Source: Chloroflexi bacterium OLB13 (lineage in GTDB: Bacteria; Chloroflexota; Anaerolineae; Aggregatilineales; Phototrophicaceae). Taken from it: a stretch of 64,000 bases of DNA. The position numbers were made by a program, and so were the translations under genes. How positions within the stretch are numbered: the first letter of the stretch is position 1; each line of letters begins with the position of its first letter. Under the pieces are notes generated by a model, which was not told the origin of the DNA, searched no databases, and worked only from the letters and a program-made list of their open reading frames with translations. Below, one piece after another: positions 1-64,000 of this stretch. The DNA is taken from positions 1-64,000 of the forward strand of contig JZRA01000132.1 of NCBI GenBank assembly GCA_001567485.1. The letters run 5' to 3'.

Positions 1-535
1 CGTCGGTCAGCCACGTTTCAACCGCGTCAGCTGCGTGTTCGACCATAATCTGCGCGTTGATGATGTCATCGCCCATGAACGGCCGCAGCACGTAGGCCGC
101 CGGATCCATCTGGCCGGGCGGGCGTCCGATGCCGCAGCGCGCACGGGCAAATTCGCGCGTGCCGAGGTGCTGGATGATGCTGCGCACGCCGCGTTGTCCG
201 CCGTCGCCGCCGCCATTGCGCAGACGCAGTGTCCCCAAAGGCAGGTCGAGGTCGTCGGCCGCGACGATCAGCTTGTTGATGTCGATCTTGTAGAAGTCGA
301 TCAGGCCGCGCACGGCGACACCGCTCTCATTCATGTAGGTCAGCGGCTTGGCGAGCAGCACGCGCCGCCCGACGATTAGCCCGTCGGCAACGCTGGCGCG
401 CTTCTCGGTGCGCGAAAACGTCAGGCCGTGGCGCTTCGCCAACGTCTCGACGACCTTAAATCCCATGTTGTGGCGGGTGTTCTCATACTGTGGGCCGGGA
501 TTGCCCAGCCCAGCGATCAGCCAGCGTTCGCTCAT
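1..535 (-). CDS. pth: Peptidyl-tRNA hydrolase (partial, C-terminus off the window)
   Basis: Releases peptide from peptidyl-tRNAs dropped by stalled ribosomes, recycling tRNA in the cytoplasm. Read from the start at 535 the protein begins MSERWLIAGLGNPGPQYE and contains the family signature GNPG...TRHNMG, with Asn12 and His22 in the positions of the catalytic Asn10/His20 of the E. coli enzyme, then KPLTYMNESG and the DDLDLPLG segment carrying the catalytic Asp. About 178 codons are present, so only the last 10-20 residues of a usual 190-200 aa protein are missing beyond the window edge. No frameshift is seen. Divergent from ilvE across a 183-base gap. Confidence 0.95.
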   Translation of the reverse strand, partial: MSERWLIAGLGNPGPQYENTRHNMGFKVVETLAKRHGLTFSRTEKRASVADGLIVGRRVLLAKPLTYMNESGVAVRGLIDFYKIDINKLIVAADDLDLPLGTLRLRNGGGDGGQRGVRSIIQHLGTREFARARCGIGRPPGQMDPAAYVLRPFMGDDIINAQIMVEHAADAVETWLTD

Positions 536-648
536 ACAACTCCCTCGACATCATACGCAAAGGATACCACGGCGGGCCGCACGATCAGCCCCCAATTCGC
601 GGCCGGATGCGCGGTGAATTGGTCGGTTTTCCGGGCGCAATCTGGACG

Positions 649-678
649 TTGACCCGCCCGACGCCCGCACCCTACAAT
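649..678 (+). promoter_or_regulatory. Sigma70-type promoter of ilvE
   Basis: TTGACC at 649-654 and TACAAT at 673-678 are separated by 18 bases and lie 40 bases before the ilvE ATG at 719. Both hexamers are close to consensus. Inferred from sequence only. Confidence 0.55.
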
Positions 679-718
679 GTGATGCAAAGGGCGTCCGTTA
701 ACGGTGGAGGTCGAGGAT

Positions 719-1657
719 ATGACGCGGTTTGCGTATTTCAAGGGGCGTATCGTCCCGGCGGAGCAGGCGACGATCAGCGTCAAGAACCACGCGTTCAATT
801 ACGGAACGGCGGTGTTCGGCGGCTTGCGCGGATATTGGAACGCGGACGACGAGCAGCTTTACGTCTTTCGGCCGCTTGACCACTTCCGGCGCTTGATCCA
901 GTCGGCGTCGCTGCTGCGCATGACGGTTCCCCATACGCCGGAAGGTCTTGAGCACATCCTGATCGACCTGCTGCGCGCCGAGGGCTACCGCGAGAACGTG
1001 TATGTCCGGCCGCTGGTGTATAAGGACTTGGACGGCATCGGTGTGCGCCTGCACGACGTCCCCGACGCACTGACGATCTGGACGCTGCCATTCGGCAAGT
1101 ACATCGAGAAGGAAGAGGGCGCGCACGTCCACTTCTCGGCGTGGCGGCGCGTCGATGACAACGCTATCCCCGCGCGCGGTAAGATCAGCGGCAGCTACGC
1201 CAATTCCGCGCTTATCAAGTCGGATGCGGTGCTTGCAGGGTATGATGAGGCGCTGGTGCTGAATCAGGACGGCCACGTCAGCGAGGCCAGCGCGGCGAAC
1301 ATCTTCATGGCGCGCAACGGAACAGTGTTCACGCCGCCGGTGCAGAGCAATGTGCTGGAAGGCATCACGCGGCGCTCGTTGATCGAACTGCTGCGCAACG
1401 AAATGGGCGTCGACGTCGTAGAAAGAGATATTGACCGTACCGAGATTTATCTGGCTGACGAGGTCTTTTTGTGTGGCACGGGCGTGCAGATTGCGGCGAT
1501 CACACGCGTCGAACACCGCGCTATCGGCTCTGGTCGCATGGGCGAGATCACCAACGAACTGCGCACGCTGTATCAGAACGTCGTGACGGCGCGCGTCGAA
1601 AAGTATCGGAAGTGGTGCGCGCCGGTGTACGCCACCGAGCCGATGAGTGAGAGTTAA
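719..1657 (+). CDS. ilvE: Branched-chain amino acid aminotransferase
   Basis: PLP-dependent fold-type IV transaminase of 312 aa that interconverts Leu/Ile/Val and their 2-oxo acids. The segment GKISGSYANS holds Lys155, the expected Schiff-base lysine (Lys159 in E. coli IlvE), followed by the class IV signature around GYDEALVLNQDGHVSEASAANIF written here in shortened form as EALVLNQDGHVSEAS. The ATG at 719 is preferred over the upstream in-frame GTG at 704 because GGAGG (706-710) sits 8 bases before it. Length is typical of the family. D-amino-acid transaminase or 4-amino-4-deoxychorismate lyase are the alternatives within class IV, but the N-terminal NHAFNYGTAVFGGLRGY pattern fits IlvE best. 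Confidence 0.9.
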   Translation: MTRFAYFKGRIVPAEQATISVKNHAFNYGTAVFGGLRGYWNADDEQLYVFRPLDHFRRLIQSASLLRMTVPHTPEGLEHILIDLLRAEGYRENVYVRPLVYKDLDGIGVRLHDVPDALTIWTLPFGKYIEKEEGAHVHFSAWRRVDDNAIPARGKISGSYANSALIKSDAVLAGYDEALVLNQDGHVSEASAANIFMARNGTVFTPPVQSNVLEGITRRSLIELLRNEMGVDVVERDIDRTEIYLADEVFLCGTGVQIAAITRVEHRAIGSGRMGEITNELRTLYQNVVTARVEKYRKWCAPVYATEPMSES

Positions 1658-1741
1658 CCCTAGCCGGACAGTCGATTTGCGCCGAGCAGTACAACGGCGA
1701 GCCATACGCTGCGTGTGGCTCGCGATGGGTGAAGGAGTGGC

Positions 1742-2443
1742 ATGGCACAGGAAGCCGTAATCCGAGTCGAAGGCGTCACGAAGCAGCTGCCGTTGGGCAA
1801 GGTGATGATCGACGCTCTGCGCGGGGTGGATATGACCGTCTACAAAGGCGAGATGGTCGGGCTGGTCGGGCCATCCGGCAGCGGCAAGTCGACGCTGTTG
1901 GGCATCCTCGGCGGGCTGGATGCGCCGACGGCCGGCCGGGTCGAGATCGCCGGAATCGACACGACGCGCTTGGGCGAGGGGCGGATGACCGAAGTCCGCA
2001 ACGAGAATATCGGCTTTATCTTCCAGTTCTTCAACTTGATCCCCACGCTGACGGCGCTCGAAAACGTGATGCTGCCGATTCAGTTCGCGCGCAAACGGCA
2101 GTTCAACCCGGCCAAACGCGCCCGCGAACTGCTCAAGCTGCTCGGTTTAGGCGACCGGATGCACCACCGTCCGTCCGAGCTGTCGGGCGGCCAGCAGCAG
2201 CGCGTCGCGATTGCCCGTGCGCTGGCGAACAACCCGCCGCTGATCCTCGCCGACGAACCGACCGGCAACCTCGACACCGAGTCGGGCAAGCTGGTGCTGG
2301 ATACTCTGCGGCAAATCCGTGAGGAAAGCGGCACGACCGTGCTGCTGGTCACGCACGATCCCGACATCGCCGCCGGCATGGATCGCGTGCTGACGCTGGT
2401 GGATGGCCGGATCGTCGAGCACAACCATGTGCCGGTTGCCTAG
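1742..2443 (+). CDS. ABC transporter ATP-binding protein, LolD/MacB type
   Basis: Soluble ATPase subunit of 233 aa. Walker A GPSGSGKST (about 43-51), the Q-loop, signature LSGGQQQRVAIARAL, Walker B with DEPTGNLD, and the switch His in LVTHD are all intact, so it should be active. The GNLD after Walker B and the overall length fit the LolD/MacB/FtsE group that powers extrusion-type permeases (lipoproteins, macrolides, peptides). No permease gene follows: the next gene is convergent and overlaps the stop codon. Its membrane partner must be encoded elsewhere, so the substrate cannot be named. RBS GAAGGAG precedes the ATG. Confidence 0.9.
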   Translation: MAQEAVIRVEGVTKQLPLGKVMIDALRGVDMTVYKGEMVGLVGPSGSGKSTLLGILGGLDAPTAGRVEIAGIDTTRLGEGRMTEVRNENIGFIFQFFNLIPTLTALENVMLPIQFARKRQFNPAKRARELLKLLGLGDRMHHRPSELSGGQQQRVAIARALANNPPLILADEPTGNLDTESGKLVLDTLRQIREESGTTVLLVTHDPDIAAGMDRVLTLVDGRIVEHNHVPVA

Positions 2444-3001
2444 CGTCCGAGCGTCAGCGCGAGACCGGCGACCAACAGCAGGGTAGGGGGAACGAACAGT
2501 GGTGCGCCGCGTGTGAGGGCGTAGTGCGAGACAGCCGCCACCGCCGCGAGCACCAATCCCCACGCAATCACGGTCGAGAAACCGCCGTTAGCGAGGCCGA
2601 TTCCGAACACGACAAACGCCGCATCGGTGAAGTACACGTACAGGACGAATCCGCGCTCCTTGACGGCGGTCGCGGCGGCGTGGGCGTCGGGGATCAGCAT
2701 ACGTCGGCGCGCAAGCTGGAAGCCATTGACTGAAGCCGAGAATCGCCAGCAGCGCGCCTGCTGCGACCGGCCACTGCATCGCCCAATAGCGCGTGTCGAG
2801 CACGGCGATCAGCGCTGCCAGCGTGAGGCTGAACGCGACGATCATCACGCCGACGCCGAACTGCACCGAATCGCGCCGCCAGCTTGAGTCGATGCGCGCG
2901 ATGGCGGCTGTGAGCGAGTCCGTGCGTCGAACCACGGGACGATACGCGAAGCCGAGGAATCCCACCGCGCCGGCGATGAGCAGCAGCCCCACCAGTGTCA
3001 T
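2440..3001 (-). pseudogene. Frameshifted integral membrane protein (unknown family)
   Basis: Two overlapping minus-strand frames form one protein when joined. The upstream frame starts at 3001 (MTLVGLLLIAGAVGFLGFAY) and reads to about 2720; the downstream frame carries on as LARRRMLIPDAHAAATAV to a stop at 2440-2442. Removing one C of the CC doublet (GG at 2718-2719 on the plus strand) joins them smoothly as ...GFSQWLQLARRRML. The joined product, about 186 aa, has roughly five hydrophobic segments with a short cytoplasmic stretch between. No family recognised. Its stop overlaps the stop of the convergent ABC ATPase in the palindrome CTAG. Either an assembly indel or a recently broken gene. 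Confidence 0.6.
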
Positions 3002-3083
3002 GGCACGCTATTCCGCCGTTCCAGAGCCGAGGGAGTTAAGCCGCACGCTGCCGCCGTTCAGCATGGCGTGTGATAGGGTGCCA

Positions 3084-3119
3084 CACTCATCACCCGTCAC
3101 TTTCAACTTCGCACTTCAG
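3084..3119 (+). repeat. Solo 3' end of the dispersed CTAAGC element
   Basis: The stretch ctcatcacccgtcacttt followed by caacttcgcacttcag matches the last 35 or so bases of the intergenic element found in full at 19061, 31327, 42924 and 46211. It runs into the stop codon of the epimerase (3116-3118). The remaining gap 3002-3115 shows no gene. Confidence 0.5.
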
Positions 3120-4147
3120 GCCGTCTTGTGCGCGTATTTCGCGCGGATGGTCGGGACGAGGTAGTCGTTGAAAGCGCGGTCGGCGTCGTATTCTGGCATC
3201 CAGCCCCAGTCGCGGCGCGCGGCGCTGTCGTCCAGATTGGCCGGCCAGCTGTCGACGATGTTCTGCCGGCCCGGTGTGGGCGCAAAGGTGATGTCGGCGT
3301 GCGGGAACGCGGCGCGCACGCGTTCGGCTACCTGCTCGGCGCTCAGGCTGAACGCGGTCAGGTTGTAGACGGAACGGGTGAGGGCGTCGGCGGGAGCCTG
3401 CGCCAGCTCGATCAGCGCGCGGATCGCGTCCGGCATCGCCATGAAGGGCATGGTCGTGTCAGGCCGCACGAAGCACGCGTAAGGCTTGCCATCGGCGGCG
3501 TGGTGCAGCATCTCCGGCGCGAAATCGGACGTCCCGCCGGCCGGCATAGTCGTCGCGCTGATGAGGCCGGGGAAGCGCACGCTGCGAAAATCGATGCCGC
3601 TTGGCGTGGGGTTGGCGGCCAACTGCCGGTAGTGCTGTGCATAGTAGCGGCCGAGGTGTTCGCAGTAGAGCTTGTTGCAGCCGTACATGGTAATCGGATT
3701 GAGGTACGAATCCTCACTCACCGGCGGCGCGCTAGCCTTCGCTGTGAGGTTGGGCATGCCGTACACCGCCACCGACGAAGGGAAGATGAACGTCACCGGC
3801 TTACCGCGCCACTCCGCTTGATCGATCGCCATGTGCAGCAGGTTGAGCGTGCCGCGCACGTTGACGCGGTGCGCTGCTTCGGGGCGGAATTCGCTGTGCG
3901 TGCTGAGCAGTGCGGCGAGGTGGTAGATCGTGTCGATGTCGTACTCGCTCGACAAGTTTTCGAGCAGATCGACATCGAGGATGTCGCCGACGATGGACTG
4001 ATCCACCAGCGGCAGCACGTCGGCGTCGAGGCTGCGCAGGTCGAGGACGACGATGTCAGGCGGGTTGGGCTGAGCGCGCAATTGGCGGATCAGGCCATGG
4101 CCGACCTCGCCGTTCGCGCCCGTGATGAGCGTAATGCGCCGGCGCAT
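3116..4147 (-). CDS. NAD-dependent epimerase/dehydratase (extended SDR)
   Basis: A 343 aa extended short-chain dehydrogenase. Visible features are the N-terminal Rossmann motif TGANGEVGHG (about 9-18), an Asp-rich NAD-contact segment, SSVAVYG with the catalytic Ser region, and the active-site pair in YGCNKLYCE (Tyr-x3-Lys). The family converts nucleotide sugars or acts on L-threonine (Tdh-like SDRs); the short N-terminus with ITLITGANGEVGHGLI and the FxYCxH-like region resemble the latter group, but the substrate cannot be fixed from sequence. It starts 3 bases after the MaoC gene stop, so the two are almost surely co-transcribed; the pairing suggests an acyl or keto-acid pathway rather than cell-surface sugar work. 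Confidence 0.85.
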   Translation of the reverse strand: MRRRITLITGANGEVGHGLIRQLRAQPNPPDIVVLDLRSLDADVLPLVDQSIVGDILDVDLLENLSSEYDIDTIYHLAALLSTHSEFRPEAAHRVNVRGTLNLLHMAIDQAEWRGKPVTFIFPSSVAVYGMPNLTAKASAPPVSEDSYLNPITMYGCNKLYCEHLGRYYAQHYRQLAANPTPSGIDFRSVRFPGLISATTMPAGGTSDFAPEMLHHAADGKPYACFVRPDTTMPFMAMPDAIRALIELAQAPADALTRSVYNLTAFSLSAEQVAERVRAAFPHADITFAPTPGRQNIVDSWPANLDDSAARRDWGWMPEYDADRAFNDYLVPTIRAKYAHKTA

Positions 4148-4150
4148 GGG

Positions 4151-4606
4151 CTACTCCGCGGCGGGCTTGCTGGCGACCAGCACCGTCCATGCGCCGCTCT
4201 GGACGGTCTTTCCGTTCTGGTTGACGATCTTGACGTCCAGCGTGACCATGCCGCCGCCGAGGCGCGGCGCTTCCTGCTTTTCCTTCACCGTGAGCTGAAC
4301 GTGCAGCGTGTCGCCGATCAACACCGGCAGGCTGAACTTCATCTCAAGGCTGCGGAAGGCGAGGATCGTCTTTTCCATGAAGCCGAGCTGATACGCTTGA
4401 CCGACGGCGTAGCTGAGCGACAGCATGCCGTGAGCGATGCGCTGACCCATCATGTGAGTCTTCATGTATTCGGCGTCGAAGTGCATCGGGTTGAAGTCGC
4501 CGGTGAGCGCGCCGAACTGCACGATGTCGGTCTCGGTGATCGTGCGCCCGCGTGTGACCATCGTCACGCCGACTTCATAGTCTTGAAAATAGAGGCCGGT
4601 TTGCAT
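4151..4606 (-). CDS. MaoC-family (R)-enoyl-CoA hydratase-like protein
   Basis: A 151 aa single hot-dog-fold protein. The hydratase-2 signature is clear: DFNPMHFDAEYMK with the catalytic Asp and His, followed by GQRIAHGML. Such proteins hydrate trans-2-enoyl-CoA to (R)-3-hydroxyacyl-CoA or act on related thioesters. The ATG at 4606 is chosen because GGGGGA lies 4 bases upstream and because the 22-codon extension to 4672 would run into the SRP RNA gene. Last residues ASKPAAE. The downstream epimerase follows after 3 bases. Confidence 0.88.
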   Translation of the reverse strand: MQTGLYFQDYEVGVTMVTRGRTITETDIVQFGALTGDFNPMHFDAEYMKTHMMGQRIAHGMLSLSYAVGQAYQLGFMEKTILAFRSLEMKFSLPVLIGDTLHVQLTVKEKQEAPRLGGGMVTLDVKIVNQNGKTVQSGAWTVLVASKPAAE

Positions 4607-4630
4607 CAAGTCCCCCGTTCCAAACGGAAA

Positions 4631-4767
4631 GGGTTGCCCGCAGCGTACTGAAACCCGGTTTACCTGCGGCACCCAGTTAGCAACTTAGTGCTGCTACCTT
4701 CCGGTCCTGACACGGTTCGAAGCATCCTGCCGCGCAGGGCCGGGTTCCAGTGTGTTGAGGGCAACCC
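4631..4767 (-). ncRNA. ffs: Signal recognition particle RNA (4.5S-type)
   Basis: On the minus strand GTCAGGACCGGAAGGTAGCA is the conserved SRP domain IV hairpin: a GGAA tetraloop closed by CC/GG, with the symmetric internal loop strands CAGG and AGCAGC that bind Ffh. The proposed ends GGGTTGCCC (4767-4759) and GGGCAACCC (4639-4631) are perfectly complementary, giving the closing helix of the hairpin RNA. Length about 137 nt, somewhat longer than E. coli 4.5S RNA. It targets ribosomes making membrane proteins to FtsY/SecYEG. The 3' end lies 25 bases before the maoC start on the same strand, so read-through transcription of maoC is possible. Confidence 0.88.
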
Positions 4768-4849
4768 TTCACACATGTGTGTTCTAACGCCGCAAATGGC
4801 ACGGCTGATATTGACCTCAGTGTATCAGAGGCGCCGCGCCTGTTCAAGA

Positions 4850-5185
4850 CTACTCCAGCACGACAGCCGTGCCGCTGGCGTTCACCATCAGCATGGATGC
4901 GCCTTGACCGACCGTTTCGTAGTCGAGATCGACGCCCAACACGGCGTTCGCGCCCAGCGCCGACGCGCGATCCATCATCTCCTGAAGCGCAGCGTTGCGC
5001 GCCTCGTTGAGCGTGGTCTCGTAGGCCTTGCTGCGCCCACCGAAGATGTCGCTCAGGCCGGCCATGAAGTCCTTAAAGACGTTGGCGCCGAGGATCGTCT
5101 CGCCGGTGACAATGCCGAGATAGCGGGAGATGGTGTAACCCTCGACGGTGTTGGTCGTCGTGACGATCATTTTGCTGCTAGCCAT
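4850..5185 (-). CDS. YbjQ/UPF0145 (DUF74) family protein
   Basis: A 111 aa cytoplasmic protein of the YbjQ family, which forms pentameric rings and is labelled heavy-metal-binding in some databases without a proven role. Diagnostic segments are the N-terminal [18 protein letters not shown], then [13 protein letters not shown], a helix with [10 protein letters not shown], and [16 protein letters not shown]. The start at 5185 is preferred over the longer frame to 5254 because GGAGG lies 7 bases upstream. It sits between SRP RNA and gatB on the same strand, 84 bases from gatB. Confidence 0.88.
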
Positions 5186-5269
5186 TTCGATCCTCCGAGT
5201 TCGATACCAGACACTACTATATACGGGGCAAATCTGCGCTGCGTCGCGCCCCAACCATTGGGGATGCGC

Positions 5270-6724
5270 CTACTGCCGCCGTGCTTCCAACGCTTCGGCC
5301 AGCAGATCGGTGACGGCCTGCGGATTGCCTTTGCCCTTCAGCGCCGCCATGCACTGACCCATGAGCGCCTTGATGAGCTTGTCCTTGCCGGCCAGATAAC
5401 CCGCCACCATATCGGGGTTCGCGTTCAGCACCGTCTCAATCGTCTCGCGCAGCACGCCCGTATCGCTGACCTGTTCGAGGCCCAGCTGCTTCACGAGCGC
5501 CGACGGCATCTGGCCGGATTCCCACATATGCGAGAGCAGCGTATTGGCGGTGGTGTTGTTGATCGTCCCGGCCTGCACCAGCGCGATCAACTCGGCCAGC
5601 ATCGCCGGTGTGATTCGGATGCGGCCGATCTCGTCATAACCGACGTTGGCCTCGTTCATCGTGCGGAACAGCCCGCCGAGCATCCAGTTGACGGCTTGCT
5701 TCGCGGGCGCGCCTTCCGCCAGCATCGCCTCGAAGAAGTCGGCGATAGCGCGGTCTTCGACCAGCCGGCGCGCCTCGTAGTCGGTGACGCCGTAATCGGC
5801 GGTGTAGCGCACGACCTTCGCGTCGGGCAGCTCAGGCAGATGCGCGCGCACCTCCTCGACCCAGTCGCGGCTGACCTCGATCACCGGGATGTCTGGCTCC
5901 GGGAAATAGCGATATTCGTCGGCGCGTTCCTTATAACGCTGTACGACAATCTTGCCGCCCGCTTCGTCCCAGCCCAGTGTGGCCGGTGTGACCGCGCCGC
6001 CGGACTCATACTGCCGGATTTGCCATGCCACCTCGGCGTCGATGGCGCGTACCATGCTGCGGATGCTGTTGAGGTTCTTGATCTCGCGCCGCGTGCGGAA
6101 GGCGGTGTCGTCTTTGTGCATCACGCTGACGTTGGCCTCGAAACGCAGCACGCCCTTCGACATGTCGCCGTGGTTGACACCGAGGTACTGCAGAAGCGCG
6201 CGCAGCTTGCGTGAATACGCTTCGGCCTCGGCGCTGCTGAAGATGTCCGGCTCGGAGACGATCTCCAACAGCGGCACGCCGGCCCGGTTGTAATCGACGA
6301 GGCTCGATCCATCGCCCTCGTGGGTGAGCTTGCCGGTGTCCTCTTCCAGATGCGCGCGGCGAACGCGAATCCGCTTGGTCTCGCCATCCAGCGCGATGTC
6401 GATATAACCATTGACGGCCAATGGCCGGTCGTACTGGCTGATCTGAAAGCCCTTCGGCAGATCGGGATAGAAGTAGCTCTTGCGGGCGAACTGGTTGACC
6501 GGCGGAATCTCGCAGTTGAGCGCCAAGCCCACCATCATCGCGTATTCGACCGCCTGCATGTTGACGACCGGCAGCGTGCCGGGCAGCCCAAGCGACAGCG
6601 GATCGACGGCGGTGTTGGGCGCGGCCTCGACGCTGTCGACCACCGGGCAGGGGCTAAACATCTTGCTCTCGGTGAGCAGTTCGGCATGCACTTCCAAGCC
6701 GATGATCGTTTTCCAATCCGACAT
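5270..6724 (-). CDS. gatB: Aspartyl/glutamyl-tRNA(Asn/Gln) amidotransferase subunit B
   Basis: The tRNA-binding kinase subunit of GatCAB, which makes Gln-tRNA(Gln) and Asn-tRNA(Asn) by amidating misacylated tRNA. The 484 aa product begins MSDWKTIIGLEVHAELLT and shows the family blocks KSYFYPDLPKGFQISQYD, RIRVRRAHLEEDTGKLTH, DYNRAGVPLLEIVSEPD and the C-terminal Yqey-like tail domain ending in ALEARRQ. The start at 6724 matches the conserved N-terminus; the frame extension to 6841 runs through a terminator hairpin and the preceding gene. gatA and gatC are not adjacent. Confidence 0.96.
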   Translation of the reverse strand: MSDWKTIIGLEVHAELLTESKMFSPCPVVDSVEAAPNTAVDPLSLGLPGTLPVVNMQAVEYAMMVGLALNCEIPPVNQFARKSYFYPDLPKGFQISQYDRPLAVNGYIDIALDGETKRIRVRRAHLEEDTGKLTHEGDGSSLVDYNRAGVPLLEIVSEPDIFSSAEAEAYSRKLRALLQYLGVNHGDMSKGVLRFEANVSVMHKDDTAFRTRREIKNLNSIRSMVRAIDAEVAWQIRQYESGGAVTPATLGWDEAGGKIVVQRYKERADEYRYFPEPDIPVIEVSRDWVEEVRAHLPELPDAKVVRYTADYGVTDYEARRLVEDRAIADFFEAMLAEGAPAKQAVNWMLGGLFRTMNEANVGYDEIGRIRITPAMLAELIALVQAGTINNTTANTLLSHMWESGQMPSALVKQLGLEQVSDTGVLRETIETVLNANPDMVAGYLAGKDKLIKALMGQCMAALKGKGNPQAVTDLLAEALEARRQ

Positions 6725-6742
6725 TCGAGAGTCCTGTTCATT

Positions 6743-6767
6743 AAAAGGCGCGGCCAGTGACCGCGCC
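6743..6767 (-). terminator. Intrinsic terminator of the LysM/lamin-tail gene
   Basis: GGCGCGG and CCGCGCC (6747-6753, 6761-6767) form a perfect 7-bp stem with a 7-base loop; on the minus strand it is followed by TTTT (6746-6743). It separates the LysM gene from gatB, which is transcribed in the same direction. Confidence 0.7.
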
Positions 6768-6788
6768 ATTATACCGCGCTTATCGTGG

Positions 6789-7781
6789 CTAGTCCCCGCT
6801 AATGCGCAGGGTGGCCTGCACCGCGCCGGTCGCATCCTCAAGCGTGATCACGTCGCCGGGATCGCCCCACACCGGGCGGGTGAGGTTCCAATAGCGACGC
6901 AGCGGGGTGTTCTCGCCGACCTGTGTCCACACTTCGAGCAGGCCGTCGTTGAAGAGGCGCGTCTCAGGGAAAGTGTACACGTTGCCGTCGAGGTCGCGAA
7001 GCGTCCAGCCCGTCAGGTTGACCGTCGCGCCGCGGTTGATGATGACCAGATGCTCGCTGGTGATGTCTCCCGCGCCCAGCACCTCGTCGACCTCGACCTG
7101 TGCGTTCTCGGCGGTCGGGGCGAGCGTGACGGTGGGCGTCAGAGTCGGCTCCGGCGTCACACCGGGCGCCAGTGTCGCCGTTGCGCCGGCCGTGCTGTCG
7201 TTCGCGCCGCCCGGAACCGGAGTCGTCCCAAGCAGGGCGCACCCCTCAAGCGGGACGATGAGCGTTTCCCCGATCTGGAGGAAGCGTGCATCGTCCTCGG
7301 TGAGGCCGTTGACCTCGAGGATCGAGAACACGTTGGTATCGTAGAATTCTGCGAGTCGGCCCGGGCTTTCGCCTTCAGCCAAGACATGCAGAATGCACCC
7401 GGCCGGCAGCGCGTTGATCGTAGCTTGCGCGTTGGGGTCGCCGGCGAGGGCCGGATTGATCGTCGGCGCTTCGGTGGGGGCCGCCTGCGCCGACTCGGTT
7501 GATCCGGGCGCAGCGACGACGGGCGTGTTGAGCGGGTCAAGCACGCCGGTCGGGATCGAGGCGATGGTGCCCGGTTCTGGCGTGGCTGTGATGATCCGCA
7601 CAACGGGCGTGGTGTTCGGGTCTGGAGAGGCCGTGATGATAAGCAGCACCGTGGCGAACCCCGCCGGTGATTCGCTGGTCTCAGCCGGCGCCGACCCCAG
7701 CATGCTCACGACGACGAACGCTACCCCGGCCGTGATCAGGACGTTCAGCACGACGAAGATGAAGAAGCCGCGGGCGCGCAT
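6789..7781 (-). CDS. Membrane-anchored LysM and lamin-tail domain protein
   Basis: A 330 aa protein with one N-terminal membrane segment (about 5-28) and a short basic N-tip, suggesting a signal anchor. A Thr/Pro/Ala-rich linker (30-125) leads to a LysM-like peptidoglycan-binding domain (about 127-178, from AGCILHVLAEGESPGRLAE to GETLIVPLEGC), flanked by Cys129 and Cys181, which could pair. A second PT-rich linker (185-225) leads to a C-terminal lamin-tail beta-sandwich (about 227-328), recognised by VIINRGATVNLTGWTLRD. It lies directly downstream of ftsZ but is separated from it by a strong hairpin. Likely a wall-associated envelope protein; partner unknown. Confidence 0.82.
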   Translation of the reverse strand: MRARGFFIFVVLNVLITAGVAFVVVSMLGSAPAETSESPAGFATVLLIITASPDPNTTPVVRIITATPEPGTIASIPTGVLDPLNTPVVAAPGSTESAQAAPTEAPTINPALAGDPNAQATINALPAGCILHVLAEGESPGRLAEFYDTNVFSILEVNGLTEDDARFLQIGETLIVPLEGCALLGTTPVPGGANDSTAGATATLAPGVTPEPTLTPTVTLAPTAENAQVEVDEVLGAGDITSEHLVIINRGATVNLTGWTLRDLDGNVYTFPETRLFNDGLLEVWTQVGENTPLRRYWNLTRPVWGDPGDVITLEDATGAVQATLRISGD

Positions 7782-7806
7782 GGGTTACCCTCCAGTGCTG
7801 TGACCA

Positions 7807-7845
7807 AAGCGGGGCGCATCAACGTGTGTTCGATGCGCCCCGCTT
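7807..7845 (-). terminator. Strong hairpin after ftsZ
   Basis: AAGCGGGGCGCATC (7807-7820) is perfectly complementary to GATGCGCCCCGCTT (7832-7845), a 14-bp stem with an 11-base loop. The minus-strand U-tract is weak (CTTTGG), so it may attenuate or protect the 3' end rather than fully terminate. Confidence 0.6.
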
Positions 7846-7868
7846 GATGTCTCGAACAAGCCGGTCGA

Positions 7869-9107
7869 TTAGTCGCTGTTGTTGCGCTTGCGGCGCAAGA
7901 ACGCCGGAATCTCGGTGCTTTCGGGATCGCGCGAGCTGTCCAACGGCTGCATCGGGCGCTGTGGCGGCTGAGGCGCAGGTGTGGGGGCTGGCGTCTGCTG
8001 GCGCGGAGCCTGCGGCTGAACCGGAACGGGCTGCTGCGACCGAGGCGCTGGATACGGCTGCTGTGGTGTCGGCGCGTAGTTGGCGGCGGGCTGTTGGCGC
8101 GCCGGTTGGAAGCTGGCTGCGCTGGCGTCTCCGGCGCGGCGGGTCGAACGCGCCTGCTCGAAGCCGGTCGCGATGACCGTGATGCGCACTTCGTCGCCCA
8201 AGTTCTCGTCGATGCGAGCGCCGAAGATGAGGTGGACATCCGGGTGCGCGCTCTCGCGGACGATTGCCGCGGCTTCGTTGACCTCGGTCAGGCTGAGGCT
8301 CGGGCCGCCGGTGATGTTGAACAGGATGCCGCGCGCGCCGTCGATCGTGACGTCGAGCAGGCCGTTGTGGATCGCCTGCCGCGCCGCGTTGATCGCCCGG
8401 TCGTCGCCCGTGCCGTGGCCGACCGCCATCAACGCCGCGCCGCCTTCGCTCATGATCGTGCGGACGTCGGCGAAGTCGAGGTTAATCAGCGACGGGACGG
8501 TAATCAGCTCGGAGATACCCTGAATGCCCTGCCGCAGTACATCGTCGGCGAGGCTGAAGGCTTGCTGAAGCGTCGCGTTCTTATGGGCGATGCTGAGCAG
8601 GCGGTCGTTAGGGATGACGATCAGCGTGTCGACCTTGCCCTTGAGTGACTCGATGCCCTGCTCAGCGAAATCCGTGCGGCGCTTGCCCTCGAAGGTGAAC
8701 GGGCGGGTGACGACGCCGATGGTCAACGCGCCGAGTTCCTTGGCGATCCCGGCGACGACCGGGGCGGCCCCGGTGCCGGTGCCACCGCCCATGCCGGCGG
8801 CGATGAATACCATGTCCGCGCCGCGTAAGACCTCGAAGAGGTCGTCTTGGCTCTCTTCGGCGGCTTTCTGGCCGATTTCCGGCATGCCGCCCGCGCCCAG
8901 ACCACGGGTGGTCTTGTCGCCGATGCGGACGCGCGTATTGGCTTTGCTGTTGTTGAGTGCTTGGTTGTCGGTGTTGATCGTAATAAATTCTACGCCGGCG
9001 AGGCCTTCCATAATCATTCGGTTGACAGCGTTACCACCGCCGCCGCCGATGCCGACCACCTTGATCTGGGCAAACCCTTCACGCATCGTATCGGAGTAGT
9101 CCATCAT
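7869..9107 (-). CDS. ftsZ: Cell division GTPase FtsZ
   Basis: Tubulin homologue that polymerises into the Z ring. The 412 aa protein has the tubulin signature GGGTGTG (about 107-113), the T7 synergy loop NLDFAD (about 209-214) needed for GTP hydrolysis across the interface, and a C-terminal peptide [14 protein letters not shown] matching the FtsA-binding tail IPxFLRRK. A Gln/Pro-rich variable linker (about 330-395) joins core and tail. Two ATG codons (9107, 9104) are possible; the purine-rich GGGGGCGGGAT upstream serves either. It is preceded by ftsA and ftsQ on the same strand but has a 375-base leader with its own promoter candidate. Confidence 0.97.
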
Positions 9108-9238
9108 ATCCCGCCCCCTTCGGATAATTCAGGTGTGTGTGGGTGGTGATGCAAACGTGCTGCGCCAACTGCCATTGCACCGCCGGGTTGCTGCTTTACC
9201 CACATAAACCCATACGCTGTGTGGCAGATCATTTGCCT

Positions 9239-9267
9239 ATAGTAGATCGAATCGGCCACTTCGGCAA
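9239..9267 (-). promoter_or_regulatory. Candidate ftsZ promoter
   Basis: On the minus strand TTGCCG (9267-9262) and TACTAT (9244-9239) are 17 bases apart, about 130 bases before the ftsZ start. The whole 9108-9482 gap contains no convincing gene; a 65-codon frame at 9104-9301 lacks an RBS and is not annotated. Confidence 0.4.
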
Positions 9268-9482
9268 GTAATTCGTACCTCAATTTTTCTCGTTTCAGCA
9301 CAGTTAATCACAACCTTGTAACCGGATCAGGCACAGAGGTACTAGGACTTATCCCACATTCGCGTCGCATGTCGGCGATTGTGCAAAATGAGTCGCGGGG
9401 CGTCAGCGCTAGGACTTACAGCCCAGCGCATAGGCCTGTAGTTCTAGCATGTCGGGGTGCGGTAGAGGCCCGCGAAGTCCGC

Positions 9483-10724
9483 TTATTCTTCGGCGTCTGG
9501 CAGAAGGCGTTTGAGCAGGCCGCGCACGCGTGCGCCCCATTTGCCGTTTGGAGTTGGTGTAGGGGTCGAGGTCGCGGCCGCCTGCACAGCGTCGAGCTGA
9601 AGGCCCAGCCGCAGCAAGCCGATGCTGGTGGAGTAGGCCGGGGCCTTGAGCATATCGCCGAGGCCGGTCAGGCGTTCGGGCCGCGCCAAGCGAATCGGGA
9701 TGCCCAACATCTGCTTGGCAAGCTCCTCGATGCCCGGAAGCTGTGATGTTCCGCCGGTGAGCACCGCGCCCGCGCGCAGCAGGCCGTCATAGCCGCTGCG
9801 TTTGATCTCGTCGCGGCACTTCTCGAAGATTTCCTCGGTGCGCGCCTCGATGACCTCGGCCAATTCGCGCCGCTTGGTCTCGATCGGAAGCCCCTCGCCG
9901 AACGGCTCGACGAGAAATGTCTCCAGCTCGCTGACGCGCTTCGGCACGCAGTGGCCGCGCTGGAGCTTGACCAATTCGGCCAGCTCGGTTGAGACCTGAA
10001 GCCAATGGCTGATGTCGCTTGAGATCAAGTCTCCTGCAATGCCGACGACAGCCGTGTGCCATACCGCGCCCTCGATGAAGATGGCAAGGTCGGTCGTGCC
10101 AGCGCCGAGGTCGATCAGCACGACGCCGGCCTCGCGTTCCTCGTCGGTGAGCACGGCGTCGCCGGACGCCAGCGGGCTGACGATGAACCGGTCGACCAGA
10201 ACGCCAGCGCCTTCGACGGCCTGTTCGATGTTGTTGACGCTCGGCGTCGCCGCGGTGACGATATTCGCCTCGACTTCAAGCCGGAACCCGAACATGCCGA
10301 CGGGCTGGCGCACGCGGGACTGGCCGTCAAGCACATAGTGACGCGGGACGACATGCAGGATTTCGCGGCTGTGCGGAATGGCGATGGCGCGTGCGTTCTC
10401 CATCGCCCGCTCGACATCGTCAGGCGTGACGCCGCGCGGCCCGCTGATACCGACCGCCCCGCGGCTGTTGTCGCTGTGGACGTGCGCGCCGCTGATGCTG
10501 ACGAACGCGCGTTTGATGACGTAGCCCGACGCTTGTTCTGCCTTGTACACCGAGCTGGAGATCGACTTCGTGAGCGCTTCAAGGTCGGTGACGAGGCCGG
10601 CCTTCATGCCCCGCGTGCCTTCGACTCCTGCGCCGATCACGAACACCGAATCCGGCCTGACTTGTGCGACGACGGTACAGACTTTGTGCGTGCCGACGTC
10701 GATTCCGATGACGAGGTTGTCCAT
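9483..10724 (-). CDS. ftsA: Cell division protein FtsA
   Basis: Actin-like ATPase that tethers FtsZ to the membrane. The 413 aa product has the phosphate-1 motif GIDVGTHKVCTVV near the N-terminus, the SHS2 (1C) insertion in the first 170 residues, phosphate-2 VLIDLGAGTTDLAIF, and the adenosine motif VLTGGTSQLPGI. After a short Thr/Pro linker the protein ends with the amphipathic helix VRGLLKRLLPDAEE, the expected membrane-targeting sequence. Lies 135 bases downstream of ftsQ on the same strand, so a ftsQ-ftsA unit is likely. Confidence 0.95.
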   Translation of the reverse strand: MDNLVIGIDVGTHKVCTVVAQVRPDSVFVIGAGVEGTRGMKAGLVTDLEALTKSISSSVYKAEQASGYVIKRAFVSISGAHVHSDNSRGAVGISGPRGVTPDDVERAMENARAIAIPHSREILHVVPRHYVLDGQSRVRQPVGMFGFRLEVEANIVTAATPSVNNIEQAVEGAGVLVDRFIVSPLASGDAVLTDEEREAGVVLIDLGAGTTDLAIFIEGAVWHTAVVGIAGDLISSDISHWLQVSTELAELVKLQRGHCVPKRVSELETFLVEPFGEGLPIETKRRELAEVIEARTEEIFEKCRDEIKRSGYDGLLRAGAVLTGGTSQLPGIEELAKQMLGIPIRLARPERLTGLGDMLKAPAYSTSIGLLRLGLQLDAVQAAATSTPTPTPNGKWGARVRGLLKRLLPDAEE

Positions 10725-10859
10725 AAGTGCGCGATCAGTGCTGATAAACCCGGCTGAATGGGCATGTTCGGTCGCTGGTTAGAAACATCTTACCAAGCGC
10801 CCGCATAACGGGGCAAGGCGCGTCGATGCCGATGGCATTATAGCGCATACATCCGCGCA

Positions 10860-11669
10860 CTAGCATCCAGAGCAGTACGGACGGTCGGGATTGGCGACGT
10901 TGACCACGCTCGGCGTGATGCCGCGCGCCAGCAGCGTATCGACAAGCTGGTTGTAGACGAGGATCTTGACCGGCATGTCGAGGCCGGAGCCGAACCATGC
11001 CTCCCAGCCACGGTTATCACGAAAACCGAGGCCGAGAAACGGGTCGTAGCGCAGCTTTCGCTCGCTGGGCACCAAGTCTTTGAGCTGGCGCGCCCCGTCG
11101 ACGACATCCTGCGGGATGGTATCGTTGATGCTGATGGGTTCCTCGATGCCGCGCGTATTGACGCGCAGCAGATCGGGGCGCTCCTCAGGCGGCGCGGTGA
11201 GCACCCGTCCGTGAATATCGACCCATGCCTCGACGCCGTTTTGATTCCAGATCAGCACCGGTTCGCGTTCTATGATGCGGATGCGAATCATGTCTGGCGG
11301 CCATGTCAGCGTGACCACGGCATCGGCGATGGTTGGGATCTCAAGCAGTGCCGCCCGGACGCGCTCCGGATTGACCTGCAAGATATGCTGCTCGGCGATC
11401 CCGGTGTAGCGGAAGATTTCGCGGGTGTCGAGATACGTCGTGCCACTGACCGAGATTCCGCGCACGATGAACACATCCGATCGCAGCATCACCACCATCA
11501 GTAGAATCAGCGTGACGATGATGAGGCCGCTGACGTAGCGCCAGTTGATCGCGTTCAGGCGGACGCCATGCTGGACATCCGACAGCGCGCCGGCGTCGCT
11601 TTGACGGACGATCACGGCGTTGCGTTCGCTGCGCATGCGGCGGCTTGAGCGTTGGCGGGAGGCGGTCAT
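10860..11669 (-). CDS. ftsQ: Cell division protein FtsQ/DivIB
   Basis: Single-pass inner-membrane divisome protein that recruits FtsB/FtsL. The 269 aa product has an Arg-rich cytoplasmic N-terminus, one membrane helix (about 44-62, SGLIIVTLILLMVVML), a POTRA domain (about 65-135, starting VRGISVSGTTYLDTREIF) and a beta domain with EREPVLIWNQNG and AWVDIHGRVL, all typical of FtsQ. The tail ends in PYCSGC, unusual for the family. It begins 9 bases after the stop of the upstream TPR gene when that gene's reading frame is restored, implying one transcript. Confidence 0.9.
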   Translation of the reverse strand: MTASRQRSSRRMRSERNAVIVRQSDAGALSDVQHGVRLNAINWRYVSGLIIVTLILLMVVMLRSDVFIVRGISVSGTTYLDTREIFRYTGIAEQHILQVNPERVRAALLEIPTIADAVVTLTWPPDMIRIRIIEREPVLIWNQNGVEAWVDIHGRVLTAPPEERPDLLRVNTRGIEEPISINDTIPQDVVDGARQLKDLVPSERKLRYDPFLGLGFRDNRGWEAWFGSGLDMPVKILVYNQLVDTLLARGITPSVVNVANPDRPYCSGC

Positions 11670-11678
11670 CGTGACAGT

Positions 11679-13782
11679 CTACCCCCTTGACTGATCCACA
11701 AGCCAGTGTGGGCTGTGCTCGCGGGCGGGGTGCCCGACCTGTTGATACAACTTGACGGCTTCATCCCATTCCGCCTGCGCCGCGGTCATCTCACCCACAG
11801 CGCCGGACAGGTCGCTCAGGACGGCGAGCGCATCGGCGAGCACGCGCTTGGGGGCGTGGTTCGCATCTGCGCGACGGCTGATGCCAGCTTAGCACGGGCG
11901 GACGCCGGATCGCTGAGGCCCCCGGCGCGTGCGGTTTCGATTGCGGCGCGCTGCTGCGCATCGAGATCACCGCTGGCGGCCGCGAGTTCACCGGCGATGC
12001 GCGCATGTTCGACCGCTTCGGCGCCGCGCCCCACCGCAATGAGGAATGCAGCGTATTGTCCGTGCAGCACCGACATCCAACGCGATGTGTCGACCAACGC
12101 TGCGCGCTCCAATGCCTTGCGGTGGAGCTGATCGGCGGCTTCGTTGTCGCCCAGCGCGGCGGCGGTCTGCGCGAGGTTGCTGGTCTGAACGGCGACGGCC
12201 AGATCTATCTTGAGCCGTTCGCTCAGCTCCAGCGCGTAGTTGAGCGCGTTCTTGGCGCGTTCATAGCGGCCGGTTTGCAGCAGGAACCACCCCAGATTGC
12301 CACGGCGGGTCGCCTCGGCGCGGGTGTCGCCGGTCTGCTGCGCAATCTTGATCGCCTCCGAGAAGAACGCCTCGGCGGTTTCGAGTCGCCGCGGTCGACG
12401 TACATATTCGCGGCGTTGCTGAGCACGACGCCGCGTGTGCCGGGATCGTTGGCGCTGCTGAGCAGCATGAGCGCCTGTTCGTAATCGCGGTATGCACGCG
12501 AGGTATGGCCGAGTTGAACGCGCGCGCCGCCAATGTCGCATAACAAGCGCGCTGCCTGCGCGTGATGACTGTTGTCCTCGTACAGCGCGACGGCTTGCAT
12601 CCAGACCTTGATAGCGTCGCTCAGGTGGTTTGAACGCAGGTAGAGGTGGCCGAGGTCGCGCAGTGCCCGCGCTTGCTCGACGGGGAGACTGGCATCGTGG
12701 GCGTGTTTGGCCGCGGCTTCGAGCATCTGCACGGCGCGGTCGAACTGGCCGGTATCCGCGTATGCGGACGCCAGGGCGCGGGTGGCATCCTCCGCTGCGT
12801 CCCCGGCTGCTGCCGCCTCAAGATACGGGACAGCCTCGGCGGATCGTCCGGATGCTTGCAGGATGATCCCAAGCGTGCCGCGAGCTGTCAGGTCGTCCGG
12901 GTTTGCGGCGTAGGCGCGCTCGGCGTAGACACGGGCGTCCTCGATCTTCTCCAAATACAGGCAGGCGGTCGCCACGTTGCGGAGCGCAAGCGCTTGGTTG
13001 GGCGCGCCATCGTCGATGAACTGCAGCGCCTTCTCGTAATGATTGTAGCTATCCGCGTAACGCCCGAGGTCGAGCGCGCGCTGGCCGAGCAGCAGGTGGA
13101 GCCGGCGCAGGTCGCGTCGCGACTCGATCTGTTCTGCAAGGCGCAGCCCGCGTGACAGCAGTTGATCGGCTTCTTGAATATCGCCCGCTGCGATAAGCGC
13201 GCGCGCGAGGTCGGTGATGAAATAGGCGCTCAGTTCGAGATCGCCGCTGGCGTTCAGCTTGGGTAGGGCCTCGCGCAGCAGGTGTACTGCGTAGCTGGCG
13301 TTGCCTTCGCTCAAGTACATGCCGCCGAGGTAGCCCATCGCCCGGCCTTCTGCGCCCAGCGAGTGCGCCTTCTGCGCGATGGATTGAGCCTCCTCGAACG
13401 CGGCCCGCGCGCCCTCAACATCGCCACGGGCGAGGTTGATGACGCCTTGCGAGACACGCGCATACGCGCGCGGCGCGCTCGCTACGGTGGGTTCGAGCGT
13501 GTTGCCCACGAGGTTGATCAACGTCTGCGCTTCAGCCAAATCGCCGATCTGGATATAGATGTCGGCACGGTGAAGGCGGATGACGCTCATGCCTTGTGTG
13601 TCGCGCAGCTGCTCGGCGCTGAGCGCGGCTTTGTCGAAGAGGGCGAGGGCTTCATCGAAACGCTCGGCCCGTTTTGCGGCACGCGCCGCTTCCATCAGCG
13701 TCTTGAATTCGACGACTTCAGGCCGGTTGGCGGACGAGACGTCAACCCCGACCCATTTGGCGATGCGCTCGACGAGATTCAT
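11679..13782 (-). pseudogene. TPR-repeat protein with two frameshifts
   Basis: Starts at 13782 (MNLVERIAKWVGVDVSS) and reads open for 519 codons to 12223, but the repeat pattern leaves that frame near 12386 (after ANMYVDRGD) and continues in another frame as LETAEAFFSEAIKIAQQ. A second shift occurs in the GGGGG run near 11850, after VAQMRTTPP, restoring KRVLADALAVLSDLSG and ending at a TAG at 11679-11681. Each is repaired by adding one C on the coding strand. The restored product is about 700 aa of tandem tetratricopeptide repeats, soluble and without signal peptide. TPR arrays mediate protein-protein contacts. TACACT at 13811-13816 (minus) is a -10 candidate. Placed immediately before ftsQ. 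Confidence 0.75.
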
Positions 13783-13821
13783 GGCCGATCCAATGGTGGT
13801 TCCTATGGGCAGTGTAACATA

Positions 13822-14994
13822 TCACGGCCGCGCACGGGGGACGGACGGCACTGGCGGCCGGTTGGCCGCGGCCCACACAGCGTCGGCGATGTCCCAAACG
13901 GCGTTGGGGCGCGCGATGCGCCGGACGCTCTCTGCGCGCTTGGCGAGGACGGCCGGGCCTTCGGCGATCCATGCCGAGACGACCTCCGCGACCTTCGCGG
14001 GGCCGGGGGCGAACGCGCCGGCATTGTTCTCGATCACCAGCCGGACGTTGCCGTCTTCCTGACCGGGGATTGCGCCGCTGAGGATCAACGGCAGACCGGC
14101 AATCGCCGCTTCGGTGATCGTTGACGGGCCGGCCTTGGTCACGAGGATGTCGGACGCGGCCATGAACTGCGGCATGTTGGTGACGAATCCGTAGCTGGAC
14201 ACATGGGTCGCCCCCCACTGTTCCACGACCGCGTCGATCTTCTCCTTGAGCGCCTTGTTGCGTCCGCAGATCACGGCGTAGTGCACGTTCGGAAGGCGCT
14301 TGTCGAGTAGAGCGATCAGTGTTTCGAGCAGCGGCCCCATGCCGTCGCCGCCGGCCACCATCAGCACAACCGTCCGGTCGTGTGGCAGGTTCAAGGCTGT
14401 GCGTGCGCTCGGCTTGTCGGTCAGCCGGCGCATGAAGTTGGGATGAACCGGCAGCCCGGTCACCCGGATGTTCTGCGGCTTTAGCCCGCATTGAAGCCCG
14501 CGCTGGAGCGCTTCTTCAGTCGGCACAAGGCACAGGTCGACGCGCCGGTCGTACCAGAAGTAGGGTGTGGTGACCAGATCGGTGACGACGGTTACCCACG
14601 GCGGCCGTGTCGGGAACGAGTTGAACGCGCTGAACGCCGGCTGTCCAACGACGCTGTGGACGCAGCACACGGCGTCTGCTGGATGTTTGCGCACGATCGC
14701 GCGCAGGTTCGCACGGTTAAGCCGGTAGGTGAGGCGGCTCGCAAGGCGCGCCCGCTTGGGCGAATCACCAAGCCTGTACGCGACCGACCATGCGAACGTG
14801 CTGTTGCTGACAATCCACGGGTAGAACTCCGGCATCTTGTTGGCCGGGAAGCTCATGTGCTTATAGACATCGACCAGCTCGGCGTGCATGCTGTCCGGCC
14901 CATAGCGTTCGAAGATCGCGTCGCGGATGGCCTCGGCAGCAGCGCGATGCCCGCCGCCGGTGTCCGACATAAGAAAGACGATGCGCTTGGGCAT
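13822..14994 (-). CDS. MGDG-synthase-type glycosyltransferase (GT28-like)
   Basis: A 390 aa cytoplasmic-face glycosyltransferase. The N-terminal MPKRIVFLMSDTGGGHRAAA matches the donor/acceptor loop of monogalactosyldiacylglycerol synthases and processive diacylglycerol glucosyltransferases. The C-terminal half has VAGGDGMGPL, AASDILVTKAGPSTITEA and PGQEDGN, the sugar-nucleotide-binding region of the GT28/MurG fold. Expected to transfer a hexose from UDP-sugar to diacylglycerol, making membrane glycolipid. The start at 14994 overlaps the TGA of the DUF951 gene (TGATG) and has GGAG upstream, so translation is probably coupled. Confidence 0.87.
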   Translation of the reverse strand: MPKRIVFLMSDTGGGHRAAAEAIRDAIFERYGPDSMHAELVDVYKHMSFPANKMPEFYPWIVSNSTFAWSVAYRLGDSPKRARLASRLTYRLNRANLRAIVRKHPADAVCCVHSVVGQPAFSAFNSFPTRPPWVTVVTDLVTTPYFWYDRRVDLCLVPTEEALQRGLQCGLKPQNIRVTGLPVHPNFMRRLTDKPSARTALNLPHDRTVVLMVAGGDGMGPLLETLIALLDKRLPNVHYAVICGRNKALKEKIDAVVEQWGATHVSSYGFVTNMPQFMAASDILVTKAGPSTITEAAIAGLPLILSGAIPGQEDGNVRLVIENNAGAFAPGPAKVAEVVSAWIAEGPAVLAKRAESVRRIARPNAVWDIADAVWAAANRPPVPSVPRARP

Positions 14995-15191
14995 CACGAA
15001 CTCCGTTCGCTGTGGGGAAGGATGCGCTTGACCTGCTTGTTGAACTGGCTGTGTGGAATCTGGATGATACGGCCGCACCCGGCGCAGCGCAGGCCGATGT
15101 CCGCGCCGACGCGCACAACGATCCAGCGATCGCTGCCACATGGGTGCGCCTTGCGCATGATGACGGTGTCGTTGAGCTTGAAGTCAAACAT
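14994..15191 (-). CDS. DUF951 family protein
   Basis: A 65 aa basic protein: MFDFKLNDTVIMRKAHPCGS, then DRWIVVRVGADIGLRCAGCG and a tail with SQFNKQVKRIL. The KxHPCGS and CxGCG blocks with three cysteines and a histidine are the DUF951 hallmark and look like a small zinc-binding beta-barrel; function is not known. Its stop overlaps the start of the glycosyltransferase. It is divergent from the M50 protease gene, with opposed -10-like sequences (TATAAA minus, TATACT plus) at 15235-15241. Confidence 0.88.
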   Translation of the reverse strand: MFDFKLNDTVIMRKAHPCGSDRWIVVRVGADIGLRCAGCGRIIQIPHSQFNKQVKRILPHSERSS

Positions 15192-15274
15192 AAGTGTTTG
15201 CCTAATGCGACCTCCACCGCATCCTGTATCACGTTTATACTGAACACTGATCGTTCTGAACAGGGATACCTCGC

Positions 15275-15946
15275 GTGCTTTTCTTCCTTAGAGACATTGG
15301 TAATTATCCCCCGGATGTCGTCATCGCCTATGTTATCGGGCTGCTGCTGGCGGTGTTGATCGGCATGACCGTTCACGAGTTCGCGCACAACTACGTGGGC
15401 GACCTGATGGGCGATCCGAACCCGCGCCGGTTGGGCAAGCTGACGCTCAACCCGATGGCGCATATCTACTGGCCGGGCTTCCTGATGTTCGTCATCATCG
15501 GCTTCGGCATCCTCGGCACGGCGCCGATCGCCGCGCATCGCATGCGCAATCCGCGCTATGGCTATCTCGCCGCCGTGGCCGCCGGCCCGGTCTCGAACCT
15601 CATCGTCGCCATCATCGCGGCCATCGTCTTCCGCATCGTGGTCGGTGTGTTCGATCTGCAGGGAACCGGGATCCTGAGCTTGCTGTTGATCGTCATCAAC
15701 CAGATCATCTTCTGGAACCTCGTCCTGTTCGTGTTCAATTTCCTTCCGTTCTTCCCGCTGGACGGCTGGTACATCGCCTTAGCGCTGCTGCCGGCACGGG
15801 AGGCGATTTGGTGGGAACGCAACGCGCAGAACTCCCAGTTCGTGTTTATGGCTCTGCTGCTGCTGAGTTTCGTGGCGCCCATCAACATCCTCAGCATGTT
15901 GATTGGGGAACCTGTCAACTTCCTGTGGAGACTGCTGATCGGATGA
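15275..15946 (+). CDS. Site-2 protease family (M50) membrane metalloprotease
   Basis: A 223 aa polytopic zinc metalloprotease of the short M50B-like type. His34-Glu35-x2-His38 in the membrane motif HEFAH and Asp163 in FFPLDGW supply the metal site and catalytic Glu. Five or six hydrophobic helices are visible and no PDZ domain. Such enzymes cut within membranes to release regulators or clear signal peptides; the substrate here is unknown. The start is GTG at 15275 with AGGGA upstream. It overlaps the next gene by ATGA at 15943-15946. Confidence 0.9.
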   Translation: MLFFLRDIGNYPPDVVIAYVIGLLLAVLIGMTVHEFAHNYVGDLMGDPNPRRLGKLTLNPMAHIYWPGFLMFVIIGFGILGTAPIAAHRMRNPRYGYLAAVAAGPVSNLIVAIIAAIVFRIVVGVFDLQGTGILSLLLIVINQIIFWNLVLFVFNFLPFFPLDGWYIALALLPAREAIWWERNAQNSQFVFMALLLLSFVAPINILSMLIGEPVNFLWRLLIG

Positions 15947-16482
15947 CGCCAGCAGGACGCATGCGACAGGGTATTCGCGCGCTGCTGTCGCTGCGCCAGA
16001 CCCCCGATCTCGCCGAAGCGGCGGCGTATCTGACCGCGCCGCAGCTCGCGCTGTTTCGCCGTATGCCGCACATCGAGCAAATTCACGCGCTGAACGTGCT
16101 GCGTACGCTCTTCGCCAACCTTCCACCGGATGGCGATCTGCGCGCGCTGGATGACCTCGCTGCGGCGGCGCTGCTGCACGATGTCGGCAAGTCGCGCTAC
16201 CCGGTGCGAATCTGGCAGAAGACACTCCCGGTGCTCGTGGGCCGCGCCGCACCCGTGCTATACGAAACGCTGGCCGATAAGGATCCGCGGCATTGGCTGT
16301 GGCGTGCATTCGCGGTCAAGCGGCATCACCCGGCATGGGGCGCCGAGATGGCCCGGACGGCGCACGCGTCTGAGCGTGTCGTCTGGCTGATCGCGCATCA
16401 TCAGGACGACGCGGCACAGTGGGACGATCATCCGCACGCGGCGCTGCTGCGCGCGCTGCAAGCCGCAGACGACGCGAACTGA
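15943..16482 (+). CDS. HD-domain phosphohydrolase-like protein
   Basis: A 179 aa soluble protein. The metal-binding pattern is complete: His48 in IHALNVL, His79-Asp80 in LLHDVGKSRY, and a later KRHHPAWGAEM plus IAHHQDDA region with further histidines. HD enzymes hydrolyse nucleotides or phosphomonoesters, including (p)ppGpp and dNTPs; the KRHHPxxGAEM block resembles the YqeK/RNase Y-like and HDIG groups but is not decisive. The start overlaps the stop of the M50 protease gene, so the two are translationally coupled. Confidence 0.82.
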   Translation: MTPAGRMRQGIRALLSLRQTPDLAEAAAYLTAPQLALFRRMPHIEQIHALNVLRTLFANLPPDGDLRALDDLAAAALLHDVGKSRYPVRIWQKTLPVLVGRAAPVLYETLADKDPRHWLWRAFAVKRHHPAWGAEMARTAHASERVVWLIAHHQDDAAQWDDHPHAALLRALQAADDAN

Positions 16483-16578
16483 GCCGGCGCTTCCCAGACC
16501 CGGCGGGCGGGCTGCCGATCACACCACGCAGCACGTTCCACGTGTTCTGTTAATTGAAGTAGGGAGGGCGAGAATCAA

Positions 16579-16604
16579 AGAGCCTGCCGAAGTGGACAGG
16601 CTCT
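16579..16604 (-). terminator. Hairpin downstream of tRNA-Val
   Basis: AGAGCCTG (16579-16586) and CAGGCTCT (16597-16604) are perfectly complementary with a 10-base loop; on the minus strand a short T stretch (TTTGATT) follows. Positioned just past the tRNA 3' end. Confidence 0.6.
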
Positions 16605-16612
16605 GCTTGCTG

Positions 16613-16686
<74 letters not shown>

Positions 16687-16798
16687 CGCTGCGCACAGTA
16701 TAGCATCGCATTTACGGCGCGATCAAGTGGAACTTTGACTGGCCGCTAGACCCCCATTTTGTGGGTGCTGAAAAAATGTTGAATGTTGAAAAGAATGC

Positions 16799-16827
16799 TT
16801 GACACGGGCGCGAATCGGGCATACACT
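16799..16827 (+). promoter_or_regulatory. Strong sigma70-type promoter of the small-protein module
   Basis: A perfect TTGACA (16799-16804) and TACACT (16822-16827) lie exactly 17 bases apart. The expected start of transcription is at about 16834, inside the palindrome annotated next. GAATGCTTGA, a half of that palindrome, also overlaps the -35 at 16793-16802. Confidence 0.75.
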
Positions 16828-16831
16828 GTTT

Positions 16832-16861
16832 TCAAGCGTTCAAACAAAATTGAATGCTTGA
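16832..16861 (+). promoter_or_regulatory. Palindromic operator candidate
   Basis: TCAAGCGTTCAA (16832-16843) and TTGAATGCTTGA (16850-16861) form an inverted repeat with 11 of 12 positions matching around a 6-base centre. It covers the predicted transcription start, the place where a repressor would act. The half CATTCAA recurs at 17363-17369, beside the start of the ArsR-like regulator gene. Confidence 0.6.
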
Positions 16862-16892
16862 AATCGAAGGAAATAGCTGCTGGAGGCTTCAG

Positions 16893-17024
16893 ATGTTCAT
16901 CGACCCGATCGGTCACGTCCAACTGGTCCGCGCTGAAGCGATCCGCCGGGCGGAAAAGCAGCGCCTCGTCAAGCTGCTCAAGCTGGCGCGTCTCACCGCC
17001 CGTTCGGCTGCCCGCACCGCCTGA
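16893..17024 (+). CDS. Small Arg/Lys-rich protein, 43 aa (unknown)
   Basis: ATG at 16893 is preceded by GGAGG with ideal spacing, downstream of a strong promoter. The product starts MFIDPIGHVQLVRAEAIRRA and ends in LARLTARSAARTA: a short hydrophobic N-tip followed by a basic amphipathic helix, with no membrane span, cysteine or signal peptide. It resembles the next small protein in general plan (MF start, Gln/His patch, then Arg-rich helix), which suggests paralogy. No function can be named. Confidence rests on the RBS and promoter rather than homology. Confidence 0.6.
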   Translation: MFIDPIGHVQLVRAEAIRRAEKQRLVKLLKLARLTARSAARTA

Positions 17025-17097
17025 GTCAAGCGGTTGCTCCCGCCGTCCGCATTCATAGTCCGAACCAACCAACGACTAATCTGAGGGGAATCACACC

Positions 17098-17265
17098 ATG
17101 TTCAACCTGTCGATCCAAATTCAGAGCCAGCACCGGATCGCCGACCTGCGCCGCGAAGGCGACGCCCGCCGCCAGATGCGCGAACTGCGCGCCGAACTTC
17201 AAGGCGATCCGCAGGTCAAGCCGGAGCATCCCCGCCGCGAGAAGCGCACCGCGCGCTCATCCTAA
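17098..17265 (+). CDS. Small Arg-rich protein, 55 aa (unknown)
   Basis: ATG at 17098 follows GAGGGG. The product starts MFNLSIQIQSQHRIADLRRE, continues with an Arg/Glu-rich helix (RRQMRELRAELQ) and ends in a Pro/Lys/Arg tail. Very rich in Arg, cytoplasmic, likely helical. Seventy-three bases after the first small gene and probably on the same transcript. Function unknown; a nucleic-acid-binding or structural role would fit the charge but is speculation. Confidence 0.6.
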   Translation: MFNLSIQIQSQHRIADLRREGDARRQMRELRAELQGDPQVKPEHPRREKRTARSS

Positions 17266-17291
17266 CTCCGCCTTCAAGGTCCTCCCCATGC

Positions 17292-17329
17292 GCGCGCACC
17301 TGTCCCCAGAAAATATGCAGGTGGCGCGC
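17292..17329 (+). other. Imperfect hairpin between small genes and regulator
   Basis: GCGCGCACCTG (17292-17302) pairs with CAGGTGGCGCGC (17318-17329), 11 pairs with one bulge and a 15-base loop. No U-tract follows on the plus strand, so it is not a standard terminator. Confidence 0.4.
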
Positions 17330-17347
17330 AAACGAGTGTTCGGCGTA

Positions 17348-17356
17348 TGATATAAT
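17348..17356 (+). promoter_or_regulatory. Extended -10 promoter of the ArsR-like regulator
   Basis: TGATATAAT at 17348-17356 is a perfect extended -10 element 34 bases before the regulator ATG; no -35 is evident, as is usual for this type. Confidence 0.55.
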
Positions 17357-17390
17357 TCATTCCATTCAAGAAGTTTTAACACTAGACAGA

Positions 17391-18059
17391 ATGCCCATGC
17401 TCGATCTCTCAGAAGCCAAACGTTTCACACCCGCGGCTGAACTGGTCATCTCCGACCTTGAAACCCTCAAAGTTCTGGCCGACCCCCTCCGCCTCAGCAT
17501 CCTCGAATTTCTCATGCGCCCGAGCACGGTCAAGCGCATCGCCGAGAAGATCAATAAGCCCGCGACCAAGCTGTACTATCACTTCAACCTGCTTGAGAAG
17601 CACGGGCTGATCGTGCTGGTCGATACGCGCATCGTGTCCGGCATCATCGAGAAGCACTATCAGGCGGCGGCGCGTATTTACCGCGTTGCCAAGAATCTGC
17701 TGGCGCCGGGTTCGGACGAGTTCGACGAAGGGCTTGAACTAACACTGAACGGCGTGTTTACCTCGACCAAGCAGGAAATCCTCGCCAATATCCACGACGC
17801 AACGATTGATATGCAGGAAGATGCGCCGTGGCATCGCCGTATGACCCTCAGCAATCAGCGATTCGAGCTGACGCCCAAGCAGTATGAGAAGTTTCATCAT
17901 GCCTTGAAGGGCCTCATCGCCGAGTACAGCGACGTTACTCAGGAAAATCAGGAACACGGCGCTCAGACGACGTCAATGAAGCTGCTGCTGGTGTCGTATC
18001 CCATCGTGACTGACGACGTGGACGCCGCGGACGGCGGCGAACAGGGTGAACAGTCGTAA
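17391..18059 (+). CDS. ArsR-like winged-helix transcriptional regulator
   Basis: A 222 aa protein. Residues about 20-95 form a winged helix-turn-helix: LADPLRLSILEFL, then the recognition region KRIAEKINKPATKLYYHFNL and the wing LLEKHGLIVLVDTR. The KLYYHFNLLEKHGL pattern is typical of the ArsR/HTH_20 group. The C-terminal half (100-205) is not recognised and may sense a ligand or dimerise; no cysteine metal site is visible. ATG 17391 or 17397 are both possible and RBS is weak. It lies after the small-protein module and overlaps the next gene by 14 bases. It is the natural candidate to bind the operator at 16832-16861. Confidence 0.85.
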   Translation: MPMLDLSEAKRFTPAAELVISDLETLKVLADPLRLSILEFLMRPSTVKRIAEKINKPATKLYYHFNLLEKHGLIVLVDTRIVSGIIEKHYQAAARIYRVAKNLLAPGSDEFDEGLELTLNGVFTSTKQEILANIHDATIDMQEDAPWHRRMTLSNQRFELTPKQYEKFHHALKGLIAEYSDVTQENQEHGAQTTSMKLLLVSYPIVTDDVDAADGGEQGEQS

Positions 18060-18924
18060 GTCTGTGACCCTACCTAAGACAGACAACCGCTCGCGTATTC
18101 GCCGCTTGGGGCGTCCGCTCCGGACGGGCTTCGCTGTTTTGAAGGCGCTGCTGCTGGTCGGCTGCAATCTGATTAACCCGCCGGCGACGCCGCCCGCGCC
18201 GCCCCCTACCGAACCGACGCAGGTTCCACACCCGCCTGATGCGCCATCGCCGGAACCGGGGTGGGAGTTGATCGCGCCCGGTGCGGAGCGCAAATTCGTA
18301 CAGCCGCCGAACTTCGGGCCGTTTGCGTCGGTCGTGATTCATCGTTTCGACCCCACGCTTATCCGGTTCAGCGCCCATTACAGCCCGTCGGCGCCGTTGT
18401 GGATCAGCGATTGGCACTCGCAGACTCCGGGCGCGGTCGCGTTCATCAACGCAAACTTCTTCGATCCGTCCGGCTCACCGCTTGGGTTGGTCATCTCGGC
18501 CGGCACGCCGTACGGCCAGGGCTATGTCGGCAGGGGGGGCATGTTCGCCACGGCCGGCGATCTGGTATGGGTGCGCTCGCTCATCACCGATCCGTATGGG
18601 AGTGCTTCACTCGATACCGCGGTGCAGGGGTTTCCGATGCTGATAACCGACGGCGTCCCCAACCTCGGCAACGGAAGCGCGGATCGCACGACACGACGTA
18701 CGGTCGTAGCGCAGGACAGCGCGGGGCGCATCCTGTGGATCTCCACTCCGCTGCTCGGTATGACTCTCAACGACATGGCGCGTTTTCTCAGCGAGTCCGG
18801 CTTGCAGATCGTCCACGCGCTCAACCTCGACGGCGGCGGATCGACGATGCTCGCGTCGCCCGGCTCGGACATCCCGTCGCTCGACGCCGTTCCGGTCATC
18901 CTCGCCGCTTATCCCGTCAACTAG
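18046..18924 (+). CDS. Lipoprotein, phosphodiester glycosidase (NAGPA/DUF2233) family
   Basis: A 292 aa exported protein. An Arg-rich N-terminus and hydrophobic stretch lead to a lipobox LLVGC with Cys40 as the lipidation site, then a Pro-rich spacer to about residue 70. The remainder is a NAGPA-like domain: AFINANFFDPSG, TAVQGFPMLITDG, TTRRTVVAQDSAGRILW and ALNLDGGGSTML, all hallmark blocks. Members uncover or trim phosphodiester-linked sugars in glycans. The start is GTG at 18046, overlapping the regulator gene by 14 bases, so the two are coupled. Extracellular-face location inferred. Confidence 0.87.
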   Translation: MNSRKSVTLPKTDNRSRIRRLGRPLRTGFAVLKALLLVGCNLINPPATPPAPPPTEPTQVPHPPDAPSPEPGWELIAPGAERKFVQPPNFGPFASVVIHRFDPTLIRFSAHYSPSAPLWISDWHSQTPGAVAFINANFFDPSGSPLGLVISAGTPYGQGYVGRGGMFATAGDLVWVRSLITDPYGSASLDTAVQGFPMLITDGVPNLGNGSADRTTRRTVVAQDSAGRILWISTPLLGMTLNDMARFLSESGLQIVHALNLDGGGSTMLASPGSDIPSLDAVPVILAAYPVN

Positions 18925-18944
18925 GGTGGCAGCGATTGGTTGAA

Positions 18945-19058
18945 GTTCTCAGTTTTCGGTTTTCAGTATCCAGTTTGCAGACTCCAGTTTGCAGACTCCA
19001 GTTTCCAGTTTCCAGTTTTCAGTTTTCGGACTCCAGTTTTCGGTTTTCAGTTCTCAGT
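18945..19058 (+). repeat. Degenerate short tandem repeats (CAGTTTY type)
   Basis: About fifteen imperfect 7-8 base units of the form cagttt(t/c)c or cggactc, such as ccagtttccagttttcag. Non-coding. Sits directly upstream of copy 1 of the dispersed element, just as a similar array precedes copy 4. Confidence 0.75.
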
Positions 19059-19060
19059 CT

Positions 19061-19170
19061 GTAAGCCGGTGTTCGTAAGTCGAGAGATTCGGTCTCCCAT
19101 CTTGCAGCGTTAGTCGAGCTATACGATGCGGCGTTTTCTCATCACTTATCACGTTCAACTTCGCGCATAG
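19061..19170 (+). repeat. Dispersed intergenic element, copy 1
   Basis: About 110 bases, from GTAAGCCGGTGTTCGTAAGT to TTCAACTTCGCGCATAG. The central 60 bases match copies 3 and 4 almost perfectly. The rest of the 18925-19320 gap holds the array upstream and a TATAAT (19274-19279) that probably serves rsgA. Confidence 0.9.
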
Positions 19171-19320
19171 TCTTGTGCTGCGGATCAAACGCAGGCTGTC
19201 GAGAGTCGGCGGGCGAGACGATCCAATGGGCAGCGGACGTGTGCGCGCACGCGCGCTTTCCCCGTTTTCCCTCTATAATGAAGATGCCAGTCCGGAAGGA
19301 ACAATGAAGGAGAAGTGCGC

Positions 19321-20283
19321 TTGTGTGACACGGCGTTGTCGGGCCTGATCGTCAAGGAGGTTAGCGGATTCTATTGGGTTGAGGCTGGAGACGGCCATAC
19401 GTACCGGTGCCGGCTGCGCGGCCGGCTGCTTGAAGCGGCGCAGTCGAGCGACGTTGCCGCCATTGGCGACCGCGTCCGCTTCGACGCTGTGCCGGATGAG
19501 ACGGGGCGCATCGGGGCGATCTTCGAGGTTGAGCCACGCCGAACGGTGCTTGGGCGCGCCGTCCGTACAGAAGGAAGCCGCGGCGCTGGCGACCCGGTGC
19601 GCCAACATGTGATTATTGCCAATCCGGATGCGGTCTTTGTGGTGACATCGGCGGTCAAGCCCGCGCCGGACTTCCCGCTGATCGACCGGCTTCTGGCGAT
19701 TGCCGACCATGCAGAACTGCCGGAGGTCGTGCTGATCGTCAATAAAATGGACTTGGCCGACGAGGCCAAGGTGATTGCGCGTTTTTTGCCGTATGAGAAG
19801 ATGAATTACACCGTGTGCTACACGAGCGCGGAAAAACGCCTCGGAATCGAGCGTTTGCGTGAACTGCTGGACGGTAAGATATCGGTCTTTACCGGCGCGT
19901 CAGGGGTGGGCAAGACCAGCCTGCTCAACGCCATTCAGCCCGATCTTGGACGTGCCGTGAAGGAAGTCAGCGGATGGCGTGACGAGGGCGTTCACACCAC
20001 CCGCGACAGCGTGCTGGTGCGCCTTGAGCAGGGCGGGTACATCGCGGATACGCCGGGCATCCGCAGCGCCGCGCTGTATGATGTCGAACCCGAAGAACTT
20101 GACGGCTATTTCCGCGATATCGCGCCGTATGTCGGGCGGTGTCGCTTCAATGACTGCGCGCATCAGGACGAACCAGGCTGCGCGGTGATCGACGCGGTGC
20201 GCCGCCACGAGATCAGCAGGGCGCGATGGCGCAGTTATCTGGCGCTGCGCGAGGAACTCACCAAGGCGCTGGAAGCCTACTAG
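19321..20283 (+). CDS. rsgA: Ribosome small-subunit-dependent GTPase A
   Basis: Circularly permuted GTPase that checks late 30S assembly. About 320 aa: an N-terminal OB domain (FYWVEAG... CRLRGRLL), G4 NKMD before the P-loop, then GASGVGKTSLLNA, the switch region RDEGVHTTRDS, and DTPGIRS, the permuted order G4-G1-G3 typical of the family. The C-terminal zinc knuckle CRFNDCAHQDEPGC is complete. The TTG at 19321 is preferred over the GTG at 19315 because AAGGAG (19307-19312) is 8 bases from the former and only 2 from the latter. Confidence 0.93.
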   Translation: MCDTALSGLIVKEVSGFYWVEAGDGHTYRCRLRGRLLEAAQSSDVAAIGDRVRFDAVPDETGRIGAIFEVEPRRTVLGRAVRTEGSRGAGDPVRQHVIIANPDAVFVVTSAVKPAPDFPLIDRLLAIADHAELPEVVLIVNKMDLADEAKVIARFLPYEKMNYTVCYTSAEKRLGIERLRELLDGKISVFTGASGVGKTSLLNAIQPDLGRAVKEVSGWRDEGVHTTRDSVLVRLEQGGYIADTPGIRSAALYDVEPEELDGYFRDIAPYVGRCRFNDCAHQDEPGCAVIDAVRRHEISRARWRSYLALREELTKALEAY

Positions 20284-20293
20284 GGCGCATCGC

Positions 20294-21226
20294 ATGGCTG
20301 CCCATCTGCCCGTTCTGCGCGATGAGGTCGTCTCAGCCCTGACGACCGGCCGCCCCATGCCTGATCGTGTGATTGACGGGACGTTGGGCGCCGGGGGGCA
20401 TACAGCGGCGCTCATCGCGGCCGGCGTGGGGCATGTCCTCGGCCTCGATGTCGATATGCAGGCGCTTGCGATTGCCCGTGAACGCCTTTCCGCCGGGGTC
20501 GATGCGGGCCGTGCGACCCTCCAGCATCGAAGCTACACGGACATCGCCGGGGCCGCGGCCGAGATCGGCTGGACAGACGGCGTGGATGGGATCGTGCTCG
20601 ATCTCGGCGTATCGTCGATGCAGGTCGATACGGCCGAGCGCGGTTTCGCGTTCAAGAAGGACGGCCCCCTCGACATGCGCTTCGATCCCAATAGCGGGGG
20701 GATCATGGCGGCGGACATCGTGAATACGTGGGACGAGCGCGAGATCGCCGATGTGCTGTACCGCTGGGGCGAGGAACGGGAAGCACGCCGGATCGCGCGG
20801 GCCATCGTCGCGGGGCGGCCTTTTACCTCGACGCAATCGCTGGCCGACGCTGTCAAGAAGGCGATTCCGGTGCGTGGCAAGCCTAGCCCGATCCATCCGG
20901 CGACACGCACGTTTCAGGCGCTGCGGATCGCGGTCAACGACGAGTTAGCGTCGGTTGAGCGTGTGCTGCCGGTTGCGATACACTTACTGCGGCCGGGTGG
21001 ACGGCTCGCCGTCATCAGCTTTCACAGTCTGGAAGACCGGATCGTCAAACATGCGTTCCGCGACGCCGGCCTCGAAATTACGGCGCTGCCGGGCATGCAG
21101 TCGATGCCGACCCAAGCGGCGCTGGGGCGTGTTCTCACCCGGAAGCCGATTGAGGCCAGCGCCAGCGAGATTGAGCGCAACCCGCGCAGCCGCAGCGCGA
21201 AACTTAGGGTATTCGAGAGGTCGTAG
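20294..21226 (+). CDS. rsmH: 16S rRNA (cytosine-1402-N4)-methyltransferase
   Basis: SAM-dependent enzyme of 310 aa methylating C1402 in the ribosomal P site. Motif I is DGTLGAGGHTAALI; further family blocks are GIVLDLGVSSMQVD, ERGFAFKKDGPLDMRFD and ISFHSLEDRIVKHAF. Normally the first or second gene of the dcw cluster; mraZ is not present upstream. It follows rsgA by 10 bases and is followed after 3 bases by the ftsL-like gene, so rsgA-rsmH-ftsL-ftsI looks like one operon. Confidence 0.96.
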   Translation: MAAHLPVLRDEVVSALTTGRPMPDRVIDGTLGAGGHTAALIAAGVGHVLGLDVDMQALAIARERLSAGVDAGRATLQHRSYTDIAGAAAEIGWTDGVDGIVLDLGVSSMQVDTAERGFAFKKDGPLDMRFDPNSGGIMAADIVNTWDEREIADVLYRWGEEREARRIARAIVAGRPFTSTQSLADAVKKAIPVRGKPSPIHPATRTFQALRIAVNDELASVERVLPVAIHLLRPGGRLAVISFHSLEDRIVKHAFRDAGLEITALPGMQSMPTQAALGRVLTRKPIEASASEIERNPRSRSAKLRVFERS

Positions 21227-21229
21227 CGC

Positions 21230-21703
21230 GTGCAGTCGTCACGCAGCTTTTTTGAACAGGCGATACGTCGAACTGGCTGGCGGCCGCAGCGGCAGGCGGT
21301 GACTCTCGCGGTGTTGGGTGCGTTTCTTGCGCTTATCATGGGCGGGCTGTATCTCTCGCAGGTGGCGAGCGAGGCTGCGCGCGGGCGCGAAATGCGCGAG
21401 CTGCTCACCCGCCGCGACGATCTCGAACGCGTGAACGAGGCGCTGCGCGTCGAGATCGCCGAGCTGCAAAGCCTCGACCGGCTGCGGCGGCGTGCCAGTG
21501 AACTCGGATTCGTCCCCGCCGGCCAAGAGGATCAGCTGTTCATCGTGGTCAACGGTTACAATCCGAATCGGGGGCAAACGGTCGCGCCGCTGCAGGAAGT
21601 CGAAGAACAGCTCCCCGTCTACGACGAGTCGTTCGGCGGATGGCTGCAGCAGCAGCTGCACAACCTGACTCAACAGTTCGAGCAGTTTAGCGAGGGTGAG
21701 TAG
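21230..21703 (+). CDS. FtsL-like septum formation protein
   Basis: A 157 aa bitopic protein: basic N-terminus, one membrane helix (about 24-46, VTLAVLGAFLALIMGGLYLS), a Leu/Arg/Glu-rich coiled coil (about 52-90) and a C-terminal tail with acidic and Gln-rich segments. Topology and position between rsmH and ftsI match FtsL/FtsB-type divisome proteins; the RRRASELGFVP segment recalls the FtsL box. It would link FtsQ with FtsI in the septum. Start is GTG at 21230. The tail (105-157) is longer than in most FtsL proteins. Confidence 0.8.
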   Translation: MQSSRSFFEQAIRRTGWRPQRQAVTLAVLGAFLALIMGGLYLSQVASEAARGREMRELLTRRDDLERVNEALRVEIAELQSLDRLRRRASELGFVPAGQEDQLFIVVNGYNPNRGQTVAPLQEVEEQLPVYDESFGGWLQQQLHNLTQQFEQFSEGE

Positions 21704-23470
21704 ATGGCCGCGCAGTCTGAGCCGGCATCGCTTCAACAGGAGACGCTTCGGCGGCGGCTGCCGGTGGTGGTCGCGGGACTGATCGTGATCAGTATCGCGT
21801 TGGTGACGCGCATGGTGCTGTTTCAAGCCCCGCGTGACCCGCGTCTCGAAGCGTACTTGCAGGCCGTGCGCGACGCGAACTACTCCAGCACGCAGCGCCA
21901 AACGTCGGCGCGCGGCATCATCTATGACCGCACCGGTCAGCGCCTCGCCGTCAACGCGCTGCAGTACCGCGTGGGCATCAGCGCGAATCTCGTCAGCGAT
22001 CCCGACTTTATGGTGCAGCAGCTCTCGACGATCTTGAACCTTGACCCGCTCAAGGTCAACGAAATTGTGCGAAGCGGCGTGCCGTACGCGCTGCTGGCGA
22101 CCAACGTGGATCCGCAGACGTATCAGCAAATCGCCGCGCTCAACTCTGTCGCCATCGTCGCCGAGCAGATTCCGCGCCGCTATTATCCACAGGGCAGCCT
22201 TGCCGGCCAGATCATCGGGTTCGTCGCCGGGGATGGCGACACCTTCCGTGGCTACAACGGCATCGAGGGCTACTATGAACGGGAGCTTGCCGGCCGCACC
22301 CGTCAGGCGGAGATCACCATCAACCCGCTAGAGCTGCCGAGCGACGACGCCCCCGAAAAGGGCCAAGATCTGGTGCTGACCATCGACCGCGACATCCAGT
22401 TTCTGGTTGAGTCGACGCTCGCATCCGCCATCGAGTCATCCGGCGCGGTCAGCGGCAACATCATCGTGATGGATCCGATGACCGGTGACATCTTGGCGAT
22501 GGCGAGCTGGCCGCCGCTCGACCCGAACAACATCCCGCTTAACGACGAGCGCCTTTTACGCAATCCGGCGATCAGCGATATCTACGAGCCGGGTTCCGTG
22601 ATGAAAGTCATCACCATGGCGGCCGCGCTGCAAGCAGGCGCCATCACGCCGGACTGGGTGTACAACGACGAGGGTGTCTACCTTGTCGGCGGCGAAGAAA
22701 TCCGCAATTGGGACGGGCAGGCTTACGGGATCGTCGATGCGGAAACGGTGATCGTCGAGTCGCTCAACATCGGGGCGTCGAAGATCGCCGTCGAGGCGCT
22801 TGGCCGCAATGCCTTCTATAGCTATTTAACGGCCTTCGGTTTCGGGTCGCGCACACGCGTCGATCTGGAGGGCGAACAGCTTGGCCGCCTGCGCATCCCC
22901 GGCGACGAGACGTGGTCAGAGTCCGACCTCGGGGTCAACGCGTTCGGGCAGGGTATGGCCGTAACGCCGCTGCAAATGCTCAACGCGATCAACGCAATCG
23001 CGAACGGGGGCCTGCTCATGCAGCCGCGAGTCGTCAAACAGGTCATCCATGGCCAAGAGGTGACGAATATCGAGCCGATCTTTATTCGGCGTGTCATCAG
23101 CGAGGAAGTCGCCCGGCAGGTCACTTCGATGATGGTCGCCGCCGTCGAGCGCGGGTTGGACGGACGCGCCTCGGTCGAGGGGTACACCGTCGCTGGCAAG
23201 ACCGGCACAGCTGAAATTCCGTCGCCCGTGGGATACGTGACCGGCGCCACCATCGCGACCTTCGTCGGGTTTCTTCCGGCCGACGCCCCACAGGTGAGTA
23301 TTCTGGTGAAACTCGACCGGCCCAAGACGGCGATCTTCGCCAGCCAGACCGCCGCGCCGGTGTTTCAGGCGCTCGCCGAACGGCTGGTCACGTACCTTGA
23401 GATACCGACCGACGAAGATCGGCGTTACTTAGTGGCAGAAGGCGGGATTGTCGGCGCCTTGCGGCCATAG
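21704..23470 (+). CDS. ftsI: Peptidoglycan D,D-transpeptidase FtsI (class B PBP)
   Basis: Septal cross-linking enzyme, 588 aa. One N-terminal membrane anchor (about 20-40), a PBP dimerisation domain (about 55-220, with ARGIIYDRTGQRLAVN), and a transpeptidase domain with SVMK (catalytic Ser298), SLN (Ser353) and KTGT (Lys499). No PASTA domains. The ATG follows the TAG of the ftsL-like gene without a gap. Position next to rsmH and ftsL supports FtsI over an elongasome PBP2. Confidence 0.93.
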   Translation: MAAQSEPASLQQETLRRRLPVVVAGLIVISIALVTRMVLFQAPRDPRLEAYLQAVRDANYSSTQRQTSARGIIYDRTGQRLAVNALQYRVGISANLVSDPDFMVQQLSTILNLDPLKVNEIVRSGVPYALLATNVDPQTYQQIAALNSVAIVAEQIPRRYYPQGSLAGQIIGFVAGDGDTFRGYNGIEGYYERELAGRTRQAEITINPLELPSDDAPEKGQDLVLTIDRDIQFLVESTLASAIESSGAVSGNIIVMDPMTGDILAMASWPPLDPNNIPLNDERLLRNPAISDIYEPGSVMKVITMAAALQAGAITPDWVYNDEGVYLVGGEEIRNWDGQAYGIVDAETVIVESLNIGASKIAVEALGRNAFYSYLTAFGFGSRTRVDLEGEQLGRLRIPGDETWSESDLGVNAFGQGMAVTPLQMLNAINAIANGGLLMQPRVVKQVIHGQEVTNIEPIFIRRVISEEVARQVTSMMVAAVERGLDGRASVEGYTVAGKTGTAEIPSPVGYVTGATIATFVGFLPADAPQVSILVKLDRPKTAIFASQTAAPVFQALAERLVTYLEIPTDEDRRYLVAEGGIVGALRP

Positions 23471-23537
23471 ACACGCTTGCGATGATTCGGCCGGTTCGCT
23501 AGAGTTAGCACCGACACCCGCACCGTGGAGGCGCGTC

Positions 23538-24548
23538 GTGAAAGTACCCGGCACGAAATACGATCCGGAACGAGATATGACCCGAGACAGCAAATACCGT
23601 ACGCCATTCGGCGACCTCAAGGTGTTCTTTGGGTCGTCTGCGCAGCACCTGAAGGCATCCATTTGCTCGCATGCGGGTGTGCCCGCGGGCAAGTATGAGC
23701 GCAGGACGTTCTCCAACGAGAACATCTTCATCCGCCTGAACGAAAGCGTCCGGGGACAGGACGTGTACATCGTCCAGTCGATGAGTTCGCCGGTGCACGA
23801 CAACTTCATGGAACTGCTCATCATGATCGACGCCGTTATGCGCGACAGCGCCGGGCGCGTCAACGTGGTGATCCCGTACCTGACATACGGCCGGTCGGAC
23901 AAGAAGGATCAGCCGCGCGTCCCGATCACGGCGCGCTTGGTCGCCAACATGATTGAGACGGCCGGGGCCGACCGGTATATCACCGTCGATCTACACGCCG
24001 GACAAATTCAGGGGTTCTTCAACATCCCCGGCGATGCGATCCGCGCCTTCTATCTTCTCAGCGATTACGTGCGCGACAAACGGATTCCAGATTTGACCAT
24101 CGTTTCGGCGGATCTCGGCTACGCCAAGCCGGCACGGAACTGGGGCGAAGCGCTTGAGGCGCCAGTCGCGCTGGTGGAGAAGCGGCGCGTGGATAACGCC
24201 GAACGCCCGGAAGTCATGTCGATCATCGGCTCGGTCGAGGGGCGTAACGTGCTGCTGGTCGATGATGAGGTCAACACCGGAGGGAGCATCGTCAACGCGG
24301 TGAACATCTGCCGCGAGTACGGCGCGCGCGATGTCTACTTGGCGTTCACGCACGGATTCCTGACGAAGCTGACCTACGAACGCCTGTCCAGCCTCGACGT
24401 CAAGGAGATCATCCTGACGGATACGATCGATCAGCCGGCCGAAAAGCGCCTGCCCAATATGACGGTGCTGTCGGTCGGGCCACTGCTTGCCGAAGTGATG
24501 ATGCGCGCCCATGAAGGGCGCAGTGTCGGCGAATTGTTCAACGAATAA
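23538..24548 (+). CDS. prs: Ribose-phosphate pyrophosphokinase (PRPP synthetase)
   Basis: Makes PRPP from ribose 5-phosphate and ATP for nucleotide, His and Trp synthesis. The 336 aa product shows the flexible loop region IPYLTYGRSDKKDQPRVPIT, DLHAGQIQGFF, and the PRPP-binding loop LLVDDEVNTGGSIVNAV. Class I-like. The GTG at 23538 has GGAGG 7 bases upstream; the longer frame from 23448 would overlap ftsI and lacks an RBS. A 25-residue N-terminal extension (to about FGDLKVFFGS) exceeds the usual family length by about 20 aa. Confidence 0.92.
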   Translation: MKVPGTKYDPERDMTRDSKYRTPFGDLKVFFGSSAQHLKASICSHAGVPAGKYERRTFSNENIFIRLNESVRGQDVYIVQSMSSPVHDNFMELLIMIDAVMRDSAGRVNVVIPYLTYGRSDKKDQPRVPITARLVANMIETAGADRYITVDLHAGQIQGFFNIPGDAIRAFYLLSDYVRDKRIPDLTIVSADLGYAKPARNWGEALEAPVALVEKRRVDNAERPEVMSIIGSVEGRNVLLVDDEVNTGGSIVNAVNICREYGARDVYLAFTHGFLTKLTYERLSSLDVKEIILTDTIDQPAEKRLPNMTVLSVGPLLAEVMMRAHEGRSVGELFNE

Positions 24549-24654
24549 CCAACATCAACACCTTTGCACAAAACGCTATCAATTTCCGCACAAGACTTGA
24601 TGCGCCTGTGTGGTATTGTTCAGCGTAGAAGGCAGAGCGACCCGGGACTTCGCT

Positions 24655-25821
24655 ATGCGTGTATTACTGAAACAAATCATTGCAGTTCTGGACGGCACAC
24701 CCGCCGCCCAACCGCCTGACCGACGTAAAGGTCAGAGCTTGGTCGAGATGGTGTTTATCACACCGATCTTGCTCATCATGTTTATCGGGTTGATTGAGAT
24801 CGGCTGGTTCGCCCAGAACTATCTCAATCTGGTCGAGGCGGCGAAAGTTGGCGCGCGGCGCGGGCCATTCCTCGCTGGCGAGTTCTCGCCGCAGGAATGG
24901 CCGAATGCGGCCAGCCTACCGCCCACGGCGGCGTTTGGCTTTACGCTGAACCCCGGCGACACCGGCTACGACGACGATCCGCGGATCATCTACCGTGGCA
25001 TGGTCGGCGGTACGCAGACCTGTGACAACATCTTGCCCGACGAATTCGGGTTCTTCAACACCATCGCTTGTACGGTGGTCGACTCGATGGATCCGCTCCG
25101 GCTGCGGCTCGGTAACGGCAAGGATGACATCGTCATCTCGGCGTTCTCGGTGCAGCACGTCCGTATCGGTGCGAACTCCTCCGACGACATCGACCCGGAC
25201 GCCTACAGCAGCGCCACGCCTTACGCCGATGGCAATCAGGTCGTGGTAGTTGGCCGCTGGCCGTCCAACGCCAACGAGTGCGTGGAGTGGGGCGAGCGCG
25301 ATCCCTTCGACTGGATCGAGAACGATACGGTCGATTGGGAGTATGTACCTGATCCGATGGGCGGGCCTGATCTGCACATCAACTACGAACTGGGCGTGTG
25401 GAACGAGACCAGTTCGCAGTATGCGGGCTGGTCGGACTCCGGCACGGAACGCGCCGTCGGATGGTCATGGACGGGCCAGCGCCAGATCGAGGACGTGAAC
25501 CGCGCTCGGATCAACTGCTGGGGGTCGCAGTTCACGCTCGACCGCGTGCAAGACCTGCTCAACCTGCCGACGTTCATCCCGCCCGGCAGCACCGACGAGC
25601 AAGAGCGCAAGTCGTACTTCCCAAGCGTCGGTCTGGTGATCGTCGAGGTCTACTGGGAACACTCGCTTCTGCTTGAGAACTTCCCGCTGCTTTCCGCTCA
25701 GTGGTCGCCCGTGTATCAAGTCATGGGCGGCGACGATCCAACATCGACAGCGGACGTGATCTATGCGTGGGCTGCCTTCCCGGTGCCCTCCGCAGAGCCG
25801 CGTCTGGTGTTCAAACCGTAA
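24655..25821 (+). CDS. TadE-like pseudopilin-type surface protein
   Basis: A 388 aa protein. After a basic cytoplasmic N-terminus comes RRKGQSLVEMVFITPILLIM, a type IV pilin-like segment: Gly followed by Gln-Ser-Leu-Val-Glu with Glu at the +5 position, then a hydrophobic helix, the TadE domain layout processed by a TadV-type prepilin peptidase. The large C-terminal region (about 75-388) is exported, acidic and Trp/Asp-rich with four or more Cys, and not recognised. First gene of a three-gene operon. The ATG at 24655 is chosen to keep the basic N-terminus short; the RBS is weak. Confidence 0.78.
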   Translation: MRVLLKQIIAVLDGTPAAQPPDRRKGQSLVEMVFITPILLIMFIGLIEIGWFAQNYLNLVEAAKVGARRGPFLAGEFSPQEWPNAASLPPTAAFGFTLNPGDTGYDDDPRIIYRGMVGGTQTCDNILPDEFGFFNTIACTVVDSMDPLRLRLGNGKDDIVISAFSVQHVRIGANSSDDIDPDAYSSATPYADGNQVVVVGRWPSNANECVEWGERDPFDWIENDTVDWEYVPDPMGGPDLHINYELGVWNETSSQYAGWSDSGTERAVGWSWTGQRQIEDVNRARINCWGSQFTLDRVQDLLNLPTFIPPGSTDEQERKSYFPSVGLVIVEVYWEHSLLLENFPLLSAQWSPVYQVMGGDDPTSTADVIYAWAAFPVPSAEPRLVFKP

Positions 25822-25842
25822 GTCGGAGACGAGAGGCCGTTG

Positions 25843-28764
25843 ATGATGGGTAAGAGACTTCGAAATCTCCTGAGGCCGATCCGGCATCCGCAAAGCTCCG
25901 GTCAAGCGATCATCGTCTTGGCGCTGGGCTTCATCGGCTTGGTCGGCTTTGTCGGCATTGTCACGGACGTGTCGCTGCTGCTGGCGCGTTACAACACGCT
26001 CTCGCGCGCGGTGGACAGCGCGGCGATTTCGGCGGCGGGCCAGATGCGTTCCGACCGCAGCTTCGCCGAGGTGGGCCTCGCGGCGCGCATGATGCTCGAA
26101 CTGCATGGCATCCGTACCGACGACGTGCTGGTCGAAACCTGCGCCTCGACCAACGAGACCGACCCGTTCCTTTGCAGCGAACAGAATCGCTTCCGCAAAT
26201 TGGTGCGCGTCGGCGCGAGCATCCAGTCAAACACCGTGTTCCTGAGCCTGCTTGGGGTTCAAGCCATCGAACTCTCGGCGGTGTCTACCTCTGAGACCGC
26301 GGTGCTCGACATCGTGCTGGTGCTGGACTCCTCCGAGTCGATGCTGCTTGATACCACCTACGAGGACTGGGCCAAGATTGGGCTAGGGCAGGTCTACGTG
26401 CCACCTGCAATCGGCACAGGTTACGGCGGAAGCTCGGTCTTCCTGCGCGAACGCGCGGCGGGACGTTTTGAAGATACCGACCCCGGTGATCTGCTCTACG
26501 AAGACCTGTTCCAGTATTGGGGCGAGGAACTGCTGGGTGGGGTGAATTCGTTCCCGCGCGTTTACCCGCACACCGTCAATCAACGACTCGATTACGTGGA
26601 TGCGGGCGGCGGCACGGTGCCCAATGACGATCCGGGCGCGGTCAACCCGAATTATCGCGTGACGTCGTTCCCGTACCCCGGCTATGGAACCCAGACTCAC
26701 CCGCGTGAAGCATGCCGCGTGCGCTTCTGGCCGTACTCAGTGAACATTCGTATCCCGCAGCATATCCGTGAAATCTCCGGCTTTGCGACGTACTGGGAGG
26801 GGAACTCCCCTGCGCAGACCGCGGACGTGACGCAGACCATTTTCTGGAACGGATTTGTGCCGACGTATGATTTCTACGGGTGCTGCAACGACCCGACGGC
26901 CGGCGGACAGGTCGCCAGCGACTACACGCTGAGCGCGCTTCCCGGCGATACGGTCGATACGACACGGGGCGACTTCAAGTTCAACGACTTGATTTGCCAA
27001 CCGTTCAAGCAGGCGCGCGACGCAACCCGCGAATTTCTCGATACCGTCGACTTTGAACGCGGCGACCGTGTGGCGTTCGTTACGTACGACCGTGGCGCGT
27101 TCTTGATCGACCCGGATGGCGCCAACGGACGTGTGGCAGCAGGTAACTCCGACGTCTGCCCGCGCGACTCCGAACCGGACGGCGCAGGCCGCACGACGTG
27201 GACTCATATGCTGGCGTCGAAGTGCCGCGCTGTGCGCACACTCGATCAGTTCGTCGGCGTGCGCGCTGACCCGAACTTCTATGCATGGAAGGAAAACGGC
27301 GGCGGATGGGAAGCGTTCGCTAAGGGGCGGCGGCTGGATGGCACGTCGATGCTGGTCGACTACTATCACGAAGGAACCAGCGGCGGCTACGATGCGACCA
27401 GTGACCGCGCGCTCAATGACTATCCGGTGCGCGACTTCTGCCCGATGCAGAACGCCGCACTTCCGGGCTTCCTCAGTCTGTACTCGCTGTGGGACTGGGA
27501 CTACACCAATCCACAGTATTTCGGGCTGTCGAAACCCGGTTTGACCCGGATCATGAACCCAACTTGGATCGATACCGAGCAGAAGAGTTACGAGCTGTGG
27601 GCGTCCTGCCGGAATGGTAACATCGGCGCGGGGCTGCGCGAAGGCAACAACGCGCTGCTCGACCCGCAAACAACGCGGCGCACCGGCACGGTGTGGGTCA
27701 TGATTATGATGTCCGACGGCGCGGCCGGCGCCAGCGACCCGGTACGCCTCAATGGCCGCAAGCCGCTTGAGACCGAACCGTACTATGACTGGGTGGGCGC
27801 GGGCTTGGGCCGCCAAACCTATATGGGCATTCCCAACCTGCTTCAATATGGCCGTACTGGCGAATACGGCGCGTTCGGCCTGTGCCCGCTCGGCTTCGAC
27901 GGCAGCCCATCTCAGCTGACCCGCGACCGTGCCATCATCGAATTCCCGTTCTGCTCAGACGAACAGCCGCACACACGCCATTTCTGCGAGCCGGCATTCG
28001 GAGACGAGAACAACGTCGGCAAGAACTGCGTCGGAACCAGCACGTACTCGTACGGGTTTGCGCCGGGCAGCTACGATCAGGACTACGACTGTTCGATCCC
28101 GCTGGAGGACAACCTCGTCCTCGGCCGTGTGTATGATGTCGATGTCGGCAGCTACTATGGCGAGACAGCCTCGACTTGCGACCCGTACTACGACGTGGAT
28201 GATTACGCGCGGGATTGGGCCGACTATGTGAGCTTGTCGCGCACCGGCGCTGGTGATGAGCAGCTTCCGACGATCTTCACCATCAGCTTCGGTATGAACT
28301 TCCGCCGTATCAACGCGATCGGCAACGTCAACCCGAACGAAGATCCTGCCAGCCCGGCCTACGTCCCGCATTCGGCGCAGTACAACACGTCGGACTTCCT
28401 CGGTGAGGAGCTGCTGCGGTACATCGCTGATGTGGGCGACAACTTCCAGATCGACACCGACTATCAACAGGACTTGAAGCAGGATCGCACGCTGGACGGT
28501 GTGCTCACGCCGCCGGATCGATTCGGTGATCGCGGCCCCTGCGAAGAGGAACTGCCGGCGGGATCGCCGCCTTACTCGTCTGGCGATGTCGCGGCACGCA
28601 TGGGTAACGGCTTCTCGACCCGCGATGGTGGCAACGGCACGATGGTTCGGCCGCTCCCACCGCGTCAGGACTGCGGTAACTACTACAACGCCCCGGATCA
28701 GGGACGCCTCCAGCTGGTGTTCGATGACATTGCATCGCGCATGTTTACGCGCCTCGCACCGTAG
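25843..28764 (+). CDS. TadG-like protein with von Willebrand A domain
   Basis: A 973 aa surface protein. The N-terminal HPQSSGQAIIVLALGFIG and following helix are the TadG/TadE-type anchor (no Glu at +5, so possibly not processed like a pilin). A VWA domain starts at about residue 155 with LDIVLVLDSSES, the MIDAS DxSxS; the last MIDAS element is MIMMSDGAAG near residue 623, so the domain carries very large insertions with many Cys, Trp and Tyr. VWA domains bind metal and ligands at cell surfaces. GAGAGG lies 6 bases before the ATG at 25843. Twenty-one bases downstream of the TadE-like gene. Confidence 0.83.
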   Translation: MMGKRLRNLLRPIRHPQSSGQAIIVLALGFIGLVGFVGIVTDVSLLLARYNTLSRAVDSAAISAAGQMRSDRSFAEVGLAARMMLELHGIRTDDVLVETCASTNETDPFLCSEQNRFRKLVRVGASIQSNTVFLSLLGVQAIELSAVSTSETAVLDIVLVLDSSESMLLDTTYEDWAKIGLGQVYVPPAIGTGYGGSSVFLRERAAGRFEDTDPGDLLYEDLFQYWGEELLGGVNSFPRVYPHTVNQRLDYVDAGGGTVPNDDPGAVNPNYRVTSFPYPGYGTQTHPREACRVRFWPYSVNIRIPQHIREISGFATYWEGNSPAQTADVTQTIFWNGFVPTYDFYGCCNDPTAGGQVASDYTLSALPGDTVDTTRGDFKFNDLICQPFKQARDATREFLDTVDFERGDRVAFVTYDRGAFLIDPDGANGRVAAGNSDVCPRDSEPDGAGRTTWTHMLASKCRAVRTLDQFVGVRADPNFYAWKENGGGWEAFAKGRRLDGTSMLVDYYHEGTSGGYDATSDRALNDYPVRDFCPMQNAALPGFLSLYSLWDWDYTNPQYFGLSKPGLTRIMNPTWIDTEQKSYELWASCRNGNIGAGLREGNNALLDPQTTRRTGTVWVMIMMSDGAAGASDPVRLNGRKPLETEPYYDWVGAGLGRQTYMGIPNLLQYGRTGEYGAFGLCPLGFDGSPSQLTRDRAIIEFPFCSDEQPHTRHFCEPAFGDENNVGKNCVGTSTYSYGFAPGSYDQDYDCSIPLEDNLVLGRVYDVDVGSYYGETASTCDPYYDVDDYARDWADYVSLSRTGAGDEQLPTIFTISFGMNFRRINAIGNVNPNEDPASPAYVPHSAQYNTSDFLGEELLRYIADVGDNFQIDTDYQQDLKQDRTLDGVLTPPDRFGDRGPCEEELPAGSPPYSSGDVAARMGNGFSTRDGGNGTMVRPLPPRQDCGNYYNAPDQGRLQLVFDDIASRMFTRLAP

Positions 28765-28794
28765 CCTGCGATAGCGTGCGAGAAGGAGATGACC

Positions 28795-31170
28795 ATGAGG
28801 TTCTTCAAACGCAAGCCATCACAGCCGTCCGGAGCGCCGGCACGGCACGGCCAAGCCCTCGCGGAGTTCGCGCTCACGCTGCCGATCCTGCTGCTGTTCG
28901 TCTTCGGTATCATCGAGTTCGCGCGTATCTTCCAGACGTGGGTGGTGCTGCAGAGCGCGGCGCGTGCCGGCGCCCGTGCTGCGAGCATCGGCCGCATAGA
29001 CTACGACATCTTCGACGTCACCATCCCGCCGGGCGCGGCGCAGGATCTCACGGTGCAGAATGCCGTCGTGCCGTGCGTTGAAGGCGACGAACGCGGGACG
29101 AAGATCACCGACGCCGCCACCAGCGTGCAGTACTACAACGGCACCGAGGGTTTCTTCGCCACCGTGTACGACGGCATGAACTGCGATCCGGACAACGAGG
29201 ATCATCAGCAGCTCCGGCGTGACATCCTGCGCGTGTTCACGGTCATGCATGAAGTGCGCGAGGTCGCGGGTACGCTGTCGATCTTCCAGGACGCCAACAA
29301 CTTCAACTGGGGCGACATCGAGCCGAACCAAGCCTTCGACTACTTCAAACGCTACTGGGCGCGCCCGTACTCCAGCGCCGTGGATTACGATGGCCCGGGC
29401 TGGTTCTCGATTGAGATGTGCAGCACGCGGCCCCCTCTTGACGGTGGGGTTGATACGCGCTTTGCGACACTGCGCAACCAGTCTGACGTCGGGTTGTTCA
29501 TCACGCCGCTGGGGGCCAACCCGTACAACTATCCGCTGCCGTTCTGTATGCTGCGCGAAAGCCCGCAGCCTGACCCGATCACCGGAACGGTTGACCCCGG
29601 CTCTTTGAACAACGTCGGTCAACGGTGGTTCGATGTCGGCGGGCCGGGCGATCGCGTGACGGTGTTCGTCAAGATCAACCATCCATTGATCACGCCGCTT
29701 AATCTGTCGCAGTACCTGACGCTTGAGTCGCGGCGTTCGTCGGTGAACGAGTCGTTCCGCGCCCCGAAGGCCGTCGGCGCGTTCCAGCGCAGCATCCCGC
29801 CCGGCCGTGACGACGACCCGACACCACTGCCGACCCTGACGCCGACAGAGACGCTCACGCCGACCACCACGCTCACGGCCACGTCGTCGCCCACGGCGAC
29901 TTCAACGTCGACCCCGCCCGCGTTCAGCTGCGCGAGCATCCGCGTGATCTGGTCGCAAAGCCCGTTCATCGGCTCGAACCTGTTTATGACGGTGCAGAAC
30001 AACAACCTGCAGCCGACTGAACTTCAGCGCATCCGCTTGACGTGGAACCCGAAAGGCCCGTGGCCCAATATGTTTGCGCGCGCGTTTGCGCTCAACAACG
30101 AGGTGCACTGGCTGGGTAGTGCCCCGGCTAGCCCCATGCAGAGCCTTGTCGACACGCGCACCGACCCGACGTTCTATGACGGGTTGGGCGGCCGGCCGAA
30201 CGCGTTCCGCTTCGTCTCAGGGCAGGGGAACGCCAACTGGAGCGCGACGTTCCAGAACGGCCCGTCGAACCTTGCGACCGACTTTGCGCTGACGGACTTC
30301 GGCGCCGAGTTCGAGTTCTCGAACCCCGAAGGGGCGCCGTGCATCATCCTGCTCGACGTCAGCGGCTTGCCGACCCCGTCGCCGACGCTTTCATTGACGC
30401 CGGGGCCATCACCCACGCCTGAGCCGAACTGTGCCGACGCGCTGGATGTCGATCCACCACGGTTCGATGGATTCAGCAGCTTCGACGGCACCGTGAGCTT
30501 CGTCATCCGCAACAACAGCGTCCTGCCGATCTACGTGCTCGGGTTCAACCTCGTGTGGCCGGATGCGGATCATCCTCAGGTCAACGCGACCGACGGTGAC
30601 TACTACCTCACACGCGTGGTCGTCGGCGGCACGAGCGTGGATGACCCGAACGGCGTCACGGTGTGGCAGTCGACCGGCGCGCCGCAGGACCAGACCGGCA
30701 ATATCCGGGTTGACCGGCCGCTGACGGTTGCGACTCGCAGCAACGACGCCGCCGAAGGATCGTGGTTGACCAACGGCATCCTGCGCCCAGGTGACAACCG
30801 GGTCTGGCTGGACTTCGACGGCTTTGGTGGAAGCCTGACGCAGTTCGACGTCGAACGGCATCACTTCGACGAGACACAGTTCTTTATCGGCTGTGATCAA
30901 CCGTCAGATGGTCAAGGCGGTCCGGGGACGGTTCCGACCGGCAGCATTCAAATCCTGCTGCCGACGCCGACCATCACCTACACGCACCTGCCGACCAACA
31001 CACCTGCGCCAACGCTGACCCCGTCGCCGATCACGCCGACCGCGACACGCACAGCGACACGCACCTCGCTGCCGACGAACACGCCAACGCACACACTGCC
31101 GGCGACGTCGACGCCAACCCGCACGCCGATCGGCTTCACGCCGACACAGAGCAGCGGTGGCGATGGCTAG
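28795..31170 (+). CDS. TadE-like protein with Thr/Pro-rich linkers
   Basis: A 791 aa surface protein. RHGQALAEFALTLPILLLF repeats the pseudopilin pattern with Glu at +5 after Gly, then a hydrophobic helix. An exported domain (about 60-340) is followed by a PT-linker (about 345-375, PTLTPTETLTPTTTLT), two beta-rich domains that look related to each other (each with FVIRNNSVLPI- or MTVQNNNLQPT-like strands, about 378-525 and 550-715), and a long C-terminal PT-rich tail. The ATG at 28795 has AAGGAG at the right distance; an in-frame ATG at 28789 is too close. Last gene of the operon, with a terminator after it. Confidence 0.82.
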   Translation: MRFFKRKPSQPSGAPARHGQALAEFALTLPILLLFVFGIIEFARIFQTWVVLQSAARAGARAASIGRIDYDIFDVTIPPGAAQDLTVQNAVVPCVEGDERGTKITDAATSVQYYNGTEGFFATVYDGMNCDPDNEDHQQLRRDILRVFTVMHEVREVAGTLSIFQDANNFNWGDIEPNQAFDYFKRYWARPYSSAVDYDGPGWFSIEMCSTRPPLDGGVDTRFATLRNQSDVGLFITPLGANPYNYPLPFCMLRESPQPDPITGTVDPGSLNNVGQRWFDVGGPGDRVTVFVKINHPLITPLNLSQYLTLESRRSSVNESFRAPKAVGAFQRSIPPGRDDDPTPLPTLTPTETLTPTTTLTATSSPTATSTSTPPAFSCASIRVIWSQSPFIGSNLFMTVQNNNLQPTELQRIRLTWNPKGPWPNMFARAFALNNEVHWLGSAPASPMQSLVDTRTDPTFYDGLGGRPNAFRFVSGQGNANWSATFQNGPSNLATDFALTDFGAEFEFSNPEGAPCIILLDVSGLPTPSPTLSLTPGPSPTPEPNCADALDVDPPRFDGFSSFDGTVSFVIRNNSVLPIYVLGFNLVWPDADHPQVNATDGDYYLTRVVVGGTSVDDPNGVTVWQSTGAPQDQTGNIRVDRPLTVATRSNDAAEGSWLTNGILRPGDNRVWLDFDGFGGSLTQFDVERHHFDETQFFIGCDQPSDGQGGPGTVPTGSIQILLPTPTITYTHLPTNTPAPTLTPSPITPTATRTATRTSLPTNTPTHTLPATSTPTRTPIGFTPTQSSGGDG

Positions 31171-31192
31171 GTGAGTCCGCTTCAAGTCGAAA

Positions 31193-31223
31193 CGGGCGCT
31201 GAGAGATCGGCGCCCGCTTTTTT
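31193..31223 (+). terminator. Intrinsic terminator of the Tad-like operon
   Basis: CGGGCGC (31193-31199) and GCGCCCG (31210-31216) form a 7-bp GC stem followed by CTTTTTT. Confidence 0.85.
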
Positions 31224-31326
31224 GTGTGTACGCCGTGTCTAAAAATGAGAAATTGAACGTGGCGCGTGATGGGTAATGAGAAAGCGTCAGCCCTTTTCAC
31301 TCGTATCGCGCCGCAAGTCGGATCGT

Positions 31327-31436
31327 CTAAGCCCGTGTTCGTAAGACGAGAGATTCGGTCGCCCATCTTGCACCGTTAGTCGAGCTATACGGCGCGGGTT
31401 GTTCTCATCACTCATCACTTTCAACTTTGTGCTCAG
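31327..31436 (+). repeat. Dispersed intergenic element, copy 2 (most diverged)
   Basis: CTAAGCCCGTGTTCGTAAGA to TTTGTGCTCAG, 110 bases. Several substitutions against copies 3 and 4, including one in the right end (GCTCAG for GCTTAG). An inverted remnant of the tail (gaacgtggcgcgtgatggg, then taatgagaaagcg) lies upstream at about 31255-31288. Confidence 0.85.
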
Positions 31437-31461
31437 CCCGCTGGCCTTCGACAACCTACGC

Positions 31462-32325
31462 TTAGGCAGGTGGGGTTCTGCGGCGCGCGAGCTTCAACTC
31501 GATGGCCTCACGCGTTTCTCGCATCGAGAGGTCGATATTCGGATAGCCGAGCCAGCCGGTCGCCAGCCCGAACACCAGCCCGGTGATGACCCGAAAGGCT
31601 GGGATCGTCTCACGCGGGGGCCAGAACGAAAACGGCGCGTAGCCGAACATCTGACTGAAGCCGTCTAGCCCGATTGGCACGAGGCCGATGAGCACGTACA
31701 TCCAGATCGGCAGCGGCCGGAGCTTGCGGCGGACGCGCGGGATGGCGAAGATCAGCGCGGTGAGGCCGAGGCCGGCATAGATCGAAACGTCGCGCTCGCA
31801 CACCGCGGCCTTATAGCCGAACTGCTCGTTGCCGATAAACGACGACGAGGCGAGCTGAAGCCGGGCGAAGTTCGCGGCGCTTTCGGTGTCGTACGGCGTC
31901 ACGTCGTCGGGAATGTCAATCGCGGCGTAAGCGCCGTTGAGCCAGATACCGTCGAGCTGTGGCAGCGCGCGAATGCCGAACGGCGGGGTCGGCAGCTTTC
32001 CGGCGCGCATGATGCCGGGCAGCGGGCTGACGCCGGCCAGCGCTTCGAACGGGACAAGGCCGGAGTGGGCGCCAGCCAACGGGTATGCGGCCTGCTCGCC
32101 AAACAGGTAGAACGACCGGAACGCGAACCGGTGGCACATCGGCTGATACATCTGGTAGATGGCGGTGGCTGGCCCGGTCGCGCCCAGTTTCATCAGCACG
32201 GGCGCAATCCACGGCAGCGTGCCCCAGATCAACCAGAAGGCGATTGCGGCGCGCAGCCAGTGTTTGGTGATGCTCAACAGCCACAGATTCGTGCGTAAAC
32301 CCCAGCTCACAATTTGAGTCCTCAC
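31462..32325 (-). CDS. DUF2085 membrane protein
   Basis: A 287 aa polytopic protein with about five hydrophobic helices. The family pattern is present: YQPMCHRFAFRSFYLFG near the first loop and VCERDVSIYAGLGLTALIF later, each with the conserved Cys. The PLPIWMYVLIGLVPIGLDGF segment is also typical. Function of the family is not established. The GTG start overlaps the stop of the TlpA-like gene (GTGA), so both are co-translated; the partner hints at a redox or thiol role at the membrane. Soluble loop residues about 95-170 are longer than in short DUF2085 members. Confidence 0.82.
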   Translation of the reverse strand: MRTQIVSWGLRTNLWLLSITKHWLRAAIAFWLIWGTLPWIAPVLMKLGATGPATAIYQMYQPMCHRFAFRSFYLFGEQAAYPLAGAHSGLVPFEALAGVSPLPGIMRAGKLPTPPFGIRALPQLDGIWLNGAYAAIDIPDDVTPYDTESAANFARLQLASSSFIGNEQFGYKAAVCERDVSIYAGLGLTALIFAIPRVRRKLRPLPIWMYVLIGLVPIGLDGFSQMFGYAPFSFWPPRETIPAFRVITGLVFGLATGWLGYPNIDLSMRETREAIELKLARRRTPPA

Positions 32326-32936
32326 CTAACCGCTTCTGCGGCAATTCGATCCAGTACGCGTTCGAGTTCGGCGAGGTCGACCGGCCCGAAGTAGATCGCT
32401 TCGATACGCCCGCCCGGCGCAACGATAAACGTGGTCGGCTGGCCGCGCAAGCGGTAATCGCGCGCGGCGACCCCGTCCGGATCGAGCACAAGATCGAACG
32501 TCAGGTTGAATCGGTCGCGCCATGTGGTCACGGCGTCGCGCGGCTCGCCCGCGTTGATCCCCACCACGACGACCCGGCCGGCATAGCGTTCGGATAACGC
32601 TTGCAGCGCCGGCATCTCGGCTTGGCACGGGACGCACCACGTCGCCCATGAGTTCAGCACGACGGCCCGGTCGGCATACGCTGCGAGGTCGACTCTTTCA
32701 CCGTCGAGGTTGGTCAGTCGAAGCGGCGGGGCCAGCGCGCCGATCACCGGGGCGACGATCCGGCCGTCGTCCAGCACAAACAACGGATCGGACTCCGCGA
32801 GGCCGGGCAGCCCAGCAGCGATCACGAGTGCGAGCGCCGTCGCAGCGCACATGATGCTCGCGGCGAAGGCAATCCACCGGGGCAGTCTGCGATGCTGTGC
32901 TGTAGAATGGGCCGGGTCAAGCTGAAATGCGTTCAC
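32322..32936 (-). CDS. TlpA/ResA-like membrane-anchored thioredoxin
   Basis: A 204 aa protein with an N-terminal membrane anchor (about 21-45) and an extracytoplasmic thioredoxin fold. The active site is WATWCVPCQAEMPAL (CxxC), with the cis-Pro region GQPTTFIVAPGGRI. Members reduce disulfides in c-type cytochrome maturation or envelope proteins. The start is GTG at 32936 without a clear RBS. It diverges from the GNAT gene with only 17 bases between starts, so each promoter must lie inside the other gene; TAGAAT at 32903-32908 is a candidate for the GNAT. Confidence 0.87.
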   Translation of the reverse strand: MNAFQLDPAHSTAQHRRLPRWIAFAASIMCAATALALVIAAGLPGLAESDPLFVLDDGRIVAPVIGALAPPLRLTNLDGERVDLAAYADRAVVLNSWATWCVPCQAEMPALQALSERYAGRVVVVGINAGEPRDAVTTWRDRFNLTFDLVLDPDGVAARDYRLRGQPTTFIVAPGGRIEAIYFGPVDLAELERVLDRIAAEAVR

Positions 32937-32953
32937 GCGCGGCTGCGGGGATC

Positions 32954-33694
32954 ATGTCGATTAGCGAATACGAGGAGTATACCTGCCTGACATGGCCGGC
33001 GTTAGAGACGGTTCCGTATGACGGGTGGCTGCTGCGGTTCAGTGGCGGCGTGACTCACCGGTCGAACGCCGTGTATCCGCTGTACCCCTCGACGTTTGAA
33101 CTTGAGCGGAAGCTGGCGTACTGTGCCGATGCGTATCGGGAGCGCGGTCTGCCCACCGTGTACAAGATCACGAGCGCCGTTCACCCGCCCGGACTGGATG
33201 CGCGGCTCGCCGCAGAGGGATATGAGGCGCACGAAAATACCGTCGTCATGGTGAGAAATATGGATGCGCTGGACACGCCGCCGAGCCATGACGTCACGCT
33301 AGAGAGCGAGATGACCGACGCGTGGCTCGACGCGTATCTGACGATTCAGCCCCGATGGGCCGCCCTGCGCGAGACGTTCGCCGTGATGATGCGTGCAGAT
33401 GTCGGCCAGCGTACCTACGCCTCGGCTGTGGTGGACGGCCGGATCGCCGCGGTCGGCACGCTTTCGCGCAGCCGGCACGCCGCCGCAGTGTACAATATGG
33501 CGACTGATCCGGCACGCCGTGGGCAAGGGATGGGGACGTCCATTCTTCGTGCGTTGATCGGCCAAGCATCGCGGATCGGGGTGCGCGCGCTGTTCCTGCA
33601 TGTCGGCGCCGACAACGACACCGCCATCCGCCTGTATAACCGTGCGGGATTCGCGGAATCGTACCGCTACCACTATCGGATCGCACCGGCTTGA
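32954..33694 (+). CDS. GNAT family N-acetyltransferase
   Basis: A 246 aa acetyltransferase with a long N-terminal part (EEYTCLTWPALETVPYDGWL) and the catalytic GNAT fold in the C-terminal half. The acetyl-CoA pyrophosphate loop is DPARRGQGMGTSILRAL, and the end motif is ADNDTAIRLYNRAGFAESY. The pattern WPAL...YDGWLLRFSGG is shared by a subgroup of single-copy GNATs of unknown substrate. The ATG at 32954 is chosen over 32927 because it fits the usual N-terminus; neither has a strong RBS. Confidence 0.85.
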   Translation: MSISEYEEYTCLTWPALETVPYDGWLLRFSGGVTHRSNAVYPLYPSTFELERKLAYCADAYRERGLPTVYKITSAVHPPGLDARLAAEGYEAHENTVVMVRNMDALDTPPSHDVTLESEMTDAWLDAYLTIQPRWAALRETFAVMMRADVGQRTYASAVVDGRIAAVGTLSRSRHAAAVYNMATDPARRGQGMGTSILRALIGQASRIGVRALFLHVGADNDTAIRLYNRAGFAESYRYHYRIAPA

Positions 33695-33739
33695 TCGGTT
33701 ACAATGACGGCGCAGGCCGCCGCTAGGGAGTACAACGTT

Positions 33740-34768
33740 ATGACAAACGCTGCATTCGACTGGCCCAGCCAGACGATCATCGTCACCGGGGGTTCCGGGT
33801 TTCTCGGCAGCCACTTGGTGAGCGAACTACGCATGCTTGGGGCCGGGGACGTCATCGTGCCGCGCAGCAAGGACTACGATCTGCGCACGCCGGACGCGGT
33901 CGAGCGCCTCTACACGGACAACCCCGGCGCGACGATGGTAATTCATCTGGCCGCGACCGTCGGTGGGATCGGGGCGAACCGCCTGCATCCGGCTACGTTC
34001 TTCTACGACAACCTGATGATGGGCACGCTGACGCTCGATCTGGCCTACCGCCGCGGTATTCCGCGCTTCGTCGGGATTGGCACGATCTGCGCCTATCCCA
34101 AATTCACGCCGACGCCCTTCCGCGAGGACGACCTGTGGAACGGGTATCCAGAGGAGACGAACGCGCCCTACGGGATCGCCAAGCGCGCGCTTCTGATTCA
34201 GGGCCAGACCTACCGGCAGGAGTTCGGCTTCAGCGCGATACACGTCATGCCGACCAACCTGTACGGCCCCGGCGATAACTTCGACCTTGAGACCTCGCAC
34301 GTCATCCCGGCGCTGATCCGCAAGATGAGCGAAGCCAAGCGCGAGGGACGCGCGACCGTCACGCTGTGGGGCGATGGCACGCCGACTCGCGAGTTCGTGT
34401 ACGTGAAGGATGCGGCGCGCGGGATTGCGCTGGCGGCGGCGCACTATGACTCGCCGGAGCCAGTCAATATCGGCAGCGGTGTCGAGATCAGCATTCGCGC
34501 GCTGGCGGAGAAGATTCAGGCGCTGGTCGGTTTCGACGGCCAGATCGTGTGGGACACGACTAAGCCAAACGGTCAGCCGCGCCGCAACGTGGACGTCACG
34601 CGCGCCCGTGATGCGTTCGGCTTCACGGCGACGACCAGCTTTGACGACGGCCTGCGCGAGACGGTCGAGTGGTACAACGCGGAGATCGCCGCCCTGCGAC
34701 GTAAGCATGATGCTGCGTGCGGAAATCGCGCTGACGCGGCTCGTTTCGCTGCTAGTCCGGCGCGCTAA
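33740..34768 (+). CDS. GDP-L-fucose synthase-like NAD(P)-dependent epimerase
   Basis: A 342 aa extended SDR. The N-terminal Rossmann loop is TGGSGFLGSHL; then HLAATVGGIGANRLHPATF, strongly like GDP-fucose synthase (Fcl/WcaG), and the active pair in APYGIAKRALL (Tyr-x3-Lys). YGPGDNFDLETSHVIPALI is another Fcl block. It probably makes an activated deoxysugar for surface glycans. GGGAG precedes the ATG; TACAAT at 33700-33705 is a -10 candidate. gmd is not adjacent. Confidence 0.87.
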   Translation: MTNAAFDWPSQTIIVTGGSGFLGSHLVSELRMLGAGDVIVPRSKDYDLRTPDAVERLYTDNPGATMVIHLAATVGGIGANRLHPATFFYDNLMMGTLTLDLAYRRGIPRFVGIGTICAYPKFTPTPFREDDLWNGYPEETNAPYGIAKRALLIQGQTYRQEFGFSAIHVMPTNLYGPGDNFDLETSHVIPALIRKMSEAKREGRATVTLWGDGTPTREFVYVKDAARGIALAAAHYDSPEPVNIGSGVEISIRALAEKIQALVGFDGQIVWDTTKPNGQPRRNVDVTRARDAFGFTATTSFDDGLRETVEWYNAEIAALRRKHDAACGNRADAARFAASPAR

Positions 34769-34850
34769 ACACCGGCGATGACCCATCGACCACGGCCGGG
34801 AATGTCGTGACGATAGCGGGTGTGTATTGAAACAGCGTCGGCATGACCGC

Positions 34851-35336
34851 TTATCTCACTGACCACGTGTAGACGATGAATTTCATCCCTGTCCCGGTGA
34901 ACGTGAAGCGGCTGGCCGCCTGAAATCCGTTCTTCACCCAAACGCGCTGAGCGCGCAGGTTGAAGGCCGCAATCGTCACGCGCAGCATTGGAGGCGAGAA
35001 GGCGTGTACGGCGTAACCGACGACCTCGCGCACGATGCCGGTTCCAAGCCCCCTGCCGGTCATGTGCGGCGCGACGCCGAGGCCGATGTCCAACGCATCC
35101 TCGTGATAGTCGCCGCCGTTGACCCGTCCGTCCGCGCCGAAGCTCACAATTGCAATCGGCACGCCGTCCAGCTCGACTTGGCGAAACTCGCTCTCGCCCG
35201 AAAAGTGTGCCGTGATGACTTCGTCCACGCGCGCGGCTGACACATACGTATTGTAGACGTCGTAGGGGGGATCGTATCGCCACGCCAAGCTGTCCGCGGC
35301 GAACGCGTGTGTCAGCGGACGGAACGCGAAACTCAC
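34851..35336 (-). CDS. GNAT family N-acetyltransferase
   Basis: A 161 aa acetyltransferase: VSFAFRPLTHAFAADSLAWR at the N-terminus, IGLGVAPHMTGRGLGTGIVR as the acetyl-CoA loop, and TIAAFNLRAQRVWVKNGFQ as the C-terminal motif. The RYDPPYDVYN start resembles a GNAT group often found in Gram-positive and Chloroflexi genomes. Substrate unknown. The GTG start overlaps the stop of the glycosyltransferase (GTGA), placing it third in the der-GT4-GNAT operon. A longer upstream frame overlaps the glycosyltransferase and is rejected. Confidence 0.87.
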   Translation of the reverse strand: MSFAFRPLTHAFAADSLAWRYDPPYDVYNTYVSAARVDEVITAHFSGESEFRQVELDGVPIAIVSFGADGRVNGGDYHEDALDIGLGVAPHMTGRGLGTGIVREVVGYAVHAFSPPMLRVTIAAFNLRAQRVWVKNGFQAASRFTFTGTGMKFIVYTWSVR

Positions 35337-36502
35337 GCGCGCGCCTTCTTCTTCTTCGCCAGTTGAGCGCGATACAGCGCGGAGAGGTCGCTCACCAGCC
35401 GGTCGATTCCGTACTGCGAAAGGACGGCCTGCCGCCCCGGCATGGGATCGGGCGGGTTGTCCAGCGTCTCGAGGATCGACTCGGCGAGCGCGTGCGAGTT
35501 CCCGCTTGAAACCAGCTTGCCCAGACGGCCGCCCTCCAGCAGATCCGGTAGTCCGCCGACGTGAGTCGCCACGACCGGGCATCCCGCGGCGAGCGCCTCG
35601 ATGACCGTGACCGGCGTGCCTTCGTTGATGCTGCTGAGCGCGAACACGTCGAGGTCGGCGTAGGCGTGCGCCATGTCGCTGATCCAGCCCGTGACCGTCA
35701 CGACTTCGCGCAGAGCGAGCGCATCGATCTTCTGCTCAAGGTCGGCGCGCAGCTCGCCGTCTCCGATGATGACGAACCGCACGTCGGGGCGCTGTGCGTG
35801 AATCTGTGCCGCGGCGTCGAGAAACAGCGCGTGGTTTTTGATCGGCACCATGCGCCCGGCGATCCCCACCAGCGGCGTTTCAGCTGGGACGCCGATCCGC
35901 GCGCGAAACGCCCCGGCCTTACGCGGCACGGCGGCAATCGGCGCGAGGTCAAGCCCCAGTGGAAGCACGGTGATCCGTTCGGCGCGTGCGATGCGGAACT
36001 TGTCGGCGAGGTCGCGGCGCAGGCTTTGGGTGAGCGTCAGCACGACGTCGGTGATGCGCGCCGTCGCCTGTTCGAGCGAGAGGAAGAAGCGAGTCTTGAG
36101 CGGGCCGAAATAGCCCTCGAACACATGCCCGTGGAACGTATGGACGATCACCGGAACGCCGGCGAACCGCGCGGCCCAGCGGCCGACGAATCCGGCCTTT
36201 GCGGTATGGGTATGAACGACGTCGGGCCTGAGCTTGCGCAGCAGCCGCGTCAGTTCCCACAGTGTGCGGATGTCGCGCAGCGGGTGCAGCTCGCGGCCGA
36301 GCGCCTCGACCATTACTGGCGTGACGCCGTGCTGCGCGGCGTAATACGTCATATCGCCTTCTTCATCGCCGATTGAACCGGTGATGAGCGTGCTTTCAAA
36401 CGTCTCGTCGTTCATCAGCGCCGTGAGCAGCGCCACATGGATCGCCGGGCCGCCGATGTTGAGCCGGGAGATGATGCGGACGATACGGATGCGGTCGCTC
36501 AA
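35333..36502 (-). CDS. Glycosyltransferase family 4 protein
   Basis: A 389 aa GT-B glycosyltransferase. The N-terminal half begins with IRIVRIISRLNIGGPAIHVA (acceptor domain) and has VVHTHTAKAGFVGRWAA; the C-terminal donor domain has GRMVPIKNHALFLDAAA and the E-x7-E element in SSINEGTPVTVIEALAAGCP. Likely adds a hexose to a lipid or surface glycan from a nucleotide sugar; acceptor unknown. Ends in a Lys-rich tail (AKKKKARA). Overlaps der upstream and the GNAT downstream by 4 bases each. Confidence 0.9.
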   Translation of the reverse strand: MSDRIRIVRIISRLNIGGPAIHVALLTALMNDETFESTLITGSIGDEEGDMTYYAAQHGVTPVMVEALGRELHPLRDIRTLWELTRLLRKLRPDVVHTHTAKAGFVGRWAARFAGVPVIVHTFHGHVFEGYFGPLKTRFFLSLEQATARITDVVLTLTQSLRRDLADKFRIARAERITVLPLGLDLAPIAAVPRKAGAFRARIGVPAETPLVGIAGRMVPIKNHALFLDAAAQIHAQRPDVRFVIIGDGELRADLEQKIDALALREVVTVTGWISDMAHAYADLDVFALSSINEGTPVTVIEALAAGCPVVATHVGGLPDLLEGGRLGKLVSSGNSHALAESILETLDNPPDPMPGRQAVLSQYGIDRLVSDLSALYRAQLAKKKKARA

Positions 36503-38037
36503 TCGTCACTCTCGCCCACGTAGTAGCCGTCCGTGTCGACGTCGTCGTCATGCGCTCCGGGCGTGAAGTCGATGTATTCGACGTCCTGCACATCCTCGAT
36601 CAACTCGTCCAGTTCGTCCTCGCCACCGGCGTCGCGGGCCGCTGTCACCTGCACGCCGTCTTTCTTGGCCGTGCTGGTGGATGACCGGAAGCTCAAGCGA
36701 ATCGGCGTGCCCTCGAAGGGATGTGTCTCCCGGATGCGGTTTTCCAGAAAGCGCTTGTAGGTGAAGTGGATTAAGCGCCGGTCATTGACGTGAAACAGGA
36801 TGACAGGCGGCGCGGTGCGCACCTGAGACGCGAAATACAGGCGCAGGCGGCGCGTCCCGCGGAGGGGAGGCGGGTGCCGGCGCACGGCGTCACGCATGAT
36901 GCGGTTTAGCTCGCTGGTCGGGATGCGGAAGTGCCGCGCCTCGAACACCCGGTTGGCGGTCTCCAACACCTGATGGATCCGCTGTCCGGTCAGCGCGCTG
37001 ATGAATAGCAGCGGCGCGTAGGGGACGAAGTGCAGGCGTTCACGCACGGACTTGGTGAACTCGACCAGCGTGTTCGAGTCTTTTTCGAGCGAGTCCCACT
37101 TGTTGACAACGATCGCGAGCGACTTGTATTCCTCGATCACGTAGCCCGCGATATGCTCATCCTGCTCGGTGACGCCCAGCTCGGCGTCGATGACCAGCAG
37201 GGCGACATCGGCGCGCTCGATGGCGTTCATCGCGCGGATCACGCTGAACTGCTCAACCCCGCGTTCGATCCGGCCACGACGACGGATGCCCGCCGTGTCA
37301 ATGAGCGTGACACGCTGGCCGTGCCATGTGATGTCGGTGTCGATGGCGTCGCGGGTCGTCCCGGCGACCGGGCTGACGATCACCCGTTCCTCGCCGATGA
37401 GCTTGTTGATCAGGGTCGACTTGCCCGCGTTGGGGCGGCCGACCACCGCGATCTTGAGATGATCGTCGTCGCGTATCTCCGCGCCCTGCCAGTCGCCGGG
37501 GCCAAGAGCTTGTACCACGGCGTCGAGCAGGTCGCCCACGCCCACGCCGTGAACCGCGCTGCACGGCACGACCTCGCCGAGACCGAGCGCGTAGAATTCG
37601 ACCGCGTCGTCATTAATGCCGAGATCGTCGGCCTTGTTGGCAGCGATCACAACCGGCTTGCTGCTGCGGCGCAGGATTTCCGCGATTTCTTCATCCGCGG
37701 CGGTGATTCCGTGACGAATGTCGACGACAAAGACGATGATGTCCGCCTGTTCGATCGCGATCAACGCTTGATCGCGGATCAGCGGCACGAACTCGGCGCT
37801 GCCTTCGGACAGCGGGTTTTCGTCGCGCATGCCCTTGGGCTGATACACCTCGATACCGCCGGTGTCCACGATACGGAACTGCACGCCGTTCCAGAACGTC
37901 TCGCCGTGCAGGCGGTCGCGCGTGGTGCCGGGGATGGGATTCGTCACCGCCAGACGTTCGCCGGCAAGACGGTTGAACAGCGTCGATTTGCCGACGTTGG
38001 GACGGCCGACAAGAGCAAGCAGGGGTTTTCTAGGCAT
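36499..38037 (-). CDS. der: Ribosome-associated GTPase Der (EngA)
   Basis: Essential double-GTPase needed for 50S assembly, 512 aa. First G domain: GRPNVGKST, DTGG, NKADD; second: GRPNAGKSTL, DTAGIRRRG, NKWD; then the KH-like domain with PPVILFHVNDRRLIHFTYKR and FLENRIRETHPFEGTPIRL. An acidic tail of about 60 aa (DELDELIEDVQDVEYIDF) is longer than usual. Start at 38037, no competing start. First gene of a der-GT4-GNAT operon with 4-base overlaps. Confidence 0.96.
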   Translation of the reverse strand: MPRKPLLALVGRPNVGKSTLFNRLAGERLAVTNPIPGTTRDRLHGETFWNGVQFRIVDTGGIEVYQPKGMRDENPLSEGSAEFVPLIRDQALIAIEQADIIVFVVDIRHGITAADEEIAEILRRSSKPVVIAANKADDLGINDDAVEFYALGLGEVVPCSAVHGVGVGDLLDAVVQALGPGDWQGAEIRDDDHLKIAVVGRPNAGKSTLINKLIGEERVIVSPVAGTTRDAIDTDITWHGQRVTLIDTAGIRRRGRIERGVEQFSVIRAMNAIERADVALLVIDAELGVTEQDEHIAGYVIEEYKSLAIVVNKWDSLEKDSNTLVEFTKSVRERLHFVPYAPLLFISALTGQRIHQVLETANRVFEARHFRIPTSELNRIMRDAVRRHPPPLRGTRRLRLYFASQVRTAPPVILFHVNDRRLIHFTYKRFLENRIRETHPFEGTPIRLSFRSSTSTAKKDGVQVTAARDAGGEDELDELIEDVQDVEYIDFTPGAHDDDVDTDGYYVGESDD

Positions 38038-38146
38038 AGTGGTTGTTGGCCGGCGGCGTGCGAACGGCGTTCAGCGCGCGCCAGTGATCGTGTGTCGGTT
38101 AATCGGCCATTGTAACAGAACGCACGAACCGCCGTTAGGGCGACTG

Positions 38147-38659
38147 CTACAGCGTCAATTCGAGTTCGATCTCGTCGCGCAGCGGGATGCCGTCTAGCCC
38201 GATGATCGGGATTTGCGGCTTGAGCCGGCGCGACTCGTTGAGAGCGTCACGATGTATGGTGACCAGATGCCAGCCGCGCTTCTGATAGAACCGCAGGGCG
38301 TCGAGATTGTCGTTGGTAGTGATCAGCCACAGGCGGCGGATGCCGTTTTCGAGCGCGTACTGCTTCATCGCTTCCAGCAGGGCCGTCCCCACGCCCGACT
38401 TGCGCTGGATGCTGTCGAGCGTCATGACCTCACATTCCGAATCCTCTTGGCGATACAGCAGCAGCCCGATCGGTTCTTCGGCGCCAGTTTCGTCGTCTGG
38501 AATTGACGCCACAAACCCCGGCAGCAGATGTCCATAGTACGACTGGCCGCGCGAGACGATCTTGGTCGATTTCCAGTGCTCATCCAAGAACTGTGCCACC
38601 CAAGTGCGGTCTTGTTGAGTCAGAGGTCGTATGGTTATCCCGGAAGGCGCTTCGCTCAT
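38147..38659 (-). CDS. GNAT family N-acetyltransferase
   Basis: A 170 aa acetyltransferase. ITIRPLTQQDRTWVAQFLDE opens the fold, SIQRKSGVGTALLEAMKQYA is the acetyl-CoA loop, and TTNDNLDALRFYQKRGWHLV the C-terminal motif. The sequence around FLDEHWKSTKIVSRGQSY is shared with a GNAT group of unknown substrate. Lies 110 bases upstream of der on the same strand; could be co-transcribed. Confidence 0.88.
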   Translation of the reverse strand: MSEAPSGITIRPLTQQDRTWVAQFLDEHWKSTKIVSRGQSYYGHLLPGFVASIPDDETGAEEPIGLLLYRQEDSECEVMTLDSIQRKSGVGTALLEAMKQYALENGIRRLWLITTNDNLDALRFYQKRGWHLVTIHRDALNESRRLKPQIPIIGLDGIPLRDEIELELTL

Positions 38660-38757
38660 CGTTATCCCTTGCGTGGCACGCGCGCAGGCGGCGGGGTGAG
38701 TGTGTTAATCGGATAGATTATGGCATAGGCGGCGCGACATGCCAAAGTTCACCCGTT

Positions 38758-39624
38758 TTACGCCGGATTGGACGCATTGAAGACGTACAGATCGCAGTCG
38801 ACGATGGGGCGATATCCGATGTTTTGATAGATCTTATTGCTGGTGGGGTTCTCGATGTCGGTATAAAGGAAGCAAAACCGCCGTCCTTCATCCAGCATCT
38901 TCTGGCTGACCGCGGCGGTACATGCGCTGCCATAGCCCTTCCGGCGCTCGTCTTGCGGGGTATACACCGGGCCGATGCGGATTCCGTTCGGGGTGGGGCC
39001 GGTGGCGCCGACCAAGCAGACCGGTTTGTCATCGACGATCCAGAGGAAGGCGCGCCGATTGATCGCGGCGGCGGTGGCTTCCGCCCATGCACGCGATTGC
39101 TCAGGTGTTGGCACGGGCAGTGTCGCGTCGATGGCGAACTGCGCGTACCATTCCGCGAGCAGGTCGATGTCTGCGGATCCGGCGAGGCGAAGCGATCCGG
39201 CAACCCCCTCCGGCATAGACACCTTGTCGATCTGAAAAATGCGCTGCTGCATCAGGCGGCGATGCGGCACGCCTGAGACCTCCGTCCATTTCCGCGCGAA
39301 TGCTTCCGCCAAGTCGCGCGAGCTGTTGACGCCGGGCAGCGTGCCGTAGAGACGGTGCGTATGGGTGGCGATCAGGTCGAGCGCCTCCTGCGATGTGCCA
39401 TGCGCGATGATGAGATGATGCGGCATGGTCATCAACGCCGCGCCGACGGTTTTCGCGTCCTCGTCGATCACTTCGGACAAGTAGAATTCGGGGTACGTCT
39501 CGGGCGAATTCATCAGGATTCCGGCCAGCCCGAGCATCAGGTTGTTGTGCGCCTCGTGTGTCATCAAGAAGCGCTGCACCTTGCGGTACCAATGATGCGG
39601 TAAAGCAAATCGCTCAATACGCAT
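38758..39624 (-). CDS. GNAT family N-acetyltransferase (two-domain)
   Basis: A 288 aa protein with a degenerate N-terminal GNAT-like half (IERFALPHHWYRKVQRFLM; EVIDEDAKTVGAALMTMPHH) and a catalytic C-terminal half with IGPVYTPQDERRKGYGSACT and the end motif LYTDIENPTSNKIYQNIGYR. This layout matches the GCN5-related family with a second degenerate fold. Substrate unknown. Ninety-eight bases upstream of the previous GNAT on the same strand. Confidence 0.87.
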   Translation of the reverse strand: MRIERFALPHHWYRKVQRFLMTHEAHNNLMLGLAGILMNSPETYPEFYLSEVIDEDAKTVGAALMTMPHHLIIAHGTSQEALDLIATHTHRLYGTLPGVNSSRDLAEAFARKWTEVSGVPHRRLMQQRIFQIDKVSMPEGVAGSLRLAGSADIDLLAEWYAQFAIDATLPVPTPEQSRAWAEATAAAINRRAFLWIVDDKPVCLVGATGPTPNGIRIGPVYTPQDERRKGYGSACTAAVSQKMLDEGRRFCFLYTDIENPTSNKIYQNIGYRPIVDCDLYVFNASNPA

Positions 39625-39765
39625 GTTGTCTCTTTACGATTCCACTTGTTCCCCGGTACATACCGCATTATACCCCACAGCCCGAACTTCCGGTGCAATC
39701 GGAGGGGTGCGCCGCGGGCGGTTTGCCGCTTATAATCGCCGCATTCAACGCGACAGGGATGACCT

Positions 39766-41328
39766 ATGACGGAAGACTTGCGCATCGGCGGGATCGCCGT
39801 GATCGACTTCGGATCGCAGTATACGCAGCTCATCGCACGCCGCATCCGCGAGGCCGGCGTCTACGCCGAAGTGTTTCCGTTCGACGCGCCGGCCGATCAC
39901 ATCAACCGGCATCAACCGCGCGGCTATATCCTGAGCGGCGGGCCGGAGAGTGTTTACAAGGAAGGCGCGCCACAGCTTCAACCCGCGCTGCTGCGTTCCG
40001 GCCTGCCGATACTGGGCGTGTGCTACGGCATGCAGGCGATGACTCATGCGCTGGGCGGTGAGGTTGCCTCGGCCCAGCACCGCGAGTTCGGCCGCGCGAC
40101 GCTCGCTCACACCGGCGGCGTGCTGTTCAAGGATGTTCCGCCGACGAGCCTCGTGTGGATGAGCCACGGCGACCGCATCGAGCGCCCCGCGCCCGGCTTT
40201 ACGCCGCTTGCCACCAGCGATCATTCGCCTTACGCGGCCATCGCGGACGAAGCGCGCGGGTTATACGGCGTGCAGTTTCACCCGGAGGTGAATCACACCG
40301 AATACGGGCGCGCGATCTATCGTAACTTCGTCATCGACGTGTGCGGGTGCGACCCGAAGTGGACTCCCGGCGCGTTCATCGACGATACGATCGAGCGCAT
40401 ACGGGCGCAGGTTGGTGATGAGCGTGTGCTGTTGGCGCTGTCCGGCGGTGTCGACTCGTCGGTGGTGGCGGTGCTGCTGCAGAAGGCCATCGGCGACCGC
40501 TTAATCTGCTGCTTCGTCAACACGGGCATGCTGCGCCTCGGCGAAGCTGAGCAGGTCACGCGCGTATTCCGCGATGAGCGCGGCCTGAACCTGACGGCGA
40601 TTGACGCTACCGAAGAATTCTTGACGCGGCTGCACGGCGTGACCGACCCGGAGCAGAAGCGCAAGACGGTCGGCAAGGCGTTCATCGACACGTTCAGCGA
40701 TTTCGCGCGGTCGCTGGAAGGCGTCACGTTCCTTGCGCAGGGGACGATCTACCCGGATGTGATCGAGAGCGCGCACAGCAGCAGAGCGTCCAAGACGATC
40801 AAGAGCCATCACAACGTCGGCGGGCTGCCGGACGATCTGCAATTTGAACTGGTCGAGCCGATCCGCGACCTGTTCAAAGACGAGGTGCGCAAGGTCGGCG
40901 AGGCGCTCGGCCTGCCGGAGTCGATCATCTGGCGACAGCCGTTCCCCGGCCCCGGTTTGGCCGTGCGCTGTCCGGGTGAGATCACGTGGGATCGGCTCGA
41001 AACCCTGCGCGCGGCGGACGCGATCTTCACCAACGAACTGCACAAAGCGGGGCTGCTGCGCCATGACGAGGGTATGGGGACAAGCCAAGCCTTCGCTGTA
41101 CTGCTGCCGGTCAAGGCGGTCGGGGTGATGGGCGATGAGCGCACCTACGAGGAGGTCGTCGTGCTGCGTGCCGTCGTCACCGACGACTTTATGACCGCGG
41201 ACTGGGCGCGGCTCGACTCTGCGCTGCTCGCGCGTGTGAGCAGTCAGATCGTCAACAGGGTTAAGGGAGTCAACCGCGTGCTGTACGACATCACGTCCAA
41301 GCCCCCCGGCACGATTGAGTGGGAGTAG
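39766..41328 (+). CDS. guaA: GMP synthase (glutamine-hydrolysing)
   Basis: Converts XMP to GMP with ATP and glutamine, 520 aa. Class I glutaminase domain: nucleophile Cys86 in GVCYGMQAM with His172 and Glu174 in [12 protein letters not shown] pyrophosphatase domain: P-loop [15 protein letters not shown] (226-232). C-terminal dimerisation domain ends [17 protein letters not shown], the conserved tail. TATAAT at 39731-39736 and an AGGGA RBS precede the ATG. A single-gene transcript is likely; the next gene converges. Confidence 0.97.
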
Positions 41329-41334
41329 GCCGCC

Positions 41335-41667
41335 CTAGCTTCCGTATCCCAGCGGGTAGGGCAGGTTGACCAGCAGGCCCGCGCCGCTGAGGACGTGGAA
41401 CACGCCGACGATCACCAGCGCGACCGTCAGAACGATGCGAATCACTTTGTACTTCGCCTCGCCTTCGGTGATGAAGACGCGGTTATTGAACGTGAGATAC
41501 AACACGATTGCGCCGAGCACGATGTCCGCGAAGTCACTGTAGCTGGTGATTCGTCCGTTCACCGTCGATACCGAATAAAAATTCAGGATGAACGGAAGAA
41601 CGGCAACGACGACGGCGACGATCTCGCGGCGGTGCGGGAAACCGATCTTATCTGCTGCGCTCAACAT
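41335..41667 (-). CDS. Small membrane protein, 110 aa (unknown)
   Basis: Three hydrophobic segments are visible: about 17-33 (IVAVVVAVLPFILNFY), 48-62 (IVLGAIVLYLTFNN) and 78-100 (IVLTVALVIVGVFHVLSGAG). No family recognised and no catalytic motif. Convergent with guaA; the two stops are 6 bases apart. Codon use looks like that of the neighbours. Confidence 0.75.
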   Translation of the reverse strand: MLSAADKIGFPHRREIVAVVVAVLPFILNFYSVSTVNGRITSYSDFADIVLGAIVLYLTFNNRVFITEGEAKYKVIRIVLTVALVIVGVFHVLSGAGLLVNLPYPLGYGS

Positions 41668-41835
41668 GATGCGACCCCTTGGCGACGGCGCGAAGTTATA
41701 CCCTCAAGGATACGGATATTCGATGACTGCGCAACAGCCGTGCGCGGCCTGAGTCCAATCGGCGCGCGATCTGTGGCGCGCGGCGTTACAATCTGGACTC
41801 GAGGCGCGTTCAGTTTCTGATTAGGAGCGGTGATG

Positions 41836-42807
41836 ATGGAGTATGTTTCTTTGGGGCGCACCGGGTTGAGGGTCAGCCCGCTGTGCCTCGGCACGATGAA
41901 CTTCGGCCCGCATTCATCGGAGCCGGACAGCCACGCCATGATGGACAAGGCGCTCGACCTCGGTATCAATTTCTTCGATACGGCCAACGTGTACGGCCGG
42001 AAGAAGGGCGAGGGCGTCACCGAGCAGATCATCGGCCGCTGGTTCGCGCAGGGCGGGGGCCGGCGCGAGAAGGTCGTGCTGGCGACCAAGGTCTACGGCA
42101 CGATGGGCGACTGGCCGAACCAGAGCAAGCTGTCGGCGCTGCATATCCGGCAGGCGGTGGAGGGAAGTCTGAAACGGCTTCACACTGACCATATCGACCT
42201 GTATCAATTCCACCATATCGACCGCAGCACGCCGTGGGAGGAGATCTGGCAGGCGTGCGAGGTGCTGGTGCAGCAGGGCAAAGTCCTGTATATCGGCAGC
42301 AGCAACTTCGCCGGATGGCATATCGCGCAGGCCAACGAAGCCGCCAAGGCGCGTCATTTCATGGGTCTCGTCAGCGAGCAGAGCCTGTATAACCTGCTCG
42401 ATCGCACGATCGAGCTGGAAGTCGTGCCTGCCTGCGAGTTCTACGGCCTCGGCATCATCCCGTGGAGTCCGCTGAAGGGCGGCGTTCTGGGCGGAGCGCT
42501 GCAGAAAGCCGCTGAGGGCCGCCGTGCCAGCGAAGGCGCGCAAAAAGACATTGACAAGTTCCGGCCGCAGTTGGAGACGTGGGAAGCGTGGTGCGCCGCG
42601 TTGGGCGAGCATCCGGCCGATGTGGCGCTGGCGTGGCTGCTGCACCAGAAGGCTGTCACGGCGCCGATCATCGGGCCGCGCACGATGGAGCAGCTCACTG
42701 GCAGCCTGCGCGCGCTGGAGATCAAGTTCAGCGCCGAGCAGCTCAAGGAACTGGACGAATTGTTCCCCGGCCCCGGCGGCCCGGCCCCCGAAGCCTACGC
42801 GTGGTAG
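41836..42807 (+). CDS. Aldo/keto reductase
   Basis: NADPH-dependent TIM-barrel oxidoreductase, 323 aa. MEYVSLGRTGLRVSPLCLGT is the typical start; the tetrad is Asp-Tyr in FDTANVYGRKKGEG, Lys in LATKVYGTMG, and His in QFHHIDRSTPWEEI. The C-terminal NADPH region is PIIGPRTMEQLTGSLRALE. Subgroup AKR11/YajO-like. ATG at 41836 is chosen (AGGAG 8 bases upstream); ATG 41833 and GTG 41830 are alternatives. TACAAT at 41787-41792 is a -10 candidate. A terminator hairpin follows. Confidence 0.92.
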   Translation: MEYVSLGRTGLRVSPLCLGTMNFGPHSSEPDSHAMMDKALDLGINFFDTANVYGRKKGEGVTEQIIGRWFAQGGGRREKVVLATKVYGTMGDWPNQSKLSALHIRQAVEGSLKRLHTDHIDLYQFHHIDRSTPWEEIWQACEVLVQQGKVLYIGSSNFAGWHIAQANEAAKARHFMGLVSEQSLYNLLDRTIELEVVPACEFYGLGIIPWSPLKGGVLGGALQKAAEGRRASEGAQKDIDKFRPQLETWEAWCAALGEHPADVALAWLLHQKAVTAPIIGPRTMEQLTGSLRALEIKFSAEQLKELDELFPGPGGPAPEAYAW

Positions 42808-42892
42808 GTTAGGACTGATCCACGAACGGCACAGGGTTTGAACTACAAGAGGTTTGAACCACAGAGGCCGCGGAGGACACAGAGAGGATGTA

Positions 42893-42915
42893 TGGGCGAG
42901 CCGCCGGCTCGCCCA
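42893..42915 (+). terminator. Hairpin after the aldo/keto reductase gene
   Basis: TGGGCGAGCC (42893-42902) pairs perfectly with GGCTCGCCCA (42906-42915) around a 3-base loop. No strong U-tract. It follows an AACCACAGAGG-type low-complexity stretch (42838-42888). Confidence 0.6.
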
Positions 42916-42923
42916 TTAGTGAT

Positions 42924-43040
42924 CTAAGCCGGTGTTCGTAAGTCGAGAGATTCGGTCTCCCATCTTGCAGCGTTAGTCAAGCTATACGACGCGGCGTTTT
43001 CTCATCACTCATCACTCAACACTTTCAACTTCGCGCTTAG
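42924..43040 (+). repeat. Dispersed intergenic element, copy 3
   Basis: CTAAGCCGGTGTTCGTAAGT to CTTCGCGCTTAG, 117 bases, with matching ends CTAAGC and GCTTAG. Differs from copy 4 at only two positions. Confidence 0.93.
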
Positions 43041-43256
43041 CGTACGTGTCTGCCGCGGATACCTCCAAAATGTATGATCCATTGTTCTTCTGAAGGATGC
43101 CGTGTGTTTGTCTCCTTCATCCAGTACTACTATGCATTTTGCTTGAATACTCCTATTTGACGAGCAGGATCAGGGTGCTGGTATGAGTTCCGTAATGCGC
43201 TGAACTTCAGTGCGACCGGCCAAGCTGTGTGGATCTAATGCTTAACGCACCCCATT
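43041..43256. other. Unassigned intergenic stretch
   Basis: Lower GC than its surroundings, no ORF with RBS on either strand, and no hairpin I could pair. It leads into the CRP-type site upstream of the Pat-like gene, so it may hold long upstream regulatory DNA. Confidence 0.4.
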
Positions 43257-43272
43257 TGTGACATCTATCACA
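43257..43272 (+). promoter_or_regulatory. CRP/FNR-family binding site (TGTGA-N6-TCACA)
   Basis: TGTGA (43257-43261), catcta, TCACA (43268-43272) is a perfect match to the CRP core palindrome, with the outer TT/TT also present. TAAAAT at 43307-43312 is a plausible -10 about 45 bases downstream. The target gene begins at 43352. Confidence 0.7.
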
Positions 43273-43351
43273 TTGTTCTCGTTAGCGTCGGCGTGCGAAG
43301 CGTCGGTAAAATAGGGGGGTACTCGGCTGGATATCCAGAGAGGTTCTCCCC

Positions 43352-46090
<2,739 letters not shown>

Positions 46091-46186
46091 GGGGCAGTTG
46101 TCAGGGGTCAGGAGTCAGTTGTCAGGGGGCAGTTGTCAGGAGTCAGTTGTCAGGGGGCAGGGGGCAGTTGGCAGTTGTGAGACGGG
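46091..46186 (+). repeat. Heptanucleotide tandem array (CAGTTGT/CAGGAGT)
   Basis: About twelve units of 7-8 bases such as cagttgt, caggagt and cagggggc. Resembles the STRR-type heptamer arrays of filamentous cyanobacteria. It lies between the Pat-like stop and copy 4 of the dispersed element. Confidence 0.8.
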
Positions 46187-46210
46187 GCTAGTTTTGTGCC
46201 CATGAGTGGA

Positions 46211-46327
46211 CTAAGCCGGTGTTCGTAAGTCGAGAGATTCGGTCTCCCATCTTGCAGCGTTAGTCGAGCTATACGGCGCGGCGTTTTCTCATCACTCATC
46301 ACTCAACACTTTCAACTTCGCGCTTAG
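46211..46327 (+). repeat. Dispersed intergenic element, copy 4
   Basis: CTAAGCCGGTGTTCGTAAGT to CTTCGCGCTTAG, 117 bases. Best-preserved copy, with perfect 6-bp inverted ends and no visible target-site duplication. Confidence 0.93.
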
Positions 46328-46339
46328 CGGCGTGACACC

Positions 46340-46369
46340 AAAAAAGGACCGTGCTGTGCGGTCCTTTTT
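46340..46369. terminator. Bidirectional intrinsic terminator
   Basis: AAAAAGGACCG (46341-46351) and CGGTCCTTTTT (46359-46369) pair perfectly around a 7-base loop, with A and T tracts on both sides. It serves the plus-strand Pat-like gene and the minus-strand KimA-like gene. Confidence 0.9.
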
Positions 46370-46392
46370 GATCCTGACGGGGTTGAGGCCAA

Positions 46393-48366
46393 CTAGCCGT
46401 GAAGCTCGTCGCCGCGAGGGTCGGGCTTCGGCGATTCGCGGCCGATGATGTCCGGTTGATACAACGTGTCGCCGATGCGATAGGGCACGAAGATAACCGG
46501 CCGGCCGTGACCGCGCTCGATCTGATCGCGGTACAACGCCGCCCGAATGATGCTGGTCGTCCCGTTGTGCAGCAGGTTTTCCCACCATTTTGAGACCACG
46601 AACTGCGGGATCACCACGATCGTTGGCAGGCGTTCAGGATCGGCGGTGTCGCGTTCGTGTAGATAGCGCACGAGGGGTTCGCTGATCTCGCGATAGGGCG
46701 AGTCGATAATGTCCAGCGGGACTTCACCGAGGTTCCACTGTGCCCACTTCTTGCGCAGCGCCTCGATTTGCGGCGGCTCTACCGAGATCGCCACGGCGCG
46801 CACGTTGTCGCTGATTTGCAGCGCGTACTCGAGGGCTTGCAGCGACGAACGGTTGAGGCTGTTCATCAGCACGATTAGCGGCGTGTGGTTGCGCAGCAGG
46901 TTATGAGTGCGCGGTGGGCTGGGGGTAATGCCGTCGAGCGACAGTGAGCGAGCCACGCCCTTGTAATGGCTGTGGATCCTGAGGAACATCGCGATCAGCA
47001 CCGGGATGGCGACGATCACGAGCCATGCGCCCTCGGCAAATTTCGTCACCATCAGCACGATGCCGACGACAAAGGTACACAGCGCCCCGAACGCGTTCAT
47101 GCCGAGCTTGAAACGCCATGCGCGTGTCGGGACGAATCCCTCGCGCTTGCGGTCTTTTATCCAATGGATGACCATCCCGCTTTGCGAGAGCGTGAAGCTG
47201 ACGAACACGCCGACGGCATAGAGGGGCAGCATGTTTTGCTCACGCGCGTCGAACAGGATGATGAGCAGCGACGCCAGCACAGCCAGCAGGATAATGCCGT
47301 TGCTGTAGACGAGGCGGTCGCCGAAGTTGGTCAGCTGACGCGGCAGAAAGCGATCGGCCGAGATGAGCGAGGCGAGACGCGGGAAATCCGCAAACGCCGT
47401 GTTGGCCGCCAGCGACAAGATGAACAGGGTGGCGAACTGCACGTAGAAGTAGAACACCGTGCCCGCGCCGAACACCTCCGCGTTGATCTGTGACAGAACG
47501 GTTGGCCCGCCATGTTCGCTGACTTCGATCGGGAAGTGATTGGCGAGAAACGTGACGCCGATGAACAGGCCCGACAGCAGCACGACCATCATGATGAGGG
47601 TCTGGCCGGCGTGATGACTCTCAGGCGGCTTGAAGGCGGGGATCCCGTTGCTGATCGCCTCGACCCCGGTCAGTGCTGTACAGCCGGCTGAGAACGCACG
47701 CAGGATAATGAACAGCGTGAGACCCTCTGTGGCAGAAACCACGCCGTCCGTGACGATCTGCCCCTCCATCGGGTCGGGGATATTGCCTGTGATGATACGG
47801 ATCAGGCCCCAGCCGATCATCAGGAAGACGCCGACGACGAAGGCATACGTCGGGATGCTGAAGAACGTCCCGGATTCGCGCACGCCGCGCAGGTTCATCA
47901 GCATGATGAAGGCGACGATCCCGATTGCGATGGGCACGCGGAACTGGACGATCTCCGGGAAGGCTGACGTGAGCGCGGCGACCCCGGCCGAGACCGACAC
48001 GGCGACGGTCAGGATGTAATCGATCAACAGCGAGGCGGCGGCGGTCAGCCCCGGAAACACCCCGAGATTGTCCTTCGCGACGATGTACGCTCCACCGCCG
48101 TTGGGATAGGCGTGAATCGTCTGGTAGTACGAGAAACTCACGATCAGCAGCAGTGCAGCGATCCCGAGTGTGATCGGCCAGCTAACCGCCAGCGCCCCTG
48201 TTCCCGCTCCGATCAAGACCAAGAGGATGGCCTCGGTCGCGTATGCGCTCGAACTCAACGCATCGGAGCTAAACACAGCCAGCGCCTTTACTTTAGAAAG
48301 GCGCTGGTGAATGGCTTGGTGTGTTGCGAGCGGCGCCCCGATTAGGGTTCGGCGGAGATCAACCAT
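46393..48366 (-). CDS. KimA-like APC-superfamily potassium importer
   Basis: A 657 aa permease with about twelve membrane helices and a cytoplasmic C-terminal domain (about 480-657). The N-terminus LSKVKALAVFSSDALSSSAY, then IHAYPNGGGAYIVAKDNLG and SLLIDYILTVAVSVSAGVAA match KimA (B. subtilis YdaO), a proton-coupled K+ importer inhibited by c-di-AMP. The C-terminal domain LLRNHTPLIVLMNSLNRSSL is also as in KimA. Broader APC amino-acid permease is the alternative. Terminator at 46340-46369. The 111-base gap from the DinB gene is too short for a c-di-AMP riboswitch. Confidence 0.85.
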   Translation of the reverse strand: MVDLRRTLIGAPLATHQAIHQRLSKVKALAVFSSDALSSSAYATEAILLVLIGAGTGALAVSWPITLGIAALLLIVSFSYYQTIHAYPNGGGAYIVAKDNLGVFPGLTAAASLLIDYILTVAVSVSAGVAALTSAFPEIVQFRVPIAIGIVAFIMLMNLRGVRESGTFFSIPTYAFVVGVFLMIGWGLIRIITGNIPDPMEGQIVTDGVVSATEGLTLFIILRAFSAGCTALTGVEAISNGIPAFKPPESHHAGQTLIMMVVLLSGLFIGVTFLANHFPIEVSEHGGPTVLSQINAEVFGAGTVFYFYVQFATLFILSLAANTAFADFPRLASLISADRFLPRQLTNFGDRLVYSNGIILLAVLASLLIILFDAREQNMLPLYAVGVFVSFTLSQSGMVIHWIKDRKREGFVPTRAWRFKLGMNAFGALCTFVVGIVLMVTKFAEGAWLVIVAIPVLIAMFLRIHSHYKGVARSLSLDGITPSPPRTHNLLRNHTPLIVLMNSLNRSSLQALEYALQISDNVRAVAISVEPPQIEALRKKWAQWNLGEVPLDIIDSPYREISEPLVRYLHERDTADPERLPTIVVIPQFVVSKWWENLLHNGTTSIIRAALYRDQIERGHGRPVIFVPYRIGDTLYQPDIIGRESPKPDPRGDELHG

Positions 48367-48477
48367 ACAACAACCTACAACTCCCCGTAGACGTAATACG
48401 GTTCGATGATAGGACTGTCGGGCGAAATCGTCAATTGCGCTGATCGCAACGCTTGTTTCTATTGCACAGACGCGCGA

Positions 48478-49080
48478 CTAACGTGCCGCGACTGCTTTGC
48501 GTCCTTCAATCGCCTGCCGCTTGACCTCGGCCATCTGTTCGTGGTGTCCGAATTCGTGCATGAGGCCGAAAATGAACGTCGCCTTGTAGTCCGTCTCTCC
48601 ATACAGCTCGACAAACCGGTCGCTGCGCTTGACAGTCGCATTCGACGGCTTGTCGGGCATCGAGTCGATAAAGGCGAGCCGCATCCGCAGGCTTTCGTTA
48701 AGCCGCTGCTCAAGCGTAGATTTCTTGGTCACTGATCGCCAATCGGTCTCGTACCGCAGGCGAACGTCGTTGGGATAGGGGATGCCGCGCGCCAGCACCG
48801 AGGCGAGCGCCGCGCCTTCTTCCGTGCTCGCGGTCACATGCACGATCAGGTGGGCGATGCTCCAGCCGATGTGTTCCTCGCCGGGGCGGGCATGGGGGTC
48901 GTTGGCTTCGGGGTCGATTGGGTCGAAGGTGACGTCGGCGTCGTCAAGGTCTGCGATCAGCTCGCGCATGAACGTGATCCCCGCGACGGCCGTTTCGCGA
49001 ATGTCCGCGAGGCTGTAGCGGGAAGCAAACTCACCCGCCTTCACCTTGCGCTCGCGGAGTGGGGTGAAATCGATAACCAT
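48478..49080 (-). CDS. DinB/YfiT-like four-helix-bundle protein
   Basis: A 200 aa DinB-superfamily protein. The metal triad is visible: a first His in SIAHLIVHV (H-I-x-H pattern region) and the paired His in LMHEFGHHEQM. Members act as thiol-dependent transferases or are damage-induced with unknown substrate. The start at 49080 has GAGGAG at the right distance; the ORF from 49092 does not. The KimA-like gene follows by 111 bases on the same strand. Confidence 0.8.
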   Translation of the reverse strand: MVIDFTPLRERKVKAGEFASRYSLADIRETAVAGITFMRELIADLDDADVTFDPIDPEANDPHARPGEEHIGWSIAHLIVHVTASTEEGAALASVLARGIPYPNDVRLRYETDWRSVTKKSTLEQRLNESLRMRLAFIDSMPDKPSNATVKRSDRFVELYGETDYKATFIFGLMHEFGHHEQMAEVKRQAIEGRKAVAAR

Positions 49081-49270
49081 CAGGCTCCTCAATCCGTTGA
49101 ATGAAGGTCACGCGAACAGGCAGCTGGCCCCGTCCAGCCCCGCGTGCAGCACACACGGCGCCTGTCCATAGTCTCGACGCTTGCGCGCCGCACAACCTAA
49201 CCGGAGAATCATTAGGTCTTTGTTAGACTACTCGAAAGCCATACGAAAATTGCGTTAAGCGCAGTAAAAC
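49081..49270. other. Divergent intergenic stretch
   Basis: Between the DinB gene (minus) and the opp promoter (plus). No ORF with RBS. It should carry the DinB promoter, which I could not place. Confidence 0.35.
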
Positions 49271-49299
49271 TTGTTGCGGAATGGGCATTAGGCTACAAT
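49271..49299 (+). promoter_or_regulatory. Promoter of the oligopeptide ATPase pair
   Basis: TTGTTG (49271-49276) and TACAAT (49294-49299) are 17 bases apart. It implies a 5' leader of about 120 bases before the GTG at 49426; no riboswitch was recognised there. Confidence 0.5.
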
Positions 49300-49425
49300 T
49301 CGACACGCGTGGGCGGGGGATGACTGGGGAGTCCAACCTGCCAGACGAAGGCAAACGCCTAAACACGCAGCACGAAATTGGCACTACGCGCGGGAGCGCG
49401 CTTTGGGGTTAGGTGGAGGTGGACC

Positions 49426-50442
49426 GTGGGTGTGTTGATGGAGGTCAAGAACCTCGTCACCCGCTTCTATACCCAAGAAGGCACAATTTACGCCGTAAAC
49501 GACGTGAGTTATGTGCTCAACGAGGGTGAGACGCTGGGAGTCGTCGGGGAGTCGGGCAGCGGTAAATCCGTGCATGCCCTTTCGATCATGGGGCTGATCC
49601 CTAGCCCACCGGGAAAAGTCACCCACGGCGAGGTGAATTTTCAGGGGCGTGACCTGCTCAAGCTGAGCCGTGACGAGATGCGGCTGGTGCGCGGGGCGGA
49701 GATCGCCATGATTTTCCAAGACCCCATGACCTCGCTCAATCCCGTGCTGACGGTTGGCACGCAGATCACCGAAGCGCTCAAACTTCATCTGGGGATGAAT
49801 AACTCGCAGGCCGACAGCCGCGCCGCCGAGCTGCTCGATATGGTCGGCATCCCGGATGCGCGCCGGCGTCTGAAGAACTACCCGCATCAGTTTTCGGGCG
49901 GGATGCGCCAGCGTATTATGATCGCCATGGCCCTCAGCTGTAACCCGAAGCTGCTCATCGCCGACGAGCCGACGACCGCGCTGGATGTCACCATTCAGGC
50001 GCAGATCATCGAACTGGTCAAGCAGCTTCAGAAAGAGCTTGGCATGGCGATGATCTGGATCACCCATGACCTCGGCGTCGTAGCCGGGTTGGCCGACACG
50101 ATCAACGTCATGTACGCCGGGCGCATCATCGAACGCGGGCCGATTCGCTCCGTGTTCCAAGACCCGCGCAACGCCTACACGCTTGGCTTGCTCCGTTCAC
50201 TCCCACGCCTCGATGTCGGTGGTGGGCGTCAGCGTTTGGTGCAGATCGAAGGGTCTCCACCGGACATGCGTGTAGAACCTGTCGGCGACGCATTCGCGCC
50301 CCGCAATCCGTATCGCAGCGAACGCTGCTGGACGGAGACGCCACCGCTGCGCCAAGCTGAAGGAAGTGTTGAAGGTCATCTTGTCGCGGCTTGGTATGAC
50401 TTGCCGGCGGCTCTCAAGGCTGAAGCGGAAGGGAAGCAGTAA
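49426..50442 (+). CDS. Oligopeptide/dipeptide ABC transporter ATPase, OppD type
   Basis: A 338 aa ATPase. Walker [21 protein letters not shown]-loop [17 protein letters not shown], signature [16 protein letters not shown], Walker [12 protein letters not shown] and the H-loop WITHDLG are intact. The C-terminal oligo/dipeptide domain has RSERCW only; the usual Cys-rich Fe-S motif is reduced to one Cys. The GTG at 49426 has GGAGG 6 bases upstream. Start of a DF gene pair; no permease or binding protein adjoins. Confidence 0.9.
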
Positions 50443-51471
50443 ATGTCGGCAGTGGCGAGCGCAGTTCAACCCAATTCGGCGGCGACCTCAGATACGATTC
50501 TTAGCGTCCGCAATCTCAAAAAGCACTTCCCGATTACGTCGGGTTTGATTATTCAGCGGCAGGTCGGCGCGGTGCGCGCGGTCGATGGCGTCAGCTTCGA
50601 CGTTAAGCGCGGTGAGACGCTCGGCCTCGTGGGCGAGTCGGGCTGTGGCAAGAGCACCACCGGCCGCACCATTCTGCAGCTCTACCGTCCGACGTCCGGC
50701 TCGGTCGTCTTCGATGGGCGCGAGCTGACCACGATGAAAGGCGAGGAGCTTCGCTCGCTGCGCCGCGAGATGCAGATTATCTTCCAAGACCCGTTTGCGT
50801 CGCTCAACCCGCGTATGACGGTCGGCAACATCGTCAGCGAGCCGATGCGCATTCACAACATCCTGCGCGGCCGCGAGCTGCGTGAGAACGTCGAAGCACT
50901 GCTGGAACGCGTGGGCCTCAACCCGTTCTACATCAATCGTTATCCACACGAGTTCTCAGGCGGTCAGCGGCAGCGTATCGGCATCGCGCGCGCGCTCGCG
51001 CTGAACCCGAAGTTCATCGTATGCGATGAGCCGATCTCGGCGCTCGACGTGTCGATTCAGGCGCAGGTGGTCAACCTGCTTGAGGACTTGCAGCAGGAAC
51101 TCAACCTGACGTACCTGTTCATCGCCCATGACCTGTCGATGGTGCGGCACATCTGCGACCGCGTGGCCGTCATGTACCTCGGCAAGATCGTCGAGCTGGC
51201 CCCGACCGACGAGCTGTATGACAACCCGCTGCACCCGTACACACAGGCGCTGCTCTCGGCGGTGCCGGTGCCGGATCCGAGCGTGGAAGAACATCGTCAG
51301 CGCATCATCATCGCCGGGGACTTGCCCAGCCCCGCTAATCCGCCGACCGGCTGTAACTTCAACACGCGCTGCCCGGTGAGCATCGAGTACTGCCACCGCG
51401 ACCCCGATCCTGAGTTGATCGAGGTCACGCCGGGGCATTACGTGGCGTGCCACCGCGTGCCGGCCGTGTAG
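50443..51471 (+). CDS. Oligopeptide/dipeptide ABC transporter ATPase, OppF type
   Basis: A 342 aa ATPase that pairs with OppD as a heterodimer. Walker [21 protein letters not shown]-equivalent [16 protein letters not shown], Walker [12 protein letters not shown] and FIAHDLSMV. The C-terminal domain has the full Cys motif, with Cys residues in [16 protein letters not shown] and VACHR, the 4Fe-4S-binding pattern of OppF. The ATG follows the OppD stop directly (TAAATG). Terminator at 51497-51528. Confidence 0.92.
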
Positions 51472-51496
51472 ATCACCGGCCGTTCACACCGTAAAC

Positions 51497-51528
51497 AAAA
51501 CGCCGTCCGACATCCGGGCGGCGTTTTT
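51497..51528 (+). terminator. Terminator of the oligopeptide ATPase pair
   Basis: AAAACGCCG and CGGCGTTTTT pair around the stem extension CC/GG, followed by TTTTTGG. Confidence 0.8.
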
Positions 51529-51692
51529 GGTTGATGGCTCACCGTACATATAGCGCAAACTGCACCGCACCGGTATCGCGAACAGGCGTCCCCATTCGGC
51601 CGACGGCTGTGATCTGGCGAACCGGACGTTAGCGCGTTACAATACTGGAACGTTTGTTCTGTACGCTCGACGCCGGACGATGAGGTCGATTG

Positions 51693-52904
51693 ATGAAGAT
51701 TACACTCGAACACGCACGGACAGCGCTGCTTCATGCGCAGGGATTGACCGGTCGGCAGCGCAAGGTGAAGAAGGCCGACCTGCTCGACACGATCCGGCGC
51801 ATCGGCGTGCTGCAAATCGACACGATCAGCGTGGTCAACCGCAGCCCGTATGTGGTGCTGTGGAGCCGGCTCGGTGGTTATCCGCTGAACTGGCTGACCG
51901 ATTTGCTGGCCGAGCGTAAGCTGTTCGAGTATTGGGCGCACGCGGCCTGCTTTCTGCCGATTGAGGACTTCGGACAGTACCGGCGCTTCATGCTCGATCG
52001 GCGCGTGCCGGACAGCGAGGTCAACGCGTGGGCGTCCAACCGCATCCCCGCTGGAACCATTGACGGAATCCGCAGGCATATCCGCGAGAACGGAGAGGTT
52101 CGCTCGGCGGATTTCGAGCGCAATGACGGTTACAAGGGCGGCTGGTGGGGCTGGAAGGCCGAGAAGATGGCGCTCGAGTATCTGTTCCATGTCGGCGAAG
52201 TCATGGTCGCCCGGCGCGACAACTTTCAGCGCATCTACGACCTACAAGAACGTATCCACCCGTGGAGCGATGCCAAGACACCCGATGTCGGCGCGATTCA
52301 CGCTGATTGGATCGAGCGCACGGTGCGGATGCTCGGCGTCGCGCCGGAGCGCTGGCTGGCGGATTACTTCCGCATCAAGAAAGGTGACGTTAAGCGCGTG
52401 CTGCCGGGATTGGTGAAGGCCGGCGTGCTGACCCGCGTCCACGTCGGGGATGACCCGCAGGCGTGGCTTGTCCACCGCGACGACACCGACACGCTCCAGC
52501 AGATCGCGGACGGCGCGATCAAGGCGAGCCGGACGACCGTGCTGTCCCCGTTCGATCCGGTGGTGTGGGATCGCGACCGGCTGCTCGGCATGTTCGGCAT
52601 GGACTACAAAATCGAGGTCTACACGCCGGAACACAAGCGCAAGTTCGGCTACTTTACGCTGCCCATTCTACACGGCACACGCATGGTTGGCCGGCTTGAC
52701 CCGAAGGCGCACCGCAAAGACGGCGTTCTGGAAATTCGACGCCTGCACCTTGAGCCGGGGGTGAAGGTCACGAATAAGCTGGTGACCGGTCTCAACAGCG
52801 CGCTGCACGACTTCGCACAGTGGCATGGCACGCCGCAGGTGAAGATCACGGACACGGACACACCGGCGTTCGCCGACGCGCTGCGCTCGTCAGGATTGGA
52901 CTAG
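51693..52904 (+). CDS. YcaQ/AlkX-like winged-helix DNA-binding protein
   Basis: A 403 aa HTH_42-family protein. Three winged-helix-like modules and a beta barrel are expected; the signature LLDTIRRIGVLQIDTISVVN with SPYVVLWSRLGGYP and later WGWKAEKMALEYLF is as in E. coli YcaQ, an interstrand-crosslink DNA glycosylase. The catalytic residues of the glycosylase cannot be fixed here, so activity is inferred. ATG 51693 follows TGAGG; TTG 51690 is alternative. TACAAT at 51638-51643 is a -10 candidate. Convergent with the Uma2 gene, sharing a CTAG stop. Confidence 0.8.
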   Translation: MKITLEHARTALLHAQGLTGRQRKVKKADLLDTIRRIGVLQIDTISVVNRSPYVVLWSRLGGYPLNWLTDLLAERKLFEYWAHAACFLPIEDFGQYRRFMLDRRVPDSEVNAWASNRIPAGTIDGIRRHIRENGEVRSADFERNDGYKGGWWGWKAEKMALEYLFHVGEVMVARRDNFQRIYDLQERIHPWSDAKTPDVGAIHADWIERTVRMLGVAPERWLADYFRIKKGDVKRVLPGLVKAGVLTRVHVGDDPQAWLVHRDDTDTLQQIADGAIKASRTTVLSPFDPVVWDRDRLLGMFGMDYKIEVYTPEHKRKFGYFTLPILHGTRMVGRLDPKAHRKDGVLEIRRLHLEPGVKVTNKLVTGLNSALHDFAQWHGTPQVKITDTDTPAFADALRSSGLD

Positions 52905-53491
52905 GCGTCTGGCGCGGTGAGATCAGCAGCTTCAGGGAAAATGTCCGTGACGGCCAGCGTAAAGCCGGGCAGGATGTCGCCGCCGTTGAGCGTGCCGTCG
53001 ATGCCGACGATCTGCGCGGGCTGGTTCGGCGCGTGGACTTCAACTTCGCGTGTTTCGGGATAAACGACCCACACGGTCGTGCCATCCGCAGCGTAACGCG
53101 CCAGCTTCTTTTCGAGCCGACGCTGCGATCTGATGCTCGTTGGGAACTCGACTTCGACGGCAAGGTCAGGCGGCACGGGGTTATGGCCTTCCATCGCAAC
53201 TTCGTCTTGTTTCTCTCGACGCACGAACGCGACGTCCGGTGCGTAGCGATCACCCGATACGCGATAGCCGCCGGCCTCACCGGTCAAGTGTCCAATCGGC
53301 TGCTTGAGCAGATAAACGCCGATTAAGATACCGACCCGCATAGAGACCTTTGACGCATACGGATTGCTCGGTACTTCGAAGATCTCTCCGTCGATGAATT
53401 CGAGGATGCGCTCGCTGTTCTCGTCCGCAAGGGCAAAACGGTCGAATTCTTCAGCGGTCATAGGCTGTACGCGTTCTACAGCAGCGGCCAT
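52901..53491 (-). CDS. Uma2 family (DUF820) endonuclease-like protein
   Basis: A 196 aa PD-(D/E)XK-fold protein. MTAEEFDRFALADENSERIL then EFIDGEIFEVP give the N-terminal lobe, YAPDVAFVRRE the first catalytic Asp, and DLAVEVEFPTS with RLEKKLARYAADGTTVWVV the Glu-x-Glu and Lys region. This family is abundant in cyanobacteria and Chloroflexi, usually without known target. The stop overlaps the stop of the YcaQ-like gene as CTAG. Confidence 0.88.
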   Translation of the reverse strand: MAAAVERVQPMTAEEFDRFALADENSERILEFIDGEIFEVPSNPYASKVSMRVGILIGVYLLKQPIGHLTGEAGGYRVSGDRYAPDVAFVRREKQDEVAMEGHNPVPPDLAVEVEFPTSIRSQRRLEKKLARYAADGTTVWVVYPETREVEVHAPNQPAQIVGIDGTLNGGDILPGFTLAVTDIFPEAADLTAPDA

Positions 53492-53530
53492 TAGCGTACC
53501 TCATCTTATGTATGACTTTAGTATAACAGA

Positions 53531-53563
53531 AACGGCCGGGAATCTATGCGATCCCCGGCCGTT
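53531..53563 (-). terminator. Terminator of acnA
   Basis: AACGGCCGGG (53531-53540) and CCCGGCCGTT (53554-53563) form a 10-bp stem; on the minus strand T-rich GTTTCTGTT follows. Confidence 0.8.
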
Positions 53564-53586
53564 GAGCGTCTTGATCCGGTGGCGCG

Positions 53587-56286
<2,700 letters not shown>

Positions 56287-56346
56287 AGGGAAGCCCTCAT
56301 TTGTGTAGACGAGAGTATCCCCATTCTAGCCGATAACACGCCGTAT

Positions 56347-56490
56347 TTATAGCGCCCGCTCAGTCCAATAACGCCGGCGGGCGTGCGCCCCCTGATGCTC
56401 ACAGTTGTCTGGAATACCGTCTTGCGCATCCGCTTGACCCACGACCACCGCAGCCGCCACGCACACGAACACAAGGATCCTTGCGGCCAT
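56347..56490 (-). CDS. Possible small secreted peptide, 47 aa
   Basis: MAARILVFVCVAAAVVVGQA followed by DAQDGIPDN looks like a signal peptide with cleavage after ADA, leaving about 25 residues with one Cys and a basic tail. AGGGGA lies before the ATG at 56490. Upstream of acnA on the same strand, in the gap 56287-56655 that holds nothing else except a TACACT (56597-56602) -10 candidate for the CorC-like gene. No homologue recognised; could be a chance ORF. Confidence 0.35.
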   Translation of the reverse strand: MAARILVFVCVAAAVVVGQADAQDGIPDNCEHQGAHARRRYWTERAL

Positions 56491-56655
56491 TCCGATCCCC
56501 TGTTTCCAGATCAGTTGCGCAGATCGTAACACAGCCGGCGTCCTTCCGAAGAAGACGACACCTGACGGAATCACGACGGCCGGGCCAAGTTTGTGCTACA
56601 CTTTGCGCAGTAAGCATCCCGTGGCGCGGAGCGACGTGCGCCCACCGAGGAGGAC

Positions 56656-57834
56656 ATGAACCCACTCATAGAGCTAAGCGCGGTGGTCACGGCGGCACAG
56701 GTCGCCCCGACTGATAGCGCGCCCGCCGGAACAGTCGGCGGAATGCTGTTCTACATCGCTCTTGGCCTGAGCTTGTCGTTCTTGTGTTCGTTGCTCGAAG
56801 CCGTTCTCTTGACGACCTCGGCCTCCTCGGTAGAGGTCGCGGTGGCGGAAGGCAAGCGCGCCGGTGTGCTGATGCGTAAGCACAAGCAAGACCTCGAATT
56901 GACGATCAGTGCGATCTTGACCCTGAATACGGTCGCCCATACCGTCGGCGCGGCCGGCGCGGGCGCTGAGGCTGTTGCCCTGTTTGGCAGTGAATACTTC
57001 GGCTTGATCTCGGCCGTGCTGACGCTGCTGATCCTCGTGGCCTCGGAAATTCTGCCCAAGACGATCGGCGCGAACTATGCCAAGCAGCTCATGCCGTTTA
57101 CGGCGTATACGCTGCGCGGGATGGTGATCGTGATGTATCCGGCGTTGGTCGTGATGCAGTGGATCGCGCGGCTCGTTGGCGGGCAGTCCGCACAGCCGAC
57201 CGTCTCGCGCGCCGAGCTGGCCGTCTTGGCGGATGTCAGCCACACCGAGGGCGGCCTCGCCGAAAGCGAAAATCGCGTGCTCAAAAACCTGCTCAAGCTC
57301 AGCGAGCTGTCGGCCTATGATGTCATGACGCCGCGTACCGTGATGTTCGCGCTGCCGGCGAAGATGACCGTGGCCGAGGCCAGCGCACGCCACAAGGTGC
57401 TGCCGTTCAGCCGTATCCCGATCTACGGGCGTGACTATGACGACATCGAGGGCTATGTGCTGCGCTCCGATATCCTCGGCCGGGTCGCGGAGGACGCCGA
57501 TTCGGTGCAGCTTCACGCGCTCTGCCGGCCGATCAACAGCGTGCCGGAGACTCTGCGGGTTGACCGCGCCCTTGAGAAGTTCATCGCCGACGGCGACCAC
57601 CTGTTTCTGGTCTTTGACGAGTACGGCGGCACGGCCGGCTTGATCACGTTGGAGGACGCGCTGGAAACGCTGCTCGGTGCGGAAATCATGGACGAGACGG
57701 ACATCAGCCGCGATATGCGCGTGCTTGCGCAAGAACGATCGCTCGCCAAGCTGCGGGCTATGGGCATTGAGCCGGACAGCTTGAATCCCAACACAGAGGA
57801 ACCCGATGACACGGAATCAGCAACCACAGGATGA
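56656..57834 (+). CDS. CNNM/CorC-type membrane protein with CBS domains
   Basis: A 392 aa protein. DUF21 membrane domain (about 28-175, with SFLCSLLEAVLLTTSASSVE and ASEILPKTIGANYAKQLMP), then a CBS pair (about 215-345, YDVMTPRTVMFALPAKMTV and FLVFDEYGGTAGLITLEDAL). The CorC C-terminal domain is short or absent. Family members are linked with Mg2+ efflux/homeostasis; often mislabelled hemolysin. Downstream gene overlaps by 29 bases. Confidence 0.9.
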   Translation: MNPLIELSAVVTAAQVAPTDSAPAGTVGGMLFYIALGLSLSFLCSLLEAVLLTTSASSVEVAVAEGKRAGVLMRKHKQDLELTISAILTLNTVAHTVGAAGAGAEAVALFGSEYFGLISAVLTLLILVASEILPKTIGANYAKQLMPFTAYTLRGMVIVMYPALVVMQWIARLVGGQSAQPTVSRAELAVLADVSHTEGGLAESENRVLKNLLKLSELSAYDVMTPRTVMFALPAKMTVAEASARHKVLPFSRIPIYGRDYDDIEGYVLRSDILGRVAEDADSVQLHALCRPINSVPETLRVDRALEKFIADGDHLFLVFDEYGGTAGLITLEDALETLLGAEIMDETDISRDMRVLAQERSLAKLRAMGIEPDSLNPNTEEPDDTESATTG

Positions 57835-58162
57835 TATTCGCCTGAGTGACGACGAAATCCGGGCGATGGCGCAGGGCTTACGGCGCAGTGTCGCGCCGGA
57901 TGAACCGGGGTTGGTCGGATCGGTCGGCAGCGCGGTCGTCGGCGGTGTCGAGGGCGTCGTCAAGCGGATCATCGTGCTGCTGCGTCTGCCGTTGATTATT
58001 GCCGCGTTGGTCGTCGGCTTTTTGGCGCTGAATGGGCGCGAGGGCGTGTCGTTCTTCGTGGCCGTGGCCGCTGGCGTGATCGCCGCAGTGGTCGTGGCCG
58101 CGCTGCTTGGCTTCGTGCTGCGAGTCCTGAGCATGCGCCAGTTCCACCGGGATATCCGCTGA
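57806..58162 (+). CDS. Small membrane protein, 118 aa (unknown)
   Basis: A hydrophilic N-terminus (DDIRLSDDEIRAMAQGLRRS) precedes two hydrophobic helices (about 58-75 and 82-108) and a short basic tail. No family recognised. GAGGA lies 5 bases before the ATG, which is inside the end of the CorC-like gene, so translation is coupled. The class A PBP gene follows after 3 bases. Location between these two suggests an envelope accessory role. Confidence 0.75.
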   Translation: MTRNQQPQDDIRLSDDEIRAMAQGLRRSVAPDEPGLVGSVGSAVVGGVEGVVKRIIVLLRLPLIIAALVVGFLALNGREGVSFFVAVAAGVIAAVVVAALLGFVLRVLSMRQFHRDIR

Positions 58163-58165
58163 CCG

Positions 58166-60670
58166 ATGAACTCCACGAGCCGCCGTCGTGTTCGCTGGCG
58201 GCGTATCGCCGCTGGCGCGGGCGTCATGCTGATGGTGGCCGCGGCCGGCGTGTGGGCATGGCTGACGCACGACCTGCCGCCGATTGAGCGCTTACAGGCG
58301 GGTTTGGCGCTGCCGTCGACACGCATTTTCGACCGGGACGGCGCGCTGCTGTACGAAATTCTGCCGCCGGAGCAGGGCCGCAATACCCCGATTGCCTACG
58401 ACGACATCCCGGAACACTGCGTCAACGCGATTGTCGCCACCGAAGACGCGAACTTCTGGTCGCATCCCGGCGTCGATCCGGCCGGCATCGTTCGCGCGCT
58501 GTGGATCAATCTGCGCGGCGGCGATATCGTGGCCGGCGGCAGCACGATCACGCAGCAGGTGGCGCGTCTGACCATGCTCAACCCCGGCCGTCTGCCGGAG
58601 CGCACGCTCAAGCGCAAGCTTCAAGAGATGCTGCTGGCGCTTCAGCTTGAGACGGCGTACAGCAAGCAGGACGTGCTGGCGCTGTACATCAATCAGGCGT
58701 ATTTTGGCAGTCTGGCGTATGGGCTGGAGGCCGCGGCGCGCGCGTATTTCGCCAAGCCGGCCGCGGAGCTGTCGCTGTCGGAATGTGCGCTGCTGGCCGG
58801 TCTGCTTCAGGGGCCGGCGGTTTACGACCCGATTCAGAACCCCGATGCGGCGAAGGCGCGCCAGCAGGTCGTCTTGCGACTGATGGTCGAGGCCGGCGTC
58901 ATTGAGGCCGAACAGGCACAGCGTGCGGGCGAGGATGCACTGCAGTACGCCGCCGCGCCGTTCCCGATTGAAGCGCCGCATGCCGTCATGCGTGTGTGGG
59001 CCGAGCTGGCGCAGCGGTTTCCGGAGCAGTTGTACCGCGACGGGCTGGACGTGGTCACGACGATCGACCTTGACTGGCAGCGCGAAGCCGAGCGAATTGC
59101 ACGGTTGCGGCTCGCCCAACTGAACCGCACCGACAATCCGCAGCGTCCACCGGCAGACGTAGACGGCGCCGCGCTGGTGGCGCTCGATCCGCGCACCGGC
59201 GAAGTCCGTGTGATGCTGGGCAGTCCCGATTATTTCGACGATGCACATGACGGCGCAGTGAACGCCACAACCGCGCTGCGTCAGCCGGGGAGCGCGCTGA
59301 AGCCGTTCACCTATGCCGCCGCGTTCGACCCGAATCGCAGCGATCCGTGGACGGCGGCGTCGATGGTGCTGGATGTCGAGACTGCGTTCTATACACGCAA
59401 ACGCGAGCTGTATGTGCCGGCGAACTTCGGTTTTGCCGAGCACGGGCCGGTGTCGATCCGTGAGGCGCTGGCGTCGTCGTTCAACATCCCTGCCGTCGCC
59501 GTGCTGGACGACATCGGCACATCCAGCATGATCGAACTGGCCGCGCGGGCCGGGCTGACCTCACTCGCCGCGAACCCGGAACTCGATCTGGCGGTGACAT
59601 TGGGCGGCGGCGAGGTGCGCCTGCTTGACCTGACCGCGGCCTACGGCGTGTTCGCCAACGGAGGTCTCGCCGTCGATCCAGTGTTGATTACGTCGGTCGT
59701 ACAGCGGGACGGGCCGGTGCTGTATGAATGGACGCCCCCCGCCCACCGTGATCGCATCATGGATGAGCGCGTGGCGTGGCTGATCACGGACATCCTCGCT
59801 GATCCGGCCGCGCGTGAACCCGGTTTCGGGCGCAACAGCCTGCTCAATATCGGACGTCCGGCCGCTGTAAAGACCGGCACTACGACCGACTTTCGCGACA
59901 ACTGGATTGTGGGATACACGCCGTCGCTCGCGGTTGGCGTGTGGGTCGGCAACCCGGACAATCGGCCCATGCGCGAAGCGACCGGCCTGACCGGCGCTGG
60001 CCCGATCTGGCATACGTTTATCCGGTCGGTGCTGCTCGGCACGCCGGAAGAGTCGTTCGGCCCGCCGCCGCCGGGGATCGTCCGTGCGCCGGTTTGCATC
60101 GTGTCCGGCATGCTGCCGACCGCCGACTGCCCGAATACACGCCTTGAGTGGTTCATCGACGGAACCCAGCCGACCGAACCCGATACGCTGTGGGTCACGC
60201 TTGAAAGCGACCGGCGCACCGGTGATCTTGCAACCGCCGCAACACCAGCGGCGGATCGCGTTCGGGTGCATTACATGGTGCTGCCAGAGCGCGCGATGGA
60301 TTGGGCGCGTAAGGCCGGTGCTGCTGCCCTTACGCCGGAGATGCTTGAACGTGTGCGCAGCGTGGCGGCGTTGGGCGATCCAACCGTTCCGGCCGTGTTT
60401 GCGCCGCACGATGGCGCGGTGTATCAAATCAGCCGGAGTATCCCGGCGGCGACTCAACGCCTGCGGTTGGAGGCATCGGCGCCGCCCGGCACGACTCGCG
60501 TAGACTTCGTGATTAACGGGACGGTCGTCGGCTCGGCCGACAGCGCGCCGTGGCGTGTGTTCTGGACGCTGGAGCTTGGCGACTTCACCCTGCACGTCCG
60601 GGCCGTCGACAGCGCCGGTAGACAGATCGACAGCGCGCCGGTTTCGTTTAGCGTTGTGCCTCCAAGGTGA
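58166..60670 (+). CDS. Class A penicillin-binding protein (PBP1C-like)
   Basis: Bifunctional glycosyltransferase/transpeptidase, 834 aa. N-terminal membrane anchor (about 11-30); GT51 domain with catalytic Glu93 in ATEDANFWSHPG, GGSTITQQVARL and GLEAAARAYFAK; transpeptidase with SALK (Ser376), SFN (438-440) and KTGT (Lys569). The C-terminal part (about 720-834) is a PBP1C/BiPBP-type beta domain. It builds and cross-links glycan outside the membrane. Confidence 0.93.
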   Translation: MNSTSRRRVRWRRIAAGAGVMLMVAAAGVWAWLTHDLPPIERLQAGLALPSTRIFDRDGALLYEILPPEQGRNTPIAYDDIPEHCVNAIVATEDANFWSHPGVDPAGIVRALWINLRGGDIVAGGSTITQQVARLTMLNPGRLPERTLKRKLQEMLLALQLETAYSKQDVLALYINQAYFGSLAYGLEAAARAYFAKPAAELSLSECALLAGLLQGPAVYDPIQNPDAAKARQQVVLRLMVEAGVIEAEQAQRAGEDALQYAAAPFPIEAPHAVMRVWAELAQRFPEQLYRDGLDVVTTIDLDWQREAERIARLRLAQLNRTDNPQRPPADVDGAALVALDPRTGEVRVMLGSPDYFDDAHDGAVNATTALRQPGSALKPFTYAAAFDPNRSDPWTAASMVLDVETAFYTRKRELYVPANFGFAEHGPVSIREALASSFNIPAVAVLDDIGTSSMIELAARAGLTSLAANPELDLAVTLGGGEVRLLDLTAAYGVFANGGLAVDPVLITSVVQRDGPVLYEWTPPAHRDRIMDERVAWLITDILADPAAREPGFGRNSLLNIGRPAAVKTGTTTDFRDNWIVGYTPSLAVGVWVGNPDNRPMREATGLTGAGPIWHTFIRSVLLGTPEESFGPPPPGIVRAPVCIVSGMLPTADCPNTRLEWFIDGTQPTEPDTLWVTLESDRRTGDLATAATPAADRVRVHYMVLPERAMDWARKAGAAALTPEMLERVRSVAALGDPTVPAVFAPHDGAVYQISRSIPAATQRLRLEASAPPGTTRVDFVINGTVVGSADSAPWRVFWTLELGDFTLHVRAVDSAGRQIDSAPVSFSVVPPR

Positions 60671-60690
60671 GGGAGTTTGAGGCGGGGACG

Positions 60691-60719
60691 TTGACATAGA
60701 ACACATTTTCGAGTAAACG
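60691..60719 (+). promoter_or_regulatory. Promoter of the HAS-barrel/HerA pair
   Basis: A perfect TTGACA (60691-60696) is 17 bases from TAAACG (60714-60719), a weak -10 that overlaps the palindrome described next. Confidence 0.5.
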
Positions 60720-60733
60720 TTTGTGTAACGTTT
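60715..60733 (+). promoter_or_regulatory. Palindromic operator candidate
   Basis: AAACGTT (60715-60721) and AACGTTT (60727-60733) are perfect inverted repeats separated by 5 bases, on the -10 and start of transcription. A repressor would be expected to act here. Confidence 0.5.
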
Positions 60734-60753
60734 GTCTGTCGGAAGAGGCAGGT

Positions 60754-61344
60754 ATGAACGACGTAATCGGACGTGTATTGCGCGCCAGCACCCGCGGCTT
60801 CAACGCTGGAACGCACAGCACGCGGATCGGTGACCGCCACGACTTCGGCGCGTTCGTGCGCGTGCCGGTCGCCAATGACGAGAACCAGTGGGTGATCGGG
60901 CTGATCAGCGCGGTCGAGATCAAAGACGACCTGATGATCAGCGAGTTGGTCATGGCCGAATGGGTCAACCCGAACGTGCTGCGCGATCAACGCGAAAACC
61001 GGATGATCCCGGTCGAGGTGTCGGTGCTGAACATCGGGTATCATAACGGGCAGCAGTACATCCACAGCCTGCCGCCGCGCCCGCCGATGAGCCTCAGCGA
61101 AGTCGTGCTGTGCAGCCCCAGCGAGATATGTGCCTTCACCGAGCGCTTCGACTTCTTCCGCTTGGTGCTGCACGCCGCGGACGTGCCGAGCGAGGACTTG
61201 CTGGCGACGGCGCTGCGGTTCGCGTTGGACTGCCGCGCGCCCGATGAGCGCGAGGCGTTTCGTATCGCCGCGGGCCGGCACTTGGCGAAGCTCCTGACGA
61301 CGGATCTGCGGCGGCTGAGCAACGTACTGGCACTGCTGATGTAA
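60754..61344 (+). CDS. HAS-barrel-like protein next to HerA ATPase
   Basis: A 196 aa soluble protein. The N-terminal half (about 1-100) reads as a small beta barrel, IGRVLRASTRGFNAGTH then WVIGLISAVEIKDDLMISEL, resembling the HAS barrel found at the start of HerA ATPases. The C-terminal half is helical and Leu/Arg-rich. No nuclease motif of NurA, SIR2 or PD-(D/E)XK is seen. GGAAGAGG lies before the ATG at 60754. It has its own promoter and is 147 bases upstream of the ATPase, so a functional pair is likely. Function unknown. Confidence 0.65.
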   Translation: MNDVIGRVLRASTRGFNAGTHSTRIGDRHDFGAFVRVPVANDENQWVIGLISAVEIKDDLMISELVMAEWVNPNVLRDQRENRMIPVEVSVLNIGYHNGQQYIHSLPPRPPMSLSEVVLCSPSEICAFTERFDFFRLVLHAADVPSEDLLATALRFALDCRAPDEREAFRIAAGRHLAKLLTTDLRRLSNVLALLM

Positions 61345-61347
61345 GAG

Positions 61348-61413
61348 GTTGAAAGTGATGTGTGCCGGGTGACGAGTGATGAGAAATGACCCATTTCATC
61401 TCTCGTCGAACCC
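61348..61413 (-). repeat. Inverted, degenerate tail of the dispersed element
   Basis: Read on the minus strand this has CGACGAGAGATGAAATGGG, then TTTCTCATCACTCGTCACCC and ATCACTTTCAAC, similar to parts of the CTAAGC element but rearranged. Confidence 0.4.
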
Positions 61414-61491
61414 GCTGGGGCAGGACAGTGAGCCTGCTGACTGTCGATAACGCACTGTAGCCATGAACCGTAGAAAGGGTGCCCGAACTCC

Positions 61492-63168
61492 ATGACCGAC
61501 AGCTTCGAGGATTTCCTCAAGCGCGATTTGGCGCGCTTTCCGGACGCCGCGGATGAGCAGCGGCTTGGTGTCGTCGTCGGCGGCTCGTTGAGCCGGGGGC
61601 TGGTCGTGCGGGTCGATGGCGACCGATCGATCGAAGATTTGGCGGTTGGCCGTTATGTCGTCGTCCACGGCGAACGCGCGCGCTTTTTCTGCATCATCAC
61701 CGACGTGGCGCTGCAAAACGCCAACCCGGCGATCCAGAACGATCCGCCCAACATGGCCGATCCGTTTCTGCGGCAGGTGTATATCGGCACGGCGGCATAC
61801 GGGACGATCAATGTTGCGCCGATGCTGATGATCGACGAGAACAACGAGGCGCGCCCGGTCAAGACGATCCCCGGCCATTTCATGCGTGTGCAGAACGCGA
61901 CCGACACCGACGTCAACCATGTGTTCGGCGCGGACGACGATAAGCATTTCAACATCGGCGCGCCGCTTGAGTTGGAAAATACGCAGATCAACATCGAGTT
62001 GAAGCGGTTGGTCGAACGCTCAATTGGCGTATTCGGCAAAAGCGGCACCGGCAAGACGTACCTGACGCGCGTGATCCTCGCCGGCATGATGGCGCGGCGC
62101 AAGTCGGTCAACGCGGTCAACCTCGTGTTCGACATGCACACCGAATACGGCTGGGCAGGTACCGCCGAGCACGGCGCGGCGGCCAAAGGGCTGCGCCAAT
62201 TGTTCCCCAGTCACGTCGTCATCGTGACGCTGGACGAGGAGTCCTCGCGGCGGCGCGGGGCGGGCAATAATCAGGTCGTGCGCATTCCGTATGATGACAT
62301 CGAGCCGGAGGACTTCGTGCTGCTGAAGGGCACGATGAACCTGACCGACGCCATGCTCGACGCCACCAACACCTTGAGCAAGCTGTGGGGTAGGGGATGG
62401 ATCAAGCGGCTGATCGACGCCGACCGCGACGACTTGGAGGAGATCACCGAACAGTCGCCGGTCGCGGAAGGCACGCTGCTGGGGCTTAAACGGCGCGTCG
62501 AGCGATTCGAGCGCTGGGACTTCCTAACCGATCAGCCGGTCTCGGACAGCGTGAAGGAGATCATCAACCTGCTGGCCGAGCAGGGAAAGTCGGTGATCCT
62601 CGAATTCGGCCGCTACGGTAACTCGGTGGACGCCTACATCCTTGTCGCCAACTACATCACGCGGCGTATCCATGAGCACTATGTCGAAAAAGTCGAACGC
62701 GCGCTGGGCGATCCGTCGCTTGAGCCGCCGCACCTCGTCATCACTATCGAGGAGGCACACAAGTTCCTCGATCCGGGCATTTCTGGCCAGACGATCTTCG
62801 GCATCATCGCGCGTGAACTGCGTAAGTACAAGGTCACGCTGCTGGTGGTCGATCAGCGGCCCAGCGGCATCGACGAAGAAGTGATGAGCCAGATCGGAAC
62901 GCGTGTGACGGCGCTGCTCGACAACGAGCGCGACATCTCGGCCGTGCTGAACGGCGTGTCCGGAGCGGCTAACATCCGTGAGGTGCTTGCCCGTCTCGAC
63001 ACCAAGCAGCAGGCGATCATCATGGGTCACGCCGTCCCGATGCCAGTCGTCATCAAGGCACGCACGTACGATCAGGACTTCTATGCCGCGGTGAGCGAGG
63101 ACTTGGATGACAAGTCGCTGAACGAAAGCCGGTTGCGCTTGGGGCGTGGTTCACAGCGCAGATTATAG
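61492..63168 (+). CDS. HerA-type hexameric ATPase (HAS barrel plus DUF87)
   Basis: A 558 aa DNA-translocating ATPase of the FtsK/HerA superfamily. An N-terminal HAS-barrel region (about 20-150) precedes the ATPase core: Walker A FGKSGTGKTYLTR (Lys188), Walker B LVITIEEAHKF (Glu420/421), and the arginine-finger region ARELRKYKVTLLVVDQRPSG. Archaeal HerA works with NurA in end resection; bacterial versions act in defence or repair with varied partners. Here the upstream neighbour is the HAS-barrel-like protein. Codon use is like the surroundings, so it looks vertically inherited. Confidence 0.87.
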   Translation: MTDSFEDFLKRDLARFPDAADEQRLGVVVGGSLSRGLVVRVDGDRSIEDLAVGRYVVVHGERARFFCIITDVALQNANPAIQNDPPNMADPFLRQVYIGTAAYGTINVAPMLMIDENNEARPVKTIPGHFMRVQNATDTDVNHVFGADDDKHFNIGAPLELENTQINIELKRLVERSIGVFGKSGTGKTYLTRVILAGMMARRKSVNAVNLVFDMHTEYGWAGTAEHGAAAKGLRQLFPSHVVIVTLDEESSRRRGAGNNQVVRIPYDDIEPEDFVLLKGTMNLTDAMLDATNTLSKLWGRGWIKRLIDADRDDLEEITEQSPVAEGTLLGLKRRVERFERWDFLTDQPVSDSVKEIINLLAEQGKSVILEFGRYGNSVDAYILVANYITRRIHEHYVEKVERALGDPSLEPPHLVITIEEAHKFLDPGISGQTIFGIIARELRKYKVTLLVVDQRPSGIDEEVMSQIGTRVTALLDNERDISAVLNGVSGAANIREVLARLDTKQQAIIMGHAVPMPVVIKARTYDQDFYAAVSEDLDDKSLNESRLRLGRGSQRRL

Positions 63169-63177
63169 AGGCAGCTC

Positions 63178-64000
63178 ATGGCATCGCTCTCGAACGGTGC
63201 GTTAATGACGTCTATCGGCGATACCCCGATCGAGCATCATTTCATCGACGTGGGCAGCGTGACATTGCATGCTGTCACTGCCGGGCCGGAAGACGGAACG
63301 CCGGTGCTGCTGCTGCACGGATTCCCGGAGTTCTGGTACGGCTGGCGCAAACAGATCCCGGCGCTTGCGGCGGCGGGAAACCGCGTGATCGCGCTCGATC
63401 AGCGTGGGTTCAACCTCAGCGATAAGCCGGCCGGGGTCAAGAATTATCACATCGCCAAGCTGACGGCTGACGTCGGCGCTGTCCTCGACCACTTCGGTCA
63501 TGCGCAGGCACACATCGTCGGGCATGACTTCGGGGCGGTGGTCGGGTGGGCGATGGGGCTGATGCACCCGGATCGCGTTCAGACTCTGACGATCTTGAAC
63601 GTGCCGCACCCGGTCGTGATGGTGCGCACGCTGCGGTCGAGTTTCAAGCAAATGCGGCGAAGCTGGTATATGTTCTTCTTTCAACTGCCGCGCCTGCCGG
63701 AAGCCATGCTCGGTGCGCGCTCATTCCGAACCATGGAGATGCAGCTTCGCGCCTCGTCCCGGCCGGGCACGTTCACCGACGAGGACATCGCACGGTATCG
63801 GGCGGCATGGGGCCAACCCGGCGCGCTGACGGCGATGCTCAACTGGTACCGTGCCACGCTTAGGTTCGGGCTGCCCCGTCTCGCGAGCGTTCGCCTGACG
63901 CGGCCGGTGCTTGTGATCTGGGGCGCGAAAGATCGCTTCCTCGGCGTAGAGATGGCGGAGCAGAGCGTGGAGTTGTGCGACGACGGCCGCCTTGTCCTGA
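63178..64000 (+). CDS. Alpha/beta hydrolase, epoxide-hydrolase/dehalogenase type (partial)
   Basis: 274 codons to the window edge. HGFPEFWYGWR (47-57, oxyanion hole), VGHDFGAVVGW with nucleophile Asp117, and GAKDRF carrying the expected acid are in place; the catalytic His lies beyond the edge. An Asp nucleophile separates epoxide hydrolases and haloalkane dehalogenases from Ser esterases. The cap domain (about 145-240) is rich in Arg/Met/Phe. AGAGG lies 7 bases before the ATG. Ten bases after the HerA gene, so possibly co-transcribed. Substrate unknown. Confidence 0.9.
   Translation, partial: MASLSNGALMTSIGDTPIEHHFIDVGSVTLHAVTAGPEDGTPVLLLHGFPEFWYGWRKQIPALAAAGNRVIALDQRGFNLSDKPAGVKNYHIAKLTADVGAVLDHFGHAQAHIVGHDFGAVVGWAMGLMHPDRVQTLTILNVPHPVVMVRTLRSSFKQMRRSWYMFFFQLPRLPEAMLGARSFRTMEMQLRASSRPGTFTDEDIARYRAAWGQPGALTAMLNWYRATLRFGLPRLASVRLTRPVLVIWGAKDRFLGVEMAEQSVELCDDGRLVL

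Follow-up and report, generated by a model that had tools for sequence, protein, structure and literature searches.

A probable ArsR-type regulon built around small helical proteins in Chloroflexota

The small-ORF unit described here probably belongs to an autoregulated ArsR-type regulon, the main output of which would be a small helical protein, with an MFS exporter as a second target and, least certainly, with feedback of the small protein on the regulator. This reading, held with moderate confidence, draws on the anatomy of the locus, its conservation, selection on the protein sequence, signals for separate transcription and an operator pattern shared between sites. The proposal of the initial annotation that this is an operator-controlled unit of real small proteins without a known family is supported by conservation, selection and family searches.

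The window, meaning the whole stretch of 64 000 nt that was analysed, comes from contig C132; the genome measures 4.2 Mb and has its relatives among the Anaerolineae (Chloroflexota). The small-ORF unit sits between a divergent tRNA-Val gene and the gene of an ArsR-type HTH_20 regulator, and consists of a strong promoter, an inverted repeat that covers the start site, and two short ORFs, each with a good ribosome-binding site (Table 1). The promoter had been called perfect; only its −35 hexamer is, and with 10 of 12 consensus bases the promoter is better described as strong. Two promoter sites of this kind lie in 1.1 kb, against 0.3 in shuffles. The inverted repeat, first described as 12 bases long, does lie over the start site but is slightly longer, with 14-base arms that pair at 13 of 14 positions; a repeat of equal quality arose in 1 of 2000 shuffles of local intergenic DNA. 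Two further strong, GC-rich inverted repeats with 13/14 arms are found within the 64 kb (7808–7844 and 53531–53563). Both short ORFs and their ribosome-binding sites were confirmed. Apart from these corrections the compact two-ORF unit is confirmed. It is also larger than first drawn, taking in the regulator gene and an MFS exporter gene located elsewhere in the genome with a similar operator.

Table 1. Positions of the features of the small-ORF unit and its regulator in the window
Feature	Position	Strand	Basis or remark
tRNA-Val	16612–16686		Divergent to small-ORF unit
Upstream operator half-site TTGAATGTTGAA	16779–16790	+	Precedes −35; sequence
Sigma-70-type promoter of small-ORF unit, TTGACA-N17-TACACT	16799–16827	+	Sequence; layout common to relatives
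−35 TTGACA	16799–16804	+	Sequence
−10 TACACT	16822–16827	+	Sequence
Putative operator, inverted repeat TTTCAAGCGTTCAA-N6-TTGAATGCTTGAAA over start site	16830–16863	.	14-base arms, 13/14
Ribosome-binding site of ORF1, GGAGG	16882–16886	+	Sequence
ORF1, small basic protein, 43 aa	16893–17024 (including stop)	+	Counterpart at the same place in same-genus G002
Ribosome-binding site of ORF2, GAGGGG	17083–17088	+	Sequence
ORF2, small basic protein, 55 aa	17098–17265	+	Syntenic counterparts in G001 and G002
GC-rich hairpin between ORF2 and regulator	about 17289–17330	+	No T-run in the window
Regulator promoter, −10 TATAAT (17351–17356) with repeat-like CATTCAAGAAGTTTTAAC	17351–17380	+	Sequence
ArsR-type regulator (HTH_20; 222 aa), cysteine-free, with a PH1932-like fold	17391–18059	+	Pfam, AF2, Foldseek

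The regulator belongs to the HTH_20 family, with a domain score of 40.3 bits (E 3e-10) against a Pfam gathering score of 27. Its AF2 model has a pLDDT of 90, its profile matches PDB entry 1uly with an E-value of 3e-10, and its best Foldseek matches are PH1932 (1uly) and Kfla_6221 (4g6q). The protein falls outside the metal-sensing ArsR/SmtB group (HTH_metalloreg, NCBIfam NF033788), scoring 33.8 bits where the cut-off is 55, and this, together with the lack of cysteine, makes a metal signal through thiolates unlikely. The end of the regulator gene is overlapped by a gene for a NAGPA (phosphodiester-glycosidase) domain protein (18046–18924, + strand). A NAGPA gene also follows the regulator in G001 (L079), G002 (L080) and G004 (L081), and thus may belong to the regulator operon. 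A tandem array of the 7-base unit AGTTTTC, 16 copies at 72 %, occupies positions 18944–19058.

The arrangement is retained in genomes of the same genus. A single contig of G002 carries the tRNA, promoter, repeat, ORFs of 51 and 60 aa (both with an MF start) and regulator in identical order, the regulator being 73 % identical to that of the window. Promoter, repeat, second ORF and regulator are likewise kept in G001, where the first ORF is not recognisable. ORF1 and its G002 counterpart match at 60 % over 30 aa with a pairwise z of 11, and the phmmer match between them (E 3e-5) is the best among 1347 window ORFs. The pairwise matches of ORF2 are weaker, with z of 3.3 to the G001 counterpart and 7.1 to that in G002. 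A counterpart in a relative is clear for ORF1, and for ORF2 it is recognised from its place and the pairwise match. In relatives the small ORFs are kept beside regulator and operator, the check that the initial annotation had proposed. The MF start common to both ORFs is real; the suggested paralogy, however, is unsupported by direct comparison, which is not above shuffles (z −1.0). ORF2 is predicted to form a single helix (residues 2–34; structure model pLDDT 74). The pN/pS of the two ORFs against G002 is 0.63 and 0.82, which at this greater divergence is weaker evidence of selection than that from the close pairs below.

Direct searches with each of the two proteins in 61 related genomes returned almost only chance matches, and the small ORFs of relatives were located with the regulator as anchor. 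A profile search with the regulator gave 80 loci in named genomes. An ORF of 36–77 aa with the same promoter/repeat layout lies upstream of the regulator in 28 of the 52 Chloroflexota-type loci that have enough upstream DNA. Judged from their sequences, the small proteins upstream of regulator homologs are one unnamed, widespread family. Most members have the core Q..xLRxAxxxRLxR, and some have a second helix, AWxGERxxxxGxRL. When the family profile was run over all ORFs of the 80 loci it gave 26 matches at E<0.05. Every one of them lies just upstream of the regulator or exporter on the sense strand, and three (L097, L098 and L107) had no part in the profile. On a tree of the regulators from 50 loci and the window, 5 changes account for where the small ORF is present, compared with 17 in shuffles. 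In eight close pairs of small ORFs pN/pS is 0.05–0.41, and the control-frame comparisons give ratios of about 1 or above in seven of eight; the small ORFs are proteins under purifying selection. Contigs L100 (labelled Pleurocapsa minor) and L096 (Bacteroidetes) group with Anaerolineae regulators; these names are doubtful and the contigs are probably misbinned MAG contigs.

Both proteins of the window occupy the family position before the regulator. ORF1 matches the family profile at E 0.015 with genus members included and at 0.5 with its own genus left out, while ORF2 matches at E 2.3 and is missed by the profile made without own-genus members, so that its putative family membership rests on synteny and pairwise similarity. 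The Arg-rich, basic character noted initially holds for the two proteins and many relatives, which are high in Arg and Lys, but it does not define the family, as Arg ranges from 7 to 20 % and net charge from −5 to +10. No helix of the small proteins is more amphipathic than those of shuffled sequences. Searches of Pfam, NCBIfam, PHROG and PDB with the window's proteins and their relatives found no family match, in agreement with the original view of the two as unknown proteins, and literature searches found no description of the small-protein family or of the regulon.

With the family profile, further members were detected in other Chloroflexota and remote relatives in Streptomycetaceae, e.g. 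MFEYQLIVARTDELMAQAEHERLVREVRRANK. In two Streptomycetaceae loci (L242 and L244) the small ORF is directly 5′ of a large gene whose product, judged by eye, resembles ATP-binding regulators of the LuxR/LAL type. At L159:1435-1677 a related small ORF, MFTHTDWLIHLEHHKDLLREAEKERLAK..., directly precedes a permease gene that looks ArsP-like and is near a sigma-factor gene.

Almost every small-ORF promoter in the relatives is of the TTGACA type with a TTNAATGTTGAAA-like site 5′ of the −35, and before most of these promoters such sites occupy the same place as TTGAATGTTGAA in the window. Almost all have a CATTNAA-N6-TTNAATG-like core after the −10, and this operator core is kept ahead of small ORFs, of the MFS gene and of homologs of the regulator. 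When up to 3 mismatches are allowed, the pattern TTNAANCRTTNAAN6TTNAAYGNTTNAA has 17 matches in the 41 kb that lie upstream of regulators and 3 in 352 kb elsewhere, an upstream count that is partly circular because the pattern was drawn partly from these loci. The reversed pattern and 20 shuffles gave no matches. MFS sites and regulator-only sites were left out when the pattern was derived. In regulator homologs that have no small ORF (L122, L123, L126, L135 and L136) the pattern lies 47–104 nt before the regulator, which points to autoregulation. Further matches, in G007:C3, G004:C58, G004:C192, G033:C122 and G027:C37, fall within genes or have unrelated genes as neighbours; they were dismissed as chance because matches to the reversed pattern are comparably frequent in many of these genomes.

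Downstream of ORF2, at the position of the hairpin in the window, several relatives carry a stem plus T-run. Such a structure is found 3′ of the small ORF in L081, L089, L094, L101, L103 and L106, and several of these six have a TATAAT-like box ahead of the regulator. A terminator-like stem followed by a separate regulator promoter suggests that in those loci the small ORF probably forms its own short transcript and is not a leader of the regulator gene.

In the window's genome the operator pattern occurs at two places only, the small-ORF unit and about 80 bp before an MFS transporter gene whose promoter lies within G000:C142:16370-16490, and in G002 it is found at the same place before the MFS ortholog. 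Both MFS sites (G000 and G002) have 3 mismatches to the pattern, and in both the repeat lies between −35-like and −10-like hexamers, read by eye. The MFS proteins resemble exporters of the Mef(A) and TIGR00900 types in sequence, below the curated cut-offs: they score 111–125 bits against Mef(A) (NCBIfam NF000245; cut-off 675) and 183–219 bits, over the full length, against the H+ antiporter subfamily TIGR00900 (curated cut-off 319.6). The gene order in G023 is operator, small ORF, MFS and regulator, with no terminator found between small ORF and MFS, and in G025 it is small ORF, MFS and regulator. MFS genes also adjoin regulator homologs in L121, L126, L130 and L138. No close MFS ortholog was found in G006 or G017, both of which have the small ORF, and no clear operator was found for the G004 ortholog; the exporter is thus a frequent and not a constant partner.

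Taken as a regulon, the system would work as follows. The regulator is predicted to bind at three places: the TTCAA/TTGAA repeats flanking the promoter of the two small ORFs, a site ahead of the regulator gene, and one within the promoter of the MefA-like MFS gene. It would thereby hold down all three promoters, repression being the presumed direction of control. A signal would then release it; a toxic small organic molecule is suggested, as the regulator contains no cysteine that could bind a metal. Upon release, a short mRNA for one or two helical proteins of 36–77 aa would be made at a high level, along with the exporter and more regulator. The small protein may act by protein–protein contact through its conserved helix. 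Feedback on the regulator is its most likely role, favoured because the small protein accompanies the regulator more regularly than it does the exporter, and is the least certain step of the proposal.

Two other roles for the small protein are close rivals of feedback. It could serve the co-regulated exporter as an accessory subunit or modulator, the part that AcrZ plays for AcrB; both proteins would be made on demand, and the helix would bind the cytosolic or membrane face of the pump. The operator pattern common to the MFS gene and the small-ORF unit in G000 and G002, and the small ORF that opens the exporter cluster in G023 and G025, would fit such a role. It is nevertheless a fairly improbable one, given that in some genomes the small ORF accompanies the regulator in the absence of a close MFS ortholog, that most members, unlike AcrZ (PMC7267776), look too polar for a transmembrane segment, and that no significant amphipathic helix was found. 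Alternatively, the small proteins may have nucleic acid or the ribosome as their target and serve a general stress response, the exporter link being incidental. The Arg and Lys content is consistent with this, as are the unrelated genes and regulators that the wider family adjoins in other groups and the RNA binding of the DUF1127 protein CcaF1 (PMC12501420); yet net charge is not conserved, and the conserved core is a helix pattern and not an Arg cluster, so that this role is likewise viewed as doubtful. A broader version of the feedback reading covers the 36–77 aa helical proteins of both Chloroflexota and Streptomycetaceae. Encoded by the first gene ahead of unrelated regulators (HTH_20 here and, in Streptomycetaceae, LuxR/LAL-like), they would be general small partners that tune such regulators by direct binding, a generalization that is fairly improbable.

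Leader-peptide stalling control is known for macrolide-efflux and erm genes, and a small ORF upstream of a regulator or MefA-like MFS gene, encoding basic peptides and followed by a hairpin ahead of the regulator, could be read as a leader peptide whose stalling with a ribosome drug opens the downstream gene. This is unlikely. Selection acts across the whole protein, which at 36–77 aa is long for the purpose; in the relatives the hairpin takes the form of a stem with a T-run, after which comes a TATAAT-like regulator promoter; the window has two ORFs in series; and an Rfam search found only the tRNA and no leader element. A leader or attenuator would share a transcript with the controlled gene and have a switchable hairpin, which the separate regulator promoter and the stem with T-run of several relatives do not match. 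G023, in which the small ORF precedes the MFS gene, is exempt from this verdict, but the lack of a terminator between the two genes there also speaks against a leader. The least probable of the alternatives is a toxin–antitoxin-like pair in which the small proteins would act as toxins and the regulator as repressor or antitoxin. Small basic proteins do adjoin an apparently autoregulated regulator, but the closest relatives of the regulator are within the same genus and family, a search of a plasmid collection with a Streptacidiphilus relative gave no match, and the regulator frequently occurs without the small ORF.

Proteins of such size are often missed by annotation. The present family, from a phylum poor in genetic tools, shows selection on the protein and comes with its promoter and operator defined, as well as with a likely regulator and an exporter under the same control. 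The context of regulator and exporter makes the job of the small proteins testable through binding of the regulator, the inducer, and contact with the regulator or pump; should the function be the same in the Streptomycetaceae relatives, this could be done in a tractable host.

Several known systems are similar in part. PH1932 (PDB 1uly/2cwe) and Kfla_6221 (4g6q) are like the regulator in the HTH_20 domain, the profile match and the best Foldseek matches, but the overall fold aligns only in part (TM 0.42–0.59). Some Arg-rich DUF1127 proteins (YjiS, CcaF1) exert their effect through binding to a regulator (PhoR) or to RNA (PMC12501420). These are likewise very small, Arg-rich and predicted to be helical, whereas the window family has a different conserved core, occurs in other phyla and gave no Pfam DUF1127 match at E<=1 for the window's proteins or any tested relative, which places it outside that family. 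AcrZ, the transmembrane small-protein partner of the RND pump AcrB (PMC7267776), is similar as a small protein linked to an exporter, but the window-family proteins look cytosolic and in most loci the exporter is not next door. Mef(A)/TIGR00900 MFS exporters under local regulators are alike in having a co-regulated MFS gene that scores to both profiles; here the scores lie below both cut-offs, and the MFS gene has its operator pattern in common with a small-protein unit to which it is not linked.

Follow-up and report, generated by a model that had tools for sequence, protein, structure and literature searches.

Domain structure and catalytic residues of the synthetase/GNAT fusion protein

The analyzed window (64 kb of the Chloroflexi bacterium OLB13 genome) contains at 43352..46090 (+ strand, as for all coordinates of the gene and its upstream region given below) an open reading frame for a 912-aa protein, which was assigned by domain and structure-database matches as an ADP-forming acyl-CoA synthetase/GNAT fusion with the domain order of Pat/YfiQ. 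Domain searches located a CoA_binding_2 domain (aa 29-154; 43436..43813), a Succ_CoA_lig domain (aa 170-307; 43859..44272), an ATP-grasp_5 domain (aa 499-720; 44846..45511) and a C-terminal GNAT acetyltransferase domain (aa 754-896; 45611..46039); Ligase_CoA_2 was also matched in the protein. The best PDB matches, 9it0 and 9isq (both “protein acetyltransferase” entries), covered the full length (E 2.5e-155 for 9it0), and the ADP-forming ligase 8wzu matched over aa 23-708.

For type I and type II GNATs, the synthetase moiety is described as inactive and devoid of the catalytic histidine (PMC8556138). In the OLB13 protein, this residue of the NDP-forming acyl-CoA synthetases is retained as His-271 within the motif SHTGS (codon at 44162..44164) and was present in 79 of 80 aligned orthologs (one gap), whereas E. 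coli PatZ exhibited a gap at this position of the same alignment. The second histidine motif (THK) was conserved to the same extent (79 of 80, one gap), and Glu-841 (45872..45874), which aligned with the GNAT glutamate of PatZ (DAEF), was kept in 75 of the 80 orthologs. As judged by these residues, the 912-aa enzyme is not a typical Pat; the presence of both histidine motifs is a feature of the ADP-forming acyl-CoA synthetases, and the protein is probably a working enzyme of this type (acyl-CoA + ADP + Pi <-> acid + ATP). Since no match to acetate kinase was detected in the genome, it could constitute the acetate- and ATP-forming step. The designation as a Pat-like gene in the initial annotation was appropriate with regard to the domain order and the full-length matches to 9it0 and 9isq, but not in the sense of a typical Pat, as the catalytic histidine is kept. 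A large family of “Pat-like” proteins retains this residue and may comprise active acyl-CoA synthetases instead of dedicated protein acetyltransferases, which bears on the annotation of such genes; a literature search yielded nothing on point for ADP-forming synthetase/GNAT fusions.

An interspersed repeat of approximately 130 nt was present in the window at 42911-43042, 46198-46329, 19062-19170 and 31326-31437; two copies (96% alike) flank the Pat-like gene, and more copies occur on other contigs. Right after the stop codon of the gene, an array of the short units CAGTTGTCAGG/GGGGGCAG is located (window 46081-46185).

The putative upstream operator and its conservation

The pattern scan revealed a CRP/FNR-type operator, TGTGACATCTATCACA, at 43257..43272 in the intergenic gap 80 nt upstream of the gene start (43352). 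The mismatch-free TGTGA-N6-TCACA palindrome reported by the initial annotation was thereby verified; it is the single exact match in the window and did not appear in any of 100 dinucleotide shuffles of the latter. Matches with two or fewer mismatches showed no enrichment (12 in the window versus 18.97 expected), so that the window is without a background of weak boxes. The genome-wide scan that had been recommended alongside yielded nine exact boxes in the OLB13 genome (G000; 4,220,390 bases (4.22 Mb), 148 contigs) versus none for the reversed pattern, and 64 versus 19 sites at one mismatch or less; in 61 genomes of the family, 484 exact boxes were opposed to 68 of the reversed pattern. A palindrome upstream of a gene combined with an enrichment in the genome is the behavior expected of a CRP-family site, and the box is most likely a real operator, i.e. 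a candidate binding site for a CRP/FNR-family dimer with an R-E-x-x-x-R recognition helix.

A candidate ribosome-binding site (GAGAGG, 43338..43343) was read from the sequence. The −10 element proposed initially is found as the hexamer TAAAAT at 43307..43312 by visual inspection, but has to be regarded as weak, as the promoter scan detected no sigma-70-type promoter pair upstream of the gene. The distance from the box to the hexamer is 34 nt in OLB13 and 24 nt (to TACAAT) in the same-genus genome G002; the two spacings differ by 10 nt, i.e. one helical turn.

The Pat-like gene itself is widespread: a match at E <= 1e-100 was encoded by 81 of the 101 relatives searched, and outside the family the matches in much of the order were without the GNAT part. 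The ortholog of G002 is 83% identical at the protein level; no match was obtained in the second same-genus genome, G001, which is 71% complete. The records of the closest orthologs are Anaerolineae/Chloroflexi MAGs, in agreement with the putative Chloroflexota origin assumed in the initial annotation. Among Chloroflexi, Cyanobacteria, Acidobacteria and Verrucomicrobia, the fusion proteins were approximately 62-69% identical (83% for one same-genus record); such identity, high for that distance, would reflect either transfer or strong constraint.

The box did not follow this distribution. When 30 ortholog loci (own included) were fetched and scanned at one mismatch or less within 500 nt upstream, it was found in two, G000 (exact) and G002 (CGTGACATCTGTCACA), compared to one of 30 for the reversed control, and was missing in all 28 other relatives checked. 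A second set of 80 loci from named genomes of Chloroflexi, Cyanobacteria, Acidobacteria and others, 79 of which had at least 150 nt of upstream sequence, contained one box, again in the same-genus genome (one of 79; reversed control also one). Between G000 and G002, the box was the best-conserved, top-scoring 16-mer of the upstream comparison (14 of 16 positions). Occurrence of the box upstream of the Pat-like gene is hence restricted to this genus. Deep conservation before the orthologs is ruled out by these counts, and no support is obtained for the independent or deep connection of cAMP with protein acylation envisaged in the initial annotation, because the box is missing in the 28 other relatives; its absence upstream of orthologs, which had been named as contrary evidence, was indeed observed outside the genus, though not in G002.

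That the box is a chance match without function would agree with the lack of enriched near matches in the window, the 28 of 30 orthologous upstream regions without it and the low rate at which base composition gives rise to exact sites; against this stand the conservation in the same-genus ortholog, the 0 of 100 shuffles and the position in an intergenic gap 80 nt from the start codon, and we regard a chance origin as very improbable.

Recognition helix and effector pocket of the CRP/FNR regulators

Searches of the genome with PF13545 resulted in six matches, three CRP/FNR proteins (CRP1, CRP2, CRP3) and three that appeared DtxR- or GntR-like; PF00027 added one protein of the cNMP fold without HTH. 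With E. coli CRP (from NC_000913) as alignment reference, the R-E-x-x-x-R recognition helix (equivalents of R180, E181 and R185) was present in all three CRP/FNR proteins, the helices REVVYR, REVVTR and REVVGR matching RETVGR of E. coli CRP. In the CRP/FNR family, R180 and E181 are reported to be associated with the operator bases G3 and A6 (PMC1274295). The regulators with a matching recognition helix that the initial annotation presupposed are consequently present.

The effector pocket deviates from that of the cAMP receptor protein. The phosphate-binding pair Arg-82/Ser-83 is replaced by PY, PA and PY in CRP1-3, respectively, and is also missing in the additional cNMP-fold protein; the genome search yielded no protein combining the known cAMP pocket with an HTH. 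CRP3 (G000:C48, locus L025:4802-5659) was investigated across 30 loci: the helix was REVVGR in 29 and REVAGR in one, and the pocket was N-P-Y/F in the 29 loci whose motif matched. Behind the recognition helix, the C-terminus of the OLB13 protein departs from the orthologous sequences in a manner suggestive of a frame shift, which may be an assembly error. Judging by the pocket residues, CRP3 is probably unresponsive to cAMP. The closest solved relatives of CRP3 are actinobacterial CRP-type proteins (4cyd, 4byy, 3h3u and others), which we take to be cAMP receptors.

Two class III cyclase genes, the presence of which had been suggested as a check by the initial annotation, are located in tandem in the genome as overlapping GAF-PAS-cyclase genes (L028:4611-6503 and 6500-8365; G000:C75:38610-42364). 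The first member has lost the second metal-binding Asp (MGT) and kept the Asn...Arg motif, the second has kept DVRGF and MGD and lost the Arg. Both members were recognized in 22 of 25 loci (own and relatives); all 23 first members lacked the Asp, and the Arg was missing from all 17 second members with a matching motif. The pair looks like an obligate heterodimer arranged like the mammalian C1/C2 domains; a literature search found no report of a complementary class III cyclase pair. As the catalytic residues are split between the tandem cyclases, cAMP may be made.

In the classical circuit known from E. coli, where pat is induced via cAMP-CRP (PMC8556138), a cyclase would provide cAMP, and a CRP ortholog binding both cAMP and the box would induce the Pat acetyltransferase. 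The exact CRP consensus, the CRP-type recognition helices, the two cyclase genes and the proximity of CRP3 to actinobacterial CRP-type proteins in the PDB are in agreement with such a circuit, and because of the last two features a response to cAMP retains some small probability. It is opposed by the missing Arg-Ser pair in all three CRP/FNR proteins, the N-P-Y/F pocket of the CRP3 loci, the confinement of the box to the genus, the largely respiratory character of the nameable boxed genes (see below) and the histidine that the 912-aa enzyme retains and PatZ lacks. Moreover, the box does not prove cAMP control, since HcpR1 of Desulfovibrio desulfuricans, a presumed heme-dependent NO sensor, is described to bind the same perfect TGTGA-N6-TCACA, and Rex reportedly shares identical sites with HcpR1 (PMC5701242). 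The control by cAMP that was originally proposed was not corroborated, and the classical circuit appears decidedly unlikely. cAMP control should not be deduced from a textbook CRP box alone; in this case, the regulators no longer possess the cAMP-binding pair although the box has been retained.

Genes associated with the box in the genome

For the eight remaining exact sites, the neighboring genes were assigned from open reading frames and Pfam/domain matches (the hydrolase and murJ designations by eye). One exact box was located in the region separating ccmE-ccmF from a Cache/HAMP histidine kinase accompanied by a NarL-type response regulator. Others were positioned upstream of nosZ at a distance of 20 nt (TIGR04246, above cut-off), of CRP1 at 65 nt (where the box overlaps the CRP2 end), of a P450 gene, of an NDH-2-like pyridine nucleotide oxidoreductase at 42 nt (box sequence TTGTGATGACTTTCACAA) and of a further histidine kinase gene at 218 nt. 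Another box follows a hydrolase-like gene and is 379 nt away from the downstream UbiE-type methyltransferase, and the last one is within a murJ-like gene. With the Pat-like gene included, seven of the nine sites lie within approximately 220 nt before a gene start, one is further away and one is coding; eight are positioned in gaps before genes or at a gene end, and the ninth is that of the murJ-like gene. The boxes before nosZ and CRP1 belong to one nosZ-CRP1-CRP2 cluster (L020:2965-6584; G000:C54), and its box-regulator-nosZ layout recurs in relatives. Boxes before ccmE were present in all three genus genomes (two in OLB13, one exact and one with a single mismatch), and a box before a YrrC-helicase OB-fold gene was found in G002; a similar gene occurs in G001.

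From the 55 one-mismatch sites of the genome (41 listed), 19 regions were fetched by hand-chosen selection; several sites precede genes for a Rieske protein, ccmE (the second box mentioned above), a thioredoxin-fold membrane protein and a YtkA-like protein, and about half are inside open reading frames, a pattern that is suggestive only, because the regions were hand-chosen. According to the gene assignments, the common theme of the boxed genes is respiration. HcpR1 of D. desulfuricans 27774, which carries R, E and R at helix positions 1, 2 and 6, is described as autoregulated and as controlling respiratory nitrogen-oxide genes (PMC5701242, PMC1274295). For CRP1, a box next to its own gene is likewise combined with respiratory target genes, whereas the CRP3 gene has no such box; the set of boxed genes is reminiscent of an HcpR-like respiratory regulon. 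A literature search revealed nothing on point for a CRP/FNR or nosZ regulon of Chloroflexi.

Candidate regulators for the box of the Pat-like gene

Among the three regulators, only CRP3 was found in both G001 and G002 and hence occurs in all three genus genomes. Exact boxes amounted to a mean of 1.87 per Mb in 45 family genomes with CRP3 versus 0.52 in 14 without (reversed-pattern controls, 0.23 and 0.15; G019 and G021 were left out due to weak CRP3 matches); the difference (Mann-Whitney p 9.5e-6) refers to genomes that are not independent, because those devoid of CRP3 are mostly from two genera (g17, g19). At the CRP3 gene itself, no box at one mismatch or less was present in any of the 30 loci, with scattered two-mismatch matches only, and CRP3 autoregulation was rejected on these grounds.

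CRP1 was found in 13 of the 61 genomes searched (own included). A box at one mismatch or less was near the gene in all 13 loci, compared to none for the reversed pattern; boxes were positioned at most 200 nt upstream of the gene in 11 loci and at most 180 nt after it in 11. In eight of the 13 loci, CRP1 is followed by nosZ at 65% identity or more (one locus was too short to tell). A role in the respiratory regulation of Anaerolineae is likely for both CRP3 and CRP1, the operators being readable. That the Pat-like box is read by CRP1 (or CRP2) of the nosZ-linked pair, which would place the gene in a nitrous-oxide/NO regulon of the HcpR or DNR kind, is compatible with the exact boxes before nosZ and the adjoining CRP1, with the boxes at every CRP1 locus and with the CRP1 helix REVVYR. 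However, neither G001 nor G002 yielded a CRP1 match and CRP2 was not seen among the cNMP-domain proteins of G002, yet the Pat-like box is kept in the latter genome; in addition, most CRP1/nosZ boxes have the center YTTRRG in contrast to CATCTA in the N6 of the Pat-like box, a difference that makes shared control with nosZ less certain. CRP1 is accordingly the less likely reader, and we consider this assignment unlikely.

The third candidate is Rex, the NADH/NAD+ sensor, a protein of this type being encoded in the OLB13 genome, and its sites can be identical to the box. The box of the NDH-2-like gene appears Rex-like when compared to the Rex consensus, which was counted in favor of Rex; the Pat-like box, with C after TGTGA and A before TCACA, is unlike this consensus. 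A Rex-type domain was present in 12 of the 14 CRP3-less family genomes, which mostly have few boxes; Rex therefore does not explain the boxes and is unlikely as sole reader, and we attach very little probability to its reading the Pat-like box. CRP3 is most likely the reader, as it is present in all three genus genomes, boxes are more common in its company, and Rex does not account for them. This assignment is weakened by the missing box at the CRP3 gene, by the actinobacterial CRP-type relatives and by the altered C-terminus in OLB13.

Proposed function and comparison with known systems

From the sequence-based evidence taken together, we consider it fairly probable, on balance, that the box is a cAMP-independent CRP-family operator of a respiration-linked regulon positioned before an ADP-forming acyl-CoA synthetase/GNAT fusion. 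CRP3, probably not cAMP-responsive, would bind the box and, by activation and not repression, would include the Pat-like gene in a regulon together with ccmEF, the NDH-2-like dehydrogenase, nosZ and the regulator gene next to it; the encoded synthetase would carry a GNAT domain that can acylate proteins, and the switch would adjust acetate/acyl-CoA turnover and protein acylation to the respiratory or redox state. The further proposal, that CRP3 in a lineage of Anaerolineae lost the cAMP-binding Arg, kept the CRP box and senses the respiratory state, and that in a single genus it recruited the bifunctional synthetase/GNAT gene, is tentative and rather doubtful; if true, a common switch would control cytochrome c maturation, NADH oxidation, protein acylation and the ATP gain from acyl-CoA. 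From the initial interpretation, the CRP-type operator, the gene of Pat architecture and the regulators with matching helix are retained, but neither the link to cAMP nor the deep or independent theme.

CRP1 resembles HcpR1 in its box, its likely autoregulatory site and its respiratory neighbor (nosZ); unlike HcpR1, the regulators of OLB13 score below every NCBIfam cut-off. With the CRP control of patZ (yfiQ) in E. coli, the OLB13 locus shares the type of operator and the domain order of the target, the latter likeness to PatZ and the type I GNATs being reflected in the full-length match to 9it0; in contrast to E. coli, there is no regulator with the cAMP-binding Arg-Ser pair, the target keeps the catalytic histidine that is missing in PatZ, and the box is not conserved past the genus. 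The ADP-forming acyl-CoA synthetases (8wzu, 4xyl, 2csu) have in common with the 912-aa protein the CoA-binding, Succ_CoA_lig and ATP-grasp domains and both histidine motifs; the protein differs from them by scores below the NCBIfam cut-offs for named ligases and by the addition of the C-terminal GNAT domain.
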